A program made the translations under genes and the position numbers. Positions 1 through 64,000 of a DNA stretch of 64,000 nucleotides are shown here, piece by piece; position 1 is the first letter of the stretch, and every line of letters begins with the position of its first letter. The DNA is from Thiomicrorhabdus sp. 6S3-12. Lineage in GTDB: Bacteria; Pseudomonadota; Gammaproteobacteria; Thiomicrospirales; Thiomicrospiraceae. The notes under the pieces are model-generated. The model saw only the letters and a program-made list of their open reading frames with translations. It did not search any database and had not been told where the DNA came from. Where the stretch lies: the NCBI RefSeq assembly GCF_017571475.1, contig NZ_JAGETW010000002.1:124001-188000 (forward strand), given 5' to 3'.

Positions 1-2
1 CA

Positions 3-401
3 TGGTATCTCTTCGGTATTGCGCTGTTTGCCTTTGCCAATGCGGTCATTTTGCGCCTGTTGTACCATTGGTACGACATCTATTACTCGCTGCATACCTG
101 GCTGAATTCCTCGACCACGCAAACAACACTTGCCATCTTCTGGAGTCTGCTCGGCGTCGCAATTATGAAACTGGCGCAAAAATCCGCCAACCGCACGTTG
201 TGGCTGGCCGGTTCGGCTCTGTTAGCACTGGTGGTCATTAAACTGTTTATCTTCGATCTCGCCAACTCCGGCACCGTTGCCAGAATCATCAGCTTTATCG
301 GTGTCGGCGGAATCCTGATCACCGTCGGTTATTTCTTCCCGATTCCACCGCAAAGCAAACCGCCAACAGAAACACCGGAAGAATCGCCGAAAAAAGCCTG
401 A
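3..401 (+). CDS. DUF2339 family membrane protein, C-terminal part
   Basis: The frame is open from the window edge, so only the last ~132 residues of a larger protein are visible. They contain several hydrophobic spans (FGIALFAFANAVI near the edge, then LAIFWSLLGVAIM, LLALVVIKLFIFDLA and a final IISFIGVGGILITVGYF) and end in a Pro-rich, charged tail. Alternating helices closing with an ARIISFIGVG...GYFxPxPP signature match the C-terminus of DUF2339 multi-pass inner-membrane proteins, whose function is not established. It is followed by a hairpin at 415-431. The true start lies outside the window. Confidence 0.75.
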   Translation, partial: WYLFGIALFAFANAVILRLLYHWYDIYYSLHTWLNSSTTQTTLAIFWSLLGVAIMKLAQKSANRTLWLAGSALLALVVIKLFIFDLANSGTVARIISFIGVGGILITVGYFFPIPPQSKPPTETPEESPKKA

Positions 402-414
402 AACATCACCTGTC

Positions 415-431
415 GGCGCTTCACAAGCGCC
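415..431 (+). terminator. Hairpin after the DUF2339 gene
   Basis: GGCGCTT, loop CAC, AAGCGCC: a perfect 7-bp stem 13 bases after the stop, followed by CGTTTT. The U-tract is short, so this is a weak intrinsic terminator or 3'-end stabiliser. Confidence 0.45.
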
Positions 432-457
432 CGTTTTCAGTACTCACAAGGAAACCT

Positions 458-580
458 GTGAAAATGGTTGCAGAACAATTTTTGCCGCCGCTTATCCCCG
501 AACGCGGTTTGCAGAATCGACTTCAAGTCATTACTATTGGTAGTGATTTATTGCCATCACAGGCGATAAATCCTTTTTAA
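458..580 (+). CDS. Small ORF of 40 codons before the Lys-rich protein
   Basis: GTG at 458 (or in-frame ATG at 464) opens a 40-residue frame ending with TAA at 578. AAGGA at 448-452 lies 5 bases before the GTG, a good ribosome-binding site. The predicted peptide has a Pro-rich start (QFLPPLIPERG) and ends in AINPF; no signal peptide or membrane span is seen. It ends 22 bases before the Lys/Ala-rich gene and could be co-transcribed with it or act as a translated leader. No family is recognised. Reality rests on the RBS and spacing only. Confidence 0.35.
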   Translation: MKMVAEQFLPPLIPERGLQNRLQVITIGSDLLPSQAINPF

Positions 581-602
581 AAGCAATTTAAGGAAGCTAA
601 AA

Positions 603-803
603 ATGGCGAAAGAAATCAAGAAAAAAGCGATCAAGAAAGCCTCAACCAAGGCCGCTATGAAACTTGTTAAGAAAAACGACCTTAAAAAGAAAAAAGCCGC
701 CGGAGTCATTAAGAAAGCAACCAAGAAAGTCGCCAAAAAAGGCCTGACGAGTAAAAAGAAAATGAAAACCGCGGTCAAGAAAGCCGTTAAAAAAGCCGCC
801 TGA
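603..803 (+). CDS. Lys/Ala-rich histone H1-like protein
   Basis: A 66-residue, extremely basic protein made of KKA/KKAxKK-type repeats with almost no acidic or aromatic residues. This is the composition of bacterial histone-H1-like DNA-binding proteins (AlgP/Hc1-like tails), so it probably binds DNA or RNA non-specifically. AAGGAAGC lies 5-12 bases before the ATG. It is followed by a strong terminator. Composition makes homology assignment unreliable; the role is inferred from composition. Confidence 0.7.
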   Translation: MAKEIKKKAIKKASTKAAMKLVKKNDLKKKKAAGVIKKATKKVAKKGLTSKKKMKTAVKKAVKKAA

Positions 804-825
804 TCCTCTCCTTGTCAAAATGACA

Positions 826-848
826 AAAGCCAGCTAAATGCTGGCTTT
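826..848 (+). terminator. Intrinsic terminator of the Lys-rich gene
   Basis: AAAGCCAGC, loop TAAAT, GCTGGCTTT: 9-bp perfect stem, 22 bases after the stop codon. The same palindrome occurs in the opposite orientation at 3545-3567. Confidence 0.75.
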
Positions 849-883
849 GTTCTATCCACTCTTCATATACAGGAAACGCCTGG

Positions 884-1762
884 CTATCGGGCTGAAATCC
901 GATTTTTGCTGACAATAAACAACGCGACCCCGCCAAGAATCGTGACCGAAGCCACTGCCAAGCGCAAGGTAATCGACTCGTCCAGAAACAGTACCGCCCC
1001 CAAGGCAGTCAAAGGCGGCACACTCAACTGCAGAATCGCCGCGCTGGCGGCACTTAAAAAAGGCACCACCGCATACCAGACGGCATAACCGATTCCCGAC
1101 GCCAAAGCCCCAGAAGCGATCGCTAAAACAACACCGGTTTGGTCAAGACGGCTGCTTTCAATCCAGAGTAAACTCAACAGCACGGCCAACGGCACTGAAC
1201 GAATGAAATTACCGCTGGTATCGTGATGAGCATTTTGCGCATTTCTTCCACGCAGCGAATAAATGCCCCAGGCAATCCCGGCAACCGTCATCAGCACGGC
1301 TCCCGAAAGTGACGGTGACGACGCGCCCGGCAAAAGCAGAACCAGCATACCGATTACCGCCAGTGCAAGTGCAACCAACTGCACAACGTTCAATCTCTCA
1401 CCCTTATATAAACCATAACCGATCATTGTAAGCTGCACAGCTCCGAACAATAACAGCGCTCCCGTCGCGGCAGATAATTCGATATAAGCAAACGAGAAAC
1501 CGGCGGCATAGACAAACAATGCCAGAGCCGACCAGGAATTTCCGCCTAATTTGGTCTTCTCGACAGAGGGAGAGATTTTCCGGCGATAATTCAGCAACTG
1601 CCACAAAATAAATAACGTCACCGCGCCGGACACCAGGCGAATCGTCGTAAAAGACGCGGCATCAATCATCGTTTCCGTCAAGGCGATGCGACAGAAAAGC
1701 GAATTCGCGGCAAAAGCGATCATGGCCAAAGCCGCCAGCAGTAACACTCGAATTGAAATCAT
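884..1762 (-). CDS. EamA/DMT-family transporter
   Basis: About 292 residues with roughly ten hydrophobic segments arranged as two EamA repeats, typical of drug/metabolite-transporter superfamily permeases in the inner membrane. Motifs include the N-terminal FAANSLFCRIAL segment, GLYKGERLNVVQLVALALAVIGMLVLL between the repeats, and the C-terminal PPLTALGAVLFLDESITLRL typical of this family. The substrate cannot be predicted. I chose the ATG at 1762; a TTG at 1774 would add four residues, and neither has a well-spaced ribosome-binding site (AGGA lies too close to the TTG). It stands alone, convergent with the Lys-rich gene. Confidence 0.85.
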   Translation of the reverse strand: MISIRVLLLAALAMIAFAANSLFCRIALTETMIDAASFTTIRLVSGAVTLFILWQLLNYRRKISPSVEKTKLGGNSWSALALFVYAAGFSFAYIELSAATGALLLFGAVQLTMIGYGLYKGERLNVVQLVALALAVIGMLVLLLPGASSPSLSGAVLMTVAGIAWGIYSLRGRNAQNAHHDTSGNFIRSVPLAVLLSLLWIESSRLDQTGVVLAIASGALASGIGYAVWYAVVPFLSAASAAILQLSVPPLTALGAVLFLDESITLRLAVASVTILGGVALFIVSKNRISAR

Positions 1763-1843
1763 CTTATGCGGCAAGATCCTAGAAATTCAGACAAGAAACC
1801 GGATCAGTTTACCGAAATTCAGGCAAGCAGGATAACAATAAAA

Positions 1844-1863
1844 AGCCGGTGAAGTTACCGGCT
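1844..1863 (-). terminator. Terminator-like hairpin, minus strand
   Basis: AGCCGGT, loop GAAGTT, ACCGGCT. Read on the minus strand it is followed by TTTTTATTGTT, so it would end a leftward transcript. No leftward gene lies immediately upstream, so it may be a relic or an insulator before the EamA gene. Confidence 0.45.
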
Positions 1864-2012
1864 CTGATTTCACCAATCTGCGGTTAGGGAATGACCGGTA
1901 ACTCACTCAGGTTCAGATTTGCTTAATACACTCTTCATAAGTTTCTCATATTCGCAAATAAATATATCTTATAATAAGATCAACTCAGTTAATAAACACA
2001 TGGAGAAACAAA

Positions 2013-2147
2013 ATGAACCGAGCCGCTCTAAAATCCAAAAGTAAATCTGGTCACCGTTTTTTAGGAATTTCTGCAGCGATTGCATCAAGCATCCCAGCTT
2101 CAATAAAAGTGCTGATTACACTGGCCGTTCCGGTCGGACTTGCCTAA
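2013..2147 (+). CDS. Small protein of 44 residues with one hydrophobic helix
   Basis: ATG at 2013 is preceded by GGAG at 2002-2005, seven bases upstream: a strong site. The product has a basic N-terminus (RAALKSKSKSGHR) followed by a Gly/Ala/Ser/Leu-rich stretch (FLGISAAIASSIPASIKVLITLAVPVGLA) running to the C-terminus. That could be a membrane-inserted micropeptide, a toxin-like small protein or a cleaved signal-like peptide. A 14-bp hairpin follows at 2158-2191. Nothing is recognised by sequence; start, stop, RBS and hairpin together make a plausible gene unit in an AT-rich accessory stretch. Confidence 0.5.
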   Translation: MNRAALKSKSKSGHRFLGISAAIASSIPASIKVLITLAVPVGLA

Positions 2148-2157
2148 TCACACTTGT

Positions 2158-2191
2158 CGGAGAACGAGAGATCCCAATCTCTCATTCTCCG
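2158..2191 (+). terminator. Long hairpin after the 44-residue ORF
   Basis: CGGAGAACGAGAGA, loop TCCCAA, TCTCTCATTCTCCG: 14 pairs with one mismatch, starting 11 bases after the stop. There is no clean U-tract downstream (AATCTTCTG), so it may be a 3'-end or regulatory structure rather than a classic terminator. The 325 bases from here to 2516 otherwise show only AT-rich sequence. Confidence 0.5.
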
Positions 2192-2516
2192 AATCTTCTG
2201 AATACTTCCTCTATACAATAACGGCTTCTGTTTCAGCGGAGCGTTATATTTTTGCGACCCCCTTTAGCGATAGAACACGTCAACATAATGTACAACAACC
2301 TCTTTCCGCTATACTCCTGCCGACAACAGCACCCTCCTTCAAAAATCAGCCATTCGCTCAACTTCTGTAAATGACCTCGCAATAGGATTCTGTAAGAAGA
2401 GAAAAGTCGTTTTCACCTTAAATTCGCTTATATCCATTAAATATATTTATTTATACCCAAGCAATACAAATAATTCTACAATTTACTCCAGCAAAGTATT
2501 CTTTTTAGGGAAAAAT

Positions 2517-2843
2517 ATGAAAATAGCGATAAGCAGCACCGACGGCAAAACCATCTGTGGCGATGCCGGAAGCTGTCAGGGGTTTTTAATCTATGAAATC
2601 AGTAAAAACCAGACTGTTCATCAAACGTACATTGAGCTTTCAAGAGCACAAACTCTGAAACGACTCAGCAGCCCAATTTCAGATTCTTCCGATCACCCAC
2701 TCACAGGAATCAATGCGTTTATTACGCAAAGCATCGAAAAAGAACTACAAAGCCGCTTAGAAAGCGATGACATAAAAGTGATTAAAACCAAAGATCTCGA
2801 ACCGCTAATGGCGCTCAATCAAATTGAACTCACCCGTCATTAG
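2517..2843 (+). CDS. NifX/NafY-like (dinitrogenase Fe-Mo cofactor domain) protein
   Basis: A 108-residue protein opening MKIAISSTDGKTICGDAGSCQGFLIYEI, the characteristic first strand-loop-strand of the dinitrogenase iron-molybdenum cofactor biosynthesis superfamily (NifX/NifB-C-terminal/NafY), with an HPLTGINAFITQSI helix matching the family centre. Outside nitrogen fixers such proteins are usually small metal-cluster carriers of unknown target. No nif genes are nearby. Two cysteines (residues 14 and 19) in the first loop replace the usual His-containing cofactor loop. The exact role is not predictable. Confidence 0.7.
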   Translation: MKIAISSTDGKTICGDAGSCQGFLIYEISKNQTVHQTYIELSRAQTLKRLSSPISDSSDHPLTGINAFITQSIEKELQSRLESDDIKVIKTKDLEPLMALNQIELTRH

Positions 2844-2870
2844 CAAAGTATTCTCCAATACCTATAAACA

Positions 2871-2896
2871 AAAAACCGGCATAAAGCCGGCTCTTT
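2871..2896. terminator. Terminator between the NifX-like gene and higA
   Basis: CCGGC, loop ATAAA, GCCGG, flanked by A6 on the left and CTCTTT on the right, so it can work in both directions between convergent genes. Close relatives occur at 4850-4872 and 36835-36856. Confidence 0.6.
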
Positions 2897-2942
2897 AAGA
2901 CAGTAGTAAAAATGAGATAAGCGATTACTCCGATTCTATTTG

Positions 2943-3227
2943 TTACATTGCCACTGCCTGCAAACTCTCTAAATCCACTTTTTGACGTGCATTCCAAAGG
3001 TCGTACTGATCTTGTAAATTTAGCCAGCTCTCAGGGGTACGTCCCAAGACCTTAGACAAACGCAATGCCATTTCAGGTGAAATGCCGCTTTGTCCTTTAA
3101 TGATTCGATTCAGTGTCGAAGCCGATACATTTAAGTGTCGCGCTAAAGCACGAGTGGTTAGATTCAGAGGCTCTAAATAAGTTTCTGCAATAAATTCACC
3201 GGGATGCGGCGGTTCAAACATTAACAT
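2943..3227 (-). CDS. higA: HigA-family antitoxin (XRE/HTH)
   Basis: 94 residues. The N-terminal FEPPHPGEFIAETYLEPLNLT is the signature of HigA/VapI-type antitoxins, followed by a Cro/C1-type helix-turn-helix (TTRALARHLNVSASTLNRIIKG) at about residues 24-45 and the PEMALRLSKVLGRTPESWLNLQ segment. It binds and neutralises the HigB nuclease and represses the operon. ATG overlaps the higB stop codon by one base (TAATG), so translation is coupled; an ATG two codons later is also possible. Confidence 0.93.
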   Translation of the reverse strand: MLMFEPPHPGEFIAETYLEPLNLTTRALARHLNVSASTLNRIIKGQSGISPEMALRLSKVLGRTPESWLNLQDQYDLWNARQKVDLESLQAVAM

Positions 3228-3505
3228 TAGTGATAATCCTCGTAATTCAAAATATAAGCATTGCCATCTACAAACTCAAAAGTGATGCGCCAATTACCAT
3301 TCACCGAAATTGACCAAATTCCTTCCCTGCCGCCTCTCAGAGAATGTAAACGATAACCGGGTAAATCAATATCCTCTATCTCGGTAGCCGAGTGAATCAC
3401 CGCTAAGCGCATCTGCAATTTCCTAGCGTGCTCCGGATGAATGCCTTTTCGGTTACCCGATAAAAAGAACTTCTCTAGCCCTTTATGCTTAAAAGACTTA
3501 ATCAT
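3227..3505 (-). CDS. higB: HigB-family toxin (RelE-like mRNA interferase)
   Basis: 92 residues from the ATG at 3505 (MIKSFKHKGLEKFF), the usual HigB start; the frame is open 17 codons further upstream but runs through the terminator at 3545-3567. Family motifs: KGLEKFFLSGNRKGI, the LHSLRGGREGIWSISVNGNWRITFEF core strands, and a C-terminal His. HigB cleaves ribosome-bound mRNA. TACAAT lies only six bases before the ATG on the minus strand, so a leaderless transcript is possible. The toxin-first order is typical of higBA. Confidence 0.92.
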   Translation of the reverse strand: MIKSFKHKGLEKFFLSGNRKGIHPEHARKLQMRLAVIHSATEIEDIDLPGYRLHSLRGGREGIWSISVNGNWRITFEFVDGNAYILNYEDYH

Positions 3506-3544
3506 TTGACTATTGTAGCGCAACACGCAACACATAAAAACTAA

Positions 3545-3567
3545 AAAAGCCAGCATTTAGCTGGCTT
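3545..3567 (-). terminator. Terminator upstream of higBA, inverted copy of 826-848
   Basis: On the minus strand: AAGCCAGC, TAAAT, GCTGGCTT followed by TTTTTAG. It would stop leftward read-through just before the higBA promoter. The palindrome and loop are identical to those at 826-848. Confidence 0.6.
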
Positions 3568-3658
3568 GTATATGCATTTACACGCAGGGTATGAAAGTAA
3601 TTGTATTATCAACTAGAGAAAAATAGTTCATAAAACAAAATAAATTCGATAGTATTAA

Positions 3659-3681
3659 AATTCTCCTTTATCAGGAGAATT
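3659..3681. promoter_or_regulatory. Perfect inverted repeat before the HsdR_N-type gene
   Basis: AATTCTCCT, five-base spacer, AGGAGAATT: nine pairs without mismatch, ending 41 bases before the start codon of the nuclease-like gene, in AT-rich promoter-like sequence. It could be a repressor operator or an mRNA leader hairpin. The higB-to-3722 gap (about 215 bases) holds nothing else recognisable. Confidence 0.4.
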
Positions 3682-3722
3682 CCCTATATAAACATATAAA
3701 AAACAATCATGAGGATAAAATA

Positions 3723-4781
3723 ATGGACTTGATAGATAGAATATTGGAGCTTTCAAAACGAATTGATATAGTCGGAGAATCTCTTGAAACCGAAGAAGCA
3801 ACTAAAAATGCACTAATAATGCCATTCATTCAAGCCCTAGGTTACGATGTATTTAACCCTCTTGAAGTAGTGCCTGAGTTTACGACTGATCACGGAGTAA
3901 AAAAAGGAGAGAAAGTAGACTATGCAGTCAAAAAGGATAACGAATTTATCATGCTTTTTGAGTGTAAAAAATTTGATTCTAAACTATCTCCTGATCATGC
4001 TAGCCAGCTGTTTCGTTACTTCTCCGTTTCTGATGCTCGTTTTGGCGTTTTAACCAATGGTAAAGAATACATGTTTTTTAGTGACTTAGAAAAACCCAAC
4101 CAAATGGACTCTAAGCCATTTTTTAGTTTTGATATGCAAAATTTTGAAAAGCATGATATTGAAGAGTTAAAAAAATTCACTAAATCTTCATTTGATTTAG
4201 AAAACATCTTAAATACAGCCAGCGACCTAAAATACACAAACGAGGTCAAAAAATTACTCAACAATGAAATGACAACACCATCAAACGATTTCGTTCGATT
4301 TTTTGCCTCACAAATTTACTCAGGCAGACTCACGCAACCGGTTATGGAACAGTTCTCAGAAATAGTAAAAAAAGCTGCTAAAAAACTAATCAGTGAGAAA
4401 ATCAATGATCGCTTAGAAAGTGCGCTATCACATAATGACCAATCCAGCATTTCGATAGAAACAACTGAAGAATCTCAAAAAGAAGATGATGGAGGTGTCG
4501 TCACAACTGAAGAGGAAATTGAAGCTTATAACATTGTAAAGGCAATTCTAAGAAGGGATGTAGATTCTATTCGCATAGCAATGCGAGATACTAAATCTTA
4601 CTTTGGTGTATTGCTTGACGATAACAACCGAAAGCCAATATGTAGATTCCATTTTAATACCAAACAGAAATATCTAGGCCTAATGAAAAATAAAACTGAG
4701 ACCAGAGTTCCCATCGAAAGAATGGATGACATTTTCAACTACAGTGACGAATTACTCTCAACTATAAAAGAATACGAATAA
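3723..4781 (+). CDS. Lone HsdR_N-type PD-(D/E)xK nuclease-domain protein
   Basis: 352 residues. The first ~170 match the N-terminal nuclease domain of type I restriction subunit R and its stand-alone relatives: ALGYDVFNPLEVVPEF, then KGEKVDYAV with Asp66 and MLFECKKFD with Glu80 and Lys82, the PD-(D/E)xK catalytic set, then RFGVLTNGKEYMFFSD. The remainder is helical and charged with an acidic linker (about residues 240-265), and has no helicase motifs. No hsdM or hsdS gene is nearby. GAGG lies nine bases before the ATG. Such orphans are often near defence genes, but a restriction role is inference. Codon use is AT-rich compared with the ilv genes next door. Confidence 0.75.
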   Translation: MDLIDRILELSKRIDIVGESLETEEATKNALIMPFIQALGYDVFNPLEVVPEFTTDHGVKKGEKVDYAVKKDNEFIMLFECKKFDSKLSPDHASQLFRYFSVSDARFGVLTNGKEYMFFSDLEKPNQMDSKPFFSFDMQNFEKHDIEELKKFTKSSFDLENILNTASDLKYTNEVKKLLNNEMTTPSNDFVRFFASQIYSGRLTQPVMEQFSEIVKKAAKKLISEKINDRLESALSHNDQSSISIETTEESQKEDDGGVVTTEEEIEAYNIVKAILRRDVDSIRIAMRDTKSYFGVLLDDNNRKPICRFHFNTKQKYLGLMKNKTETRVPIERMDDIFNYSDELLSTIKEYE

Positions 4782-4849
4782 AACTTGCTTAAAACCATTG
4801 TTTGTAAAATCCTACAAGAATACATCTAGCTCAAAATTAGTGAAATAAA

Positions 4850-4872
4850 AAAACCGGCATATAGCCGGTTCT
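4850..4872. terminator. Bidirectional terminator between the nuclease gene and ilvC
   Basis: AACCGGC, loop ATATA, GCCGGTT, with A-tract before and TTCTTT after. On the minus strand it is followed by TTTTTTTATTTC, a strong terminator for ilvBNC. Confidence 0.75.
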
Positions 4873-4915
4873 TTAAAACATCAATTTTAAGGAGCGTTTT
4901 TTCTGAGTTCGCGGC

Positions 4916-4957
4916 GGAAGTTGGCGACGTTTACACTTCGTAAACGAGCTAACTTCC
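4916..4957 (-). other. Interrupted hairpin in the ilvC 3' untranslated region
   Basis: GGAAGTT and CGTTTAC on the left pair with GTAAACG and AACTTCC on the right around an ACTTC loop, with a small asymmetric internal loop. It lies between the ilvC stop and the terminator, so it probably forms in the ilvC 3' end. Confidence 0.4.
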
Positions 4958-4992
4958 AACAAAGAAATCAGGAAAACAAGCCCTTACAAATT

Positions 4993-6012
<1,020 letters not shown>

Positions 6013-6090
6013 TTATCCTTAAATCAAAGGCGGAATCTCTTCCGCCGTAAGTTACATAAAAATGAAATTAAAATTCTATAGCAGCCGCTT

Positions 6091-6585
6091 TTAGTTCAGC
6101 TGCAGGCATTTTTCGCCGCGCAGAATACCCATCGTACCCGAACGAACCGTCTCCAGAATCAATCCTGAATCCAAAGTATTGATAAAAGCGTCCAGTTTAT
6201 TGCTGTCACCGACCATCTGGATGGTATAGGTAGTCGAGGTCACATCAATAATATCGGCGCGGAAAATATCCGCCAGACGCTTGTACTCTTCGCGCATATC
6301 GCCGGTCGCAGATACTTTGATCAGCATCAGTTCGCGTTCAATATGCACGCCTTCGGTCAGATCCAATACCTTAACCACATCGATCAGACGGTTAAGGTGT
6401 TTGACGATCTGCTCGATCTGCTGATCGGTACCACTTGTCACCAGAGTCAGACGCGAAAGCGATTCGTCTTCCGTCGGTGCAACCGTCAAAGCCTGAATAT
6501 TATAGCCGCGCGCCGAGAAAAGACCGGCAACACGGGATAAAGCGCCAGACTCATTTTCAATTAGCATTGAAATAATATGTTTCAT
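6091..6585 (-). CDS. ilvN: Acetolactate synthase small (regulatory) subunit
   Basis: 164 residues, the ilvH/ilvN long type. An N-terminal ACT domain (ISMLIENESGALSRVAGLFSARGYNI) mediates valine feedback, followed by the ALS_ss_C domain (residues ~85-160, ending TGEV-like TVRSGTMGILRGE). It activates and regulates the catalytic subunit encoded 13 bases upstream. Co-transcribed with ilvB and ilvC. Confidence 0.97.
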   Translation of the reverse strand: MKHIISMLIENESGALSRVAGLFSARGYNIQALTVAPTEDESLSRLTLVTSGTDQQIEQIVKHLNRLIDVVKVLDLTEGVHIERELMLIKVSATGDMREEYKRLADIFRADIIDVTSTTYTIQMVGDSNKLDAFINTLDSGLILETVRSGTMGILRGEKCLQLN

Positions 6586-6598
6586 CTTTTGCCTATCC

Positions 6599-8302
6599 TT
6601 ATACCAAAATCATTTCGTTCAGACCTGCACCGGCCGGAATCATTGGATAAACGTTTTCCTGCTGATCGGTAATAATGTCAACGAACACCAAACGATCTTT
6701 AAGCTCTTCGGAGAACACTTTTTCCAATTCGGCTTCCATGGTCGCTGGGTCTTCGATACGAACACCGACATGACCGTAAGATTCCGCCAACTTAACGAAA
6801 TCCGGCAAGGATTCCATATAAGACATCGAATAACGACGCTCATAGAAGAACTCCTGCCACTGGCGAACCATTCCCAGGAAACCGTTGTTCAGGCAAATGA
6901 TCTTAACCGGAAGACCGTACTGCAGACAGGTTGAAAGTTCCTGGATATTCATCTGAATCGAACCTTCACCAGTCACACAGACAACCGTTGCATCCGGATG
7001 CGCCATCTGCGCTCCCATTGCCGCCGGCAGACCGAAGCCCATGGTCCCCAGACCACCGGAGTTGATCCAGCGACGCGGCTTGTCAAACGGATAGTATTGC
7101 GCCGCATACATCTGATGCTGACCAACATCGGAAGCGACATAAGCGTCACCATTGGTGACACGCCACACCGCTTCCATTGCCGCCTGAGGCTTAATTTTGG
7201 AGCCGGTTGTGTCGTAACGCAGACACTTGGTCGCACGCCACTCTTCAATCTGCTTCCACCAATCAGCCAGCGCTTTTTCGTCTTTCTTCTGTTTGGTATC
7301 ATCCAGAACCTGGTTCATTTCCGTCAGAACCTGTTTAACCGGTCCGACAATCGGTATATCCACGATCACGTTTTTCGAAATCGACGCAGGGTCGATATCG
7401 ATATGAATGATCTTGGCATCCGGGCAGAATTTTTCCAGATTACCGGTTACGCGGTCATCAAAACGCGCACCAATCGCGATAATCACATCAGAGTGATGCA
7501 TCGACAAGTTGGCTTCATAGGTTCCGTGCATCCCCAGCATACCGACCGATTGCGAGTCAGACGCAGGGAAAGCGCCCAAGCCCATCAGGGTCTGGGTAAT
7601 CGGGAAACCTAACTTACGAGTCAATTCCGTCAATTCAGCCGAAGCGTCACCCAGAACGACACCACCACCGGTGTACAGGATAGGACGCTTCGCAGAAAGC
7701 ATCATTTCCACCGCTTTCTTGATCTGTCCGCTATGGCCCTTTGTTACAGGCAAGTAGGAGCGAATATCAACTTCTTGTGGATAGACATAGTTGCTTTTGG
7801 CGTTTTGAACATCTTTCGGAATATCAACGACAACTGGGCCAGGTCGACCTGTTGTGGCCAGATAAAATGCTTTTTTGAGCGTATCGGCCAGATCATTAAC
7901 ATCCTTGACCAAGAAGTTGTGTTTTACGATTGGTCTGGTAATCCCGACGGTATCGATCTCCTGGAACGCATCCAGACCGATCAAACCGGTTGGCACCTGG
8001 CCGGTAATGCACACCATAGGAATCGAATCCATATAGGCGGTTGCAATACCGGTGACCGCATTGGTCGCGCCAGGGCCGGAAGTTACCAAGACCACTCCTG
8101 GTTTGCCTGTAGAGCGCGCATAACCGTCTGCCGCGTGGACAGCCGCTTGTTCGTGACGGACTAAAATATGATTTAACGTTTTAGCGTCAGTATCCAGGGC
8201 ATCGTAGATCGGCAGAACCGCTCCACCCGGATACCCCCAAATGTGCTCTACGCCCTCATCTTGCAAGTAATTTACAAGAATCTGGGCACCAGTCATTTCC
8301 AC
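6599..8302 (-). CDS. ilvB: Acetolactate synthase large (catalytic) subunit
   Basis: 567 residues, thiamine-diphosphate enzyme catalysing the first common step of branched-chain amino-acid synthesis. Three ThDP domains are visible: N-terminal with catalytic Glu in [16 protein letters not shown], the central FAD-binding domain, and the C-terminal ThDP/Mg motif [12 protein letters not shown]...[13 protein letters not shown] chose GTG at 8302 ([12 protein letters not shown] follows); AGAGGA precedes it by nine bases. An ATG two codons inside is possible. First gene of ilvBNC. Confidence 0.97.
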
Positions 8303-8332
8303 AACAATGGTCCTCTTAATTTTAGGCCGGAA

Positions 8333-8361
8333 CGATTTTCATTTTGGATAGCTGAAAATCG
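8333..8361 (-). promoter_or_regulatory. Leader hairpin before ilvB
   Basis: CGATTTTCA and TGAAAATCG form nine perfect pairs around an 11-base loop, 31 bases before the ilvB start and inside the ~105-base leader predicted from the promoter at 8415-8443. A regulatory role is inference. No leader peptide rich in Leu, Val or Ile codons was seen. Confidence 0.4.
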
Positions 8362-8414
8362 CCCCGACAAAAACAAAAAATTAAACACTCGGAAGTCCGA
8401 GCGGTAAACAGGAA

Positions 8415-8443
8415 ATTATAACGGAAAGCAACGGGCATGAGAA
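8415..8443 (-). promoter_or_regulatory. Sigma-70 promoter for ilvBNC
   Basis: On the minus strand TTCTCA (8443-8438), 17-base spacer, TATAAT (8420-8415). The -10 is perfect and the -35 has four of six consensus bases. Transcription would start near 8408. Confidence 0.6.
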
Positions 8444-8514
8444 CCGTAAGCAGTTCTTTTTTCGCCCATTTTCAATAGAAGGTGCTAATCGACAGGGATA
8501 AGCCGAGCAGCAAA

Positions 8515-8542
8515 TACAAAAACCCCTGCATTGACAGAGGTT
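8515..8542 (-). terminator. Intrinsic terminator of orn
   Basis: Minus strand AACCTCTG, loop TCAATG, CAGGGGTT then TTTGTATTTG, with one mismatch in an 8-bp stem. It lies 14 bases beyond the orn stop and upstream of the ilv promoter. Confidence 0.65.
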
Positions 8543-8556
8543 ATGAAAGGAGAAAT

Positions 8557-9117
8557 TCAGTCATTCTGCCGATAGTTTTCGGCAAATAGCTCTCGTCGAT
8601 AATGCTTTAGCTCATCAATGGATTCGTGGATGTCGTCCAATGCCAGATGCGCGCCCTTCTTCTCGTGAGAGGCGTAAACATTCGGCGCCCAGCGACGCGC
8701 CAGCTCTTTAAGGGTACTGACATCGAGGTTGCGATAATGAAAAAACTGTTCCAATTTCGGCATATGCTCCACCATAAAGCGGCGGTCCTGACAGATCGAA
8801 TTACCGCACATCGGCGATTTACCGGAAGGAACATACTGACTTAAAAATTCGATCGTCTGCTGTTCGGCCTGCGCCAGATCGATCGCACTGGCTTGCACAC
8901 GAGCCGTCAGCCCGGAATTCCCATGATGCGTGACACACCAGTTATCCATTTTATCGAGCTCTTCCTGAGCAGTCTGGATCGCGATCACCGGGCCTTCGGC
9001 AAGCACATTTAACTGACTGTCGGTGACCACCGTGGCGATCTCAATAATGGTATGTTCTTTCGGATCCAACCCCGTCATTTCCAAATCAATCCAAATTAAG
9101 TTGTTATCTGACTTCAT
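8557..9117 (-). CDS. orn: Oligoribonuclease
   Basis: 186 residues, normal length. A DEDDh 3'-5' exoribonuclease that degrades 2-5-mer RNAs, including pGpG from c-di-GMP turnover. The Exo I motif [11 protein letters not shown] carries Asp and Glu, [13 protein letters not shown] is Exo II, and [15 protein letters not shown] with its His and Asp is Exo III. Monocistronic, with a terminator after it, and divergent from the M48 protease gene. The c-di-GMP protein at 48 kb gives it an obvious substrate source. Confidence 0.97.
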
Positions 9118-9182
9118 ACTTCTGGCTCTTTTCCCTAAAATAGGCCCCTATCTTAACCTAATAAATTGAGAATCCTTAGCGC

Positions 9183-10433
9183 ATGACCAACTGGATAACA
9201 TCGATATTTCTATTTGCCCTGATTTTAAACCTGCTGATCGAATTGTGGTTGAACATTAAAAACCAGTTTCATATCGGCATCAATCGGGAAAAAGTTCCGG
9301 CAGACTTTTCTTCGGTCGTCAAGCTCGAAGACCACCAGAAAGCCGCCGATTACAGTCGCGCCAAACTGCAACTGGCTCGACTCGGCCTTTTTTACGATGC
9401 CGCCATTCTTTTGTTTATGACTCTGGGCGGAGGATTTCAGGATATCTACACCTTATGGGCGAACAGCTCGCTGGATCCGATCTGGCGCGATGTCGCTTTT
9501 CTGGTCTCCACCCTGTGGTTCCTCTCCGTTCTGCATCTGCCGTTCACGATCATGAGCACTTTCAAAATCGAGGCTCAGTTCGGTTTCAACCGCACGACCC
9601 CGGGCAAATTCATTAGCGACTTGTTCAAACAATGGGCTCTGGGACTCGCCCTGGGATTACCTTTGGCCTGGGTATTCGTTTCCGTTATGAGCACCTTTAT
9701 TAATGACTTGTGGTGGCTATACACCTGGTTGATCTGGATGGGCTTTCAGCTGGTACTGATGTGGGCCTACCCGAAATGGATCGCGCCAATTTTCAACAAG
9801 TTCACCCCGCTTGAAGACGGCGAAATGAAACAGCGCATTGAAGCACTGCTGGCGCGTACCGGTTTTGAATCCAACGGCGTATTCGTGATGGACGGTTCCT
9901 CGCGCAGCGGGCATGGTAACGCCTATTTCACCGGCTTCGGTAAAAACAAACGCATCGTCTTTTTCGACACGCTTCTGGAAAAACTCTCTCCGGACGAAGT
10001 TGAAGCGGTTCTGGCGCATGAACTCGGGCATTTCAAACACGGCCATATCAAAAAACGCATGCTGGAGATGTCATTAATGACGCTGGCCGCTCTGGCTCTG
10101 CTTGGCTGGCTGATACAGCAACCGGTTTTCTACAGCGGTTTGGGAATGAGCGAACAATCCCCTGCCATCGCACTGCTGCTGTTTATGACCGTGGTCCCGC
10201 TGCTGTTTTTCTTTATCGGACCGATCATGGCGATTAAAAGCCGTAAACACGAATTCGAAGCCGATGCTTTTGCCGCCGAACATGTCGGCTCCGAACACCT
10301 GATTTCGGCGCTGCTCAAGCTGTATCGCGACAATGCCAGCACTCTGACTCCGGATCCGGCGTACTCCGCCTATCACGACAGCCACCCGCCGGCCAAAATC
10401 CGTATTGATCATTTAAAACAATTAGCAAAATAA
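9183..10433 (+). CDS. M48 family membrane metalloprotease (Ste24/CAAX-protease type)
   Basis: 416 residues with an N-terminal Peptidase_M48_N domain of several membrane helices (residues 1-190), then the zinc protease motif HELGH at 279-283 (His279, Glu280, His283) and a third ligand in KHEFEADAFAAEH. It matches the bacterial Ste24/CAAX prenyl protease-1 family of inner-membrane enzymes. Bacteria lack CAAX proteins, so it probably handles membrane or misfolded proteins. It is followed 18 bases later by phhB. Confidence 0.9.
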   Translation: MTNWITSIFLFALILNLLIELWLNIKNQFHIGINREKVPADFSSVVKLEDHQKAADYSRAKLQLARLGLFYDAAILLFMTLGGGFQDIYTLWANSSLDPIWRDVAFLVSTLWFLSVLHLPFTIMSTFKIEAQFGFNRTTPGKFISDLFKQWALGLALGLPLAWVFVSVMSTFINDLWWLYTWLIWMGFQLVLMWAYPKWIAPIFNKFTPLEDGEMKQRIEALLARTGFESNGVFVMDGSSRSGHGNAYFTGFGKNKRIVFFDTLLEKLSPDEVEAVLAHELGHFKHGHIKKRMLEMSLMTLAALALLGWLIQQPVFYSGLGMSEQSPAIALLLFMTVVPLLFFFIGPIMAIKSRKHEFEADAFAAEHVGSEHLISALLKLYRDNASTLTPDPAYSAYHDSHPPAKIRIDHLKQLAK

Positions 10434-10451
10434 AACGCTTAAGGATAAAAA

Positions 10452-10808
10452 ATGAGTGAAAAAAGCGAAATTCTACAAACCCTTCTGAACTCACGCTGCA
10501 GCGAAATCAGCCCAAAAGACAAGCCGCTGATCATTCCGAGCATCGAGAGTAACATCAGCCACCTGAGCGGCTGGGAAGTTCCGCTGAACTACGCGGAATT
10601 GAAAAAGCGCTTCCAGTTCAAAAACTACTATCAAACCGTTGCCTTTGTGAATGCCGTCACCTGGCTGGCGCAGAAAGAAGGACACCACCCGACCGTCTGC
10701 TTCGGTTATAACCACTGCGATATCAGTCTGAGTACGCATGACATTAAAGGCCTGAGCATGAATGACATGATTATGGCCGCTAAAATCAATGCGCTGCTGG
10801 AAGACTGA
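10452..10808 (+). CDS. phhB: Pterin-4a-carbinolamine dehydratase
   Basis: 118 residues. It dehydrates 4a-hydroxytetrahydrobiopterin, the product of aromatic amino-acid hydroxylases, and in bacteria without such a hydroxylase may serve other pterin chemistry. Family features: GWEVP near residue 37, LKKRFQFKNYYQTVAFVNAVTWLA, and HHPTVCFGYNHCDISLSTHDIKGLS with the catalytic His pair. Good ribosome-binding site AAGGAT before the ATG. It lies between the M48 protease and rsgA genes with short gaps, probably one transcript. Confidence 0.93.
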   Translation: MSEKSEILQTLLNSRCSEISPKDKPLIIPSIESNISHLSGWEVPLNYAELKKRFQFKNYYQTVAFVNAVTWLAQKEGHHPTVCFGYNHCDISLSTHDIKGLSMNDMIMAAKINALLED

Positions 10809-10846
10809 GTCTAACTGAAGCGTTTCTCTCTATTTAAAGGTAACTT

Positions 10847-11872
10847 ATGTCAAAACGCCGCTTAACCAAACAACAGAGCCGCCGTGTCAGCCGTCAGCGG
10901 AAGAAAGAGACCGGCGAACAAGATCTCAAACAGGAGAGCGGCCATCTCGGAGAAGAGCGCAACGGCCTGGTCATCACCAGTTTCGGAAAACGTGTTCTGG
11001 TCGAGGGCGAGGATCGGCAGAGTTATAACTGTGCCATCCGCCAGCATCTGGGCAAACTGGTCGCCGGCGACAAGGTTATCTGGCGCTCCGACATCGAAGC
11101 GGGAACCGGCGTCGTCGTCAGCGTTTTACCGCGCACGCATGAGTTGAGTCGCCCCGGATTTCGCGGCCAGACCCGAATGGTCGCGGCTAATATCGATTTT
11201 ATCGGTATTGTGGCGCCGGTGGTTCCCGGCATCCATCCGGACATGATCGACCGTTATCTGGTCGGGGCGGCCCAATTGGGAATTCCCGCGATCATTATTC
11301 TCAATAAAACCGATCTTCTGGAAAGCGATGAAGACTGGGAGGCGGTTGCCGAGTTGCTGGCACCTTACGATGAAATGGAAATTCCGCTAATCCCGGCCTC
11401 GACCGTTTCTCAGCAAGGCCTGGACGAACTGTTGGACTTTATGCACGATAAGAACTCGGTCTTTGTCGGCCCGTCCGGAGCAGGTAAATCGTCGCTGATT
11501 AACGCGCTGATTCCTGATCTGGACATCCGCGTCGGCGCCCTTTCCGATGCCACCGGCCTCGGTAAGCACACCACGACCAACAGCATTCTGTATCATTTGA
11601 ATCTGAAAGAAGACGACAGTATTTATGAAGGGAATCTGATCGACTCGCCGGGCGTACGTCAGTTTAATCCTGCTCCCTGCTCTCTGAGCGAGCTGGAAAC
11701 TTATTATCCCGATTTCGCCCCCTTTCTGGGTCAGTGCAAATTCAATAACTGTACCCACGGACATGAACCGGATTGCGCTGTCAAACAGGCTGTCGAAGAC
11801 GGAGAGATCGCTTTTACCCGTTATCAGAGCTTCCGCCGCCTGCTCGAGGAATTCAGCTCAGAGAACAACTGA
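10847..11872 (+). CDS. rsgA: Ribosome small subunit-dependent GTPase A
   Basis: 341 residues. A circularly permuted GTPase checking late 30S subunit maturation. An N-terminal OB fold (residues ~35-110) is followed by G4 NKTD (LNKTD), then G1 GPSGAGKSS, G3 DSPGVRQF, and a C-terminal zinc knuckle (CKFNNCTHGHEPDC). The basic N-terminal extension (KRRLTKQQSRRVSRQRKK) is typical of gammaproteobacterial RsgA. Its TGA stop lies inside the stem of the downstream terminator. Confidence 0.97.
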   Translation: MSKRRLTKQQSRRVSRQRKKETGEQDLKQESGHLGEERNGLVITSFGKRVLVEGEDRQSYNCAIRQHLGKLVAGDKVIWRSDIEAGTGVVVSVLPRTHELSRPGFRGQTRMVAANIDFIGIVAPVVPGIHPDMIDRYLVGAAQLGIPAIIILNKTDLLESDEDWEAVAELLAPYDEMEIPLIPASTVSQQGLDELLDFMHDKNSVFVGPSGAGKSSLINALIPDLDIRVGALSDATGLGKHTTTNSILYHLNLKEDDSIYEGNLIDSPGVRQFNPAPCSLSELETYYPDFAPFLGQCKFNNCTHGHEPDCAVKQAVEDGEIAFTRYQSFRRLLEEFSSENN

Positions 11873-11893
11873 GCGGATAATAATATCCGCTCA
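11870..11893. terminator. Bidirectional terminator overlapping the rsgA stop
   Basis: TGAGCGGATA, loop ATAA, TATCCGCTCA: a ten-pair perfect stem followed by TTATTATT. The first three bases are the rsgA stop codon, and the small minus-strand gene ends four bases to the right, so both converge on it. Confidence 0.75.
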
Positions 11894-11896
11894 TTA

Positions 11897-12076
11897 TTAT
11901 TGACCGGCTACCCATACAGACAGGCCGTACATCAGCCCAATGCTTCCGAAAACTGCGACCACCCAGAAAAGCAGTACCAGCCAGAAAGATTGCCGCTTAC
12001 CGATATATTTCAGAAGCAGCCAGCTCAAAACTGTCAGTATCAGCACAACGACCCATAAACGTAAAATCGCGATCAC
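11897..12076 (-). CDS. Small two-helix membrane protein, 59 residues
   Basis: GTG at 12076 preceded by AGAGG starts a 59-residue frame ending with TAA. Two hydrophobic segments (IAILRLWVVVLILTVLSWLL and a second of about 25 residues ending LMYGLSVWVAGQ) are separated by a short basic loop (KYIGKRQ), so it should be a hairpin-like inner-membrane protein. It has no recognised family. It ends just short of the terminator shared with rsgA. The evidence is coherent codon structure, amphipathic layout and RBS. Confidence 0.65.
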   Translation of the reverse strand: MIAILRLWVVVLILTVLSWLLLKYIGKRQSFWLVLLFWVVAVFGSIGLMYGLSVWVAGQ

Positions 12077-12349
12077 ATTACACCTCTTTATCGTATTAGC
12101 GACTGAATGATATACGTATTATTGTCCTGAATGCTGGCTTTTTGGCAAATTTACAGAGCAAATCCCGCGCTTTTCGAATCATGGATTTTCCATTTTAAGA
12201 CCTTTTTCGCGAAAAAAATCGCACGCCTCTCAACGACAAAAGACAGACTTTTACAGAAAATCATCCGGCTTTACTCAAGGCTTCTACGCACTTATAAGAA
12301 TTCGCTTAAGTTTTTTATCGATTATTAAGGTTTGCTCAAGTCTCTTACC

Positions 12350-12378
12350 TTGACTCAAATATCCTTTTCGTATGTAAT
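12350..12378 (+). promoter_or_regulatory. Sigma-70 promoter for the first cytochrome c gene
   Basis: TTGACT (12350-12355), 17-base spacer, TGTAAT (12373-12378): five of six consensus bases in each box. The leader would be about 50 bases with AGGAGAG just before the gene. The rest of 12077-12349 shows no gene I can support. Confidence 0.65.
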
Positions 12379-12433
12379 TTGCACCTAGGGAAATTTCCCG
12401 ACCTTTTTTAAATCGTGCTTTTAGGAGAGTACT

Positions 12434-12739
12434 ATGAAAAAAACTGTAATTGCTCTAGCTGCGGCTGGTCTTGTTTCTTTTGGTGCAGCTGCTCAAGCTG
12501 GTGATGCAACTGCTGGTCAAGCTTCATACGCAACTTGTGCTGGTTGTCACGGTGGTGCTGGTGAAGGTGGTGTTGGTCCTAAACTAGCTGGTCAGAACGC
12601 TGCTGATATCGTTGCTAAGCTACAGAAGTATAAAGCTGGTGAGCAAGTAGGTCCTATGACTTCTATGATGGCTCCAATGGCTGCTGGTCTTTCTGACGCA
12701 GACATGGAAAACATCGCTGCTTACGTTTCTGGTCTATAA
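12434..12739 (+). CDS. Small periplasmic class I cytochrome c
   Basis: 101 residues with a Sec signal peptide cleaved after AAAQA (about residue 22), heme motif CAGCH, then GVGPKLAGQ, and a C-terminal Met ligand region (PMTSMMAPMAAGLSDADMENIAAYVSGL), as in cytochrome c553/c4-like monoheme carriers. It probably shuttles electrons between periplasmic sulfur oxidation and a terminal oxidase; the partner is inferred. Very strong use of GCT, GGT and other preferred codons, plus a good promoter and terminator, suggests an abundant protein. Confidence 0.9.
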   Translation: MKKTVIALAAAGLVSFGAAAQAGDATAGQASYATCAGCHGGAGEGGVGPKLAGQNAADIVAKLQKYKAGEQVGPMTSMMAPMAAGLSDADMENIAAYVSGL

Positions 12740-12761
12740 TTTATAGTCAGTTTCTGTAAAG

Positions 12762-12792
12762 AACCGCCCTTAAGATTTTCTTAGGGCGGTTT
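12762..12792 (+). terminator. Intrinsic terminator of the first cytochrome c gene
   Basis: AACCGCCCT and AGGGCGGTT with further A/T pairing inside (TAAGA/TCTTA), followed by T7. A strong rho-independent terminator. Confidence 0.85.
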
Positions 12793-12920
12793 TTTTATAC
12801 CTATAGAAAAATTTATCGCAGCTGACGGCAACTAATCGGCTTTACAACTTGATTTGCCAAGCCATTCGCTATAAATTTTAAAGCGTTTTAATCAGCAAGT
12901 TCCAATATAAGGATTTTCCT

Positions 12921-13220
12921 ATGAAAAAAATGATGATTGCAGCTCTTTCAACAGGACTACTTGTCTCGGCATCTTTCGGAGCTCAAGCAGCACCGGCGAA
13001 AGCGGCAACTTGTGTCGGTTGTCACGGCGCGGATGGTAACAGTGTTGTCCCGAATTTTCCAAAACTGGCTGGACAGCATGCTTCCTACCTTGAAAAGCAG
13101 CTAAAAGACTTCCGCGACGGTTTTCGTAAAGATGCGACCATGCAGCCTTTCGCTAAAGGGTTGACCGATGCTGAAATTAAGGAGCTGGCAGACTTCTACG
13201 CGGCACAAGCGCCTAAATAA
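12921..13220 (+). CDS. Small periplasmic cytochrome c, second copy type
   Basis: 99 residues. A Sec signal peptide (MKKMMIAALSTGLLVSASFGAQA), heme motif CVGCHG, VPNFPKLAGQHASYLEKQLKDF and a Met ligand in MQPFAKGLTDAEIKELADFYAAQ are typical of half of a cytochrome c4 or a c553. It lies 181 bases after another monoheme cytochrome but shows much less codon bias, so the two are related but differently expressed. AAGGAT precedes the ATG. Confidence 0.9.
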   Translation: MKKMMIAALSTGLLVSASFGAQAAPAKAATCVGCHGADGNSVVPNFPKLAGQHASYLEKQLKDFRDGFRKDATMQPFAKGLTDAEIKELADFYAAQAPK

Positions 13221-13280
13221 TTTCACAACAAAGCCTTGTACCGAAGGCTCTAATTAATCTTAGAGTTTTTCGTCAGCCAT

Positions 13281-13320
13281 AAAAAAACGCCGGAATTCAT
13301 ACGAATACCGGCGTTTTTTT
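13281..13320. terminator. Bidirectional terminator between cytochrome c and the FAD/Fe-S gene
   Basis: AAACGCCGG and CCGGCGTTT with an A7 tract on the left and T7 on the right; it serves both converging genes. Confidence 0.85.
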
Positions 13321-13375
13321 ATGTTGCTAGACCCTCTTTCTCCGCACACGGCAGAGAAAGAAGTCTTAAGTCATA

Positions 13376-16300
13376 TTACAGAAGCACTTTTTCGATACCA
13401 CCGTTTTTCAACTGCTCGACAAACAGCGCTTTCCAGTCATCGCCCATACGATTCTTAGCCAACTCAACCACGATATAGTCGGTTTTCAAGCCGGTTTCAC
13501 CTTCATAGCGATTCAACCCCTGCTGGCAGGCAGGACAGCTGGTCAAGACCTTGACGTTACCATCGCGAGCCTTATCCTCACCGGTCAGATCCTGAATGCC
13601 TTTCTTCAACTCGATCGCTTTACGGAAACGCAGCTGAGTCGAAATATCCGGACGAGCCGTCGCCAGAGTACCCGCTTCCGAACAGCAACGGTCGTTTAAC
13701 AGAACTTCTTCGGTTTTGAGAAGATCCTTGGCAACCGATGTTCCATCCTTGAGTTTCATCGGATCGTGACAAGGTGCATGATACAGATACTTGGTTCCGG
13801 TCGCATTATCCAGCGAGACCCCTTTCTCCTGCAGATATTCGTGAATATCCATCAGACGACAACCTGGGAAAATCCGGCTGAATTCATATTTCAGCAACTG
13901 ATCCAGACAGGTACCACAGGAAACAATTACCGTTTTGATATCCAGATAATTCAAGGTGTTCGCAACCCGGTGGAAGAGCGCGCGGTTTTCCGCCGTAATC
14001 TGCGCCCCTTTATCCGCCTGACCGGCAGCCGTCTGCGGATAACCGCAGCACAGATACCCCGGAGGAAGAATGGTCTGAGCCCCTGTTTCCGACAACATCG
14101 CCAAGGTAGCCATACTGATATCGCTGAACAGACGTTCCGAACCACAACCCGGGAAGTAGAACACCGCATCCGAATCGTCGTTAACCTTATCCGGATTGGA
14201 GATAATCGGCACCATAGTGCTGTCTTCCAAAGCCAGTAATTTTCGCATCGTCGGCTGATTCGGCCCGGTATTCAACGGCTTGCGGACAAAGTTAATGACC
14301 TGCTGCTGTACCGGCGCGATTTTCGAAGACTTGTGCGGAATCTCATCCAGGGATTCCTTCACCAGCCCGAAAGATTTCGCCACCTTGTGACCCAGCGTAA
14401 TCATATTGGCGCTCCAACCGATCATCGCCTTACGCATCAGATTGATATTGGTCGGGTTTTTGGTATTCAGGAAGAACAGCGCCGCTTTTGTCGTCAATGA
14501 AAAACGCTTCTTGCCCATATTGGTCAAGATATTACGCATACGGATGGAAACATCCCCAAAATCGATATCGACCGGACACGGCGTTTCACACTTGTGACAG
14601 GTCGTACAATGGTCGGCCACATCGTTCATCGCTTCGAAATGCTGCAGCGAAATACCGCGACGTGTCTGTTCTTCGTACAGGAACGCCTCGATCACCTGGC
14701 CGGTCGCCAGAATTTTGTTACGCGGCGAATACAACAGGTTAGCGCGTGGAATGTGCGTCTGACAGACAGGCTTACACTTACCGCAGCGCAGACAGTCTTT
14801 GATATCGTTATTCAACTCATCCAGTTCACTGGCCTCGAGAATAATCGCTTCCTGCTGCACCAGACTCAAAGACGGCGTATAGGCATTGCTCAGACCAGAA
14901 CCCGGCATCAGCTTGCCTTTATTGAAGTGACCGTTCGGATCGACTTCTTTTTTGTAGTTCACAAAGTCTTCGATCTTCGCCTGTTCCAGATACTGAATTT
15001 TGGTCAGACCAATACCGTGTTCACCGGAAATCACACCGCCAAGCTTATGAGCAATTTCCATAATGCGATCCACCAGACGATCCGCCTGATGCACCATCAC
15101 ATAGTTACCGGAATGCACCGGAATATTGGTATGAATATTTCCGTCACCGGCGTGCATATGCAGTGCGACAAACAGTCGCGCGGTACGGATTTCAGCATGA
15201 ATGTCATCCAGGCGTTTAATCAGCGCTTCAAAGTCGTAGCCCATCAATGTCTGCTCGATGAAATCCTTCACTTCATTGCGATAGCTCATACGCACATCAC
15301 GACGCAGGAACAGGTCAACAATCCGATCGTTGTCTCGTACTTTGTCCTGATCCAGTTCGGCGAACAGATCCAGAGCCTGTGTCGCCGGTTTGTACAGATT
15401 AATCAGCAGAGACTTCCAGCGCGTTCTGACATTGTGCAGATGAGTCTGGATCGTGGTCAGACGATTTTTAAAGTAATCGGCATTGGTGCCTTCGGCGTTT
15501 TCGAAGTCGTCTTCCTGGGTAAATTCAGGAATATCTCCATTGAAGTACTCTTGGAAAGCTTCGAGAATTTCCAGCTTGTTGCGAATCGACATCTCGATAT
15601 TGATCATCTCGATTTCGCTGTTGTACTCATTCAGGCGCTCAAGCGGAATAACCACGTCTTCGTTGATCTTGAAGGCGTTGGTATGCGCCGAAATCGCCGC
15701 GGTACGTGAACGGTCCAGCCAGAAACGTTTACGGGCTTCGTCGGTTACTGCGATAAAGCCTTCGGCGTTACGTTTTTTCGCCAGCTCGACAATTTCTTTA
15801 CAGGTATTGGCCACCTCGAAACCGTTTTCACCGCAAATATCTGCCAGAAGCAGCATTTTCGGCAGTTCTTTGCGATCCGCTTTGGTGTTGTATTTAACGG
15901 CGCGAATATAACGCTCGTCCAAATGTTCCAGACCGGCCAGCAGGATTCCTTCGGGTTTCTTCTGCTCGACATAGTCGATGACCTCGACAATCGCCGGTAC
16001 GGCATTGCTCAGATCAGTACCGAAGAATTCAAGACAGATGGTACGCGTATGGCTCGGCATGCGATGCACAATAAAACGCGCCGACGTAATCAGACCGTCG
16101 CACCCTTCTTTCTGAACCCCCGGCAATCCACTAAGGAATTTATCGGTAACATCCTTACCGAGTCCGGCCTGACGGAAAGCCGAGCCGGGAATTTCCAGAC
16201 GCTCGGTTTCGCCGATCTGCGTCTGACCGTCTTTTTCGAAACGCTTGATATCAAAAATAACCGTATGCTGATCCTGAAGTTTACCCAGGTTGTGGTTAAT

Positions 16301-17239
16301 TCGATGCACTTCCAACCATTTGGCATCCGGCGTGACCATTTTCCAGGACGCCAGGTTATCCAGTGTCGTTCCCCACAGAACCGCCTTTTTACCACCGGCG
16401 TTCATGGAAATGTTACCGCCGATGGTCGAGGCGTCCTGAGAGGTCGGGTCGACCGCAAAGGTATAACCGAAACGTTCCGCCTGCTCGGAGACACGACGCG
16501 TTACCACACCAGCACCGGTACGGATTGTCGGAACCTTACCGATCATCGGCAGCTCTTCCTGCTCGACCAGGCTCATGAACTCCAGCTTCTCGGTATTGAT
16601 CACCGCGGTATGCTCATGCAGCGGAATCGCCCCACCGGTATAACCGGTACCGCCTCCACGCGGAATAATGGTCAAGCCCAGTTCGATACACGCTTCGACA
16701 ATATCGACAATTTCCGCTTCGGTATCCGGAGAAATCACTACCAGCGGCAATTCCACACGCCAGTCGGTCGCATCCGTAGCATGAGAAACACGCGCCAGAC
16801 CACTGAAGTCGACATTATCGTCGCGGGTAATTTTTTTCAGGCGCTTCTGAACCTTGCCGCGGATTTCGATCTGTTCAGGAAACCAGGCAGCAAATTTCTG
16901 CACCGCTTTCTTAACTTCTTCGGTCAGCTCGGCTGCCGTCTGATTCCCGTCAAGACGTTTTTCCACCTCTTGCAGACGATGATTCAGCGCATCGATCAAC
17001 GCCTGACGACGTTTTGCATTGTCGATCAGGTCGTTCTGAATGTACGGGTTGCGACTGACCACCCACATATCGCCCAGAACCTCAAACAGCATACGCGCCG
17101 AACGCCCGGTATTACGACACTCACGCAGGGTCTCGATCGTCTGCCAACAAGATTCGCCGAGGAACCTTAGCACGATCTCCTTGTCTGAGAATGAGGTGTA
17201 ATTGTAGGGAATTTCACGAATACGCTTCTTCGGAATCAT
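13376..17239 (-). CDS. Giant FAD-linked/Fe-S oxidoreductase (DUF3683 type)
   Basis: 1287 residues combining an N-terminal DUF3683 region ([22 protein letters not shown]), a PCMH-type FAD-binding domain ([28 protein letters not shown]), an FAD-oxidase C-terminal domain ([14 protein letters not shown]), two 4Fe-4S motifs ([11 protein letters not shown] near 817 and [12 protein letters not shown] near 877) and two CCG domains (CCGYPQ and CCSEAGT). This layout matches D-lactate/glycolate-type dehydrogenases fused to an electron-transfer module, which pass electrons to quinone. The substrate is unknown; a 2-hydroxyacid is likely. Unlike the split glcDEF at 52-56 kb, everything is in one chain. It lies alone after der. 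Confidence 0.88.
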
Positions 17240-17291
17240 CTGTTATAGCCTATGTTAAGGATCAACTTATAAACCGCTATTTAAACGGTAC

Positions 17292-17319
17292 AGGGCGCTT
17301 AGCCCAAACTAAACGCCCT
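17292..17319 (-). other. Hairpin between der and the FAD/Fe-S gene
   Basis: AGGGCG, C, TTAG pair with CTAA, A, CGCCCT around CCCAAA: ten pairs and one mismatch. There is no U-tract, so it looks like a processing or pausing element rather than a terminator. Confidence 0.4.
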
Positions 17320-17356
17320 ATGTAAACTTACACTACTTTAGGCAGTAAGCCCTCGG

Positions 17357-18787
17357 TTACTGCACTCTTTTTTTCTGCATTTTTTTCTTTTTCTTTCTTT
17401 GCCGCATCATGGCATCGATCTTTTGCCGGTCATCTTTGACTTTCGGTTTGGATTTACGACCTTCAAACGGGTTTTGCGTCGCTTTATACTCGATGGTTAC
17501 CGGTGTTCCAATCCACTTGAATGCTTTACGGAATACATTCGTTAAATAACGGGTATAGGCTTCCGGCAACTTGTCCACCTGATTTCCGTGAACAATCACT
17601 CGCGGCGGATTCAAACCGCCCAGGTGCGCGTAACGCAGTTTGACACGACGTCCGGCGATCAGAGGCGGCTGATGCTCCAGAACCGCCTGCTCGAGAACGC
17701 GGTTAAGATCCGAAGTCGAAACCTTTTTAAAGGCGGCCTCATGAACTTGCTGGACGGTTTTGAACAGTTCGCCGACACCGCTGCCGTGCAGAGCCGAAAT
17801 CAAATGTTTTTTGGCGTACTCGACAAACTGCAGACGGCTATCCAACTCGTGTTTCACCTGCTCACGCTGATAGGTAGTAAGGTTATCCCACTTATTAACC
17901 GCCAATACCAGACCGCGCCCCGACTCGATCGCCAGACCCAGCAAGGTCAGATCCTGATCGGTCAAGCCTTCCGAACCGTCGATTACCAGAATCACCACAT
18001 GCGACTGTTCCATCGCCTCGATCGCTTTGACGATACTGAATTTTTCGATTTTCTCTTTGATGTTTTTACGACGACGAACTCCGGCCGTATCGATCAGCGT
18101 GTACTCTTTGCCGTCACGCTCGAAAGGAACGAAAATACTGTCACGTGTTGTTCCCGGCATATCGAAAGCAACTACACGCTCTTCGCCGATCATGCGGTTG
18201 ATCAAGGTTGACTTGCCGACATTCGGACGGCCAATAACTGCAACCCGGATACCTGGCTGGGCATCCAGCTCCAGTTCGTCTTCCTCTTCTTTTTCAGGCA
18301 GCTGTTCGATGACATGGTCAATCGCTTTTTCGACGTTATCGCCGTGTGCCGAGGAGATCGCTATCGGATCGCCCAAACCAAGCTGAAAGAACTCTGCTTT
18401 CGCCAGATCATGGTCATAACCTTCGGCCTTATTGACCAATACCTGAACCGGTTTATCGAAAAGACGGACATAGTTCGCAATCACTTCGTCCGCCGGCAAA
18501 ATGCCTTGGCGGCCGTCGACCAGAAACAGAACGGCATCGGCTTCGTCCAACGCCGCTCGAACCTGACCGGCCATTAGAGGATCAACACCCTCTGTTTCTC
18601 CGCTCAGACCGCCGGTATCTACTACAATGTAGGGTCTTTTACCCAGTCGACCGGTTCCGTACTGACGATCTCGCGTCAGGCCGGGATAGTCGGCGACAAT
18701 TGCATCACGACTGCGGGTCAGACGATTGAAAAGTGTCGATTTTCCAACATTTGGACGCCCGACAAGAGCGATAATCGGCTTACTCAT
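17357..18787 (-). CDS. der: Ribosome biogenesis GTPase Der (EngA)
   Basis: 476 residues with two tandem Era-like GTPase domains: GRPNVGKSTLFN and DTGGL in the first, GRPNVGKSTLIN and DTAGVRR in the second, with NKAEG and NKWDN as G4 motifs, then a KH-like C-terminal domain. It acts in 50S subunit assembly. The C-terminal tail is very basic (RQRKKKKKMQKKR). It follows bamB in the conserved yfgM-bamB-der order, but a terminator separates it from bamB. Confidence 0.98.
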   Translation of the reverse strand: MSKPIIALVGRPNVGKSTLFNRLTRSRDAIVADYPGLTRDRQYGTGRLGKRPYIVVDTGGLSGETEGVDPLMAGQVRAALDEADAVLFLVDGRQGILPADEVIANYVRLFDKPVQVLVNKAEGYDHDLAKAEFFQLGLGDPIAISSAHGDNVEKAIDHVIEQLPEKEEEDELELDAQPGIRVAVIGRPNVGKSTLINRMIGEERVVAFDMPGTTRDSIFVPFERDGKEYTLIDTAGVRRRKNIKEKIEKFSIVKAIEAMEQSHVVILVIDGSEGLTDQDLTLLGLAIESGRGLVLAVNKWDNLTTYQREQVKHELDSRLQFVEYAKKHLISALHGSGVGELFKTVQQVHEAAFKKVSTSDLNRVLEQAVLEHQPPLIAGRRVKLRYAHLGGLNPPRVIVHGNQVDKLPEAYTRYLTNVFRKAFKWIGTPVTIEYKATQNPFEGRKSKPKVKDDRQKIDAMMRQRKKKKKMQKKRVQ

Positions 18788-18807
18788 TTAGCATAACCTA
18801 AAGTTAA

Positions 18808-18831
18808 AACACCACTCAACCGAGTGGTGTT
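18808..18831 (-). terminator. Intrinsic terminator between bamB and der
   Basis: AACACCACTC and GAGTGGTGTT form ten perfect pairs around a four-base loop. On the minus strand TTTTAACTTT follows. It lies 20 bases before the der start, so der needs read-through or its own promoter. Confidence 0.7.
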
Positions 18832-18864
18832 ATCTGAATTCTGAATTGATTTAATTTAAAGCGA

Positions 18865-20097
18865 TTAAAACCAGGAATCGCCGTATTCTTTGACAAATTC
18901 GGCTCTATCCGAGGGGCGAACCTGATAACGACTGATACTGCCTTGTCCGTCGAAAAGATAGATTGAATCGCCTTCGACTTCAACGCGAACGATCTTATTG
19001 CCGTCGCCGTAATCATTACTGTGTTTAAAGCGCGACGACTCGGTTCCCTGCAACTTGCTCACCCAGTGCACATAGCCCCACTCGTCGGTAAGCAGCAAAT
19101 CTTCTTTATAAAACGCCAAATCGCCGATTGTCCGTCCTTTCATGGATTCCTGTTTCCATAAAGGCGCACCGCTTTTCGCGTCAAAAGCGTACAGAACGTC
19201 TTCGTCATCAACGACGTAAAGCGCATTCTCATCGACGACAAAATCGCGATAACCGGAAAGTTCGGTGACAAAAATAAAGTTACCGTTTTCCGGATTGATC
19301 GCAGCTAATTTACCATGAAAGCCGAGCGCATAAAGAACGCCGTCTTTATATTGAAGATTCGCCTGAATATCGACCATTCGTTCAAGATCGGTACGTCCGG
19401 AAGGAATCGCGATTCGGGTTTCCCAGATCAACTCCCCAGAGCTGGCGGAAAGCGCCTGAATCATTCCTGTTTCCCAAGCAACGAAAACCAATTCATCGGT
19501 CGGCAAAACCTGCGGCGAACCGCGCAGACTCAAACTCGGCATCTGATGCTCGGACACCCAGACAGTCTCTCCACTGTCACGATTCAGGGCATAAACTTTA
19601 CCATCGACTGTACGGGTAAAAATGAAGTTTCCATTGAGTGTCGGTTTGCCAAGCACCTCACTGGAAAGTTGTTTCTGCCACAAAACCCCACCGTTATCAG
19701 CATCAATCGCTTTCAAGCGGCCTTTTGCAGTACCGATAAGAATACGACCATTATCGCTATCCAGCGTCGGTCCGGAAGTAATCGCTTCGTCAAAACGCAC
19801 TTCCCACACCACTTGATCAGTCCATCGGCTTTGCGGATTTTTGCTCAACTTGCTCACATAACCTTGCGAATTGGCAACCACCAGTTGCTGCTGATCGTGA
19901 GCGATTGCCAGCCCGCGAGTATCTCCGTTAGGCATCGCCGACTGTTTCACGCTCCACTGCAGATCCATTGTCAGAGCAGAATCGATCTGTTCTTTAGGCG
20001 GCTCTTCCTTCTTAATAGTTGAAGAACAACCGCTCATCAGAGCGACCGCGCCACTCAATAAAACGACAGAAAGGAGTTGAGTCTTTTTAAATTTCAT
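18865..20097 (-). CDS. bamB: Outer-membrane assembly lipoprotein BamB
   Basis: 410 residues. A lipoprotein signal with lipobox LMSGC places Cys24 as the lipidated residue. The rest is an eight-bladed PQQ-type beta-propeller (repeats such as GRILIGTAKGRLKAIDADNGGVLWQK). It is a periplasmic scaffold lipoprotein of the BAM complex, which inserts outer-membrane proteins. It follows yfgM by 54 bases, as in E. coli. Confidence 0.96.
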   Translation of the reverse strand: MKFKKTQLLSVVLLSGAVALMSGCSSTIKKEEPPKEQIDSALTMDLQWSVKQSAMPNGDTRGLAIAHDQQQLVVANSQGYVSKLSKNPQSRWTDQVVWEVRFDEAITSGPTLDSDNGRILIGTAKGRLKAIDADNGGVLWQKQLSSEVLGKPTLNGNFIFTRTVDGKVYALNRDSGETVWVSEHQMPSLSLRGSPQVLPTDELVFVAWETGMIQALSASSGELIWETRIAIPSGRTDLERMVDIQANLQYKDGVLYALGFHGKLAAINPENGNFIFVTELSGYRDFVVDENALYVVDDEDVLYAFDAKSGAPLWKQESMKGRTIGDLAFYKEDLLLTDEWGYVHWVSKLQGTESSRFKHSNDYGDGNKIVRVEVEGDSIYLFDGQGSISRYQVRPSDRAEFVKEYGDSWF

Positions 20098-20151
20098 CCT
20101 ATTCCTTTTAAGCAGTCACTCTGCTGTCTGCAATAACTCGGCCAGTTCCTC

Positions 20152-20793
20152 TTACTGGGCCAAGTCATCCAATTGAATCTGCGCTAAGCCGCGTAAATTG
20201 TCATCAGCACTTTCGTTACCGATCACCGCATTAAAGGCCTCGGTTGCCTTATCGCTGTTTCCTTCGGCCAAGGCCAGAATACCGGCATAATAATCCACAT
20301 TCGCTTGTTCCGACAGGGAAACTTTGGCCGATTTCAACTCATCCAACGCCTTTTGCGCTGCACTGTAATTTTTCTGGTCCAGATAAACACGCGCCAGACG
20401 CAGTTTAGCAATCGCTTTCACCTCGGCATCGGTTGCATTTTGCTCAACCCAGTTAAACTTTTCGATCGCACTTTCCTGCTTCCCCTGCTCCAGTTCAAAC
20501 TTGGCGTACATTAATGCCGCTGCCGCCGCGTATGGGCTTTGTGGCTCTTCCTGCATCAATTTCAGAGCCTCACGCGAAACCTCGCCAAACGAACCTCTTT
20601 CGGCATTGATCTGCAAAGCTTCAAAAGTAACAGAAGCATTCGCCGCAGAAACATACTGAGTGTTACTCCAGTAACGCCATCCGGATGCAGCCAGCACCGC
20701 CAGTAGAACCGCGATCAACAAAGTAGTGCCATTCTTTTTCCACCAGGCCTTTATCGCATCAATCTGCTCTTCTTCAGTCTCATAACGGCTCAT
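20152..20793 (-). CDS. yfgM: YfgM-type TPR protein, SecYEG-associated
   Basis: 213 residues: an N-terminal cytoplasmic stretch (YETEEEQIDAIKAWWKKNG), one transmembrane helix (TLLIAVLLAVLAASGWRYW) and a periplasmic tetratricopeptide domain. E. coli YfgM binds the SecYEG translocon and links it to periplasmic chaperones. Length, layout and the hisS-yfgM-bamB order agree. Confidence 0.93.
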   Translation of the reverse strand: MSRYETEEEQIDAIKAWWKKNGTTLLIAVLLAVLAASGWRYWSNTQYVSAANASVTFEALQINAERGSFGEVSREALKLMQEEPQSPYAAAAALMYAKFELEQGKQESAIEKFNWVEQNATDAEVKAIAKLRLARVYLDQKNYSAAQKALDELKSAKVSLSEQANVDYYAGILALAEGNSDKATEAFNAVIGNESADDNLRGLAQIQLDDLAQ

Positions 20794-20866
20794 GAAAAGT
20801 CCTCTTTCTCAATTAGATTCATTCTAGTAAGTAATAATTAACAGTAATAGCGCTCAGCGGATCAAT

Positions 20867-22141
20867 TTACATATCCAGAAGCGGCTGCATGTAATCGACC
20901 AGCTCATCCCAGGCGACAGTCTTTTGCTCGCCTTCCTCACGCAGAGGCTTCACTGCCGCCACCTGCTGTTCGACTTCCTGATCGCCCAATACGATTGCAT
21001 AGGCCGCGCCGGATTTATCCGCTTTCTTAAACTGACTTTTGAAGCTGCCGCCACCGATATTCATCTGCACATTGGCCTGCGGAAACGCTTCACGCAGTGA
21101 TTCTGCCAGAACCATTCCCGGACGGGTAACTTTTTCGCCCAGCAACACCAGGAAAATATCCGCCTGACGCTGCGGCGGAACCAGGTTTTTATCCATCAGC
21201 AAAGCGACCAGACGTTCGATGCCCATTGCAAAGCCGACAGCCGGAGTCGCCTTGCCGCCGATCTGTTCGACCAACCCATCGTAACGGCCGCCGGCACAGA
21301 CCGTACCTTGAGCACCCAGTTCGGTGGTAACCCACTCAAAAACCGTGCGATTGTAGTAATCCAGACCGCGCACCAGATTCGGATTAACGACATACTCGAT
21401 TCCGCAGTCGTCAAGATGTGCCTTAACTTCTTCAAAGTGCTGCAGACAATCCTCATCCAGATGATCGATCAGTTTTGGAGCCTGTTCGATCAGGTCTTTC
21501 ATCTCAGGATTTTTGCTGTCGAGAATACGCAACGGATTAGAATCGAGTCGGCGCAGAGAATCTTCATCCAACTGCTCTTTATGTTCGCTGAAATAATCGA
21601 CTAAAATCTGACGGTACGCCATACGCGCTTCATTGGATCCGAGCGTATTGATCTGCAACTCGAGATTTTCCAGCCCAAGTTGCTCCCATAAACGGGCGCT
21701 CAAAATAATCAATTCTGCGTCGATTTGACCTTCTGGCAATCCGAACACTTCCACACCAAACTGATGGAACTGACGGTAACGTCCTTTTTGCGGACGCTCG
21801 TAACGGAACATAGGACCGGTGTAATACAGTTTCTGGACCTGATTATGCGTCAGGCCGTTTTGGATTACCGCTCGCACGCAACCGGCCGTCCCTTCCGGGC
21901 GCAGCGTCAGGCTATCACCGTTACGGTCGGCAAAAGTGTACATCTCTTTTTCGACAATATCCGTCACTTCGCCGATGGAGCGGGCAAACAATTCGGTCTT
22001 TTCCACCAAAGGCAAACGAATCGAATGATAACCGTATTGATGTAAAACGTTTTCCGACGTTTTTACTAAATAATCAAAAGCTTCCGCATTGTCTGCAAAA
22101 ATATCATTCATGCCGCGAATCGCGGTAATTTTGTTGGCCAT
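20867..22141 (-). CDS. hisS: Histidyl-tRNA synthetase
   Basis: 424 residues, class II synthetase. Motif 2 is near [26 protein letters not shown], the histidine-specific [15 protein letters not shown] and CAGGRYDGL loops are present, followed by motif 3 ([11 protein letters not shown]) and a C-terminal anticodon-binding domain. In most relatives ispG lies between rodZ and hisS; here only 50 bases separate them. Confidence 0.98.
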
Positions 22142-22191
22142 ATGGGGTCAATCTCTACTAAAACGATGTAATTTTAATTTAAGGTTGTTGT

Positions 22192-22695
22192 TTAAGGGGT
22201 ACTCGACTCGGAAGCGTTCGGTAACTGCGGAGTCAAAAGTTGTTGCGCCGGCTCTTCAGCATTAAGCGTCGGCGTCGATTCCGGCCATACCAGCCAGAGA
22301 ATCGCTGCAATGACTGCCAGACCCAGCGTATAGATCAGCAGTCGTCCAATCGCCCGCGCAAAAAACGGTTTCTGGTCATCGTAGCTGTAATAACGCTGCA
22401 CCGAATGCAAATCGCTGACTACGGTAGTATTCGACGGAAAATAACTTTCAACTTTCTCTGAAGGAATTTCAAGCATGGCCGCATAGTTGCGCACATAACC
22501 ACGTTCGAACGGTGTCAGGTTCAGCGGATCTAATTCAGCGCTTTCCAGGAAGTTCAACTGATCCAGCGACATATTCAATTGACTGGACGCCATTTCCAGC
22601 GTCAAGTGCTGCGACTCTCGTGTCTCTTTGAGCAACTCGTGCAATTGAATCGTTTCAATGGTTTTTTCAGCCGCAGCATTGTCAACCTGTGTCAT
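22192..22695 (-). CDS. rodZ: RodZ-like protein without its C-terminal domain
   Basis: 167 residues. The N-terminal helix-turn-helix (LHELLKETRESQHLTLEMASSQLNMSLDQLNFLE) and following PFERGYVRNYAAMLEI match RodZ (HTH_25), and a transmembrane helix lies at about 116-137. Full RodZ proteins are around 330 residues with a periplasmic beta-domain (DUF4115) that is absent here; only a 30-residue Pro/Ser-rich tail remains. RodZ links MreB to the rod complex; the cytoplasmic HTH that binds MreB is kept. It sits in the conserved rlmN-rodZ-hisS order. Confidence 0.85.
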   Translation of the reverse strand: MTQVDNAAAEKTIETIQLHELLKETRESQHLTLEMASSQLNMSLDQLNFLESAELDPLNLTPFERGYVRNYAAMLEIPSEKVESYFPSNTTVVSDLHSVQRYYSYDDQKPFFARAIGRLLIYTLGLAVIAAILWLVWPESTPTLNAEEPAQQLLTPQLPNASESSTP

Positions 22696-22719
22696 ACCGC
22701 AAGAACCTCTTTTCTATCT

Positions 22720-23868
22720 TTAGTTGGCAGTTTTATTTAAATTCAATTCCACCCGATGCACCGTTCGCTTGGTGCGATCGCTTACCTTACCCGCGAGTTG
22801 CCCGCATGCCGCATCAATGTCGTCACCACGGGTTTTACGAACCGTCACGTTCAGCCCACCCTCTTCCAGAACTTCTCGGAAACGGTGAATGGCATTATTC
22901 GATGAGCGCTGGTAATCGGTGTTCGGGAAAGGGTTAAAAGGAATCAAGTTCACCTTACACGGCAGATCCCCCAGAAGATCAACCAACTGTTGCGCATGTT
23001 CGACACGATCGTTCAATTTATCGATCATGACATACTCAACCGTAACGTGTTTTTTACTGTGCCCGCCTTCAACAAAACGATACAGACTCGGCATCAGAAC
23101 TTCGAGCGGATATTTTTTATTGATCGGCACCAGAATATCGCGCAGCTCGTTATTCGGAGCATGCAGCGAAATCGCCAAAGAGACATCAAGCTCATGCTTG
23201 ATGCGGTCGATTGCCGGTACCACACCGGCGGTACTGATCGTTACACGGCGTTTTGACAAGCCGTAGGCAAAATCATCCATCAAGATGCGTGCCGCTGGAA
23301 AAACATGAGTGACATTCAGCAGCGGCTCACCCATTCCCATGAAGACTACATTGGTAATGCGGCGCTCTTCTTTCGGAAGACAGCCTAATGCTTTGTTGGC
23401 AACCCACATCTGAGCAACGATTTCCCAGTTCTCTAGATTGCGGTTAAAGCCTTGCTTTCCGGTCGAGCAAAAACTGCAATCCAGCGCACAACCGACCTGT
23501 GAAGAGATACACAGAGTTCCGCGGTTTTTTTCAGGAATAAACACTGTCTCGATCGAGTTGTGATGATCCACTTCCAGAAGCCACTTAATCGTACCGTCAT
23601 TGGAGTGCTGCTCGGCAACAATTTTAGGCGTGCGGATAAGCGCTATCTTTTTGAGCTTTTCACGCAGAGACTTGCTCAAGTTGGTCATTTCATCGAAATC
23701 ACTGACCCCGAACTGATGAATCCATTTCATTACCTGTCCGGCACGAAAAGGCTTCTCGCCCGCTTCCTTGAAGAAGGTCTCCATCGCTTCACGATCCATA
23801 CCAAGCAGATCAAGCTTTGAATCGGAATGCTGTAACTCGGTGACTTGTTCAGAATTTTGCTGGGTCAT
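22720..23868 (-). CDS. rlmN: 23S rRNA A2503 / tRNA A37 C2-methyltransferase
   Basis: 382 residues. A radical-SAM enzyme with the cluster motif [15 protein letters not shown], an N-terminal HhH-like region, and the two catalytic cysteines of the family (the C-terminal one in AACGQLAGK). [11 protein letters not shown] binds SAM. It methylates A2503 of 23S rRNA and A37 of some tRNAs. It follows ndk by only five bases, clearly one operon. Confidence 0.98.
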
Positions 23869-23873
23869 TTACG

Positions 23874-24290
23874 TTAGCCACAAATCTCGATCGTGCTAAA
23901 GAAGTAGGCAATTTCACGGGCTGCACTTTCTGGAGAATCCGAGCCATGTGCAGAATTTTCACGGACCGACAGCGCGTAATCTGCACGAATCGTCCCTTCT
24001 ACTGCTTTAGCCGGATCGGTCGCGCCCATGATCTCACGGTTTTTGGCGATCGCATCTTCCCCTTCGAGAACCTGAACAATAACAGGAGCGGAAATCATAT
24101 ACTCAATCAAAGGCTCGTAGAAATCCCGGCCTTTATGTTCCGCGTAGAAACCTTCCGCCTGCTCACGGCTTAAACGAATCATTTTGGAAGCAACCACTCT
24201 CAGTCCGTTACGTTCGAAACGCTGCAAAATCTCACCGATTAAATTACGTTTTACCGCATCGGGTTTAATAATCGAAAAAGTCCTTTCCAT
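23874..24290 (-). CDS. ndk: Nucleoside diphosphate kinase
   Basis: 138 residues from the ATG at 24290 ([16 protein letters not shown]); an ATG one codon earlier and a GTG at 24299 are in frame, but AGGTG is best spaced for 24290. It transfers phosphate between nucleotides. The catalytic His lies in [12 protein letters not shown]. Order iscA-ndk-rlmN agrees with related genomes. Confidence 0.98.
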
Positions 24291-24402
24291 CATCTTCACC
24301 TTAGAAATTTGAATTGCCGTATTTTAACAGGGATTGCCATCGGATGCAGAAAAACAAAAGCCCCAGTCCATGCTGAGGCTTTGACAATCACAGATATGCG
24401 AT

Positions 24403-24729
24403 TTAAACCGTAAAAGACTCTCCGCAACCGCAGCTGTCCTTCACATTCGGGTTATTAAACTCAAACCCCTCATTGAGCAAACTTTCGCGAACGTAGTCAA
24501 TCTCCATGCCATCAATGTTACCAAGACTTTTGGAGTCGACCACCACTTTTACGCCGTGACTTTCAAACACCTGATCATCGCCGTTAATTTCATCCGCATA
24601 ATCAACAACATAGGCAAAACCAGCACAACCGCTTACCTTTGTCGCGACTCGAAGACCCAATCCGCTTCCACGCTTGGCAAGCATAGTGTTGACACGTTCC
24701 GCCGCCGCTTCGGTTAAGGTGACCGCCAT
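24403..24729 (-). CDS. iscA: Iron-sulfur cluster assembly protein IscA
   Basis: 108 residues, A-type carrier with the three conserved cysteines: one in [14 protein letters not shown] and two in the C-terminal SCGCGESF. It receives and delivers 2Fe-2S and 4Fe-4S clusters. It directly follows iscR, but iscS, iscU, hscB, hscA and fdx are missing between them. IscA and ErpA cannot be separated with certainty by eye; the iscR neighbour favours IscA. Confidence 0.88.
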
Positions 24730-24805
24730 AATTACTCCTTCAGACAGTTTTCGGTAAGTCGAGCGAGTAATTATAGCAAATTGCAGTCAACGGCAAACAC
24801 AGCTG

Positions 24806-25237
24806 TTAACCAAATTTCACTTCGGCAATATTGGTTTGCTTCTGATCAATGATGGATTGAATGGAAATACCTTTAAGGAAAGAGTCAATGGTCTCGCTCA
24901 GCTCTGTCCACAATTCGTGCGACAGACACATATCGCCATCGTGACAATTCTGTTTGCCTTTACACTTACGCGCATCAACATGCTCATCCACCGCATGGAT
25001 AATCTGGCTGACTGAAATTTCACGAGCGTGACGGCTCAGGCGGTAACCGCCTCCCGGACCACGAGCTGAAGAGACAAGCTGGGCACGCTTCAATTTTGCA
25101 AAAAGCTGCTCCAGATAGGATAGAGAAATCCCTTGACGTTCTGAGATCAATGAAAGGGTTACTGCGCCCTTTTCCTGATTCAATGCAATGTCGATCATTG
25201 CCGTTACCGCATAACGGCCTTTGGAAGTAATTTTCAT
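24806..25237 (-). CDS. iscR: Fe-S cluster regulator IscR
   Basis: 143 residues from the ATG at 25237 (MKITSKGRYAVTAMID), the family's normal start; the frame is open 29 codons further up but lacks family similarity there. Rrf2-type winged helix. The cluster ligands are seen as C-X5-C-X5-C-X2-H in KCKGKQNCHDGDMCLSH, so it should bind a 2Fe-2S cluster. It represses its own operon in the holo form. A candidate type 1 operator lies at 25260-25282. Confidence 0.96.
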   Translation of the reverse strand: MKITSKGRYAVTAMIDIALNQEKGAVTLSLISERQGISLSYLEQLFAKLKRAQLVSSARGPGGGYRLSRHAREISVSQIIHAVDEHVDARKCKGKQNCHDGDMCLSHELWTELSETIDSFLKGISIQSIIDQKQTNIAEVKFG

Positions 25238-25259
25238 CGTTGTAGCACCTTTATCTATC

Positions 25260-25282
25260 TCGCCGATCCAATTGGTCGGGAG
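25260..25282 (-). promoter_or_regulatory. Candidate type 1 IscR operator
   Basis: CCGAT-N7-GTCGG on the plus strand (25263-25279), i.e. CCGAC-N7-ATCGG on the minus strand, close to the dyad CCGAC-N7-GTCGG of type 1 IscR sites, 23-45 bases before the iscR start. One base of ten in the half-sites deviates. Consistent with autorepression. Confidence 0.4.
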
Positions 25283-25459
25283 TAAAATATTTTTAATATG
25301 AGAATGAAATCCTACAATAACCATGAAAATTATACAACTATTTTGCAGCCACTAAAAATCTCCTCGACCATTAGCTGAATGCAACCTCAATATTTTTACT
25401 TAAACCAAAAAGACAAGTACCACCCAACCCTTTACATCTTATGAGGTACAAATAAAAAA

Positions 25460-25501
25460 CCCCGGCTATATCACTGAAAACATTCAGAAATAGAGCCGGG
25501 G
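25460..25501 (-). terminator. Terminator of trmJ-cysE before iscR
   Basis: CCCCGGCT and AGCCGGGG pair with an inner CTGAA/TTCAG helix. On the minus strand TTTTTTATTTG follows. It separates cysE from iscR; the rest of 25283-25459 is AT-rich promoter sequence without a gene. Confidence 0.8.
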
Positions 25502-25527
25502 CTTTAATTAAACAGATATTTAAGTGA

Positions 25528-26313
25528 CTAGTCTTTATGCTTCAGGTGCGCAGCCTGTTCCGGATCGCTCGGCTCCAGCACCGCATCATCCAGCTTCGGC
25601 AACTCCATATCAATTTCGGTACCGCCGAGACGAGCTAACTCTTGCGCCATTTTCTCCAGCTTCTCGTCCTGAACCTGAATATGATCCAACAGGCTATAGA
25701 TTGCTTTCTCGACCGGATCCGACATCTCCTGACTGACGCCGTAAGCATCAAAACCGATCTTCTGCGCCATTTTCTGGCGTCGTTCTTTCACATCTTCGCT
25801 CTTGGCATTAACTATGCGCCCCGGAATTCCGACCACGGTCTGTCCGGCTTCGACCGGCTTGAGCACTACCGCATTAGAACCGATTCGAACATCATCGCCA
25901 ACAACAATCGGACCAAGCACTTTGGCGCCCGCCCCGACAACCACGCCATTCCCCAAAGTCGGGTGGCGCTTGCCCGGCTGCCACGACGTTCCGCCGAGAG
26001 TCACGCCGTGATAAAGTGTGCAGTCATCGCCGATTTCAGCCGTTTCCCCGATGACGACTCCCATACCGTGATCGATAAAAAAACGGTCACCGATCTTCGC
26101 AGCCGGATGAATTTCGATCCCGGTCAACCACCGGGCAAAACCCGAAAGCCAGCGAGCCAACCACTTTAAACGCCACCCCCAAAAGGTATGCGCCAAGCGG
26201 TAAAAAAGAATCGCATGCAACCCGGGATAGGTAGTCAAAACTTCAAAAGTATTACGTGCCGCCGGATCACGGTCGAAAACGCAGTTAATATCCGATTTTA
26301 AACGTTTAAACAT
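25528..26313 (-). CDS. cysE: Serine O-acetyltransferase
   Basis: 261 residues. It acetylates serine with acetyl-CoA for cysteine synthesis. The left-handed beta-helix hexapeptide domain is evident ([44 protein letters not shown]), with the catalytic His in DHGMG. The N-terminal helical part is short, as in the CysE/EpsC type found next to iscR in Pseudomonas- and Azotobacter-like loci. It lies 20 bases after trmJ and makes substrate for the sulfur donor of Fe-S clusters. Confidence 0.96.
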
Positions 26314-26332
26314 GACTTCTTATCCTTCCCCC

Positions 26333-27100
26333 TTACTTCTTGGGCTCATCACCCAGTTTTCGTTGGGTTGCACTGAGAATTCCACGTAAAATATCCACTT
26401 CTTTCACATCCAGCTCGGCGCGGTTGAAGAGGCGACGCATACGGCGCATAAAACGTGCATTTTTAGCCGGATCGAGAAAACCGATATCCTGCAAAGCAAC
26501 AAACAAATGATCGTAAAACCCTTCCAACTGATCATTGGTCGCCAATTGGTGACGGTAACCGTTACGTTTAACCGACTCAATTTCGGTCGCCATCAGGCAC
26601 TCGTAAGAGAAAACCTGCACTGCCGCACTGATATTGAGCGAGCTGTAAGTCGGGTTACTCGGGATATGAGACAGATAGTTACACAAATCCATCTCGGAAT
26701 TACTCAACCCAGAATCCTCGCGACCGAAAACAATGGCGACCGGCGCCGCACCGTCTGCCTGAACGGTTTTTAAGGCCAACTCCGCGGTTTGCCGTACATC
26801 CAGTTGTGGCCAGGAAACCTTACGTAAACGGGCACTGGCACCAAAAACCAGTTGCACACCATGCAACGCTTCTTCAAGCGTCGGTACTACCTTGGCCGCC
26901 GTCAATACATCCGTAGCACTGGAAGCCCTGGAGGAAGCCTCCTGAGACGGATAGCTGCGGGGATTGACCAGAACCAACTGACTTAATCCCATATTTTTCA
27001 TAGCACGCGCCACACCGCCAATATTCCCTGGATGAGAGGTTTCAACCAGTACGATACGGATTTTCGCTAGACGCGGATCAAGGCAGTAGTCTTCAATCAT
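26333..27100 (-). CDS. trmJ: tRNA (Cm32/Um32) 2'-O-methyltransferase
   Basis: 255 residues from the ATG at 27100; a TTG at 27148 is in frame but lies near a TATAAC box that probably belongs to the promoter. SPOUT-fold enzyme that methylates residue 32 of tRNA anticodon loops. Motifs: RIVLVETSHPGNIGGVARAMKNMG at the N-terminus and the SAM-knot motifs IVFGREDSGLSN and YSSLNISAAVQVFSYE. Divergent from suhB, the usual gammaproteobacterial arrangement. Confidence 0.95.
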   Translation of the reverse strand: MIEDYCLDPRLAKIRIVLVETSHPGNIGGVARAMKNMGLSQLVLVNPRSYPSQEASSRASSATDVLTAAKVVPTLEEALHGVQLVFGASARLRKVSWPQLDVRQTAELALKTVQADGAAPVAIVFGREDSGLSNSEMDLCNYLSHIPSNPTYSSLNISAAVQVFSYECLMATEIESVKRNGYRHQLATNDQLEGFYDHLFVALQDIGFLDPAKNARFMRRMRRLFNRAELDVKEVDILRGILSATQRKLGDEPKK

Positions 27101-27262
27101 CTCAATTCTCTGTGCTATTTGGTTATAATCGGCAGCATCTGACAACACCTATAACGCCGCCGGCATTTTGGGGCAAATATTGTACCCTTTTCCAGGCAAG
27201 CATATCAGCCCGAGTGCAGAAAGGCCGGCAATTAAAGCAAACACAGCCCTAAAAGGATCTTT

Positions 27263-28069
27263 ATGCACCCTTATCTAAACATCGCCACCGAAGCCGCTCA
27301 AGCAGCTGGTAAAGTTATTCGCTATTATCAGGAGCGCTTCGATCAGATCAGCGTAGAACACAAAGGCCGCAACGACTATGTCAGCCAATGCGATCTGGAA
27401 GCGGAGCAGGCAATCATCAAAACCATTCGCAAATACCATCCGAACCACGCCGTTCTCGCCGAGGAGACTGGGAGACAAAAAGGGGACAACACCTCAAAAG
27501 TCGAGTGGATTATTGACCCTTTGGACGGTACGACCAATTTCCTCCACCAGTTCCCACAGTATGCGGTTTCAATCGCCGTACGCGAAAACGGCAAACTGAC
27601 GCATGCCGCCATCTACGACCCGGTTGCCGACGAACTGTTTACCGCCTCACGCGGTGCCGGAGCCTATCTGAATAAATTCCGCATTCGCGTCACCGATCAG
27701 AAATCGCTCACAGACTCTCTACTGGCCACCGGATTTCCGTACCATGATTTCACCTATATCGACGACTATCTGGCAAGCTTCAAAGCTTTCATGACCAGTA
27801 CAGCCGGAATTCGCCGCGCAGGTTCCGCTGCATTGGATCTGGCTTATGTCGCCTGCGGTCGTGTTGACGGTTTCTGGGAATTCAACCTCAAACCTTGGGA
27901 TATCGCTGCCGGAGCCCTGCTGATTAAAGAAGCCGGCGGCCTGGTAACAGACTTCAACGGTGGTGAAGACTACCTTGAAAGCGGAAACATCATGGCAGCC
28001 AACCCGAAACTCTACAAAGAGATGGCACAGGTTATCGGCAAAACCGTTTCCAAAGAGCGACGTCGATAA
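27263..28069 (+). CDS. suhB: Inositol-1-monophosphatase family protein SuhB
   Basis: 268 residues. The metal-binding motifs EETG (LAEETGRQKG), WIIDPLDGTTNF and the C-terminal KPWDIAAGALLIKEAGG are intact. It hydrolyses inositol phosphates, and E. coli SuhB also joins rRNA transcription antitermination complexes. AAGGAT before ATG. Divergent from trmJ. A TATAAT-like box near 27124 may be its -10. Confidence 0.95.
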   Translation: MHPYLNIATEAAQAAGKVIRYYQERFDQISVEHKGRNDYVSQCDLEAEQAIIKTIRKYHPNHAVLAEETGRQKGDNTSKVEWIIDPLDGTTNFLHQFPQYAVSIAVRENGKLTHAAIYDPVADELFTASRGAGAYLNKFRIRVTDQKSLTDSLLATGFPYHDFTYIDDYLASFKAFMTSTAGIRRAGSAALDLAYVACGRVDGFWEFNLKPWDIAAGALLIKEAGGLVTDFNGGEDYLESGNIMAANPKLYKEMAQVIGKTVSKERRR

Positions 28070-28087
28070 TTCTTAGCGACCAGAAAT

Positions 28088-28121
28088 GGCGACTAAAGGA
28101 AACAAAACGCTTTTAGTCGCC
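28088..28121. terminator. Hairpin between converging suhB and rimI
   Basis: GGCGACTAAA and TTTAGTCGCC, ten pairs around a 14-base loop. It begins 18 bases after the suhB stop and covers the rimI stop codon. U-tracts are short on both strands. Confidence 0.5.
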
Positions 28122-28610
28122 CTCTTGCAAAGGCAACGACATCAGAACCGCATCTTCTCTGCTTTCAACATAGTCATTAAGAACATCATCCCAGTCTTTA
28201 GACTGATAATAATCCTTGCGAACACCGTCTTCACGAAAACCCAGTTTACGATACAAAGCCCGTGCACGCTGATTCGACTCGCGAACCTCCAACAACACTA
28301 TATTAAAATCCGCCGCAAGCAACTGCTCAAGGAGCTTGGAAAACGCCAGAGTAGCCATCCCTCGCCCCTGACTTTCGGGACGAATGCAAAAATTTAACAG
28401 ATGCGCTTCATCCAGTACCGTCAAAAAACAGCTATATCCCTGAATCCGACCATCAATATCGCAAAAAACATAATTCACCCCCTGATCCAGACTATTCTCA
28501 AACCCCCTTCTGCTCCAGGGGAAATCGTACGCCTGCTGCTCGATCAGCAACACCTCATCAAGATCGGTCTCGTTCATGGAACGAAGGTAGCTTATTTTTT
28601 CCAAGGACAT
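28113..28610 (-). CDS. rimI: Ribosomal-protein-alanine N-acetyltransferase RimI
   Basis: 165 residues, GNAT fold with motif A (CIRPESQGRGMATLAFSKLLEQL) and ARALYRKLGFREDGVRKDYYQ. RimI acetylates the N-terminus of ribosomal protein S18. It follows a holD-like gene, as holD-rimI do in E. coli. TTG or ATG ambiguity is small; the ATG at 28610 gives MSLEKISYLRSMNETD. Confidence 0.93.
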   Translation of the reverse strand: MSLEKISYLRSMNETDLDEVLLIEQQAYDFPWSRRGFENSLDQGVNYVFCDIDGRIQGYSCFLTVLDEAHLLNFCIRPESQGRGMATLAFSKLLEQLLAADFNIVLLEVRESNQRARALYRKLGFREDGVRKDYYQSKDWDDVLNDYVESREDAVLMSLPLQEGD

Positions 28611-28649
28611 GAGTAGAAAATTATCCGAAAGAGAGCACAGTACACTCCG

Positions 28650-29252
28650 CTAACGAAGCTGCGCATCTAGCCGCAGAGCCTGCTGATAAAAAGATTTTTT
28701 GGCATGTGGATCACTGAGCATCAGGTCAAAATCCGGCACCGGAAGCACCTCACTGCCTTCGCTCAAAACTTCATTAATGACATGTTCAGGATCCATACTC
28801 AGCAGACAGTCCACACCAGAATCGATAATTTCCTCGACCGAACTATATACCTGCTCTTCGCTGATCAGAAGCGAAGTATCCACAAACAGGATTTCCTCTT
28901 CGGACCACCCCATAGCAAGCATGATCTGACTCCACAACTGCCATTCCGCCTTACTCTCGTCCTGCCACAGGGACTGCAATCCTTGACCGACCAAAGCCAC
29001 CTGACGCAAAGGGGCAACCTCTTTGAGCTTCGAAGCTTGAGAAGCTTTGAGCTCACTGGCTTTATTCATTTTCGGCTCGGGGTGACTTTCACTGTTCGAA
29101 ACATCCGATTCACCGGATCCCTCGTGATCTTCGGACACCGGCGATCCCATCGCATGCATCACTTCTGGCGAGGCGTGAAACACCGAATCTCTTGCCGTCC
29201 AGTGAGCAACACCCAGCTGTTGGAAAAGCGCTGCCGAAAATTTAACTGACAA
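28650..29252 (-). CDS. holD: Probable DNA polymerase III psi subunit, with a long linker
   Basis: 200 residues. The N-terminus LFQQLGVAHWTAR resembles the SSB/chi-binding start of HolD (LQQLGITQW in E. coli), and the C-terminus LMLSDPHAKKSFYQQALRLDAQLR resembles the HolD C-terminal helix. The gene directly precedes rimI, as holD does in E. coli. Between these ends is an acidic Ser/Glu-rich insertion (residues ~35-75) that makes it about 60 residues longer than E. coli HolD (137). Psi would couple the clamp loader to chi and SSB. The assignment depends on ends and synteny. Confidence 0.6.
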   Translation of the reverse strand: MSVKFSAALFQQLGVAHWTARDSVFHASPEVMHAMGSPVSEDHEGSGESDVSNSESHPEPKMNKASELKASQASKLKEVAPLRQVALVGQGLQSLWQDESKAEWQLWSQIMLAMGWSEEEILFVDTSLLISEEQVYSSVEEIIDSGVDCLLSMDPEHVINEVLSEGSEVLPVPDFDLMLSDPHAKKSFYQQALRLDAQLR

Positions 29253-29278
29253 TGCAGGACTTCCTATAAAACAATCTA

Positions 29279-30823
29279 TTACACATCTGCCTGAGGATGC
29301 GCTTTGACAGGCGCATCCTTAAGCTTATTCAAAGCGTTGACATAGGCCTTAGCCGAAGCGGTCACAATATCAGTATCCGCCCCTTGACCGTTGACGATAC
29401 GGCCGGCCTTTTCCATGCGCACAGCCGTCTCGCCCAGAGCGTCAGTACCGTTGGTGACATTACTCACCGAGTACAGCAATAAGGATGCGCCGGAATGCAC
29501 CATGGATTCGATCGCTTTAAAGGTCGCATCAACGACTCCACCACCTTGAGCCTTGGCCGTCTGCTCCTGTCCTTCGATCCACAAAGTTACTTCCGCTTCC
29601 GGAGACTCTCCCGTCTCGGTCGAAACTTTCAACGAAACCAGACGGTAAGTTTCATTCTCGACACGCATAATATTGTTATCGGTAACCAGAGACTGCAGAT
29701 CTTCGTCGTAAATTTCATGCTTGCGGTCAGCCAGCTCTTTAAAGCGAACAAAAGCGTCGTTCAGTTCCTGCTCGGTTTCAAATTCAATTCCCAACTCCTG
29801 CAAACGGGTCTTGAATGCATTACGCCCCGAGTGTTTCCCCAAAACCATCTTATTGTCGCTCCAGCCTACATCCTGAGCGCGCATAATTTCATAGGTTTCG
29901 CGATGTTTCAGAACACCGTCCTGATGGATGCCCGACTCGTGAGCAAAGGCATTGGCACCGACAATCGCTTTATTCGGCTGCACGGCAAAACCGGTAATAT
30001 TCGCGACCAAACGCGACGCCGGAACAATTTCCTGGGTATTAATTCGGGTATCAACGTCAAATACATCCTGACGGGTCTTAATCGCCATTACCACTTCTTC
30101 CAGCGCAGTATTCCCGGCGCGCTCACCAAGACCGTTGATCGTACACTCAACCTGGCGGGCACCGTTCTGCACCGCTGCCAACGAATTCGCAACCGCCAAT
30201 CCCAAGTCATTATGGCAATGCGCCGAGAAAATCGCTTTATCGGAATTCGGAATACGCGTCAGCAGATCGTTAAATAAGGAACCGAACTGCTCCGGTACGT
30301 TGTAACCGACCGTGTCCGGAATATTAATGGTTCCCGCCCCGGCATCGATAACCGCTTCAATCACGCGGCACAGAAAATCCGGATCGGAACGGCCGGCATC
30401 TTCCGGAGAGAACTCGACATTATCGGTAAACTGACGGGCCAGCTTAACCGCCCAGACCGCGCGCTCCACCACCTCGTCCGGACTCATGCGGAGTTTTTTC
30501 TCCATATGAATCGGCGAAGTCGCGATAAACGTATGAATACGACCGGAATTAGCCGGCTTAATCGCCTCTCCGGCACGACGAATATCATTTTCCACCGCAC
30601 GCGCCAGACCGCAAATCGTTGAATCTTTAACCGTTGCCGCAACCGCTTGAACCGACTCAAAATCTCCGATACTGGCAGCGGGAAAACCGGCCTCGATTAC
30701 GTCGACACGCAACTTCTCTAACTGCTTGGCAATACGAATTTTCTCTTCCTTGGTCATGGAAGCGCCGGGACTCTGTTCACCGTCACGCAGAGTCGTATCA
30801 AAAATAACTAGATGGTCTTTCAT
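29279..30823 (-). CDS. leuA: 2-Isopropylmalate synthase
   Basis: 514 residues. It condenses acetyl-CoA and 2-oxoisovalerate in leucine synthesis. The catalytic TIM barrel begins [17 protein letters not shown], with [17 protein letters not shown] metal ligands and the conserved [19 protein letters not shown]; the C-terminal LeuA dimer domain gives leucine feedback. AGGATGCGC/GCGCATCCT at 29294-29319 forms a hairpin within the last codons. It follows pssA by 20 bases. Confidence 0.97.
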
Positions 30824-30843
30824 AATTTTCTCAATTCAAGCAA

Positions 30844-31728
30844 TTAATTGGATTCTTTAGTAGAGGATGATTTTGTTTCGTCCGCAACCTCTTCGGACTC
30901 GGAAAACACCTTAGACAACTCTTCGGCCTCGCGCTGCTGACGCCTTTCTTCACGCCTTACCCGCAAGGTAGCCAAAGTCAGAATCGGCCCCGAAAAAGCA
31001 TACAGGAAGAGCGTCGAAAACAGGATCATCGCGGGTTTAAGACTGACAACCACCAGTACCAAAACCCCGACCAGAAGCGTCAGGAAAGAAACCTTGCCTT
31101 TCAGATTCACCTCTTTAAAAGAGTGGAAACGGAAATTACTGACCATCATCAAACCGGTAAAAACTGTTAAAAACAGCGCCAAGACCGGAATATAGGTGTC
31201 ATGCATATGGTCGTTTTCCACCATCCACACTAGTCCGGCAAGCACAGCCGCTGCGGCCGGGCTTGGCAGACCTTGAAAATAGCGTTTATCCGCCACTCCG
31301 ACTTGAGTATTGAAACGTGCCAATCGCAATGCCGCCCCGGCGGTATAGATAAAGGCGGCCAGCCAACCGAGCTTACCAAAATCCGTCAATGCCCACTGAT
31401 ACATCAGAAGAGCCGGTGCCAAACCAAACGACACCATATCCGACAAACTGTCGTACTCTGCGCCAAAAGCACTTGAGGAATTGGTCATCCGGGCAATACG
31501 GCCATCAAGCCCGTCAAAAACCATCGCAATAAAGATCGCAATAGCCCCCTGCTCGAAATTCCCCTGCATACCGGCGATTACCGCATAAAAACCGGCAAAC
31601 AGTGCTGCGGTCGTCATAAGATTAGGCAGCAGATAGATGCCGCGTTCAAATGGCTTTTTCATAAACTGTTTTAAACCTCTGGCGGAAAAACCGGCGCCCA
31701 GCGACACCCTCGCTTCGCGCCTCAACAT
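30844..31728 (-). CDS. pssA: CDP-diacylglycerol-serine O-phosphatidyltransferase
   Basis: 294 residues, type II membrane-integral phosphatidylserine synthase. The CDP-alcohol phosphotransferase signature D-G-x2-A-R-x8-G-x3-D-x3-D is visible in FDGLDGRIARMTNSSSAFGAEYDSLSD. Eight or so helices and an acidic Lys/Glu tail follow. GRGIYLLPNLMTT-type entry begins near residue 28; an ATG at 31662 would give a shorter N-terminus. Makes phosphatidylserine, precursor of phosphatidylethanolamine. Clustering with leuA recalls the ilv-pssA-leuA loci of related bacteria, here split from ilvBNC. Confidence 0.95.
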   Translation of the reverse strand: MLRREARVSLGAGFSARGLKQFMKKPFERGIYLLPNLMTTAALFAGFYAVIAGMQGNFEQGAIAIFIAMVFDGLDGRIARMTNSSSAFGAEYDSLSDMVSFGLAPALLMYQWALTDFGKLGWLAAFIYTAGAALRLARFNTQVGVADKRYFQGLPSPAAAAVLAGLVWMVENDHMHDTYIPVLALFLTVFTGLMMVSNFRFHSFKEVNLKGKVSFLTLLVGVLVLVVVSLKPAMILFSTLFLYAFSGPILTLATLRVRREERRQQREAEELSKVFSESEEVADETKSSSTKESN

Positions 31729-31811
31729 AATAATTCAGGCTATTCTAACAAGATAAATTTTGCCGACAGAAAATTTCCTTAGCCAATTGGCCATTTTATC
31801 GGCTCTCTTAT

Positions 31812-32324
31812 TTATATAAAGAGCGACTGCTGCTCCGGCGAAACGGCAAAGTAAGTTGCCGCCCCGGCAAATTGCATGGATTCGATAAATTCTTCCTCGC
31901 GAAACCCCATCAGATCAACACTCATCTGACACGCCGTCATTTGCACACCCAGTTCAACACAAAGCGCCCGCAGTTCTTCAATGGGAACTTGGCCGTGTGC
32001 CAGCAACTGCTTTTTAAACCCCCAGGTTGCCAGCGCCTCCATTCCCGGAAGCTGCCATAAAAATCCCGGAAGCGAACGATTCATATCAATCTGTCTAAGC
32101 CAGTCCGGCCCGACCGGCAGATGCATTTTCATCCCGGGATTCCCTACAGGAGAAACGCGAAGATGCCGCGTTTCCTTAAGCGCACACTGCAGACCGTAAA
32201 AAGTAAAAAAGACTTCAACCTGTTTATCCATCGCCGCCGCTGTACTGGCGAGAATAAAAGTCGGATACGCCCAGTCAAGCGAGCCTTTCGTATGAATAAT
32301 GCTGAGTTGCTGTCGTTCCATCAC
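31812..32324 (-). CDS. DsrE/DsrF-like sulfur carrier family protein
   Basis: 170 residues matching the DsrE2/peroxiredoxin-like DsrE family: IIHTKGSLDWAYPTFILASTAAAMDKQVEVFFTFYG opening, one conserved Cys in YGLQCALKE and another in MTACQMSVDLMG. Such proteins relay persulfide sulfur with TusA in sulfur-oxidising bacteria, feeding the sHdr or Dsr pathways. It lies nine bases downstream of tusA, same strand, so the pair forms an operon. Neither sHdr nor rhodanese is in the window. Confidence 0.85.
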   Translation of the reverse strand: MMERQQLSIIHTKGSLDWAYPTFILASTAAAMDKQVEVFFTFYGLQCALKETRHLRVSPVGNPGMKMHLPVGPDWLRQIDMNRSLPGFLWQLPGMEALATWGFKKQLLAHGQVPIEELRALCVELGVQMTACQMSVDLMGFREEEFIESMQFAGAATYFAVSPEQQSLFI

Positions 32325-32333
32325 TAGAGACCT

Positions 32334-32546
32334 TTATCTTCTGATTTCAAATTCAATGACCGGCTCCTCTGATAACAAAGAGCAATGCAGCCCCTGTTGC
32401 CGGCAGAATGCAGGAATATCTTTCAGCCCTCCTTTATCTTTAAGCTGAATTCGAAACACATTCTCTTGCGCATTTTCATGCAAGACTTTCTTTAACTTAA
32501 TAATCGGCATTGGACAAGCCAGTGCACTGCAGTCGAGTTTATACAT
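32334..32546 (-). CDS. tusA: TusA-family sulfurtransferase
   Basis: 70 residues. The CPMPI motif with Cys11 is the persulfide site, followed by the short alpha/beta sandwich of the SirA/TusA fold. In sulfur oxidisers TusA passes sulfane sulfur between rhodanese, DsrE proteins and oxidising complexes; here its partner is the DsrE-like gene directly downstream. Divergent from bepA. The 266-base gap to the right holds promoter-like sequence (TTGACT at 32653, TAAAAC at 32675) for the plus-strand gene and nothing else recognised. Confidence 0.92.
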   Translation of the reverse strand: MYKLDCSALACPMPIIKLKKVLHENAQENVFRIQLKDKGGLKDIPAFCRQQGLHCSLLSEEPVIEFEIRR

Positions 32547-32812
32547 ATATTTAAGAAATCCTGTTAAAGGTGACTATTATCCAATATTCACTGAAAATGG
32601 TAAGCACCATTCAATTTTTATCCACAGTCTTTCCAATTTTAGGGCTTTTTTCTTGACTGGTAATTCCACTAGACTAAAACCGAGTCTGAGAAAGACCGTC
32701 GCTGAGAACTCGCACGATAAACTCCATTGCCGACTCCGCCAATTAGATAATTGGCTAAATCACGAACATTTATTATAGTGTGGCAAGGTGACATCAAGGT
32801 ACATATGCAGCG

Positions 32813-34363
32813 ATGCAAAAAAACAAAATGACAAAAAAACGCACACAAAATGGCTACACAAGCGCAACAAGAATGAAACGGCTTCGCCAGACAGTACTGG
32901 CTATCTTGATCGGATCATTCACTGCAAGCAGTTCTTCAAGCGCCATTGCGCTGGACAACCTACCTGACCTGGGTGCTCCGGACCTGGTCGAGTATGACCG
33001 AAAAACCGAAGAACGTTTGGGAAGAGCTTTTACCGAATCCCTTATGACGCAGTTCGATCTGCAAGAGGATCCGGAAACACTGAATTACATCCGCCAGATC
33101 GGTTATAAGATTGCCGGCAACAGCGGGCAGAACCGGAACTTCGATTTTTATGTAATCCGGAATAACACGATTAACGCTTTTGCGGGACCGAACGGCGTAA
33201 TCGGTGTCCATACAGGGTTAATCGAAACGGTTCACAGCGAATCGGAACTCGCATCGGTGATTGCGCATGAAATTGCTCACGTCACCCAGCAGCACCTTTC
33301 GCGAACTTATGAGTACAACAGTACTCAGGGCAGCATCACCAGCTTTGCCACTTTATTGGCTGCGGTGCTTGTCGGGATTTACAATCCGAACGCGGGAATG
33401 GCTGCACTCATGGGCGGCATGGGAATGAATATGCAGGACCAGCTAAAAAATTCGCGGCAGCATGAACAGGAAGCAGATAACGTCGGCATCCAGATTCTGC
33501 ACGAATCAGGTTATGACCCGCACGCGATGGGCGATTTTTTCGGCAGACTGGCTAAATCCGGTCAGTTTAACACCCATCAGGTTCCGGAAATTCTGCGAAC
33601 GCACCCTGTTACCTTGAGCCGGTTGGCGGCTGCAGAAAACCGGGCGCAAATAATGCCTCCGTTAAAAGCGGCTGCAGAAAGCAACGATCTGATATTAATA
33701 AAAATGCGTATCGCCGCCGAAAAAGAGGATTTTTCTAAACTTGAAACCAAAGGTTTGACGCCCGCTGAACAATGTTATCTGCGCAATTTGCAGGAGCTCA
33801 ATCGGAAGCAAACGGAAAAACAACTGCTAAGAAGCCGCACACAATTGGACTGTCTTCTCAAACAAGCCAATGAGAACACTATGCAGCCGCTTTACAGCAC
33901 GCTTCTGATTGAACGCATCAAACAATTCAAAGAGCGTAAAAGCCACAGCGACCTGACGCAGCCGATCAGCGAAGCTTTAAAGCTGATCAGCTATCAGCAA
34001 GAGTTATGGCCAAACAACCTTGCCGTTCAGCTTCGGCATGCACAGTTATTGGAATTAACCGGCGAGTACCAGAAAGCAATGCAGGTGCTGGCCAACGGAA
34101 GTGAAAACGGACATAACCAGTATCAGATAAATAATTATCTGGCGCAGTTTGCCCGTGAGCAAAACAAGGAAGCGCTCGCCAATTACTACCAGGCACGCGC
34201 ACAGATCTCTGTCGGCAACTACGCCAGAGCCAGACACTTTATTGATGAAGCCAAAAGAATAAACAATCAAAGAAATGAGGGCATTGATAAGCAAATCGAT
34301 TTTTTCAATGCAAAATATACGCAAAATTTACAGGAAAACGATCAAAAGGAGAGTGTTCAGTAG
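32813..34363 (+). CDS. bepA: BepA-like periplasmic M48 metalloprotease with TPR domain
   Basis: 516 residues. After a long basic start comes a signal peptide ending near SSAIALDN. The protease domain has HEIAH at 152-156 and a third ligand in RQHEQEADNVG; a TPR region occupies the C-terminal half (about 280-490). This is the BepA/YfgC layout: outer-membrane protein quality control, degrading stalled LptD or BamA substrates. Three in-frame ATGs (32813, 32828, 32873) could start translation; the last gives a compact signal peptide. Confidence 0.92.
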   Translation: MQKNKMTKKRTQNGYTSATRMKRLRQTVLAILIGSFTASSSSSAIALDNLPDLGAPDLVEYDRKTEERLGRAFTESLMTQFDLQEDPETLNYIRQIGYKIAGNSGQNRNFDFYVIRNNTINAFAGPNGVIGVHTGLIETVHSESELASVIAHEIAHVTQQHLSRTYEYNSTQGSITSFATLLAAVLVGIYNPNAGMAALMGGMGMNMQDQLKNSRQHEQEADNVGIQILHESGYDPHAMGDFFGRLAKSGQFNTHQVPEILRTHPVTLSRLAAAENRAQIMPPLKAAAESNDLILIKMRIAAEKEDFSKLETKGLTPAEQCYLRNLQELNRKQTEKQLLRSRTQLDCLLKQANENTMQPLYSTLLIERIKQFKERKSHSDLTQPISEALKLISYQQELWPNNLAVQLRHAQLLELTGEYQKAMQVLANGSENGHNQYQINNYLAQFAREQNKEALANYYQARAQISVGNYARARHFIDEAKRINNQRNEGIDKQIDFFNAKYTQNLQENDQKESVQ

Positions 34364-34540
34364 ATTACATAAAAAAATATTACAAGTTGATTAAATAATA
34401 CTATAGCAAACCCCATTTAAAATCCTTGCGTTTGCAAAGTAACTGAGTAAGCTAACAACCCTAAGAGCGAAACCGCTCGAATAATATAAAACCCAACATA
34501 TAATGGGGACGTCGAAAGACACTTTTGGAGGAGAAGAATA

Positions 34541-34918
34541 ATGAATTTAAAAATGAAGCAACTGTTGACTGCTTTCGCCGTCTCGTGTGCCGTAATGACA
34601 GCGCCAGTTAGCGTTCAAGCTGCGGACAAGCCAGCTGCCTCTGATATTGAAGAAGGTAAAAAACTTGCCTTCAGCCGTTCCAAAGGGAACTGCCTAGCCT
34701 GCCATATGGCTGGTGACGGAGCCCAACCGGGTAATATCGGGCCAGCACTTGTTGCGATGAAGTTACGTTACCCTGACAAGCAAAAGTTGTACAACAAAGT
34801 TTGGGGTACTTCAGATTCAATGAAAGTACCTAACAGCATGATGCCTGAATTCGGATTGCACGGAATTCTTACCGATGACGAAATCCGTAAAGTCGTTGAC
34901 TACATCTATACGCTGTAA
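34541..34918 (+). CDS. soxX: SoxX, monoheme cytochrome c of the SoxAX complex
   Basis: 125 residues: Sec signal peptide cleaved after VQA, heme motif CLACH (Cys51, Cys54, His55), GNIGPALVAMKLRYP and the distal Met segment MMPEFG, all typical of SoxX. With SoxA it attaches thiosulfate to the SoxY cysteine. GGAGGAG just before ATG is a near-ideal ribosome-binding site. TATAAT at 34499-34504 could be the -10 box, and GAGCG-AAAC-CGCTC (34465-34478) lies just upstream. Confidence 0.96.
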   Translation: MNLKMKQLLTAFAVSCAVMTAPVSVQAADKPAASDIEEGKKLAFSRSKGNCLACHMAGDGAQPGNIGPALVAMKLRYPDKQKLYNKVWGTSDSMKVPNSMMPEFGLHGILTDDEIRKVVDYIYTL

Positions 34919-34959
34919 AAAAAATTTTTATTAAACCTTAACCGGGAGTTTTAAACCTT

Positions 34960-35430
34960 ATGAAACGTAGATCTTTCCTTAAAGGTACTCTAGCCACTGG
35001 TGCTGCAGCTGTAGCTGTTAACGCTGGTCTTCTAACGCCTAGCACTGTTCTAGCTGCTGACTGGAATGCAAAAGCATTCGGCGCTAAAACAACTGATGAC
35101 GCTCTAAACGCAGTTTTCGGTTCTGCTAACGCTACAGCTTCAGGCGACGTACAACTAAAAGCGCCAGCTATCGCGGAAAACGGTGCTGTTACTCCAGTTA
35201 CTGTTGATGCTTCTGGTATCGATGGTGTTGAATCTATCGCTATCCTAGCTAGCAAAAACCCAATGCCAATGGTTTGTGAATACACATTCGGCGCTGGTGC
35301 AGTAGGTTATGTATCTACTCGTATCAAAATGGGTGAAACAATGAACGTTATTGCTGTTGTTAACGCTGGCGGTAAGCTTCTTAAAGCAGAACAAGAAGTT
35401 AAAGTAACTATCGGTGGTTGTGGTGGTTAA
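34960..35430 (+). CDS. soxY: SoxY, sulfur-carrier subunit
   Basis: 156 residues. The N-terminal RRSFLKGTLATGAAAVAV is a Tat signal, so the protein is exported folded with SoxZ. The C-terminal GGCGG with Cys154 is the swinging-arm carrier site on which sulfur intermediates are covalently bound. Strong use of GCT, GTT and GGT codons suggests high expression compared with soxX and soxA. Confidence 0.97.
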   Translation: MKRRSFLKGTLATGAAAVAVNAGLLTPSTVLAADWNAKAFGAKTTDDALNAVFGSANATASGDVQLKAPAIAENGAVTPVTVDASGIDGVESIAILASKNPMPMVCEYTFGAGAVGYVSTRIKMGETMNVIAVVNAGGKLLKAEQEVKVTIGGCGG

Positions 35431-35485
35431 TCCACACTCCTAACCGTTTAATACTTTAGATTCATACTTTTTAAAAGGAAATATT

Positions 35486-35797
35486 ATGTCTATCAAAATC
35501 CGTATGCGTGGTAAGTCAAAAGGTGGCGTAGCTGAAATTAAAGCTCTAATCAAGCACCCTATGGAATCTGGTGCTCGTATGAACAAAGCTACCGGTAAAC
35601 CATACCCAGCTAAGTACATCGACATGGTTGAAGTTTCTGTTAACGGTACTAAAGCGATTGACGCTCAATGGTCTGGTGCAGTTTCAGCTAACCCATACAT
35701 GGCTGTTAAAGTTAAAGCTAACGCTGGCGATGAAGTTAAAGTTAGCCTAAAAGACAACACTGGTGCAACTGGTGAAGACTCAATCAAACTAAAATAA
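35486..35797 (+). CDS. soxZ: SoxZ, partner of the sulfur carrier
   Basis: 103 residues, no signal peptide (it is exported with SoxY). MSIKIRMRGKSKGGVAEIKALIKHPMESG and the immunoglobulin-like strands are the SoxZ family sequence. It forms the SoxYZ heterodimer that carries thiosulfate sulfur. Good RBS AAAGGAAA; codon bias as in soxY. A ten-pair hairpin separates it from soxA. Confidence 0.97.
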   Translation: MSIKIRMRGKSKGGVAEIKALIKHPMESGARMNKATGKPYPAKYIDMVEVSVNGTKAIDAQWSGAVSANPYMAVKVKANAGDEVKVSLKDNTGATGEDSIKLK

Positions 35798-35811
35798 TTT
35801 AGCTTGATTCG

Positions 35812-35837
35812 TGGCATTCACTTTCGGGTGAATGCCA
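35812..35837 (+). other. Hairpin between soxZ and soxA
   Basis: TGGCATTCAC, loop TTTCGG, GTGAATGCCA: ten perfect pairs, 15 bases after the soxZ stop and without a U-tract. It looks like an mRNA-stability or attenuation element that could raise soxXYZ levels above soxA. Confidence 0.65.
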
Positions 35838-35889
35838 TACACTATAAAAATAATAAAAAATATAATACGCTCTCCATAGGAGGATTGGA

Positions 35890-36720
35890 ATGAAGAAGAC
35901 CTTACTAGGCTCACTTGCCTTAGGCGTGACAATGATCGCAACCAGCCCTGCAGCATTTGCAGTAGATCCAGAACAAGATCGTCAGAACCTGGTTGATTTT
36001 TTCAAGTCAAAAAGCCCAAAAATCGCCTTTGAAGATTACAAAGACGGTGGTTATATCTACAGCGCTGACAAGCGTGCTCAATGGGAAGCAGTTGAAGAAT
36101 TCCCTCCATATTTAGATTCTGTTGATGCCGGTGAAGAACTGTATCAGCAAGATCAAGCGGTTTACGAAAAATGTTTCGGTGATGATCCGGCAAACGTTCG
36201 TCCGCACTACCCTTACTTTGATGAGAAGACCCAGCAGGTGGTAACACTTGAGTGGGCAATCAATATCTGTCGTGAAGACGCCGGACTTAAGCCGTTTAAA
36301 TATAAAAAAGGCGACATCGCCAAGCTAAGCGCTTATTTCGCGTATCAATCACGTGGTCAGAAAGTTGACGTTAAAATTGACAGCGATGGCGCTCGCGAAG
36401 CCTACAATAAAGGCCGTGACATGTTCATCAAGCCAGTTGGTCAGCTAGGCCTATCATGTGCCAAGTGTCACGCATACAACGCAGGTCGCTATGCACGTGC
36501 AGATTTACTTTCTCCGACTCTAGGTCACACTACCCACTTCCCGGTTTTCCGTGCGAAATGGCAGGAACTAGGTACCCTACACCGTCGTTATGGTGGATGT
36601 CACCAAAACATGCGTGCTAATCCATTCAAGCCGCAAAGTGAAGAGTACCGTAACCTAGAATTCTTCCAAGCCTATATTTCAAACGGTTTGGAGATCAACG
36701 GTCCAGGTTACCGTCAGTAA
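35890..36720 (+). CDS. soxA: SoxA, catalytic heme c subunit of SoxAX
   Basis: 276 residues with a signal peptide ending near AFA. One CXXCH motif (Cys190, Cys193, His194) and the RRYGGCHQNMRA active-site segment with Cys237 as heme ligand/catalytic cysteine. Two further cysteines (KCFGDD and NICRED) stand where diheme SoxA has its second heme but lack CXXCH, so this is the single-heme type. Last gene of soxXYZA; soxB and soxCD are not in the window. Confidence 0.96.
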   Translation: MKKTLLGSLALGVTMIATSPAAFAVDPEQDRQNLVDFFKSKSPKIAFEDYKDGGYIYSADKRAQWEAVEEFPPYLDSVDAGEELYQQDQAVYEKCFGDDPANVRPHYPYFDEKTQQVVTLEWAINICREDAGLKPFKYKKGDIAKLSAYFAYQSRGQKVDVKIDSDGAREAYNKGRDMFIKPVGQLGLSCAKCHAYNAGRYARADLLSPTLGHTTHFPVFRAKWQELGTLHRRYGGCHQNMRANPFKPQSEEYRNLEFFQAYISNGLEINGPGYRQ

Positions 36721-36741
36721 TCTGAATTTATCCTCCAACTT

Positions 36742-36764
36742 AAGCTCAGTTTTTTACTGAGCTT
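36742..36764 (+). terminator. Terminator of the sox cluster
   Basis: AAGCTCAGT, loop TTTTT, ACTGAGCTT followed by TTTTAT: a nine-pair intrinsic terminator 21 bases after the soxA stop. Confidence 0.85.
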
Positions 36765-36834
36765 TTTTATTGCCTAAAGAAAATCAGAAAATCATTATTT
36801 ACTAATCTCTTTAGGTAAAAAGAGGACATAAAAA

Positions 36835-36856
36835 AACCGGCATACGCCGGTTTTTT
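36835..36856. terminator. Terminator of the ilvD-terB transcript
   Basis: CCGGC, loop ATAC, GCCGG with A-tract on the left and T7 on the right; on the minus strand it follows the terB-like gene by 24 bases. Confidence 0.75.
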
Positions 36857-36880
36857 TATGTCTTGCTTTAAGGCCGAGAG

Positions 36881-37282
36881 TTACTCTTCGTTAAGCATCT
36901 GCTCACCTTCATACACCCAGTCGAAACCTTGACGAACCCAAGCCTCGATGCGCATCAGCAGATCGGTATTATTCAACCCCATCTTCTGCGCCAGTAGAAA
37001 GACCTTGTCCTGTTCTTCTTTACCGAAGTGACCGTCTTTATAGGAAAGCTTAATAAGCTCCTGTAGCGTAATCACACGCGCCTTCTTGGTATCCAGCTTA
37101 CTTAGGGCATCATTGATATCCAGTTCAGACTTATCCAAATCGAACTCAATACCATAAGCAACACTAAAGTCCTTAAGATACTGAATTTCTTCGTCGGAAA
37201 CGTCATTGTCAGCTGCAGCTAAGTTAGCCGCAAGGTCAAATACCACCTGACGCTGTTCTTCGGTTAATTGATCGGCAAACAT
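36881..37282 (-). CDS. TerB-like helical protein
   Basis: 133 residues, all-helical and acidic, with the TerB-family pattern (two EF-like helix pairs): FDLAANLAAADNDVSDEEIQYLKDF and ELIKLSYKDGHFGKEEQDKVFLLAQKMGL. TerB-like domains occur in tellurite-resistance and stress proteins and in stand-alone forms of unknown role. It lies 17 bases after ilvD on the same strand, an association I cannot interpret. Confidence 0.75.
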   Translation of the reverse strand: MFADQLTEEQRQVVFDLAANLAAADNDVSDEEIQYLKDFSVAYGIEFDLDKSELDINDALSKLDTKKARVITLQELIKLSYKDGHFGKEEQDKVFLLAQKMGLNNTDLLMRIEAWVRQGFDWVYEGEQMLNEE

Positions 37283-37299
37283 ATGCGCAACTCCTTAAA

Positions 37300-39162
37300 T
37301 TAAAATTTATTGTGTTCGATCTGATCGACATTACGCACAGCACCGAAAGCGGCACTGGTCGTCATAGCGGCATAAGCGCGAAGAGCGGCACTGACTTTAC
37401 GCTCGCGCGGTTTAACCGGCTTCCAGGCATCCTTCCCTTTCGCTACCATTGCCTGACGGCGCTCCGCCAACTGTTCGTCAGTCAGCTGTACATTGATTGT
37501 ACGGTTTGGAATATCAATTTCAATCATATCACCGTCTTCGACCAGACCGATATTTCCGCCCTCGGCCGCTTCAGGCGACGCGTGACCGATCGAAAGACCG
37601 GAAGTCCCTCCGGAGAAACGACCGTCGGTAAGAAGCGCACACTCTTTACCCAGCCCTTTCGATTTCAGATAGCTGGTCGGATACAGCATTTCCTGCATAC
37701 CCGGACCACCCTTCGGCCCTTCATAACGAATAATAACCACTTCGCCGGCTTTGACTTCATCACCAAGAATACCGGCTACCGCCGCATCCTGAGATTCATA
37801 AATACGGGCAGAACCGGAGAATTTGAAAATCGACTCATCTACACCGGCCGTTTTAACAATACAGCCGTCCTGCGCGATATTGCCGTAAAGCACCGCCAGA
37901 CCACCTTCTTTGGTATAAGCATGTTCCAGATCGCGTACACAACCTTCAACCGGATCACTGTCTACGCTCTTCCAGCGTTTATTCTGGCTGAAAGCTTCGG
38001 TTGTACGCACATTACCCGGCGCAGCTCTAAAGAAGGTATTGATCGCTTCATCATCGGTGCGGCGAATATCCCACAGATCGATTGCCGCGCCCATGCTTGA
38101 GGCATGGACCGTATGTACATCGCGATTAATCAGACCACCGCGATCCAGCTCACCAAGGATACGCATAATACCACCGGCACGGTGAACATCTTCCATATGG
38201 AAAATTTTCGAGTTCGGCGCGACCTTAACCAGACAAGGAATCTGGCGTGAGATGCGATCCATATCCGCCATGGTAAACGGCACTTCCGCTTCACGCGCAA
38301 TTGCAAGCAGATGCAGGACCGTATTCGTCGAACCACCCATGGCAACATCCAACGCCATCGCGTTTTCAAAAGCTTCATAAGTGGCAATCGAACGAGGCAA
38401 TACTGATGCGTCGTCTTTTTCATAATACTGTTTTGCCAGCTCTACAATGCGACGACCGGCTTCTTCAAACAGATGCTTACGGTCAGCGTGCGTTGCCAGA
38501 GTCGTACCGTTCCCCGGTAAAGCAATACCCAAAGCTTCAGCCAGGCAGTTCATCGAGTTGGCGGTGAACATCCCTGAACAGGAACCGCAGGTCGGACACG
38601 CAGAAATTTCAACTTCTTCGACATCGCTGTCGGAACAGTGATCATCCGCCGCCATAACCATCGCATCGACAAGATCCAGCTTAATGCCTTCACCGCCCAA
38701 TACTGTTTTACCGGATTCCATCGGGCCACCGGTGACAAAGATCGTCGGAATATTCAAACGCATTGCCGCCATCATCATACCCGGAGTGATTTTGTCACAG
38801 TTCGAGATACAGACCAGTGCATCGGCGCAGTGTGCGTTACACATATATTCGACCGAATCGGCGATCAGATCGCGCGAAGGCAGGGAATACAGCATCCCAT
38901 CATGCCCCATGGCAATACCGTCATCGACGGCAATGGTGTTGAACTCTTTTGCGACACCACCGGCTTCCTCAATGACGCGCGCCACCAGCTGACCCATATC
39001 TTTCAGATGGACGTGCCCTGGAACGAACTGGGTGAATGAGTTGGCAATTGCGATAATCGGCTTACCGAAATCTTCAGATTGCATCCCCGTTGCACGCCAT
39101 AAAGCACGGGCACCGGCCATATTGCGGCCGTGGGTACTGGTTTTGGAACGATATTGAGGCAT
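37300..39162 (-). CDS. ilvD: Dihydroxy-acid dehydratase
   Basis: 620 residues from the ATG at 39162 ([27 protein letters not shown]), which has AAGGAG seven bases upstream; a start at 39183 would add seven residues. Fe-S enzyme of valine and isoleucine synthesis with cysteines in [10 protein letters not shown] and [19 protein letters not shown], and the catalytic Ser in [14 protein letters not shown]. Acts after IlvC; its gene is far from ilvBNC. The region 39163-39483 holds the divergent promoters and no gene I can support. Confidence 0.98.
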
Positions 39163-39483
39163 GGATAGGCTCCTTATTGACAAAACAAAGGTTCGCGATA
39201 CGACAAACGGGTTTCAATACGTCACCGGCACAGTGATTATTATGCTCGGCGGAATCGATTCCTTTGCTATTCGACTTTGCTCTTTTGACTGTTATACTTA
39301 GGTTTCAGCGAATCAGTCATGGTGGTAAATGTTGCTGCTGCATGTACGACGCATCGTAAAGTCGATGCCTTACAGGCCAATAAGCAAATCGTCGCCCCGA
39401 CCGGATAACCGTAAGGCAACCAAAAGACCAAAAACTTTTTCGCAAATTCCCTTAAAAATTAATCTTGGTATTTTCGCACATTC

Positions 39484-40776
39484 ATGCAGCAATCTGAATT
39501 AGATTTTATCCAAAGCCTGCGTCAATCCTCTCACTATATTGAGCAGCATCGCGGCAAAACCTGTGTCCTCTATATTCCGGGAGAGCTTCTGCGGAATGAC
39601 GAACGGATTCAGACCTTGAGCAGAGACATTACCCTGCTCCATTCTCTGGGACTCAAATTGGTTCTGGCGATGGGAGCTACGCCACAGATTAACGAGGCGT
39701 TACAAGCGCAGGGAATTGCATGGCAACACCATCACCAGTGTCGAATCACGCCGACGGAAATACTGCCGACATTCCAACAGACCATCGGCCAGGTACGCTC
39801 GCAACTTGAAGCCGCTTTCTGCCAAGCCTCCAACCAGCAGCAGAAACCGATCAGTCTAGTCTCAGGAAACTGGGTAATCGCCCGTCCTAAAGGCGTTGTC
39901 GACGGTATTGACTACCAGCACACCGGTCAGCTGCGCAAAATGAATCACGAGGCGATACAGGCGTGTCTAGAAAGCAAACAGATCGTTCTCCTGACGCCTC
40001 TGGCCTACTCCCTGACCGGCGAAGTGTTCAACCTCAATACGCTGGAACAGGCCTGCGAAGTCGCCAAATTACTGCGTGCCGACAAATTAATGGTATTCCA
40101 GCCGGAAAACCTTTTACAGAATCTTCCTGCCGCTCTAAATCAGGTTCAACTGGCGCAATTAACCTCCGAACTGCCAGAGTCGCAGCAACCTCTGTTCGAA
40201 CGTTTGCAAACACTGAGCAATGCAGTCAAGCGCATTCACCTGCTAAATCAGGAAGACCCTTCAAGCCTGTTGCTGGAACTGTTCACTCGAGACGGTTCGG
40301 GGACGATGATTTTCAGCGACCGTTATCACCAGATCCGTCAGGCAACCATCGAAGATGTCGGCGGCATACTGGAAGTTATCGCTCCTCTCGAACAAAACGG
40401 CATTCTGGTCAAGCGTTCACGGGAACGACTGGAACTCGAAATCGACAACTTTATCGTTATCGAACGTGACCAGCGCATTATCGGTTGTGCCGCACTCTAC
40501 GCCGATTATCATGACAGCGGGGAACTCGCCTGTCTGGCGGTGCATCCGGATTACCAAGGTCAGGAACTGGGCGAACAGCTGCTTGAAGAGATCGAACAAC
40601 TGGCAAAACAGAAACGTTTGCAACAGCTTTTTCTGCTGACGACGCACACCCACCACTGGTTTATTGAGCACGGGTTTTATCTGGCAAGTCCAAATGAACT
40701 GCCAATGCAGAAGCAGCAGCTATATAATTACCAGCGAAATTCCAAAGTACTGATTAAAACGCTAACGCATAGCTAA
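39484..40776 (+). CDS. argA: Amino-acid N-acetyltransferase (N-acetylglutamate synthase)
   Basis: 430 residues in the classic ArgA layout: an N-terminal amino-acid-kinase-like domain (about 1-285, without kinase activity, the arginine feedback site) and a C-terminal GNAT domain (LACLAVHPDYQGQELGEQLLEEIEQLAKQ). It makes N-acetylglutamate for arginine synthesis. Followed by rnt after 10 bases. Confidence 0.96.
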   Translation: MQQSELDFIQSLRQSSHYIEQHRGKTCVLYIPGELLRNDERIQTLSRDITLLHSLGLKLVLAMGATPQINEALQAQGIAWQHHHQCRITPTEILPTFQQTIGQVRSQLEAAFCQASNQQQKPISLVSGNWVIARPKGVVDGIDYQHTGQLRKMNHEAIQACLESKQIVLLTPLAYSLTGEVFNLNTLEQACEVAKLLRADKLMVFQPENLLQNLPAALNQVQLAQLTSELPESQQPLFERLQTLSNAVKRIHLLNQEDPSSLLLELFTRDGSGTMIFSDRYHQIRQATIEDVGGILEVIAPLEQNGILVKRSRERLELEIDNFIVIERDQRIIGCAALYADYHDSGELACLAVHPDYQGQELGEQLLEEIEQLAKQKRLQQLFLLTTHTHHWFIEHGFYLASPNELPMQKQQLYNYQRNSKVLIKTLTHS

Positions 40777-40786
40777 AGACAACTTC

Positions 40787-41434
40787 ATGACGCAAAACAC
40801 ACAAGCCGCCGAAAACTCGACCGAATACGAAGTCCAACAAATGAAAGACCGCTTTCGCGGCTTTTTACCGGTTGTGGTCGATGTTGAAACCGGGGGCTTC
40901 AACCCTCAGACCGACGCCCTTCTCGAAGTCGCTGTCGTCACCTTGGAGATGGATGAATACGGCCAGCTCCAGCGTAAAGAGACCTTCGACCGCAATATTC
41001 TGCCTTTCGAAGGCGCTAATCTCGAAGAAAGCGCACTGAAATTTATCGGCATGGACGACCCGTTTCACCCTTTTCGCGGAGCCGTTAACGAAAAACAGGC
41101 GCTGCTGGAACTGTTTGAACCGATCAACCGCGAAATCCAGCAGACCGGCTGTACAAGAGCCATTCTGGTCGGACATAACGCGTTTTTCGACCTGAACTTC
41201 ATACTGGCCGCGGCGGAACGCAACCATGTGAAATGCCCTTTCCATAAATTCAGCACCTTCGACACCGTCAGTCTGGCCGGATTGGCTTTCGGCCAAACCG
41301 TACTGGCCAAAGCAATGGTCAAAGCCGGAATCGAATGGGATAACGCCATGGCGCACTCCGCGGTGTATGACACGGAAAAAACCGCCGATCTTTTCTGTCA
41401 GATTATCAACCAGATGCCGATGCTTGGCGAATAG
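40787..41434 (+). CDS. rnt: Ribonuclease T
   Basis: 215 residues, DEDDh exoribonuclease trimming 3' ends of tRNA and other stable RNAs. Exo I VVVDVETGGFNPQTDALLEVAVV, Exo II LVGHNAFFDLNFILAAAERN, Exo III AHSAVYDTEKTADLFC. The same gene order argA-rnt-grxD occurs in related genera as far as I know (not checked). Confidence 0.97.
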   Translation: MTQNTQAAENSTEYEVQQMKDRFRGFLPVVVDVETGGFNPQTDALLEVAVVTLEMDEYGQLQRKETFDRNILPFEGANLEESALKFIGMDDPFHPFRGAVNEKQALLELFEPINREIQQTGCTRAILVGHNAFFDLNFILAAAERNHVKCPFHKFSTFDTVSLAGLAFGQTVLAKAMVKAGIEWDNAMAHSAVYDTEKTADLFCQIINQMPMLGE

Positions 41435-41465
41435 CCGCGAACTTTCTTCGCTTTCTTCAGGCAAT

Positions 41466-41507
41466 AAAAAAGCACCAGGAACCGTTCAGGCTCTCTGGTG
41501 CTTTTTT
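41466..41507. terminator. Bidirectional terminator between rnt and grxD
   Basis: AAGCACCAG and CTGGTGCTT with A-tract before and TTTTTATTT after; it serves both converging genes. Confidence 0.85.
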
Positions 41508-41527
41508 ATTTACGGCTGTTTTCGAGC

Positions 41528-41878
41528 TTAAGCGCTTGCTTTCGCGTTGGCTTCCGCCATCATTTTCTTCAGCTCGCCAGACTCGGCAAGTTCAAGCGTG
41601 ATATCGCAACCACCCTGCAACTCTCCGCCGATGTACAGCTGCGGGAAAGTCGGCCAATCCTGATATTTCGGAAGATGTTCAAAAATCTGCGCGTCCGCCA
41701 AAACATTCACAAAAGCGAACTTCTCGCCGGTTTCCACCAACGCCTGAGCCGCACGGCTTGAGAAACCGCAAGAAGGCATCTGCGGCGTACCTTTCATATA
41801 CAGAACCACCGGGTTATTGCTGACCTGGTCGTGAATTCGATCTAAAGTTTCTTTAACAACTTGATCCTGGTTTTCCAT
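41528..41878 (-). CDS. grxD: Monothiol glutaredoxin (Grx4 type)
   Basis: 116 residues. The CGFS active site lies in KGTPQMPSCGFSSRAAQAL; WPTFPQLYIGGELQGGCDI completes the glutathione-binding motif. Class II glutaredoxins carry 2Fe-2S clusters with glutathione and BolA. Stands alone between rnt and the asparagine-synthase-family gene. Confidence 0.97.
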   Translation of the reverse strand: MENQDQVVKETLDRIHDQVSNNPVVLYMKGTPQMPSCGFSSRAAQALVETGEKFAFVNVLADAQIFEHLPKYQDWPTFPQLYIGGELQGGCDITLELAESGELKKMMAEANAKASA

Positions 41879-42002
41879 AAGGGCCCCCTTAATGCTTGTA
41901 ACTTTTATAAACGATTTTTTAATTGAATGACCATTGTACTTATATTCAGAAAAATTCCCAGTAAACGACTCGGTTATATGTCCGTTATAGGGAATTTTCC
42001 TT

Positions 42003-43826
42003 TTAAAGCGTCTTATCTACATGCTTCTGCAACCAGAATTCCAATAATGCCGCATGCCACAGCTTGGAACCCTGAATCGCGGTAAAGGCGTTATCCGCCT
42101 CCGGATTTTCCAGCAACTCTGCCAATTTCTGCTGATTGAAGATACCGCGTTTTTTCGCCGCTTCCGAAGTCAGCAGACTTTTCATAAACTCATAGAAGTC
42201 ACCGCGTACGTATTTCAGCGCCGGCATCGGAAACGCCACTTTCGGACGGTCGATAATTTCATCCGGTACGATTCCGCGACCGATCGCTTTCAGGATATGT
42301 TTGCCGCCGGTTTTCATTTCGGGCGGCGCGGCCATGGCCCATTCGACCAGATCATGATCCAGGAACGGCACCCGCGCCTCCAGGCTCCAGGCCATGGTCA
42401 TATTATCGACTCGCTTCACCGGATCATCGACAATCAGTGTAGTCACATCCAGACGCAACACCTGATCCAGGAATTCATCCGCACCTTCTTCGGTCAAATG
42501 GTCGGCGACATACTCACCGGTCGCATTATGCACATGATATTGCGGGTTAATCACTTCGAGCCACTCCTCGTGAGAACGGTCGAAATAGTAGGGAGCAAAG
42601 GCCTGTAACGCCTGATCACGATCCTGAAGATCAATCTTTTTACCGGCGTCGGCCATTAACGGATACCAGAAATACCCGCCGAAAACTTCGTCCGCACCCT
42701 GACCGGAAAGCACCACTTTAACTTCCTTGGAAACCTGTTCGGAGAGCAGGTAAAACGCAACCGCATCCTGCCCCACCATTGGTTCGGCCATCGACTCCAC
42801 CGCTTCATGCAATCGCGGCAGTACGGTTTCATTCGGGATATGAAATTTCTTGTGATCGGTTTTATAACGTTCGGCCACCATATCGGAAAACTCGAACTCG
42901 TTGCCTTTCTCTTCCGGCGCGTCTTCAAATCCGATCGAGTAAGTTTTGATGTTCTCGACTCCGGCTTCCGCCAGCATCGCCACCAGCAAACTTGAATCCA
43001 GACCACCTGAGAGCAGAACGCCGACCGGAACATCGGCCGCCGTCAGGCGCTTGTGCACCGCCTGCTTAAGCTGCTTGTGAATCGCATCCACCCACTCCTG
43101 TTCGCTCTGCGGTACCGCTTCGCCCTTAAAGGCTTCGCCTGTCGGACGCTTGGCTTCCAGATGCCAGTAACGTTTTTTAAAAATCTGCCCATCCGGGTTG
43201 ACGATCATCCAGTGACCCGGTTCCAGTTTACGAATCCCTTTAAGGATCGTATACGGCGCGGGAATGACTGCGTGCAGGGTTAATTGAAAATGCAGCCCCA
43301 CCGGATCAATCTCACTATCGATATCGCCTTCCGCAAGCAAGGCCTGAGTATTAGAGGCAAAACGTACGCCGCCTTCAACCGGAGCGTAATACAGCGGTTT
43401 AATTCCCATACGGTCTCGCGCCAGCAGAAGCTGATGATGATCGTCGTCCCAGATCGCAAACGCAAACATGCCCTCGAAATACTGAACACACTCCATCCCC
43501 CATTGACGGTAGGCTTTCAAAATCACCTCGGTATCGGAGTGCGACACAAATTCATGTCCTAACTCCGTCAACTGTTCGCGCAGCTCGACGTAGTTATAAA
43601 TACAACCGTTGAAAACCAGACTTAACTCTTTATCCAGCATCGGCTGGTGCCCGCACGCGGAAAGATCGATGATCGACAGACGCTTATGACCGAGACCGAC
43701 ATGTTCGTCTATCCAGATCCCCTCGTCGTCCGGCCCGCGATTCTGCATCGCAGCCAACATCGGCTTAAGGCGCTGTTCGCTTGCCTGTTGGCCGTCAAAG
43801 TAGATTTCACCGCAAATGCCGCACAT
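42003..43826 (-). CDS. Asparagine-synthase-family amidotransferase, probably NAGGN-type
   Basis: 607 residues. Cys2 (MCGICGEI) is the class II glutaminase nucleophile; the synthetase domain has the PP-loop GVLLSGGLDSSLLVAML. Length and segments such as LHAVIPAPYTILKGIRKLEPG, YSIGFEDAPEEKGNEFEFSD and DDPVKRVDNMTMAWSLEAR resemble, from memory, N-acetylglutaminylglutamine amidotransferase of Pseudomonas, which makes the osmoprotectant NAGGN, more than asparagine synthetase B (about 554 residues). The partner synthetase gene is not adjacent, so plain AsnB remains possible. Confidence 0.8.
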   Translation of the reverse strand: MCGICGEIYFDGQQASEQRLKPMLAAMQNRGPDDEGIWIDEHVGLGHKRLSIIDLSACGHQPMLDKELSLVFNGCIYNYVELREQLTELGHEFVSHSDTEVILKAYRQWGMECVQYFEGMFAFAIWDDDHHQLLLARDRMGIKPLYYAPVEGGVRFASNTQALLAEGDIDSEIDPVGLHFQLTLHAVIPAPYTILKGIRKLEPGHWMIVNPDGQIFKKRYWHLEAKRPTGEAFKGEAVPQSEQEWVDAIHKQLKQAVHKRLTAADVPVGVLLSGGLDSSLLVAMLAEAGVENIKTYSIGFEDAPEEKGNEFEFSDMVAERYKTDHKKFHIPNETVLPRLHEAVESMAEPMVGQDAVAFYLLSEQVSKEVKVVLSGQGADEVFGGYFWYPLMADAGKKIDLQDRDQALQAFAPYYFDRSHEEWLEVINPQYHVHNATGEYVADHLTEEGADEFLDQVLRLDVTTLIVDDPVKRVDNMTMAWSLEARVPFLDHDLVEWAMAAPPEMKTGGKHILKAIGRGIVPDEIIDRPKVAFPMPALKYVRGDFYEFMKSLLTSEAAKKRGIFNQQKLAELLENPEADNAFTAIQGSKLWHAALLEFWLQKHVDKTL

Positions 43827-43960
43827 AGAATTTCGCTCCCAGTTTTCGGTTCAGTCCGAATTTTATAACCAATCCGGCTATTTTAATCATTTTGACGCAT
43901 TTTTCAGGCTGACTCTTTAAAATGAACGGAAATTAGCCCTTAAATCAAGAGAAATTGAAG

Positions 43961-44578
43961 ATGCAAGTCATTGGACTGACCGGCGGTATCGGTTCCGGAA
44001 AATCGACCTTCTGCAACTTAATGCAGCAACATGGTATTGCTTTCATCGACAGCGATCAGATTGCCCGGCAGGTCGTCGTACCGGGTTCACCGGGCTTAAA
44101 ATCGGTGGTTGCAACATTTGGTAAAGAAATACTGAATGCCGACGGCTCGCTTAATCGTCCACGATTGCGGGATATTATTTTTGCAGACCCGAAGGATCGT
44201 CAACCCAGAGAAAAGCTTGAAGCGATTCTGCACCCGCTGATTCGCGAAGAAACCCTGCGGCAGATAGACTCTTACCGACAAAATGCCGACTACAAACACC
44301 CCTATCTTCTGGTCGCGATTCCGTTATTGGTCGAAGGGATACTCAAAACAGGCCGCAAACCGGATTACATTGATCAGATCTGGGTATTGGATTGTTCGCA
44401 ACAAACGCAGATACAACGCGCTTGCAGCAGAGACCAAAGCAGTCTAAACCAAATCAAGAACATCCTCGCCAATCAAGCTTCTCGCCAGCAGCGTCTGCAG
44501 CACGCCGATAGAGTTATTGACAATGAAAAAGGCCTCGAGGAACTCGAACGTCAGATCGAACTCCTACTAAGGCCTTAG
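43961..44578 (+). CDS. coaE: Dephospho-CoA kinase
   Basis: 205 residues from the ATG at 43961 (MQVIGLTGGIGSGKST); an in-frame TTG at 43955 is possible. Final step of coenzyme A synthesis. P-loop GGIGSGKST, the lid/CoA segment DADxIA-like DSDQIARQVV, and AIPLLVEG are present. Here it stands alone rather than in the pilD-coaE-yacG cluster. No clear terminator follows. Confidence 0.95.
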   Translation: MQVIGLTGGIGSGKSTFCNLMQQHGIAFIDSDQIARQVVVPGSPGLKSVVATFGKEILNADGSLNRPRLRDIIFADPKDRQPREKLEAILHPLIREETLRQIDSYRQNADYKHPYLLVAIPLLVEGILKTGRKPDYIDQIWVLDCSQQTQIQRACSRDQSSLNQIKNILANQASRQQRLQHADRVIDNEKGLEELERQIELLLRP

Positions 44579-44676
44579 TCAATAACCTCGCGCAAAATCT
44601 TCAGAGAAGCCTATAACGCGCCGGAAACCCTGCCGAACCGGTGATATCAAGAATTATTCGACTTCACGCCGCATGG

Positions 44677-45117
44677 TCACTGAGACGCGTTCGGATTCCC
44701 TCCGCACTTACCTTGAGCACCTTGCGGCATATTCGGACTGCCGCCACACTGTCCACGTTGCTGATACTGGTTGCCACCGCATTTTCCCTGACCGCATTTA
44801 CCTTGCGGCATATTCGGGCTTCCGCCGCACTGTCCGCGTTGCTGGTACTGATTACCGCCGCATTTGCCCTGCGGAGCATTCTGGTTTCCGCCGCATCGTC
44901 CCTGTTGCGGGTATGGATTTCCGCCACATTTTCCTTGAGGCTGGTTAGGGTTGCCTCCGCATTTGCCCTGACCGCATTTAGCATCCGCCAACAGTTTTGA
45001 TTTATCCTGTTCTTCATCCAACAGGATAAACGGGTTTTCTGCCGCCATCGCCGAGCCACCCATTACAGTCGCCGCTACAGCCGCAAGTTGCCGAATAAAA
45101 CCTCTACGAGTATTCAT
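44677..45117 (-). CDS. Cys-Gly repeat exported protein, HvfA/bufferin-like precursor
   Basis: 146 residues from the ATG at 45117, which has AGGAGAA six bases upstream. The N-terminus NTRRGFIRQLAAVAATVMGGSAMA is a Tat-type signal peptide. After an acidic spacer come ten cysteines, each in K/R/Q-C-G-G or KCGQGKCGG settings separated by Asn/Gln/Pro stretches. KCGxGKCG repeats recall the EGKCG class of metallophore RiPP precursors (HvfA/bufferins), whose cysteines are modified by a DUF692 (MNIO) enzyme. No such enzyme or partner gene lies in the window. A plain Cys-rich metal-binding protein is the alternative. Confidence 0.6.
   Translation of the reverse strand: MNTRRGFIRQLAAVAATVMGGSAMAAENPFILLDEEQDKSKLLADAKCGQGKCGGNPNQPQGKCGGNPYPQQGRCGGNQNAPQGKCGGNQYQQRGQCGGSPNMPQGKCGQGKCGGNQYQQRGQCGGSPNMPQGAQGKCGGNPNASQ
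44722..44883. repeat. Two copies of an 81-base unit in the Cys-Gly gene
   Basis: The block starting CTTGCGGCAT at 44721 recurs at 44802, an 81-base period equal to a 27-residue unit with three cysteines (one KCGGNQY, one QCGGSPN, one KCGQ). The copies differ by a few mostly silent bases. Variation in repeat number is likely between strains. Confidence 0.8.
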
Positions 45118-45170
45118 GTCATTTCTCCTATGATTTGCCTTTAAGGCCATTAAACCGTTGTTAAATTCAA

Positions 45171-45386
45171 TCAATCCCGCATAAAACGCCGTCTTATCCA
45201 GTAATCCAGACTGAAATAGCGTCCGCCACCGACCATAAAGAGCGCCAGCAACATTAGAAAATAGGTCACTGCCCACTCAATACCGTTATTCACTATGGCA
45301 AAACTTCCATGCTCGCTCAGCCGCGATGACTGCCATCTTGCCGAATAAACACTTATGGATATTAAATAAAAACTCAATAACCACAC
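45171..45386 (-). pseudogene. C-terminal fragment of a DoxX-family membrane protein
   Basis: 71 residues if the GTG at 45386 is used; a stop codon lies nine codons upstream. The C-terminal half (GIEWAVTYFLMLLALFMVGGGR followed by YFSLDYWIRR) matches the last helix and GGGRYxSLDYW end of DoxX-family quinone-related membrane proteins, which are normally ~130-150 residues with four helices. The first three helices are missing, so this is a remnant. It ends 53 bases before the Cys-Gly gene and on the same strand; DoxX genes are regular members of bufferin/HvfA operons. Confidence 0.55.
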
Positions 45387-45880
45387 TAAACAATAGTAAT
45401 CGTCTATTCAACAACCGTCTGCCAAAACCAGATAAAACTTCTTATAAATCAGATAATTAAATTCTATACAAGCGCGTAAAATCCATATAAACCAGCCATT
45501 TCAACTCTTTTAACTGAAATTCTTCATTCACTGCTTTTCTGTTGACCCCAGACAATCATGTGAAGATATAAATAAAGTCTGAGTATTAACTCATTATTCT
45601 GAATGAGTATTCTCCTAACCCTTTGACGAAAAAGAATTTTGCGCCTTTTTTCTTTTGCCATTCAAAACTTGAGGACGATTATATCCGGGCTATAGGAAGA
45701 CTGCTAAAATGCCAACATCATGAGTCGTATGAGCCATTAGGTGAGATCAGGCGATATCTTATAGTTCTCTGCCAACGGCACAAAACATTGACCTAAAGCG
45801 TTCTCTTGTGTGTGCAAAGAAATCCTGTCCGATGGGGCGTCTAAAACTATTTATTTTATAAAATTGGAGCTGGATTCCGA
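45387..45880. other. 494-base gap before the binding-protein fusion
   Basis: AT-rich, no gene supported. On the minus strand are only short open stretches (the longest about 32 codons near 45450-45550), possibly remnants of the operon that held doxX. On the plus strand TTGAGG, 16 bases, TATAGG around 45668-45695 is a weak promoter candidate for the next operon. Confidence 0.35.
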
Positions 45881-48034
45881 ATGCGCAAATTTTCAATATT
45901 CGTATTCATTTTTATCGTCATAGCACTACTTATCGGGTTTGAAAAAAACTTTTTGATACCGACTCCAGAGAAGACGCCACCTAGCGCGATGACAATTGAA
46001 AATGAACAAATTCATCTGCGCTTTGGCCACAATACGCCAGAAAACAGCGCTCTGCATCTGGCGGCATTACGCTTTGCCGAGCAGGTTAAGCAAAAGACCC
46101 GCAACCGGGTTATCATCGAGGTATTCCCCTCGCAGCAACTGGGCAATGACCATGAAATGGTTGAGATGGCGCGCGAAGGAACCCTCGATATTCTTTTAAC
46201 GCCCACTGCAAAAATGAGCGTCCCACTTCCGGCTATGCAATATGCGGATCTCCCCTTTTTCTTTCCGTCTCGCGAAGATGCTTATGCCTTACTGGATGGA
46301 GAACCGGGTCGGTTGCTGCTCGACAAGTTGAATCAGATTGATCTGGTCGGGGTGACTTTCTGGGAAAACGGCTTTAAACATTTCACCGGCAACCAACCTT
46401 TTCTGCAGCCTTCCGACTTTACCGGAAAGAAAATTCGCGTCATGAAGAGCCGTATCATTATGGATCAATTCCGCGCCTTGGGAGCCGAGCCGGTACCGAT
46501 CGACTTTCATTCCACCCGGCAGGCACTTGCCGATAATGTTGTCGACGGCGAAGAGAATCCTCTGGTCGCAATCGTCAGTATGGGATTTCATGAAGTGCAG
46601 TCAGACTTAGTTCTCAGCGAACATGCCTATTTGGGTTATGTCTTCTCTATCAGCAAGAAAGTCTTCGACAATTTACCCCAGGATGTGCGGACGGTTCTGA
46701 TCGAAACCGCAAAAGAGATAACTCCCTGGGAACGAAATGAGACACAACGACGTGAACAGATGCTTCTCGAACAGATCCGCAAGGCTGGCGTACAAATCCA
46801 CAAACTGACGGCAGAGCAGCGTCAGGCTTTTGCCAGCAAAGTCTCATGGATAGCAAAAGCCTCTGAACCGGTAATCGGCCCCGAAATCATCTCCAAGACG
46901 GAAGAATATTTACTGAATAAATATGGTCCCGCTCCGGAACTTAAAGAACAAATTGTCATCGGTCTTGATGCAGACCTGTCTCTTGATGGCGGCGTGGTTG
47001 GTTTATCCATTAAACGGGGGATCGAATTGGCGCTGGATGAGATCAATACAGCCGGAGGAGTGCTCGGAAAGCCCTTAAGACTGATCGCAAGAGATCACCG
47101 TATGACCGCCAGCATGGGGGTTCGCAATCTGCAATATTTCATTGATCGTGATGACGTTGTAGCGGTTATCGGCGGTAAACACAGCGCAGTCATTATGGAA
47201 GAACTTGCCCTTATCAACCAGGCCCGGATTCCCTATCTGATCCCTTGGGCAGCATTATCGGAGCTTACAGAGAACAATTACGCAGATAACTATGTATTTC
47301 GCATAGCGGTCAATGACCGCCTCGTCTCGCCATTTATTGCAAAATACCTGCTTAAACATCATAAGCATCCTGCTATAGTGGTAGAAAATACCATTTGGGG
47401 TCGAGGCAATATGCAACGTATCTCCAAGTACATGAATGATAAAGGCGTCGCGCCTGGCGTCATCATTACACTGAATCGCGGGCAAGGTGATTTAAGCAAT
47501 GAACTAAAGAAAATCACCGATGCAAAATGCGACTCGATCATTCTCGTTGCCGACAGTAATGAGGCAGCCAATTTTGTGACTCAACTGGCCAATCATCCAT
47601 CCCCGCTTCCCGTGGTTTCTCATTGGAGTATTGCGGGTGGCGATTTTTATCAGCGAGTACATAATGTGTTGCCACGCATCGATTTAAAGTTCTTTCAGGC
47701 TTATTCGACAACCAATAACCGCCCGGAACTAGAGGCACTTCTGAGCCTTTACCGCCAGGTGTATGCCGTACCCAAAAATAAACCGATTAATTCTCCACTA
47801 GCGACTGCTCGAGCGTATGATCTCACTCACTTGCTGGCCTTGGCAATCACACAGGCTGGAAGAACGGATCGAAGCAATGTAAAACTGGCTCTGGAGCATC
47901 TGAAACCCTTTAATGGCGCCATTAAATATTATCAACAGGCGTTCCGCCCTGATAATCACGATGCCTTGAGCGACAATCAATATTTCATGGCTCGCTTTGA
48001 TGACAAGGGCTTCATTGTACCGGTGAGTGAATAG
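45881..48034 (+). CDS. Fusion of a TRAP (DctP) and a LivJ-type binding protein
   Basis: 717 residues. An N-terminal hydrophobic segment (FSIFVFIFIVIALLIGFE) acts as signal peptide or anchor. Residues ~45-345 are a DctP-type TRAP solute receptor (IHLRFGHNTPENSALHLAALRFAEQVKQKT, VEVFPSQQLGNDHEMVEM-like, WENGFKHFTGNQPF, GKKIRVMKS...MDQFRALGAEPVPID). Residues ~355-705 are a Peripla_BP_6/LivJ-type receptor (GGVVGLSIKRGIELALDEINTAGGVLGKPLRLIARDHR, VVAVIGGKHSAVIMEELALINQARIPYLIPWAA). No permease genes are nearby, but a membrane GGDEF-EAL gene follows after 10 bases, so sensing rather than uptake is likely. I know of no named family with both receptors in one chain. Confidence 0.85.
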   Translation: MRKFSIFVFIFIVIALLIGFEKNFLIPTPEKTPPSAMTIENEQIHLRFGHNTPENSALHLAALRFAEQVKQKTRNRVIIEVFPSQQLGNDHEMVEMAREGTLDILLTPTAKMSVPLPAMQYADLPFFFPSREDAYALLDGEPGRLLLDKLNQIDLVGVTFWENGFKHFTGNQPFLQPSDFTGKKIRVMKSRIIMDQFRALGAEPVPIDFHSTRQALADNVVDGEENPLVAIVSMGFHEVQSDLVLSEHAYLGYVFSISKKVFDNLPQDVRTVLIETAKEITPWERNETQRREQMLLEQIRKAGVQIHKLTAEQRQAFASKVSWIAKASEPVIGPEIISKTEEYLLNKYGPAPELKEQIVIGLDADLSLDGGVVGLSIKRGIELALDEINTAGGVLGKPLRLIARDHRMTASMGVRNLQYFIDRDDVVAVIGGKHSAVIMEELALINQARIPYLIPWAALSELTENNYADNYVFRIAVNDRLVSPFIAKYLLKHHKHPAIVVENTIWGRGNMQRISKYMNDKGVAPGVIITLNRGQGDLSNELKKITDAKCDSIILVADSNEAANFVTQLANHPSPLPVVSHWSIAGGDFYQRVHNVLPRIDLKFFQAYSTTNNRPELEALLSLYRQVYAVPKNKPINSPLATARAYDLTHLLALAITQAGRTDRSNVKLALEHLKPFNGAIKYYQQAFRPDNHDALSDNQYFMARFDDKGFIVPVSE

Positions 48035-48044
48035 GCAAGCCTGA

Positions 48045-50324
48045 ATGAATAAGTTTTTTAAACACGGAAGTATTCGTCGCAGAGTCAGTTTCCAAATCAT
48101 TTTCTTGTTGACTCTGGCACTGACGGCCAATTTATTGGCAATGCTGTATCTGGTCAGAGAACAGGCGCTCAACTCAACTCAGACCATGCTGGAAAACCGG
48201 GCCCAGGTGCTGCAGGAAAAAATTGAACAGCATCTTCAGTATCTGCTCGAAAACTCCAACCTGTTGTCCAGCAATCAGCTGATGATCAATGCACTTACCG
48301 ATAGCGAGGGACGAGAAAGATACCTCCCTTCACTGGTCAGCAATTTTCAAAAGGGCAAGGATGTGTTGTCAATCAATGTCCTGGATTATGCTGGTAACGC
48401 CATTTACCAAACCCTGAGTTCACTCCCACAATATAACGATTCTTCCGAACTGCGTCAGGCTCTTGCCTATCGCAAAATGGCCTATCATCTCCGCAAAGGC
48501 GATCACAACATAGAGGTAATCAGCCCGATCGAATATTACGCCACAACCCAAGGCGCTGTGGTGGTCGTGTTCGATCTGGCGGCCATCGTAAATCGCCATC
48601 TGGGCAAAGATGAAGCGAGCTATATTCGTCTGCTGAGCAAAGGAGGAGAAATCTACCAGCATAATTTCAACTCTGCGCTGAATTACGTTACCTACACGCA
48701 CCACAATATAAGCCAAGATACACTGTTTAATCAGTTGAACATCAAGCTCGAGATTGGGCTTCCTGTATCCGTATTCAATTCACAAGTCCGTCAAGCGATT
48801 CTTCCTTTAATGGTATTAGGGATTTTATTTATTATTGCCGGTGCCTACTTTGCCTTGAGAGCCGGCTCTCGCATCGTAAACCCCATTTTGGAATTAAACA
48901 GCCGAGTTGAAGCATCGAAAAAGAACAGAAATATCTTCTGTAGTCCGATTGGTACAGATGATGAACTTGAAGACCTTGCCAAAGCCTTTGACGAACGCAC
49001 ACTGGAGCTGCAGCACCAAGCTGAACATGATTCTCTGACGGAACTCCCCAACAGAGTACTTTTCCTTGATCGATTGCAGCAGGCAATAAAACTCAGTCAG
49101 CGTTCCAAGAAAAAGCTGGCTGTGTTGTTTATCGATTTGGATCGATTCAAAGAGGTCAATGATTCCTTCGGCCATGATACCGGTGACGCCTTATTGCAGG
49201 TAGTCAGCGATAACATCGTTAAAACGCTGCGCGCGAGTGATTCTATCGCCAGATTGGGCGGCGACGAATTTGCCGTACTGCTGGATCATATCGAGCATGA
49301 AGCCGATATTGCTTTCGTTTTGGAAAAAATTCTGCAGATATTCGGTGAACCTTTTAATTTGCATCATCGACAGATCTACACCACCTGCAGTATCGGCGTT
49401 GCAATTTTCCCGGATAATGGTAACAATGCCGAAGAACTGCTGCGCAATGCCGATGCCGCCATGTACAAGGCAAAAGACGAGGGGCGCAACAATTATCAGT
49501 TTTATACAAAAGATATGACACATCTGGCCTACGAACGTCTAATGCTGGAGAATAACCTGCGAATCGCAATTCGCAATAACGAATTTAAGCTTTTCTATCA
49601 AGCGCAGACGGATATGCGCAGCAACCGTTTAATCGGCGCCGAATGTCTGGTTCGCTGGCACCGTGAAAATGAAGGCATTATCCCGCCCGATAAATTTATC
49701 GGCTTGGCAGAAGAGACCGGTCTGATTATTGCAATAGATCGCTGGGTTTTGGAAGAGGCGCTCGCTCAATACCAGCGCTGGATAAAGGAAGGTTTAAATG
49801 TCGGGGTCATCTCTGTCAACCTGTCCGCCATTCAACTAACTCAAAAAGATTTTATCCCCTTTGTGGAACAAGCCGTTAAGCGTCATGACATAGCACCGAA
49901 TAAACTCATGTTCGAAGTCACCGAGACCGCCATTATGCGCTCTCCGGAACAAGCTATGGAAATTCTAAACAAACTTAAACAGCTCGGTTTTGGCTTGGGG
50001 CTGGATGATTTCGGGACGGGGTTATCGTCACTCTCTTATCTGAAAAAATTACCGGTGGATAAAATCAAAATCGATCAGTCATTTATTCGGGATATCCCTC
50101 ATGACGAAGAGGATATGAATTTAACCAAGACCATCATCGCGATGGCCAATAATCTGAACCTAAAAGTCATTGCCGAGGGAGTCGAAACCGAAGAACAGAT
50201 CGCCTTCTTAACCGATAACAGCTGCTATGAAGCGCAAGGCTACTACTATCACAAACCCTGTGATGCAATAGAGATGCATTCAATCCTGTCGGGTGAAGAT
50301 AGACGAATCGCGCCGTTACAATAA
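48045..50324 (+). CDS. Membrane GGDEF-EAL c-di-GMP protein
   Basis: 759 residues: a transmembrane helix (~17-36), a periplasmic sensor region of about 200 residues with a CACHE-like feel (VLSINVLDYAGNAIYQTL), a second helix (~247-268), a HAMP linker, then GGDEF and EAL domains. GGDEF (405-409) is intact with an RxxD I-site at 396-399. The EAL signature reads ECL (533-535), keeping the catalytic Glu; DDFGTGLSSLSYLKKLPVDKIKIDQSFI is intact. It can probably both make and degrade c-di-GMP. Translational coupling to the upstream double receptor suggests it is the signal output. Confidence 0.95.
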   Translation: MNKFFKHGSIRRRVSFQIIFLLTLALTANLLAMLYLVREQALNSTQTMLENRAQVLQEKIEQHLQYLLENSNLLSSNQLMINALTDSEGRERYLPSLVSNFQKGKDVLSINVLDYAGNAIYQTLSSLPQYNDSSELRQALAYRKMAYHLRKGDHNIEVISPIEYYATTQGAVVVVFDLAAIVNRHLGKDEASYIRLLSKGGEIYQHNFNSALNYVTYTHHNISQDTLFNQLNIKLEIGLPVSVFNSQVRQAILPLMVLGILFIIAGAYFALRAGSRIVNPILELNSRVEASKKNRNIFCSPIGTDDELEDLAKAFDERTLELQHQAEHDSLTELPNRVLFLDRLQQAIKLSQRSKKKLAVLFIDLDRFKEVNDSFGHDTGDALLQVVSDNIVKTLRASDSIARLGGDEFAVLLDHIEHEADIAFVLEKILQIFGEPFNLHHRQIYTTCSIGVAIFPDNGNNAEELLRNADAAMYKAKDEGRNNYQFYTKDMTHLAYERLMLENNLRIAIRNNEFKLFYQAQTDMRSNRLIGAECLVRWHRENEGIIPPDKFIGLAEETGLIIAIDRWVLEEALAQYQRWIKEGLNVGVISVNLSAIQLTQKDFIPFVEQAVKRHDIAPNKLMFEVTETAIMRSPEQAMEILNKLKQLGFGLGLDDFGTGLSSLSYLKKLPVDKIKIDQSFIRDIPHDEEDMNLTKTIIAMANNLNLKVIAEGVETEEQIAFLTDNSCYEAQGYYYHKPCDAIEMHSILSGEDRRIAPLQ

Positions 50325-50367
50325 CCGTCTAATAAACAGTCCTGACAGCAACATCAGCAAATAAAAA

Positions 50368-50399
50368 AACCCCATAACCCAAAAGTTATGAGGCTTTTT
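50368..50399. terminator. Bidirectional terminator between the GGDEF-EAL gene and fhs
   Basis: CCCCATAAC and GTTATGAGG with one mismatch, A7 before and T7 after. Confidence 0.8.
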
Positions 50400-50475
50400 T
50401 TAAAGTGCGTCTTAAGTAACTTCAAATTTAATTATCGGAAACGCTCTTTTCAGCACAGCATTTGCACAGAGTGCG

Positions 50476-52155
50476 TCAGAAAAGTCCGGTAATCACGCCC
50501 AGATCATCAATATCAATCTTCTCCGCCGTCGGAACTTTCGGCAAGCCCGGCATGGTCATCATATTGCCGGCAATAGCGACAATAAAACCAGCACCGTTTT
50601 CCAGTTTGATATCGGTAATTTCAACGGTATGTCCGGAAGGCGCGCCTTTAGCGGACGGTTCGGTCGAGAAAGACATTTGCGTCTTGGCCATACAGATCGG
50701 CAGATCACCGTAGTGTTCCTGAAGACGATCGATTTCCGCTTTCACCTTGGTATTGGCAGAAATCCCCGCTGCGCCGTACAGCTTAGTTGCAATGGTCTCA
50801 ATCTTATCCCAGATCGGCGTATTGATATCGTATACATACTCGAAGCCCGGCTCGCGGTTATCGACGATATTCAACACCGCTTCGGCCAGCTCTTCCGCCC
50901 CGGCACCGCCTTCAGCCCAATGCTTGGACACCACACACTTAACGCCCAAAGCTTCGCACTTCTTGATCAACAGATCGGTTTCATCGTCCGAGTCGTAAGT
51001 AAAGTGGTTGATACACACTACCGCCGGCAGACCGTAATTCACCGTCACATTATGAATATGGCGCTCAAGATTGACAAAACCTTTCTCCAAGGCCGCCAGA
51101 TTTTCCTGATTCAGGTGATCTTTCTCAATGCCGCCGTGGTATTTCAAAGCGCGAACGGTTGCCACCAGCACTACCGCCGAAGGCTTCAATTTCGCCGAGC
51201 GACATTTGATGCTGAGGAATTTTTCCGCTCCCAGATCGGCTCCGAAACCGGCTTCGGTAACCGCATAATCCGCCAGTTTCAGAGCGGTTTTGGTCGCCGT
51301 AACCGAGTTACAGCCGTGCGCGATATTGGCGAAAGGGCCGCCATGCACGATCGCCAGATTGTTTTCCAGCGTCTGTACGATGTTCGGCTTAATGGCGTCT
51401 TTCAAAAGTGCCGCCATCGCGCCGTGCGCTTTCAGGTCGCTGGCATAAACCGGCGTTACGCGGTCGGTTTTGTAACCGATAATGATTCGTCCCAGACGCT
51501 CTTTCAGATCGGCGCGGTTGGTCGCCAGACACAAAATCGCCATGACTTCGGAAGCGACCACAATATCAAACCCGTCCTCGCGCAGATAGCCGTTAGCCGG
51601 GCCGCCCTGACCGACGGTGATTTCACGCAAGGCACGGTCGTTCATATCCACGACGCGCTTCCACTTGATGCGACGCGGGTCGATATCCAGCGCATTGCCG
51701 TGATTGATATGATTGTCAATCATCGCCGCCAGCAGGTTATGCGCTACGCCGATGGCATGGAAATCGCCGGTAAAGTGCAGGTTAATGTCTTCCATCGGAA
51801 CTACCTGCGAATAACCACCGCCGGCCGCCCCGCCTTTCATACCGAAACATGGCCCCAATGACGGTTCGCGCAAACAGATCATGGTTTTTTTACCGAGACG
51901 GTTCAATGCATCGCCCAGACCGACCGTGGTGGTGGTTTTTCCTTCCCCAGCCGGGGTCGGACTGATCGCAGTGACCAGAATCAGCTTGCCTTCTTCGCCG
52001 TGCTGATGCGACAGGTCGTCAAAATACTCCAATGAGAGTTTCGCCTTATAGTGCCCGTAAGGGTCCAGATGCTCAGCCGGAATCCCGAATTTTTCCTCTG
52101 CCAGTTGGATAATCGGTTGCATTTTCGCCGCTTGGGCAATTTCAATATCCGACAT
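50476..52155 (-). CDS. fhs: Formate-tetrahydrofolate ligase
   Basis: 559 residues. It makes 10-formyl-THF from formate, THF and ATP. The P-loop [42 protein letters not shown] and the C-terminal GPSGHTVEI-type end are typical. Most gammaproteobacteria use FolD alone, so Fhs here probably supports one-carbon salvage linked to glyoxylate and glycine. It follows glcF by 21 bases, same strand, making glcDEF-fhs a likely operon. Confidence 0.97.
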
Positions 52156-52176
52156 AATTAAAAGCTCCTCGTAAAT

Positions 52177-53382
52177 TTACTCGCTAAAGAGTTCTATCCA
52201 GTGTTTAACCGGTGTTTTCGTGCCCTTCTGCAGATGCATCAGACAGCCGATATTGGCGGTAACAACCAGTTCCGGTTTATGTGCCAACAGATTCTCTAGC
52301 TTGTTGTTTCTTAGTTTTTTAGACAGTTCCGGCTGGAAAATAGAATAGGTTCCCGCCGAACCGCAGCATAAATGGGCATCCTGAACGTGGTTAACGCGAT
52401 AGCCCAGTTTACGCAGAGTCTCTTCCACCACTCCCTGGAGCTTTTGGCCGTGTTGCAAAGTGCACGGAGAGTGAAAGGTAATTTTCTGGTTGTCGAAATG
52501 GGTGAAAATCGACAGATCCTGTTTCAATAAAAATTCCGATATGTCATGCGTCGCCTCGACCACTCGGCGGGCTTTTGCCGCATAATCCTGATCTTCTCGT
52601 AGCAGGTGCGCATAGTCTTTGATCATCACACCACAACCGCTGGCATTGGAGATGATCGCCTTGGCTCCTTTATCCAGATAGGCGCACCAGGCGTCGACAT
52701 TGGTTTTCACCTGCTCCAAGGCATCCTTATGTCCGGAAAGATGGTGCTCGACTGCGCCGCAACACTGCGACTGCGGGGTTTCGATGACATTGAATCCGAG
52801 CTTGTTCAGCACCTTGATACTGGCCTGATTGATATTCGGCGCCAACGCCGGCTGAACGCACCCCGAAACCAGCAGAACCGAATGCTCAATCGCATCCGCC
52901 CGATCCTGCAGTTCCTGTTTCAACGCCAGCTCTTCGACGGTAAACTTGACCGCTTTGGAGTGACGTAGAAACGGCATCATCTTAATGCTCAGATTGAAGA
53001 ACCACGGAGTCGTCAGACTTTTGCGCACGGCGTAACGGATCAGACGCTCCCAGGGTTTACGCGGACTCGCCTCCTCAATCACCTCGCGGCCGATATCCAG
53101 CAGATGCCCGTACTCCACGCCGGACGGACAGGTCGTCTCGCAGGAGCGACACGTCAGACAGCGATCCAGATGATCGAGCGAGTTGGCCGAAATCCCGTTA
53201 CCTTCCAGCGCACTCTTAATCAGATAGATACGTCCGCGCGGCGAATCCAGTTCATCACCGATCAGCCCGTAAGTCGGACAGGCCGAAAGACAGAATCCGC
53301 AATGCACGCAGTTACGCAGAATCTTATCGGCGGTCTTCCCGGTCTCGGTCGCCAGTAAATCTTTAGGCAAATTCGTTTGCAT
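52177..53382 (-). CDS. glcF: Glycolate oxidase iron-sulfur subunit
   Basis: 401 residues with two 4Fe-4S motifs (CVHCGFCLSACPTY and CLTCRSCETTCPSGVEYG) and two CCG motifs (QCCGAVEHH, CCGSAGTYSIFQPELS). GlcF carries electrons from the GlcD/GlcE flavoproteins to the quinone pool. Encoded six bases after glcE. Confidence 0.96.
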   Translation of the reverse strand: MQTNLPKDLLATETGKTADKILRNCVHCGFCLSACPTYGLIGDELDSPRGRIYLIKSALEGNGISANSLDHLDRCLTCRSCETTCPSGVEYGHLLDIGREVIEEASPRKPWERLIRYAVRKSLTTPWFFNLSIKMMPFLRHSKAVKFTVEELALKQELQDRADAIEHSVLLVSGCVQPALAPNINQASIKVLNKLGFNVIETPQSQCCGAVEHHLSGHKDALEQVKTNVDAWCAYLDKGAKAIISNASGCGVMIKDYAHLLREDQDYAAKARRVVEATHDISEFLLKQDLSIFTHFDNQKITFHSPCTLQHGQKLQGVVEETLRKLGYRVNHVQDAHLCCGSAGTYSIFQPELSKKLRNNKLENLLAHKPELVVTANIGCLMHLQKGTKTPVKHWIELFSE

Positions 53383-53388
53383 AGTTCT

Positions 53389-54357
53389 CTACAAGTCCTT
53401 AAACACATGATGCGGGTCAAAGACTTTCTTTAAGCCCTGCTTGATCTTCTTCACACCCTTGCCGTCGTTATGGCGCGGCAAGAAACGGTCATCCCAAAGG
53501 GTAACATAAGGGTGATCCGGCTTGTGTTCACTGGCCACCCAGCGTCGTGTCCCCCCCATACCGACGGCGATGGTGCCATCGATACAAGGGTTGGTGCTTT
53601 CGACATCAAGGCGCCACAGTTTCTGCCCCGGCTCCAGTTTAGGCTTAAACGGGTTGAGGATTTTCCAGATCGAATTATCGACCGCTTCCACGCCGACACG
53701 GTTGGTCTGCTTCGGATGCTCGCCCATAACGCGATAGTAGAAATGCCCTTGATAATAAGCGCCGCCCGACATCGGCAGAGAGGTTCCGGCCATCTTATTC
53801 ATTAAGACAATCGCGTCACACTCCGGCATCTCGATGCGATAAGTCACCTCTTCGACCAGCGGCATCACCTTCAGACTCATTTCCGTCACCAGCGCCATAG
53901 ATCCTTTCGACCCTGCCAGCATACGCGAGACATCGTAACCGGCAACATTCTTAATCATTTTGCCGCCGAAGTTCAGTTCGCGCCCCTGACCGTCGAGCAG
54001 TTTGGTACCCAGTACGTAGTCGCGCAGCTTGCCGCGGAACGGTTTGGCCGGGCCGGTCAACGCGCAGGCATAGGTCCCGCCGATCGTCGAATTACCGTAT
54101 TCCGGCGGTTCGAAAGCAACCATCTGGTTCTTTTCCGCCAGCACCTGATGCAATTCTTCCAGCGTCGTTCCGGCGCGAACCGTAATCACCAGCTCGGACG
54201 GTTCATACGAAAGGACTCCGGAGTAGCCTTCCATCGACAACACTTCGGCGTCATCGTACAAAGGCACTTTCGAGCCGCCGCCGACAATCTGCAAAGTTTT
54301 ATTCTCGGCCGCCGCATCCTTGATCTGCTCGGCCATTTGCTTAAATCTCTGTTCCAT
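53389..54357 (-). CDS. glcE: Glycolate oxidase FAD-binding subunit
   Basis: 322 residues, somewhat shorter than E. coli GlcE (about 350). The PCMH FAD domain shows LQIVGGGSKVPL, LSYEPSELVITVRAGTTLEEL and STIGGTYACALTGPAKPFRGKLRDYVLG. Its ATG overlaps the glcD stop by one base (TAATG). Confidence 0.95.
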   Translation of the reverse strand: MEQRFKQMAEQIKDAAAENKTLQIVGGGSKVPLYDDAEVLSMEGYSGVLSYEPSELVITVRAGTTLEELHQVLAEKNQMVAFEPPEYGNSTIGGTYACALTGPAKPFRGKLRDYVLGTKLLDGQGRELNFGGKMIKNVAGYDVSRMLAGSKGSMALVTEMSLKVMPLVEEVTYRIEMPECDAIVLMNKMAGTSLPMSGGAYYQGHFYYRVMGEHPKQTNRVGVEAVDNSIWKILNPFKPKLEPGQKLWRLDVESTNPCIDGTIAVGMGGTRRWVASEHKPDHPYVTLWDDRFLPRHNDGKGVKKIKQGLKKVFDPHHVFKDL

Positions 54358-55793
54358 TAAAAACGCTCCAGATGACCAAACGGCAGTTGTCCGTTATGCA
54401 CATGCATATGCCCCAGTTCCGCACAGCGGTGCAGCGTCGGCACCGCTTTGCCCGGATTAAGCAGACCGGTGTCGTCAAACACCTCTTTAATCCCGTGGAA
54501 GATTTCCAGTTCGTGACCGTGATACTGGTGACACATGGAGTTCAGTTTCTCCACGCCGACACCGTGCTCGCCGGTAATGGTTCCGCCGACATCGACACAC
54601 AGATTCAAAATCTCGCCACCGAATTTCTCAGTCTGCTCCAACTCGCCCGGCTTATTCGCATCATACAGAATCAGCGGGTGCAGATTACCGTCACCGGCGT
54701 GAAAAACATTCGCCACACGCAACCCGTATCTTTCCGACATCTTCTTAATCTCTTCCAGAACATACGCCAGTTTGCTGCGTGGAATGGTGCCATCCATACA
54801 ATAGTAGTCCGGCGAATAGCGCCCGACTGCCGGGAAAGCGTTCTTGCGCCCCTGCCACAAAGCGATACGCTCGCGCTCACTCTGCGACACCTTGATTTCG
54901 TAAGCCCCTTTGGAAGTCAGAATATCGGCGACACGCTTGGCATCAACCTGAACCTGATCGAAGCTGCCGTCCACTTCGCACAACAACAGCGCTTCGGCGT
55001 CGGTCGGATAACCAACCTTGGCAAAATCTTCCGCCGCTTGGATCGAGAACTTGTCCATCATCTCCAGACCGGCCGGAATAATCCCCTGCTCCAGCACGGC
55101 GGTTACCGCGTCGGCACATTCGGTCACCGATTGGAAAGCAGCCATAACCAGCTGCGCCGCATCCGGTTTCGGCAGCAGTTTCAGCTTGATTTCAACGATC
55201 ACCCCCAACAGCCCTTCCGAACCGTTCAGCAACGCCAACAGATCGACGCCGTCGTCTTTTTCGTCGAAGACATACTCTTCGCCGTCCATATTCAAAACCC
55301 GGATCGAAGTTACGTTATGCACAGTAAGACCATATTTAAGACAGTGCACACCGCCGGAGTTTTCCGCGACGTTGCCGCCGATCGAACAGGCGATCTGCGA
55401 CGACGGGTCCGGCGCATAATACAGTCCGTGCGGTTCGACCGCTTCGGAGACCTGAATATTGCGCACGCCCGGCTGAACGACGGCGATACGCTGCAAGGGG
55501 TCAACTTTGAGGATCTTATTCAATTTAGAAAGGCCGAGAATAATTCCGTCCTGCAACGGCAAGGTGCCACCAGCCAGTCCGGTTCCGGAACCGCGGGTAA
55601 TCACCGGCGTGCCGTGCGCTTTACAGATACGCAAAACCTCTTTCACCTGCTCGACCGTTTCCGGCAAAGCAACCGCAAGAGGCTTCTCTCGGTAAGCAGA
55701 GAGAGCGTCGCACTCATAGGGGCGGCACTCCTCGTCCGAGGCCAGCACACACCCCTTTGGCAGGGCATTTTTTAGGGCTTCAACAACGCGCAT
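54357..55793 (-). CDS. glcD: Glycolate oxidase catalytic subunit
   Basis: 478 residues from the ATG at 55793 (MRVVEALKNALP), chosen because AAGAGAT precedes it and because the TATAAT at 55825-55830 would put transcription start beyond the earlier candidates (ATG 55826, TTG 55841). FAD enzyme oxidising glycolate to glyoxylate: RPYECDALSAYREKPLAVALPETVEQV, TRGSGTGLAGGTLPL, NVFHAGDGNLHPLI, TGEHGVGVEK. Starts glcDEF(-fhs). Confidence 0.96.
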   Translation of the reverse strand: MRVVEALKNALPKGCVLASDEECRPYECDALSAYREKPLAVALPETVEQVKEVLRICKAHGTPVITRGSGTGLAGGTLPLQDGIILGLSKLNKILKVDPLQRIAVVQPGVRNIQVSEAVEPHGLYYAPDPSSQIACSIGGNVAENSGGVHCLKYGLTVHNVTSIRVLNMDGEEYVFDEKDDGVDLLALLNGSEGLLGVIVEIKLKLLPKPDAAQLVMAAFQSVTECADAVTAVLEQGIIPAGLEMMDKFSIQAAEDFAKVGYPTDAEALLLCEVDGSFDQVQVDAKRVADILTSKGAYEIKVSQSERERIALWQGRKNAFPAVGRYSPDYYCMDGTIPRSKLAYVLEEIKKMSERYGLRVANVFHAGDGNLHPLILYDANKPGELEQTEKFGGEILNLCVDVGGTITGEHGVGVEKLNSMCHQYHGHELEIFHGIKEVFDDTGLLNPGKAVPTLHRCAELGHMHVHNGQLPFGHLERF

Positions 55794-55824
55794 TTTTATC
55801 TCTTGTATCTCTTCAAGGAATGCC

Positions 55825-55859
55825 ATTATAATTGAGACCAATCAACTTTCTCATAACAT
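55825..55859. promoter_or_regulatory. Back-to-back promoters for glcD and the aminotransferase
   Basis: Minus strand: TATAAT at 55830-55825 (weak TGAGAA -35 at 55853-55848). Plus strand: TTGAGA at 55832-55837, 16-base spacer, TAACAT at 55854-55859. The two polymerase sites overlap, so the divergent glycolate genes probably share control. Confidence 0.4.
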
Positions 55860-55886
55860 TTTTTAATTTCCTATAGAGGATTATCT

Positions 55887-57002
55887 ATGCAATCATTTAA
55901 CCCACCTATTCGTACACTCATGGGCCCCGGCCCATCGGATATCCACCCTCGTGTACTGCAAGCCATGGCTCGCCCAACGATTGGTCACCTTGATCCGGCC
56001 TTTGTCGGCATGATGGATGAGGTTAAAGAGTTGCTGAAATACGCGTTCCAGACTGAAAACGAACTGACTATGCCGGTTTCGGCTCCGGGTTCTGCCGGGA
56101 TGGAAACCTGTTTTGTTAACCTGGTTGAGCCGGGCGACAAAGTCATCGTTTGTATCAACGGTGTTTTCGGTATGCGTATGAAAGAGAACATCGAGCGTTT
56201 CGGCGGTGAAGCGATTGTCGTCGCCGACGACTGGGGAACGGCTGTCACTCCGGCTAAAGTCGAAGAAGCCTGTGCGGCCAACCCGGATGCGAAAATCGTC
56301 GCTTTCGTCCACGCCGAAACCTCAACCGGTGCCTGCTCCGATGCTAAAACCATCTGCGAAATCGCTCGCAAGCACGACTGCCTGACCATCGTTGATGCTG
56401 TGACGTCACTGGGTGGTGTTGAACTGCGCGTTGACGAGTGGGGAATCGATGCCATCTACTCCGGAACTCAGAAATGCCTGTCTTGCGTACCGGGTATCTC
56501 GCCGATCTCTTTCTCCGAGAAAGCCTTGGATAAAGTCCGCAACCGTGCAAGCAAAGTTCCTAGCTGGTTCATGGATCTGAACCTGGTTATGGGTTACTGG
56601 GGCGGCGGTCAGAAGCGTGCTTACCACCACACTGCGCCGGTTAACACCCTGTATGCGCTGCATGAGTCTCTGGTTATGCTGAAAGACGAAGGTCTGGAGA
56701 ATGCGTGGAAACGTCACGCCGACCTGCATCAGGAACTTAAAGCCGGTCTTGAACCAATGGGCATCAACTTTGTTGTTCCGGAAGATCAGCGTCTGCCGCA
56801 GTTGAACTCGGTATGGATTCCGGAAGGTTTTGACGATGCGGAAATCCGCGGCAAGCTGCTTAACGAATACAACCTTGAAATCGGTGCCGGTCTGGGCGAT
56901 TTTGCCGGTAAAGTCTGGCGTATCGGTCTGATGGGTGAAACCTGTAAGAAAGAAAAAGTGCTGTTCTGTATTGCGGCACTGAAAGCAGTACTAGGCAAAT
57001 AA
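55887..57002 (+). CDS. Alanine/serine-glyoxylate aminotransferase
   Basis: 371 residues, class V PLP enzyme. GPGPSDIHPRVLQAM opening, AETSTGACSDAKTI, VDAVTSLGGVEL and the PLP lysine in SGTQKCLSC (Lys196) match the AGT/SGAT family. It would turn glyoxylate from GlcDEF into glycine with alanine or serine as donor. AGAGGA before the ATG. Divergent from glcD; the amino donor cannot be fixed by eye. Confidence 0.93.
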   Translation: MQSFNPPIRTLMGPGPSDIHPRVLQAMARPTIGHLDPAFVGMMDEVKELLKYAFQTENELTMPVSAPGSAGMETCFVNLVEPGDKVIVCINGVFGMRMKENIERFGGEAIVVADDWGTAVTPAKVEEACAANPDAKIVAFVHAETSTGACSDAKTICEIARKHDCLTIVDAVTSLGGVELRVDEWGIDAIYSGTQKCLSCVPGISPISFSEKALDKVRNRASKVPSWFMDLNLVMGYWGGGQKRAYHHTAPVNTLYALHESLVMLKDEGLENAWKRHADLHQELKAGLEPMGINFVVPEDQRLPQLNSVWIPEGFDDAEIRGKLLNEYNLEIGAGLGDFAGKVWRIGLMGETCKKEKVLFCIAALKAVLGK

Positions 57003-57060
57003 TCGCAAGTAATCGAAACTAATCGCCCAGCTGCTCCAGCAGTTTCTGCGACGGTTAAAG

Positions 57061-57095
57061 ATGCCGTGTCCGGTTTTTCGGATGCGGCATTTTTT
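57061..57095 (+). terminator. Terminator of the aminotransferase gene
   Basis: ATGCCG-TG-TCCG, loop, CGGA-TG-CGGCAT followed by TTTTTTATG: a strong imperfect stem. The rest of 57003-57255 is AT-rich promoter sequence. Confidence 0.85.
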
Positions 57096-57255
57096 ATGCC
57101 CTCTGCAAAATCATTACAAATATCTATTCAAGTAAATGAATAACGCCTAAATCATAATAAATCGTTATATTCAGCTTAATAACTCCTTATCCAAATTTGC
57201 CTTCCAATCTCTATAATTCTCTTCAAACATTCATTTGGTTTAACGAGGTAAGAAG

Positions 57256-58122
57256 ATGAGTCAAGGTTACGTTTTTGAGGTAAACCAACAGAAATTCAAC
57301 GAGTTGGTATTGCTTAACTCGCACAAGATTCCGGTCATAGTGGAATTCTTAGGCGTCTATTCCGGTCCGTGTATCAGCCTGGAACAGGAATTAACGGAAC
57401 TTGCTCATTACTATGCCGGACAGTTTATTTTTGCCAAGGTGGATATCGACGAACAACCGGAGCTGGTCAAAGAGTACGAGATCACCAACCTGCCGACGAT
57501 CAAGGTCTTTAAAGACGGTCAGTTGATTCGTACCGAAGAAGGTAAGATGACCAAAGAAGAGCAGCTGGAAATGCTCAAAAGTCTGGGCATTTCCCGTGCT
57601 TCCGACGAACTGCGTGAGCAGGCGCGCGAAAAACACTCGACCGGCGATTTTGCCGGCGCGATTCAATTGCTGACCCAAGCCATTCAAGCCGACCCGGGCA
57701 ATACGCAAGTTGCTCTGGATATGGTGCAGGTGATGCTGGATATTGACGAAGTCGAAGAAGCCAAAGCGCTGTTTAATCGTCTGCCGGAAAAGGATCGCGC
57801 CAGCGATACCGGTCGAATCATCGTCGGTCAAATTACCTTTAAAGAGCTGGCCGCCAAGACTGACGGTCGCGATGCACTGCTGGCGCGATTGGATAAAGAT
57901 CCACTGGATTTCGATGCCTATTTTGATCTGTCGATCTGCCTGGTGACCGAATACGACTACCAGGGCGCTTTGGAATCGCTGTTCGCTATTTTCGATCAGG
58001 AACCAAATTACAAAGACGGTGCGGCACGTGAAATGATCAGCTATCTGCTATCCAGCCTTTCGCAGAGCGAGCCGGAATTGGTGAAAAAATACCGTACCCG
58101 GATGGGGAATGCCGTCGCTTAA
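57256..58122 (+). CDS. Thioredoxin-fold/TPR co-chaperone, CnoX (YbbN) type
   Basis: 288 residues: an N-terminal thioredoxin fold (residues ~5-110) and C-terminal TPR domain (~120-285), the YbbN/CnoX layout. The active-site position reads YSGPC (35-39) instead of WCGPC, so only Cys39 remains and no disulfide reductase activity is expected; E. coli CnoX likewise lacks the usual pair. CnoX holds chlorine- or heat-damaged proteins and passes them to GroEL and DnaK. Single gene with its own terminator. Confidence 0.9.
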   Translation: MSQGYVFEVNQQKFNELVLLNSHKIPVIVEFLGVYSGPCISLEQELTELAHYYAGQFIFAKVDIDEQPELVKEYEITNLPTIKVFKDGQLIRTEEGKMTKEEQLEMLKSLGISRASDELREQAREKHSTGDFAGAIQLLTQAIQADPGNTQVALDMVQVMLDIDEVEEAKALFNRLPEKDRASDTGRIIVGQITFKELAAKTDGRDALLARLDKDPLDFDAYFDLSICLVTEYDYQGALESLFAIFDQEPNYKDGAAREMISYLLSSLSQSEPELVKKYRTRMGNAVA

Positions 58123-58187
58123 GCGCCCTATTTACAGTTTCATTATTCATCTCTTTCGGGAGTCGTTCCCGAGTTTTCGCTAAGTTC

Positions 58188-58218
58188 GCCTCCGCAGGAT
58201 ATCTGCCGGAGGCTTTTT
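58188..58218 (+). terminator. Terminator of the cnoX-like gene
   Basis: GCCTCCGCAG and CTGCCGGAGGC with one bulged base, followed by TTTTTTATTT. Confidence 0.8.
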
Positions 58219-58337
58219 TATTTCTCACCCTAACCCAACCACCACCCGCAACGGACTTGCAAGATGGCGACAGCTATCGATAATTCAGTAATACGCACAG
58301 AAAACCCATTACACAAATCGACTAAAGAAACCGACGC

Positions 58338-59117
58338 ATGAAAAACCGCATTCAAAACAAAACCGCTCTGATTACCGGCGCAACCTCCGGCTTCGGACTG
58401 GCGACCGCACACGCACTGGCCGAAATGCAAGTCAATCTGATCCTTCTTGGACGCAGAGAAGAACGCCTTCAAGCCTTGTCAGAAGAGTTAAGCCAACAGT
58501 ACCCGGAACTGACCATTCAGACCCTCGCTTTGGATGTCAGAAAGTATGATGGGGTAAAAAGCGAGCTGGAAAAAATCATGCAGCAAACGCCGGTGGATAT
58601 TCTGATTAACAATGCCGGGCTGGCTTCTGGGCTGGGGTCGATTGTCGACGGCGATCTGGAAGACTGGGAAAAGATGATCGACACCAACCTCAAAGGCTTG
58701 CTGTATGTCAGCCGCACCGTGCTGCCGAAAATGCAGGAACGCAATCAGGGACATATTATCAATATCGGCTCTATGGCCGGCAACACCACCTATCTCAACG
58801 GCAATGTCTATTGCGCCACCAAATCGGCGGTGCATACGCTGGGGCAGGCTATGAATATCGATCTGACCGGCACCGGCATCCGCGTCTGCACCCTCGCCCC
58901 CGGCGCGGCCAATACCGAATTCTCCGAAGTGCGCTTTCACGGCGACCGAGACAAGGCCGATTCGGTTTATCAGGGCTTTCAGCCGCTACTGGCCGAAGAC
59001 GTCGCCGATATGATCGTCTACATTTTAAATGCACCAGCCCATGTGAATATCCAGAAAGTCGATATGATGCCGACCGCGCAAAGAAGCCCCTATCATTTGC
59101 ATCAAGAACTGAATTGA
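58338..59117 (+). CDS. Short-chain dehydrogenase/reductase (YdfG-like)
   Basis: 259 residues, classical SDR. Cofactor motif TGATSGFG (residues ~14-21), NNAG, and the catalytic Ser-Tyr-Lys set in INIGSMAGNTTYLNGNVYCATKSAVH. GRREERLQAL after strand two favours NADP(H). Closest in feel to YdfG, which reduces 3-hydroxy acids such as serine and malonic semialdehyde; the substrate is not proved. It is the last ordinary gene before the accessory island. Confidence 0.9.
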   Translation: MKNRIQNKTALITGATSGFGLATAHALAEMQVNLILLGRREERLQALSEELSQQYPELTIQTLALDVRKYDGVKSELEKIMQQTPVDILINNAGLASGLGSIVDGDLEDWEKMIDTNLKGLLYVSRTVLPKMQERNQGHIINIGSMAGNTTYLNGNVYCATKSAVHTLGQAMNIDLTGTGIRVCTLAPGAANTEFSEVRFHGDRDKADSVYQGFQPLLAEDVADMIVYILNAPAHVNIQKVDMMPTAQRSPYHLHQELN

Positions 59118-59123
59118 AGTCAA

Positions 59124-59153
59124 TTGACACACGCAATAAGTATTATTTAGGAT
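59124..59153 (+). promoter_or_regulatory. Promoter left of the putative cassette
   Basis: Perfect TTGACA (59124-59129), 18-base spacer, TAGGAT (59148-59153, four of six). TTGACA is part of the palindrome GTCAATTGAC (59119-59128). It lies outside the cassette boundary at 59165/59166. Confidence 0.5.
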
Positions 59154-59164
59154 ATCTAATAATA

Positions 59165-59171
59165 GTTAGAT
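59165..59171 (+). mobile_element. Core site at the left end of a putative integron cassette
   Basis: GTTAGAT fits the core consensus GTTRRRY and is the exact reverse complement of ATCTAAC at 61470-61476. In integron cassettes the first six bases (after the G) are complementary to the inverse core site of that cassette's own attC. It lies 19 bases before the KAP NTPase start. Confidence 0.6.
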
Positions 59172-59189
59172 TCGCGTCAGAGATTTCAT

Positions 59190-61466
59190 ATGGAACCAAA
59201 AGATTTACACGGATTTTCTTCCGATAGACCCATAACAAGAGTAGAAGAAGATTTGTTGTGTCGGTCAGGATTTTCCACTGACTTAGCAAATGCTATGGCT
59301 AGTTGGCATGGAAAGGATAGTCTGGTCGTCGCATTACACGGCGATTGGGGGTCAGGGAAGTCTTCAATTAAAAATATGGCTCTATCACGATTGGAAGAAA
59401 TTTCCGAAGACAAACCAGATGTCATAGAGTTTTCTCCATGGGAATGGGCTGCCCAAGAAAAAATAACTGCTTCATTTTTCCAGGAGATATCAAAATCTGT
59501 TGGTCGTACAGACAGAAGCAAGTCAGGAAAGAAACTAGCGGCAACTCTAAAAAAGTATGGACGGTATTTAAATACAGGTGAAACGGTCGTCACGGGTCTC
59601 TCGACGGCTCTACCTACACTCTTTGTGCTTGCCACACTCATAGGCGTTGGTGGGAATTTTTCCGATGATGCGTGGGTTAAGGGTGCTAGCACTTCCATAT
59701 TGCTTGTTTTAGCTAGTTGGGCAGCAGCATTAAAATGGGGGAAAACATTTCTTGATAAATTGACTGGAAATGTTGAAGCAACAGCAAAAGAAAAAGAACA
59801 GAGTTTGAGCGATATAAGGCGAGAGCTATCAGGATTGCTTCGAAAAAGAAAAGCCCCTTTTATTGTTGTAATGGATGACTTAGATAGATTAACTTCATCT
59901 CAATTAAGGATGGTTTTTCAACTTATAAAAGCAAACCTAGAATTTCCAAATGTGGTGTTCCTTCTTTTATTTCAGAGGGATTTGGTAGAGGATAAATTGA
60001 ATGATGGAGCGCAACAAGGTCGAGATTACTTAGAAAAAATTATTCAGGTTCCTTTTGATATTCCTCAGATTGAAACTACACGTCTTCACAGCCTATTGTT
60101 TAATAAGCTAGACAAAATTATCGAACAAGATGCATCAGCTACCAAGATGTTTGACTCTGGCCGTTGGGGTAATCTATTTCATGGTTCATTGAGCGCTTAT
60201 TTTGATAATTTGCGAAGCGTCTACAGATTCACGTCCACATTATCTTTCCATTTCACTTTGCTTAAAGGGAAAAGCGCTTTTGAGGTCAACCCCGTAGATC
60301 TGATAGCTATTGAGTGCCTAAGAGTTTTTGAGCCTGATATTTATAAGGAAATTGCCCGCTCAAAAGAAATCTTTACCAAAAACGGATCAGGTAGATATGT
60401 AGGAAGAGAGGATGCTACAGCTGCCTTAATCAATAGAATTTTGGATAAAGCCACCTCAAATAAGCGAGAGTCCGTTAAGGAGATGGTTGAGCAACTATTC
60501 CCAACTATTGAGTGGGCTCTAGGTGGCATGCACTATAATGGTGAATTTGCCAGTACATGGCTGAGAGAAATGCGTGTTTGCCATCCTTCTAATTTTGACA
60601 AATATTTCCAATTCTCAATTCCGAGCGGTGAACTCTCAAATTCAGACCTACAGGAAATGCTTAGTCTAACGGCGGATTCTGCGGGGTTTTCTTCATTTAT
60701 TCTCTCTCTAAAAGAACGTGAAATTTTGAAAAATGCGCTTGCGCAATTTGAATCATTTACAGACGAAATTCCGCTAGAAAACGGACGCTCTTACATAAAA
60801 GGGATTTTAGATATTGGGGATCAAGTCGATCATGAATCAATTGGCTTCACCATGTTTAGCTCTAACACACATGCTGTAAGACTTGTTGTTTGGTTTCTTC
60901 GTCGCATTGATGATGCGGAAGAGAGAGGAAAACTATTGCTTGAAAGCTTCAAGGCATCAAGTGGTATTTCTATTGTAGAGCATATATTACAAGGTGAGGA
61001 AAATCGAAGAGAAAAGTCGGATGCAGACCAAATACTGCGAGATGAAGAGTTTGAATTACTTAAACAAGAATTTGTTAGAAAGCTTGACGAAATGTCGGAA
61101 AGTAATTCTGATGAATTGCTTTCTCACGAGCATTTGATTTCCTTTTTGTATAGATGGAAGCGCTGGGGTGATGAAAATAAGGTTATTGACTGGTTAAAAC
61201 TTCAGATCCAAACAGCTGAAGGCTGCATCTCTTTATTGAAAAGCTTTGTAGGAAAGTCATCATCTCAGGGTATGGGTGATTACGTGGTTAAGATTACTAC
61301 ATACATTAAACTAGAGAATATTGAAAACTTTTTGGAAATTGCACCAATCCAAGAAAAGTTAAGAGAAGTTGATGAAGGCAAACTTGATCCCGATGCAAGA
61401 GAAGCCTTGGATGCATTCCAAAAAGCAATAGAGAAAAGGGAGAGGGGAATCACGGATGATTGGTAA
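59190..61466 (+). CDS. KAP-family P-loop NTPase with inserted membrane helices
   Basis: 758 residues. Walker A GDWGSGKS at 51-58, two hydrophobic helices at about 137-155 and 168-183 inserted between Walker A and Walker B (VVMDDLDRL, Asp229-Asp232), then FLLLFQRDLVEDKL and a long helical C-terminal region. This is the layout of KAP NTPases, bacterial STAND-like ATPases in defence and membrane-linked conflict systems. The gene is AT-rich, lacks a strong ribosome-binding site (AGAG only) and is bounded by cassette-like sites. The antiviral role is inference from the family. Confidence 0.88.
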   Translation: MEPKDLHGFSSDRPITRVEEDLLCRSGFSTDLANAMASWHGKDSLVVALHGDWGSGKSSIKNMALSRLEEISEDKPDVIEFSPWEWAAQEKITASFFQEISKSVGRTDRSKSGKKLAATLKKYGRYLNTGETVVTGLSTALPTLFVLATLIGVGGNFSDDAWVKGASTSILLVLASWAAALKWGKTFLDKLTGNVEATAKEKEQSLSDIRRELSGLLRKRKAPFIVVMDDLDRLTSSQLRMVFQLIKANLEFPNVVFLLLFQRDLVEDKLNDGAQQGRDYLEKIIQVPFDIPQIETTRLHSLLFNKLDKIIEQDASATKMFDSGRWGNLFHGSLSAYFDNLRSVYRFTSTLSFHFTLLKGKSAFEVNPVDLIAIECLRVFEPDIYKEIARSKEIFTKNGSGRYVGREDATAALINRILDKATSNKRESVKEMVEQLFPTIEWALGGMHYNGEFASTWLREMRVCHPSNFDKYFQFSIPSGELSNSDLQEMLSLTADSAGFSSFILSLKEREILKNALAQFESFTDEIPLENGRSYIKGILDIGDQVDHESIGFTMFSSNTHAVRLVVWFLRRIDDAEERGKLLLESFKASSGISIVEHILQGEENRREKSDADQILRDEEFELLKQEFVRKLDEMSESNSDELLSHEHLISFLYRWKRWGDENKVIDWLKLQIQTAEGCISLLKSFVGKSSSQGMGDYVVKITTYIKLENIENFLEIAPIQEKLREVDEGKLDPDAREALDAFQKAIEKRERGITDDW

Positions 61467-61469
61467 AGA

Positions 61470-61520
61470 ATCTAACAAGCGCATGTTGTCGGACTGGTTT
61501 TCCGCTGCGCTGCGTTAGTG
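61470..61520 (+). mobile_element. Compact attC-like recombination site
   Basis: ATCTAAC (inverse core, 61470-61476) begins four bases after the NTPase stop. Inner arms GCGCA (61479-61483) / TGCGC (61506-61510) and CGGA / TCCG pair around a CTGGTTT loop, and GTTAG (61514-61518) is the crossover core. With the circular cassette's own TTAGAT the outer arms pair perfectly (7 bp). At about 50 bases it is shorter than most attC sites; the integrated right core GTTAGTG departs from GTTRRRY in two bases. Confidence 0.55.
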
Positions 61521-61536
61521 CTACAAGGAGTATGAG

Positions 61537-62376
61537 TTGAGCAGCAATTATCAAAACTTAGAAAAGCAGTTAGAAATTATCCCTAAGATACTTAAAGTTG
61601 CCTTGCAACTTGGAATAGGCGTTGGGGCTTTAATCATTATCATATATTCAGGAAAAGTTGGTTATTACCCAAGTGGACTAACAATTGGTGATGGGTTACT
61701 TTTTATTGCTGTAGCACTGAGCTTTGGCTTATCTTACTCTATTGTTGTTTTGGTTTTATTTTGTACGGCTGTGTTATTAACTCCCTTCTGGCGGGTCGGA
61801 CAATTCGCTGTACTCGAAATATATAAACTATGGCTAAAAATAAAACGAAGTACACGTCAACCAGAAGAGTTTAAATTTCCTCCTTTAACTAGTGATAGCC
61901 TAGGCATAGCATTCATTGGCTTTATTGGTCTATATTTTATCTTTCTTAGCTACAACAATGATCCAGAAGTATTCTTGGGTTTAGCTAGCTCTGTATTTTT
62001 AATTGCTATTTGCTACCTTTTCTATAACTCATTAAATACATCAGAAGATGATACTGAGTCTCAAAAAAAATCTAAAAAGAAAGTTCAGCTCATTTTCGTA
62101 TTTGTTATCTACTTAATTCCTATTGCTATTGGTAAATTTCAAGGTAATGTTTTAGACCAAACTATGAGATTAATTGGTGTGCGTAGTGATACTGCTATTG
62201 TTCAGTTTGATAAAGATTACCAATTATTTGTTAATGAAATACTAAAAGAAAAATCTCAAAAAACATATGAGGCTAGAATTTTATACAGTGGCTTGGGTAG
62301 CAGTAGTGTTTTACAGATCGGCGACAAACGCTTTGTAGTGCCAAACACTAAATACAGCTTAGCTTTTTCAAAGTAG
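61537..62376 (+). CDS. Membrane protein of unknown function
   Basis: 279 residues from the TTG at 61537, with AAGGAG six bases upstream. About five hydrophobic segments (near residues 22-39, 50-83, 124-141, 146-163, 188-203) are followed by a soluble ~75-residue C-terminal domain (TAIVQFDKDYQLFVNEILKE, ending SLAFSK). An Arg/Lys/Pro-rich loop and a KKSKKK stretch suggest cytoplasmic loops. I recognise no family. AT-rich like the KAP gene. The joint of cassette and gene suggests it was once transcribed from the promoter at 59124. Confidence 0.75.
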   Translation: MSSNYQNLEKQLEIIPKILKVALQLGIGVGALIIIIYSGKVGYYPSGLTIGDGLLFIAVALSFGLSYSIVVLVLFCTAVLLTPFWRVGQFAVLEIYKLWLKIKRSTRQPEEFKFPPLTSDSLGIAFIGFIGLYFIFLSYNNDPEVFLGLASSVFLIAICYLFYNSLNTSEDDTESQKKSKKKVQLIFVFVIYLIPIAIGKFQGNVLDQTMRLIGVRSDTAIVQFDKDYQLFVNEILKEKSQKTYEARILYSGLGSSSVLQIGDKRFVVPNTKYSLAFSK

Positions 62377-62432
62377 CGCTAGCCGGATTCGGAGACTTCA
62401 GGCTAAACTGTTTTTTTTGGAGATTTATTAGA

Positions 62433-62840
62433 GTGGAATATTCGGGATCCTGCTTGTGTGGAGCGGTTCAATTCAAAGTTGAAGGAGAATTTGAGAGTTT
62501 CTATTTATGCCATTGTCGGTACTGCCAGAAAGATACGGGCTCTGCACATGCTGCCAATTTGTTTTCATCAACAGCTAAACTTGAATGGATAAAGGGCGAA
62601 AATAATGTACGAGTATTTCAAGTAAAGAAATCCAATCATATCAAAGCATTCTGTATGACATGTGGCTCTGCAGTTCCCAATGTACAAATGGAAGGAAGGC
62701 TTCTGGTCGTTCCCGCGGGAAGTTTGGATTGCACATTGGACAAACGACCTGATGGGCATTTATTTATTTCAAGTAAGGCTAACTGGGACGAAGCGTTGGA
62801 AACGGTACCAAAATATCAGCGTTTGCCCAATGAAGAGTAA
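62433..62840 (+). CDS. GFA/CENP-V family zinc protein
   Basis: 135 residues from GTG at 62433; GGAG lies ten bases upstream. Zinc ligands in CLCGAVQF, CHCRYCQKDTGS and FCMTCGSAVP are the pattern of glutathione-dependent formaldehyde-activating (Gfa/CENP-V) proteins. Most such small proteins have unknown substrates, and they are frequent in integron cassette arrays. No attC-like site is visible after it. Confidence 0.9.
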   Translation: MEYSGSCLCGAVQFKVEGEFESFYLCHCRYCQKDTGSAHAANLFSSTAKLEWIKGENNVRVFQVKKSNHIKAFCMTCGSAVPNVQMEGRLLVVPAGSLDCTLDKRPDGHLFISSKANWDEALETVPKYQRLPNEE

Positions 62841-62893
62841 ATCGCCATGAATCATGAAACAGGCTTCAATAGCGATTAGCAAGAAAACACTCA

Positions 62894-62922
62894 TTGAGGC
62901 AAGCCGTTGCAACGGAGCTCAA
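62894..62922. repeat. Nested palindrome between the GFA and PQ-loop genes
   Basis: CCGTTGCAACGG (62904-62915) is a perfect 12-base palindrome, flanked by TTGAG and CTCAA. AATCGC/GCGATT arms enclose the sequence just to its left (62842-62877). Function unknown; it lies at the right edge of the AT-rich island. Confidence 0.4.
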
Positions 62923-62940
62923 TAGAAAAGGATTACGGAT

Positions 62941-63234
62941 TTGAATGAATTAGTGACTGACATAGCCGGATGGATTCCGGCGGTGATACTGCCGACCGCG
63001 ACCTTTATTCAGCTTGTGCGGCTTGCGGTCGTTCGCTCGGCGGTCGGCGTCAGCCTTTCGACCTGGCTGTTATTCGGCTTTGCCAATCTGGGCCTGTATG
63101 TTTATACCGAGAAGTATTTCGAAGTGCAATCGATACTGGGCTTGCTGGTCACTGCGGTGCTGGATTTCATTATCGTTGCCATGATTATCGCTTATCGCAA
63201 CAAGCCAGCCGATCAACCCGCCCCATCCAAATAA
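62941..63234 (+). CDS. PQ-loop/SemiSWEET-like small membrane protein
   Basis: 97 residues from the TTG at 62941 (AAAAGGA nine bases upstream); a GTG four codons later is possible. Three helices with a PQ-loop-like first helix (IPAVILPTATFIQLVRLAVVRSAVGVSLSTWLLFGFANLG) resemble SemiSWEET half-transporters, which dimerise. A PQ dipeptide itself is absent (PT). Substrate unknown. Base composition is back to the chromosomal norm here. Confidence 0.65.
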   Translation: MNELVTDIAGWIPAVILPTATFIQLVRLAVVRSAVGVSLSTWLLFGFANLGLYVYTEKYFEVQSILGLLVTAVLDFIIVAMIIAYRNKPADQPAPSK

Positions 63235-63244
63235 ACAAACCTCA

Positions 63245-63547
63245 TTAAGCAGTAAAATGCGCTTCCATCAGTTTTAAAATGTCGTCCGCAGTGAATTCTT
63301 GCGGATTGAACTTGTACTCATCATCAACATTACCCGTCTCGGAACTTCCGACCACAAGATGTATCGCCTGTGGTGTTGCGAGTGAATTAAAACCCAGAAC
63401 GATACGTTTCTTTGAAAGCGCACAGTCGATGGTACACATATCCGGTTTGTCTTTAAAAGCCCCCGCGCTTACCACGGCTTGTGTATTTAATTTCAAGAAA
63501 GTGGCAACAGCTTCGGTCGCAATTTCATGTAGATTTTCGTTTGTCAT
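63245..63547 (-). CDS. Hypothetical protein, 100 residues
   Basis: A soluble, mildly acidic 100-residue frame with no motif I recognise. It opens MTNENLHEIATEAVATFLKL and ends TADDILKLMEAHFTA; the middle is strand-rich (RIVLGFNSLATPQAIHLVVGSSE) with two cysteines (MCTIDC). The helix-strand-helix feel and normal codon use support a real gene. Converges with the PQ-loop gene, only ten bases apart. Confidence 0.6.
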   Translation of the reverse strand: MTNENLHEIATEAVATFLKLNTQAVVSAGAFKDKPDMCTIDCALSKKRIVLGFNSLATPQAIHLVVGSSETGNVDDEYKFNPQEFTADDILKLMEAHFTA

Positions 63548-63629
63548 CTTTTAATATTCCGTTCTTTATTAACTTTATTTTTTTCTAATTCCGTTTGCAA
63601 TCAAATGCGTCGCCAATAACGCCAACAGC

Positions 63630-63998
63630 TTATTTCCAAAACTCGGAAATCGCGGCGATGCCTTGAGCGCCGTTTTGCTTTGCCGAATTTAACAGTTCGG
63701 TTTTCATCCCGCCCAAAGCAAACACCGGCACCGGAATGGCTTTAACCATTTCCCGGAAGGCATCCCAGCCGAGCGCTTCCATATCCGGATGGGTCGCGGT
63801 CGGCAGCACCGGCGAGAGCAGAATAAAATCGGCACCGATTTTCAGAGCCTGTTTGATCTCATCAGTATTATGCGTCGATGCACCGAGTAGCTTGTCTTTT
63901 GCAATCGGGCGCTCATCGTAAGCAAACAGTTGGTTGGAAGCCAGTTGAATGCCGTCCGCCTGAGTCTGTGCCAGCATTTCCGGCGTGCCGTTAAGCAT
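63630..63998 (-). CDS. C-terminal part of a ThiE/TenI-like protein, probably MutT-ThiE fusion
   Basis: The frame runs off the window edge. GIQLASNQLF, LLGASTHNTDEIKQALKIGADFILLSPVLPTATHPD and PVFALGGMKTELLNSAKQNGAQGIAAISEFW are the later strands and phosphate-binding loop of the thiamine-phosphate synthase fold. In gammaproteobacteria this divergent ThiE-like end is usually the second half of a Nudix (MutT) 8-oxo-dGTPase protein; the Nudix half would lie beyond 64000. Confidence 0.75.
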   Translation of the reverse strand: MLNGTPEMLAQTQADGIQLASNQLFAYDERPIAKDKLLGASTHNTDEIKQALKIGADFILLSPVLPTATHPDMEALGWDAFREMVKAIPVPVFALGGMKTELLNSAKQNGAQGIAAISEFWK

Positions 63999-64000
63999 CA

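Follow-up and report, generated by a model that had tools for sequence, protein, structure and literature searches.

The window analyzed here, i.e. the complete stretch of 64,000 nucleotides from Thiomicrorhabdus sp. 6S3-12, contains two adjacent genes on the forward strand. The upstream gene codes for a protein in which two solute-binding proteins are fused, and the downstream gene, which starts 10 bases after the upstream open reading frame (ORF), codes for a membrane protein with GGDEF and EAL domains. The features are as follows:

45881-48034, + strand: fused double solute-binding protein of 717 aa (ORF, Pfam, alignment, AF2 model)
45884-45952, + strand: predicted N-terminal helix, residues 2-24, putative inner-membrane tether (DSSP on the AF2 model, hydrophobic segment)
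46022-46846, + strand: DctP (TRAP receptor) half, residues 48-322 (Pfam PF03480, conserved R186/N226)
46952-48004, + strand: Peripla_BP_6 (LivJ-type) half, residues 358-708 (Pfam, partner-type positions N416, E561, L648 and E672)
48045-50324, + strand: two-TM membrane GGDEF-EAL protein of 759 aa, proposed output protein (ORF, Pfam, TM segments, motifs)
48150-48779, + strand: periplasmic dCache-like sensor domain, partner residues ~36-245, proposed docking site (AF2 model, structure alignment)

In the 717-aa protein, Pfam identifies DctP at residues 48-322 (E 5.2e-78) and Peripla_BP_6 at residues 358-708 (E 2.8e-36), both well over the curated cut-offs. An earlier sequence-only reading had placed a TRAP/DctP and a LivJ/Peripla_BP_6 receptor on this one chain, and the domain search found both and makes their coordinates exact. 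The AF2 model of the fusion, built with an input of 82 sequences, has a mean pLDDT of 94 and a pTM of 0.90, and the latter value suggests that the two halves keep a fixed mutual arrangement. A solved chain spanning both halves was not present among the best 60 of 85 matches, and a Foldseek search with the model returned no structure spanning both halves among the best 50 rows. No lipobox was seen in the sequence of the window copy, and we infer from the model that helix 2-24 is an uncleaved membrane anchor. Among the N termini of 82 aligned fusions, 74 are hydrophobic (anchor or signal), four are lipobox-like and four are of other kinds, one of the latter being cut by a contig end; this scoring used a simple rule and no signal-peptide predictor.

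In the downstream protein, the GGDEF domain spans residues 326-483 (E 9.6e-52) and the EAL domain residues 503-738 (E 7.8e-77), hydrophobic segments begin at residues ~18 and ~251, and Pfam gives a weak match to dCache_1 (E 1.7e-6) that is below the curated cut-off. The motifs RASD-x5-GGDEF, ECLVRW, EVTE, DDFGTG and AEGVET are present, and the protein keeps the GGDEF and EAL signatures together with a likely I-site, the spacing of RxxD upstream of GGDEF being that of an I-site. Pfam, the two TM segments and the motifs thus agree with the earlier description of a membrane GGDEF-EAL protein with a sensor region and intact signatures 10 bases downstream of the receptor. In 20 aligned GGDEF-EAL partners, GGDE[FY] is found in 18, RxxD in 16, and ExLxR and DDFGTG in all 20; in other words, the GGDEF motif is degenerate in two and the RxxD site is missing in four. 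Because the motifs are retained in the window protein and in these partners, synthesis and breakdown of c-di-GMP are both possible activities.

The AF2 model of the window sensor region (326 aa) has a pLDDT of 90.4, and its best alignments are with the sensor domains of KinD (Z 17.3), DctB (Z 17.1) and, with a lower score, LuxQ (Z 14.2). According to this model, the periplasmic domain of the partner is of a dCache-like fold. Pfam dCache_1 matches 62 of 81 sensor regions at E up to 0.01. The sensor model also aligns, with Z 15.3, to residues 353-593 of 5ere, a structure of 540 residues with a title that names an extracellular ligand-binding receptor. Of 142 sequences matching the Peripla_BP_6 profile, the best 60 do not include 5ere, and the alignment is a hint that it could be a natural single-chain receptor plus dCache protein. 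Such a protein, if found, would be a Rosetta stone for the pairing.

The ORFs flanking the pair in the window are non-permease genes as read by eye, and the DctM and PF02653 permeases of the window genome are on contigs other than that of the fusion, in line with the previous observation that no TRAP or ABC permease adjoins the pair. Within positions 45000-50700, no Rfam family was detected. Promoter-like matches show no excess (10 versus 8.5 in shuffled sequences), terminator-like matches number 9 versus 4.8 in shuffled sequences with none directly 3' of either gene among the matches listed, and short repeats are chance-like. Visual inspection shows a hairpin with a T-run behind it at ~50370-50401, between the GGDEF-EAL gene and a convergent gene.

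Full-length, stop-free homologues of the fusion are present in two other genomes of the genus, with 79% (G020) and 67% (G024) identity, and the GGDEF-EAL gene follows by 10 and 9 bases, respectively. The gene order in G020 is that of the window, and in G024 the pair lies elsewhere, between ORFs that by eye resemble those for thymidylate synthase and dihydrofolate reductase. Overall, 3/32 genus genomes have the fusion and the identical three have the sensor domain. Scanning 84,980 species genomes, we obtained 326 candidate stretches and 260 relatives, of which the nearest 80 were kept, and both domains lie in one ORF in all 80 loci, including four that are cut by a contig end; fusions farther out than the nearest 80 of 260 might behave otherwise. 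Three of the loci (L050, L058 and L120) agree with L034, L035 and L038 in their genes and in the length of the contig and were taken to be the same contigs, and one copy of each entered the alignment. The 81 aligned homologues besides the window rule out a sequencing join of two genes. Thus, the fusion is real, as had been proposed, and, with at least 80 loci across several phyla in the genome survey, it is not rare.

Going by the record titles, the loci come from Campylobacterales, Gammaproteobacteria, Betaproteobacteria (for example Azoarcus and Zoogloea), Magnetococcales, Nitrospirae, Nitrospinia, SAR324, Desulfobacterales/Desulfobulbaceae and one Planctomycetota MAG. MAGs make up many of the records; among the carriers with strain titles are Amphritea atlantica, Parazoarcus communis, Dechloromonas denitrificans, Oceanospirillum beijerinckii, Zoogloea oleivorans and Desulfobacter vibrioformis. 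In an evenly drawn class sample searched at E 1e-70, 9/369 genomes match, seven with full-length fusions and two with Peripla_BP_6-only proteins, and in a phylum sample 73/398 genomes match, a list that mixes fusions and single-receptor relatives. Among plasmids searched at E 1e-60, only three Azospirillum records match, each over the Peripla_BP_6 half alone, and these three relatives are annotated as 'ABC transporter substrate-binding protein'. A viral origin was also considered and rejected: five stretches from viral_contigs match a peptide pattern and none of them encodes a relative of the window protein.

After leaving out four loci in which the contig ends inside the fusion gene (L092, L112, L114 and L117), a homologue of the sensor lies directly downstream on the same strand in 76/76 readable loci (phmmer, worst E 6.1e-27). 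In all 76, receptor and partner are on separate ORFs and the partner has two N-terminal TM segments; relative to the stop codon of the receptor gene, the partner starts between -89 and +108 nt, and in 71/76 loci between -30 and +50. Together with the same 3/32 genus genomes and 7/7 fusions of the class sample, these data bear out that receptor and sensor co-occur. We note that shared regulation can be an alternative cause of this adjacency and co-inheritance.

By contrast with the constant sensor, the output domain varies. Based on phmmer domain calls, the first downstream ORF carries a kinase in 56 loci, GGDEF-EAL in 17 and no output domain in three. In two of these three the next overlapping ORF supplies the output (GGDEF-EAL in L061 and a kinase in L113), and the third (L069) is truncated where its contig stops, giving 57 histidine kinases, most of which are hybrid, and 18 GGDEF-EAL proteins, plus the one cut locus, over 76 loci. 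Pfam agrees for six fusion partners scanned, among them that of L039, which breaks off ahead of the output part, and for the partners of two Peripla_BP_6-only receptors (L040 and L041); all these Pfam-scanned partners except that of L038 match dCache_1 weakly. In a quick, unrooted tree of the 82 fusions, with 21 labeled GGDEF-EAL, 59 labeled kinase and two unlabeled (L069 and L039), and with L061 and L113 labeled by the next overlapping ORF, kinase versus GGDEF-EAL needs a single change, and the GGDEF-EAL fusions form one side of a branch with an SH-aLRT of 93 that is not starred. Thus, the suggestion that the pair is a device writing to c-di-GMP would apply to the 18/76 loci with GGDEF-EAL output, and c-di-GMP is just one of the outputs, a histidine kinase being the commoner partner (57/76). 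Near the kinase-type pairs, we considered 34 response-regulator ORFs, after two opposite-strand ORFs were dropped and three from L036/L037 were added; HD_5 is present in 12 of them, 11 with an HD-GYP motif by a pattern of our own, GGDEF in three and HATPase_c in 12. The HD_5/HD-GYP and GGDEF domains in these response regulators suggest that some kinase-type fusion pairs may also feed into c-di-GMP.

Permease genes are not part of this arrangement. In six-frame phmmer searches (E 1e-5) of up to 6 kb on each side, some of it cut, DctM, DctQ, LivH and UrtB gave no matches in the 80 fusion loci. A LivM-LivG fusion used as query matched four segments in three loci (L057, L060 and L114), none adjoining the fusion; since this query includes an ATPase domain, the four matches are probably other ABC ATPases. 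Thus, with a membrane sensor in 76/76 loci and none of the four permease families matched in 80, homologues of the fusion are not permease-paired, in agreement with the sequence-only reading.

The picture is mixed for relatives with a single receptor domain, which we sampled as 20 hand-picked, non-random loci from the phylum sample (15 Peripla_BP_6-only and five DctP-only). In 5/15 Peripla_BP_6-only loci a homologous sensor is next to the receptor gene and there is no permease match, and in the other 10/15 a multi-TM ORF is next and LivH and UrtB match in the locus. None of the five DctP-only loci adjoins a sensor, 4/5 have a DctM match and L160 is without either. Of the 369 genomes in the class sample, 10 have the sensor domain, namely the seven fusion genomes and three (G160, G142 and G136) in which it lies behind a Peripla_BP_6-only receptor; one further genome (G383) has a Peripla_BP_6-only receptor with an adjoining kinase that falls under the sensor cut of this sample. 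One Azospirillum plasmid has the same two-gene form, a receptor named as an ABC transporter protein with a kinase behind it. Because sensors occur behind Peripla_BP_6-only receptors, the original partner of the sensor was perhaps a lone Peripla_BP_6 receptor, to which the TRAP half would have been joined later. The fusion itself is perhaps of single origin: in a comparison of 45 hand-picked fusions out of 82 with 19 other receptors, a single origin is not rejected (p-AU 0.57), while the fusions are not one clade in the free tree.

To which half the sensor domain is matched was approached by comparing evolutionary distances. For the TRAP half, distances correlate with those of the sensor domain with r 0.84 (81 non-independent pairs) and a partial r of 0.79, while the partial r is 0.27 for the Peripla_BP_6 half. 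In 52 kinase loci, the correlation between TRAP half and sensor is 0.87, and 0.76 with the share of the kinase domain removed. The TRAP half correlates with its own Peripla_BP_6 half at r 0.48; an exchange of Peripla_BP_6 halves was considered as the cause, but the two segments of the Peripla_BP_6 domain correlate with each other at only 0.49. Saturation of the Peripla_BP_6 distances is therefore likelier than exchange, and it weakens the comparison of the halves. Four Peripla_BP_6 positions track the type of partner among fusions, sensor-linked stand-alone receptors and permease-linked receptors: E672 (80/82, 9/9 and 0/11, respectively), L648 (71/82, 9/9 and 0/11), E561 (71/82, 9/9 and 1/11) and N416 (80/82, 7/9 and 1/11). 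These positions are candidate sensor contacts, although shared descent could also explain their pattern. Covariation points to the TRAP half, but the half common to the sensor-linked stand-alone receptors is Peripla_BP_6, and both halves may touch the sensor.

Candidate ligand-site residues are kept in both halves. In the TRAP half, R186 (82/82) and N226 (80/82) correspond to what we take to be the carboxylate-clamping residues of SiaP, and the nearest structures among the matches listed are 4ovs and 7bbr, the latter titled as a sugar-acid binding protein; the TRAP half therefore probably binds a carboxylate. In the Peripla_BP_6 half, R474 and D479 are present in 82/82 fusions, and W456, R474, S at 476, D479, W506, H581, Q606, Y646 and D647 are common to the 82 fusions, the nine sensor-linked receptors and 9-11 of 11 permease-linked receptors; we take these shared positions to include the pocket. 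In four permease-linked loci, in which some of the ORFs were scanned, we found amidohydrolases matching cytosine-deaminase models below the model cut-offs (L150 and L158), a hydantoin-racemase-family protein, an NCS1/cytosine-purine-type permease and an adenine-deaminase-type enzyme (L146), and a gamma-glutamyltransferase (L152). Based on these enzymes, a nucleobase-like or cyclic-amide ligand for the Peripla_BP_6 half is our guess, and a doubtful one.

We suggest that the 717-aa protein is a membrane-tethered double co-receptor that acts on the dCache domain of its neighbor and is not part of a transporter, a reading to which we assign a probability of roughly 0.85. In this model, which is drawn by analogy to NspS-MbaA and LuxP-LuxQ, each half of the fusion would be a Venus-flytrap that closes on its own ligand, probably a carboxylate for the TRAP half and perhaps an amide or nucleobase-like compound for the Peripla_BP_6 half. 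The fusion would dock on the membrane protein from the adjacent gene, at its dCache-like periplasmic domain, and the closing of one or both halves would alter the dCache dimer. The signal would then travel along both TM helices and through a HAMP-like segment to the cytoplasmic part, where the GGDEF-EAL domains would make or break c-di-GMP in this genome and a histidine kinase, mostly hybrid, would act in most relatives. The docking, the ligand classes, the direction of the response and the two-input logic are parts of the model that we infer. In its widest form, i.e. a widespread two-input module in which the TRAP half would report a carboxylate and the Peripla_BP_6 half an amide or nucleobase-like compound to one dCache domain with c-di-GMP or phosphorelay output, the model is tentative and has somewhat less than an even chance of being correct.

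In an alternative scenario, the fusion is a transport receptor, the halves of which serve TRAP and Liv-type ABC permeases encoded elsewhere, and the neighbor merely regulates. The window genome (G000) does encode a single DctM on contig C17, next to a small ORF with 3 TM segments, and two adjacent PF02653 permeases on contig C11, and single-receptor relatives, whether Peripla_BP_6-only or DctP-only, often have permeases next to them. However, the PF02653 pair comes with a receptor gene of its own immediately upstream, the same genome carries another DctP that is not fused, DctM matches are found in 30/32 genus genomes versus the fusion in 3/32, and in G024, one of the fusion genomes, nothing matches PF02653 at E 0.001. 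Together with the lack of DctM, DctQ, LivH and UrtB matches in the 80 fusion loci, these findings make a role in transport very improbable. The adjacency in 76/76 loci and the finding that 10/10 sensors in the class sample follow a Peripla_BP_6-containing receptor fit a dedicated complex better than an arrangement in which the dCache domain of the partner senses small molecules directly and the receptor only scavenges or buffers free periplasmic ligand; this arrangement, for which the likeness of the partner fold to the direct sensors DctB and KinD speaks, is improbable.

A variant of the co-receptor model is harder to dismiss. Here, a single half binds ligand and its companion is a rigid module for docking or structure, as would be consistent with a sensor covariation that is strong in the TRAP half (partial r 0.79) but not in the Peripla_BP_6 half (0.27) and with the fixed arrangement of the halves suggested by the pTM of 0.90. 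However, many positions in both halves, including the candidate ligand-site ones, are kept in nearly all 82 fusions, which is more than a mere scaffold would need. We consider this one-input variant unlikely, but a serious competitor for the way in which the double co-receptor would work.

Transporter-derived receptors that signal to membrane sensors are known as single receptors. Two unrelated receptor families fused on one chain, with one sensor domain kept across several phyla despite a change of output, would naturally form a two-input gate serving c-di-GMP and phosphorelay signaling. If the two-input reading is true, bacteria of several phyla compare extracellular carbon and nitrogen signals via a single receptor. 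The finding also gives a new label to genes that one would normally assign to transport, and the fusion-partner pair offers a direct route to understanding how dCache domains read receptor closure.

Receptors triggered by solute-binding proteins are an established kind, as set out in an excerpt of PMC9602780. Among the matches listed in a search of the open literature by titles and the starts of abstracts, we found no report of a TRAP plus Peripla_BP_6 fusion or of its sensor family. According to a passage of a review, only SBP_bac_3 of 27 PBP-clan families has been studied in c-di-GMP networks (PMC8846402). A close counterpart on the output side is NspS-MbaA of Vibrio cholerae, in which, as described in part of PMC8967002, the occupancy of NspS, a single periplasmic binding protein with two polyamine ligands, sets the balance between c-di-GMP synthesis and breakdown by MbaA. 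Both systems pair a periplasmic receptor with a membrane GGDEF-EAL protein, on which NspS acts and the fusion would act; unlike NspS, the receptor described here is a membrane-anchored chain in which two receptor families are fused. Two serial Venus-flytrap domains feed into one signaling protein in BvgS/EvgS (portion of PMC8534201), but there the flytraps are on the kinase chain, whereas here they are on a separate protein beside a dCache-like sensor. Similarly, GlnPQ-type importers have tandem substrate-binding domains on one chain (section of PMC8025302); in these, the domains are linked to the membrane part of a transporter, while the fusion has a signaling partner and no permease. On the sensor side, the same portion of PMC8534201 describes LuxP-LuxQ of Vibrio harveyi as a periplasmic receptor in complex with a tandem-PDC (dCache-like) sensor. 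The partner domain in the window aligns to LuxQ (2hje, Z 14.2; 1zhh_B, Z 14.1) with ~8% sequence identity in the structure alignment, and the two systems differ in that LuxQ is paired with a single AI-2 receptor and the sensor described here with a tethered fusion of a TRAP and a Peripla_BP_6 receptor.

Among the loci with relatives of the fusion or of its halves (L-numbers), receptor and sensor genes are also found in the following arrangements.

L034, 169-3398, minus strand: a Phosphonate-bd receptor together with a hybrid kinase, forming a further receptor-sensor pair just past the fusion-kinase pair
L144, minus strand: an 844-aa ORF, one chain with a Peripla_BP_6-like part followed by GGDEF and EAL
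L061, 8071-10348, Hydrogenovibrio sp. SC-1: a partner encoded in two overlapping ORFs, one for the sensor and one for GGDEF-EAL

In L034, the gene for the 307-aa receptor overlaps that of the hybrid kinase, which has a weak sCache-type match. In the L144 ORF, the Peripla_BP_6-like part was matched weakly (E 9e-7) and a signal peptide was not evident by eye. The fusion copy in L061 is without a clear N-terminal hydrophobic segment. L093, L099 and L110 are related loci, two of them titled Desulfobulbaceae or Deltaproteobacteria; their partners have a HATPase match, and neither HisKA nor a receiver domain was matched in them (all by phmmer). It is also in these three loci that the Peripla_BP_6 half has diverged most relative to its own TRAP half.

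In the window's own genome, a second DctP (C11:465279-466130) and the DctM (C17:51873-53186) are on separate contigs, with the second DctP gene adjoining an ORF that matches the methyl-accepting chemotaxis type.

The receptor pair itself is flanked in the window by the following features.

44677-45117, minus strand: small protein that looks secreted; its start is twin-arginine-like and it has numerous GKCGGN-type repeats
50370-50401: hairpin and then a T-run (by eye), in the stretch where the GGDEF-EAL gene and the formate-tetrahydrofolate-ligase-like gene converge
50476-55841, minus strand: formate-tetrahydrofolate ligase-like gene and three glycolate-oxidase-like subunits (named by eye), convergent with the receptor pair

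The hairpin and T-run had no entry in the computational terminator scan. The genes at 50476-55841 are probably unrelated to the receptor pair because, although similar neighbours are present in G020, none was seen adjoining the pair in G024, both being genus genomes that carry the fusion and the GGDEF-EAL gene. A small protein similar to that at 44677-45117, secreted-looking and with the same type of start and repeats, is encoded in L012 (12415-12936), and both bear a resemblance to the cysteine-rich, metal-binding bufferin-like peptides.
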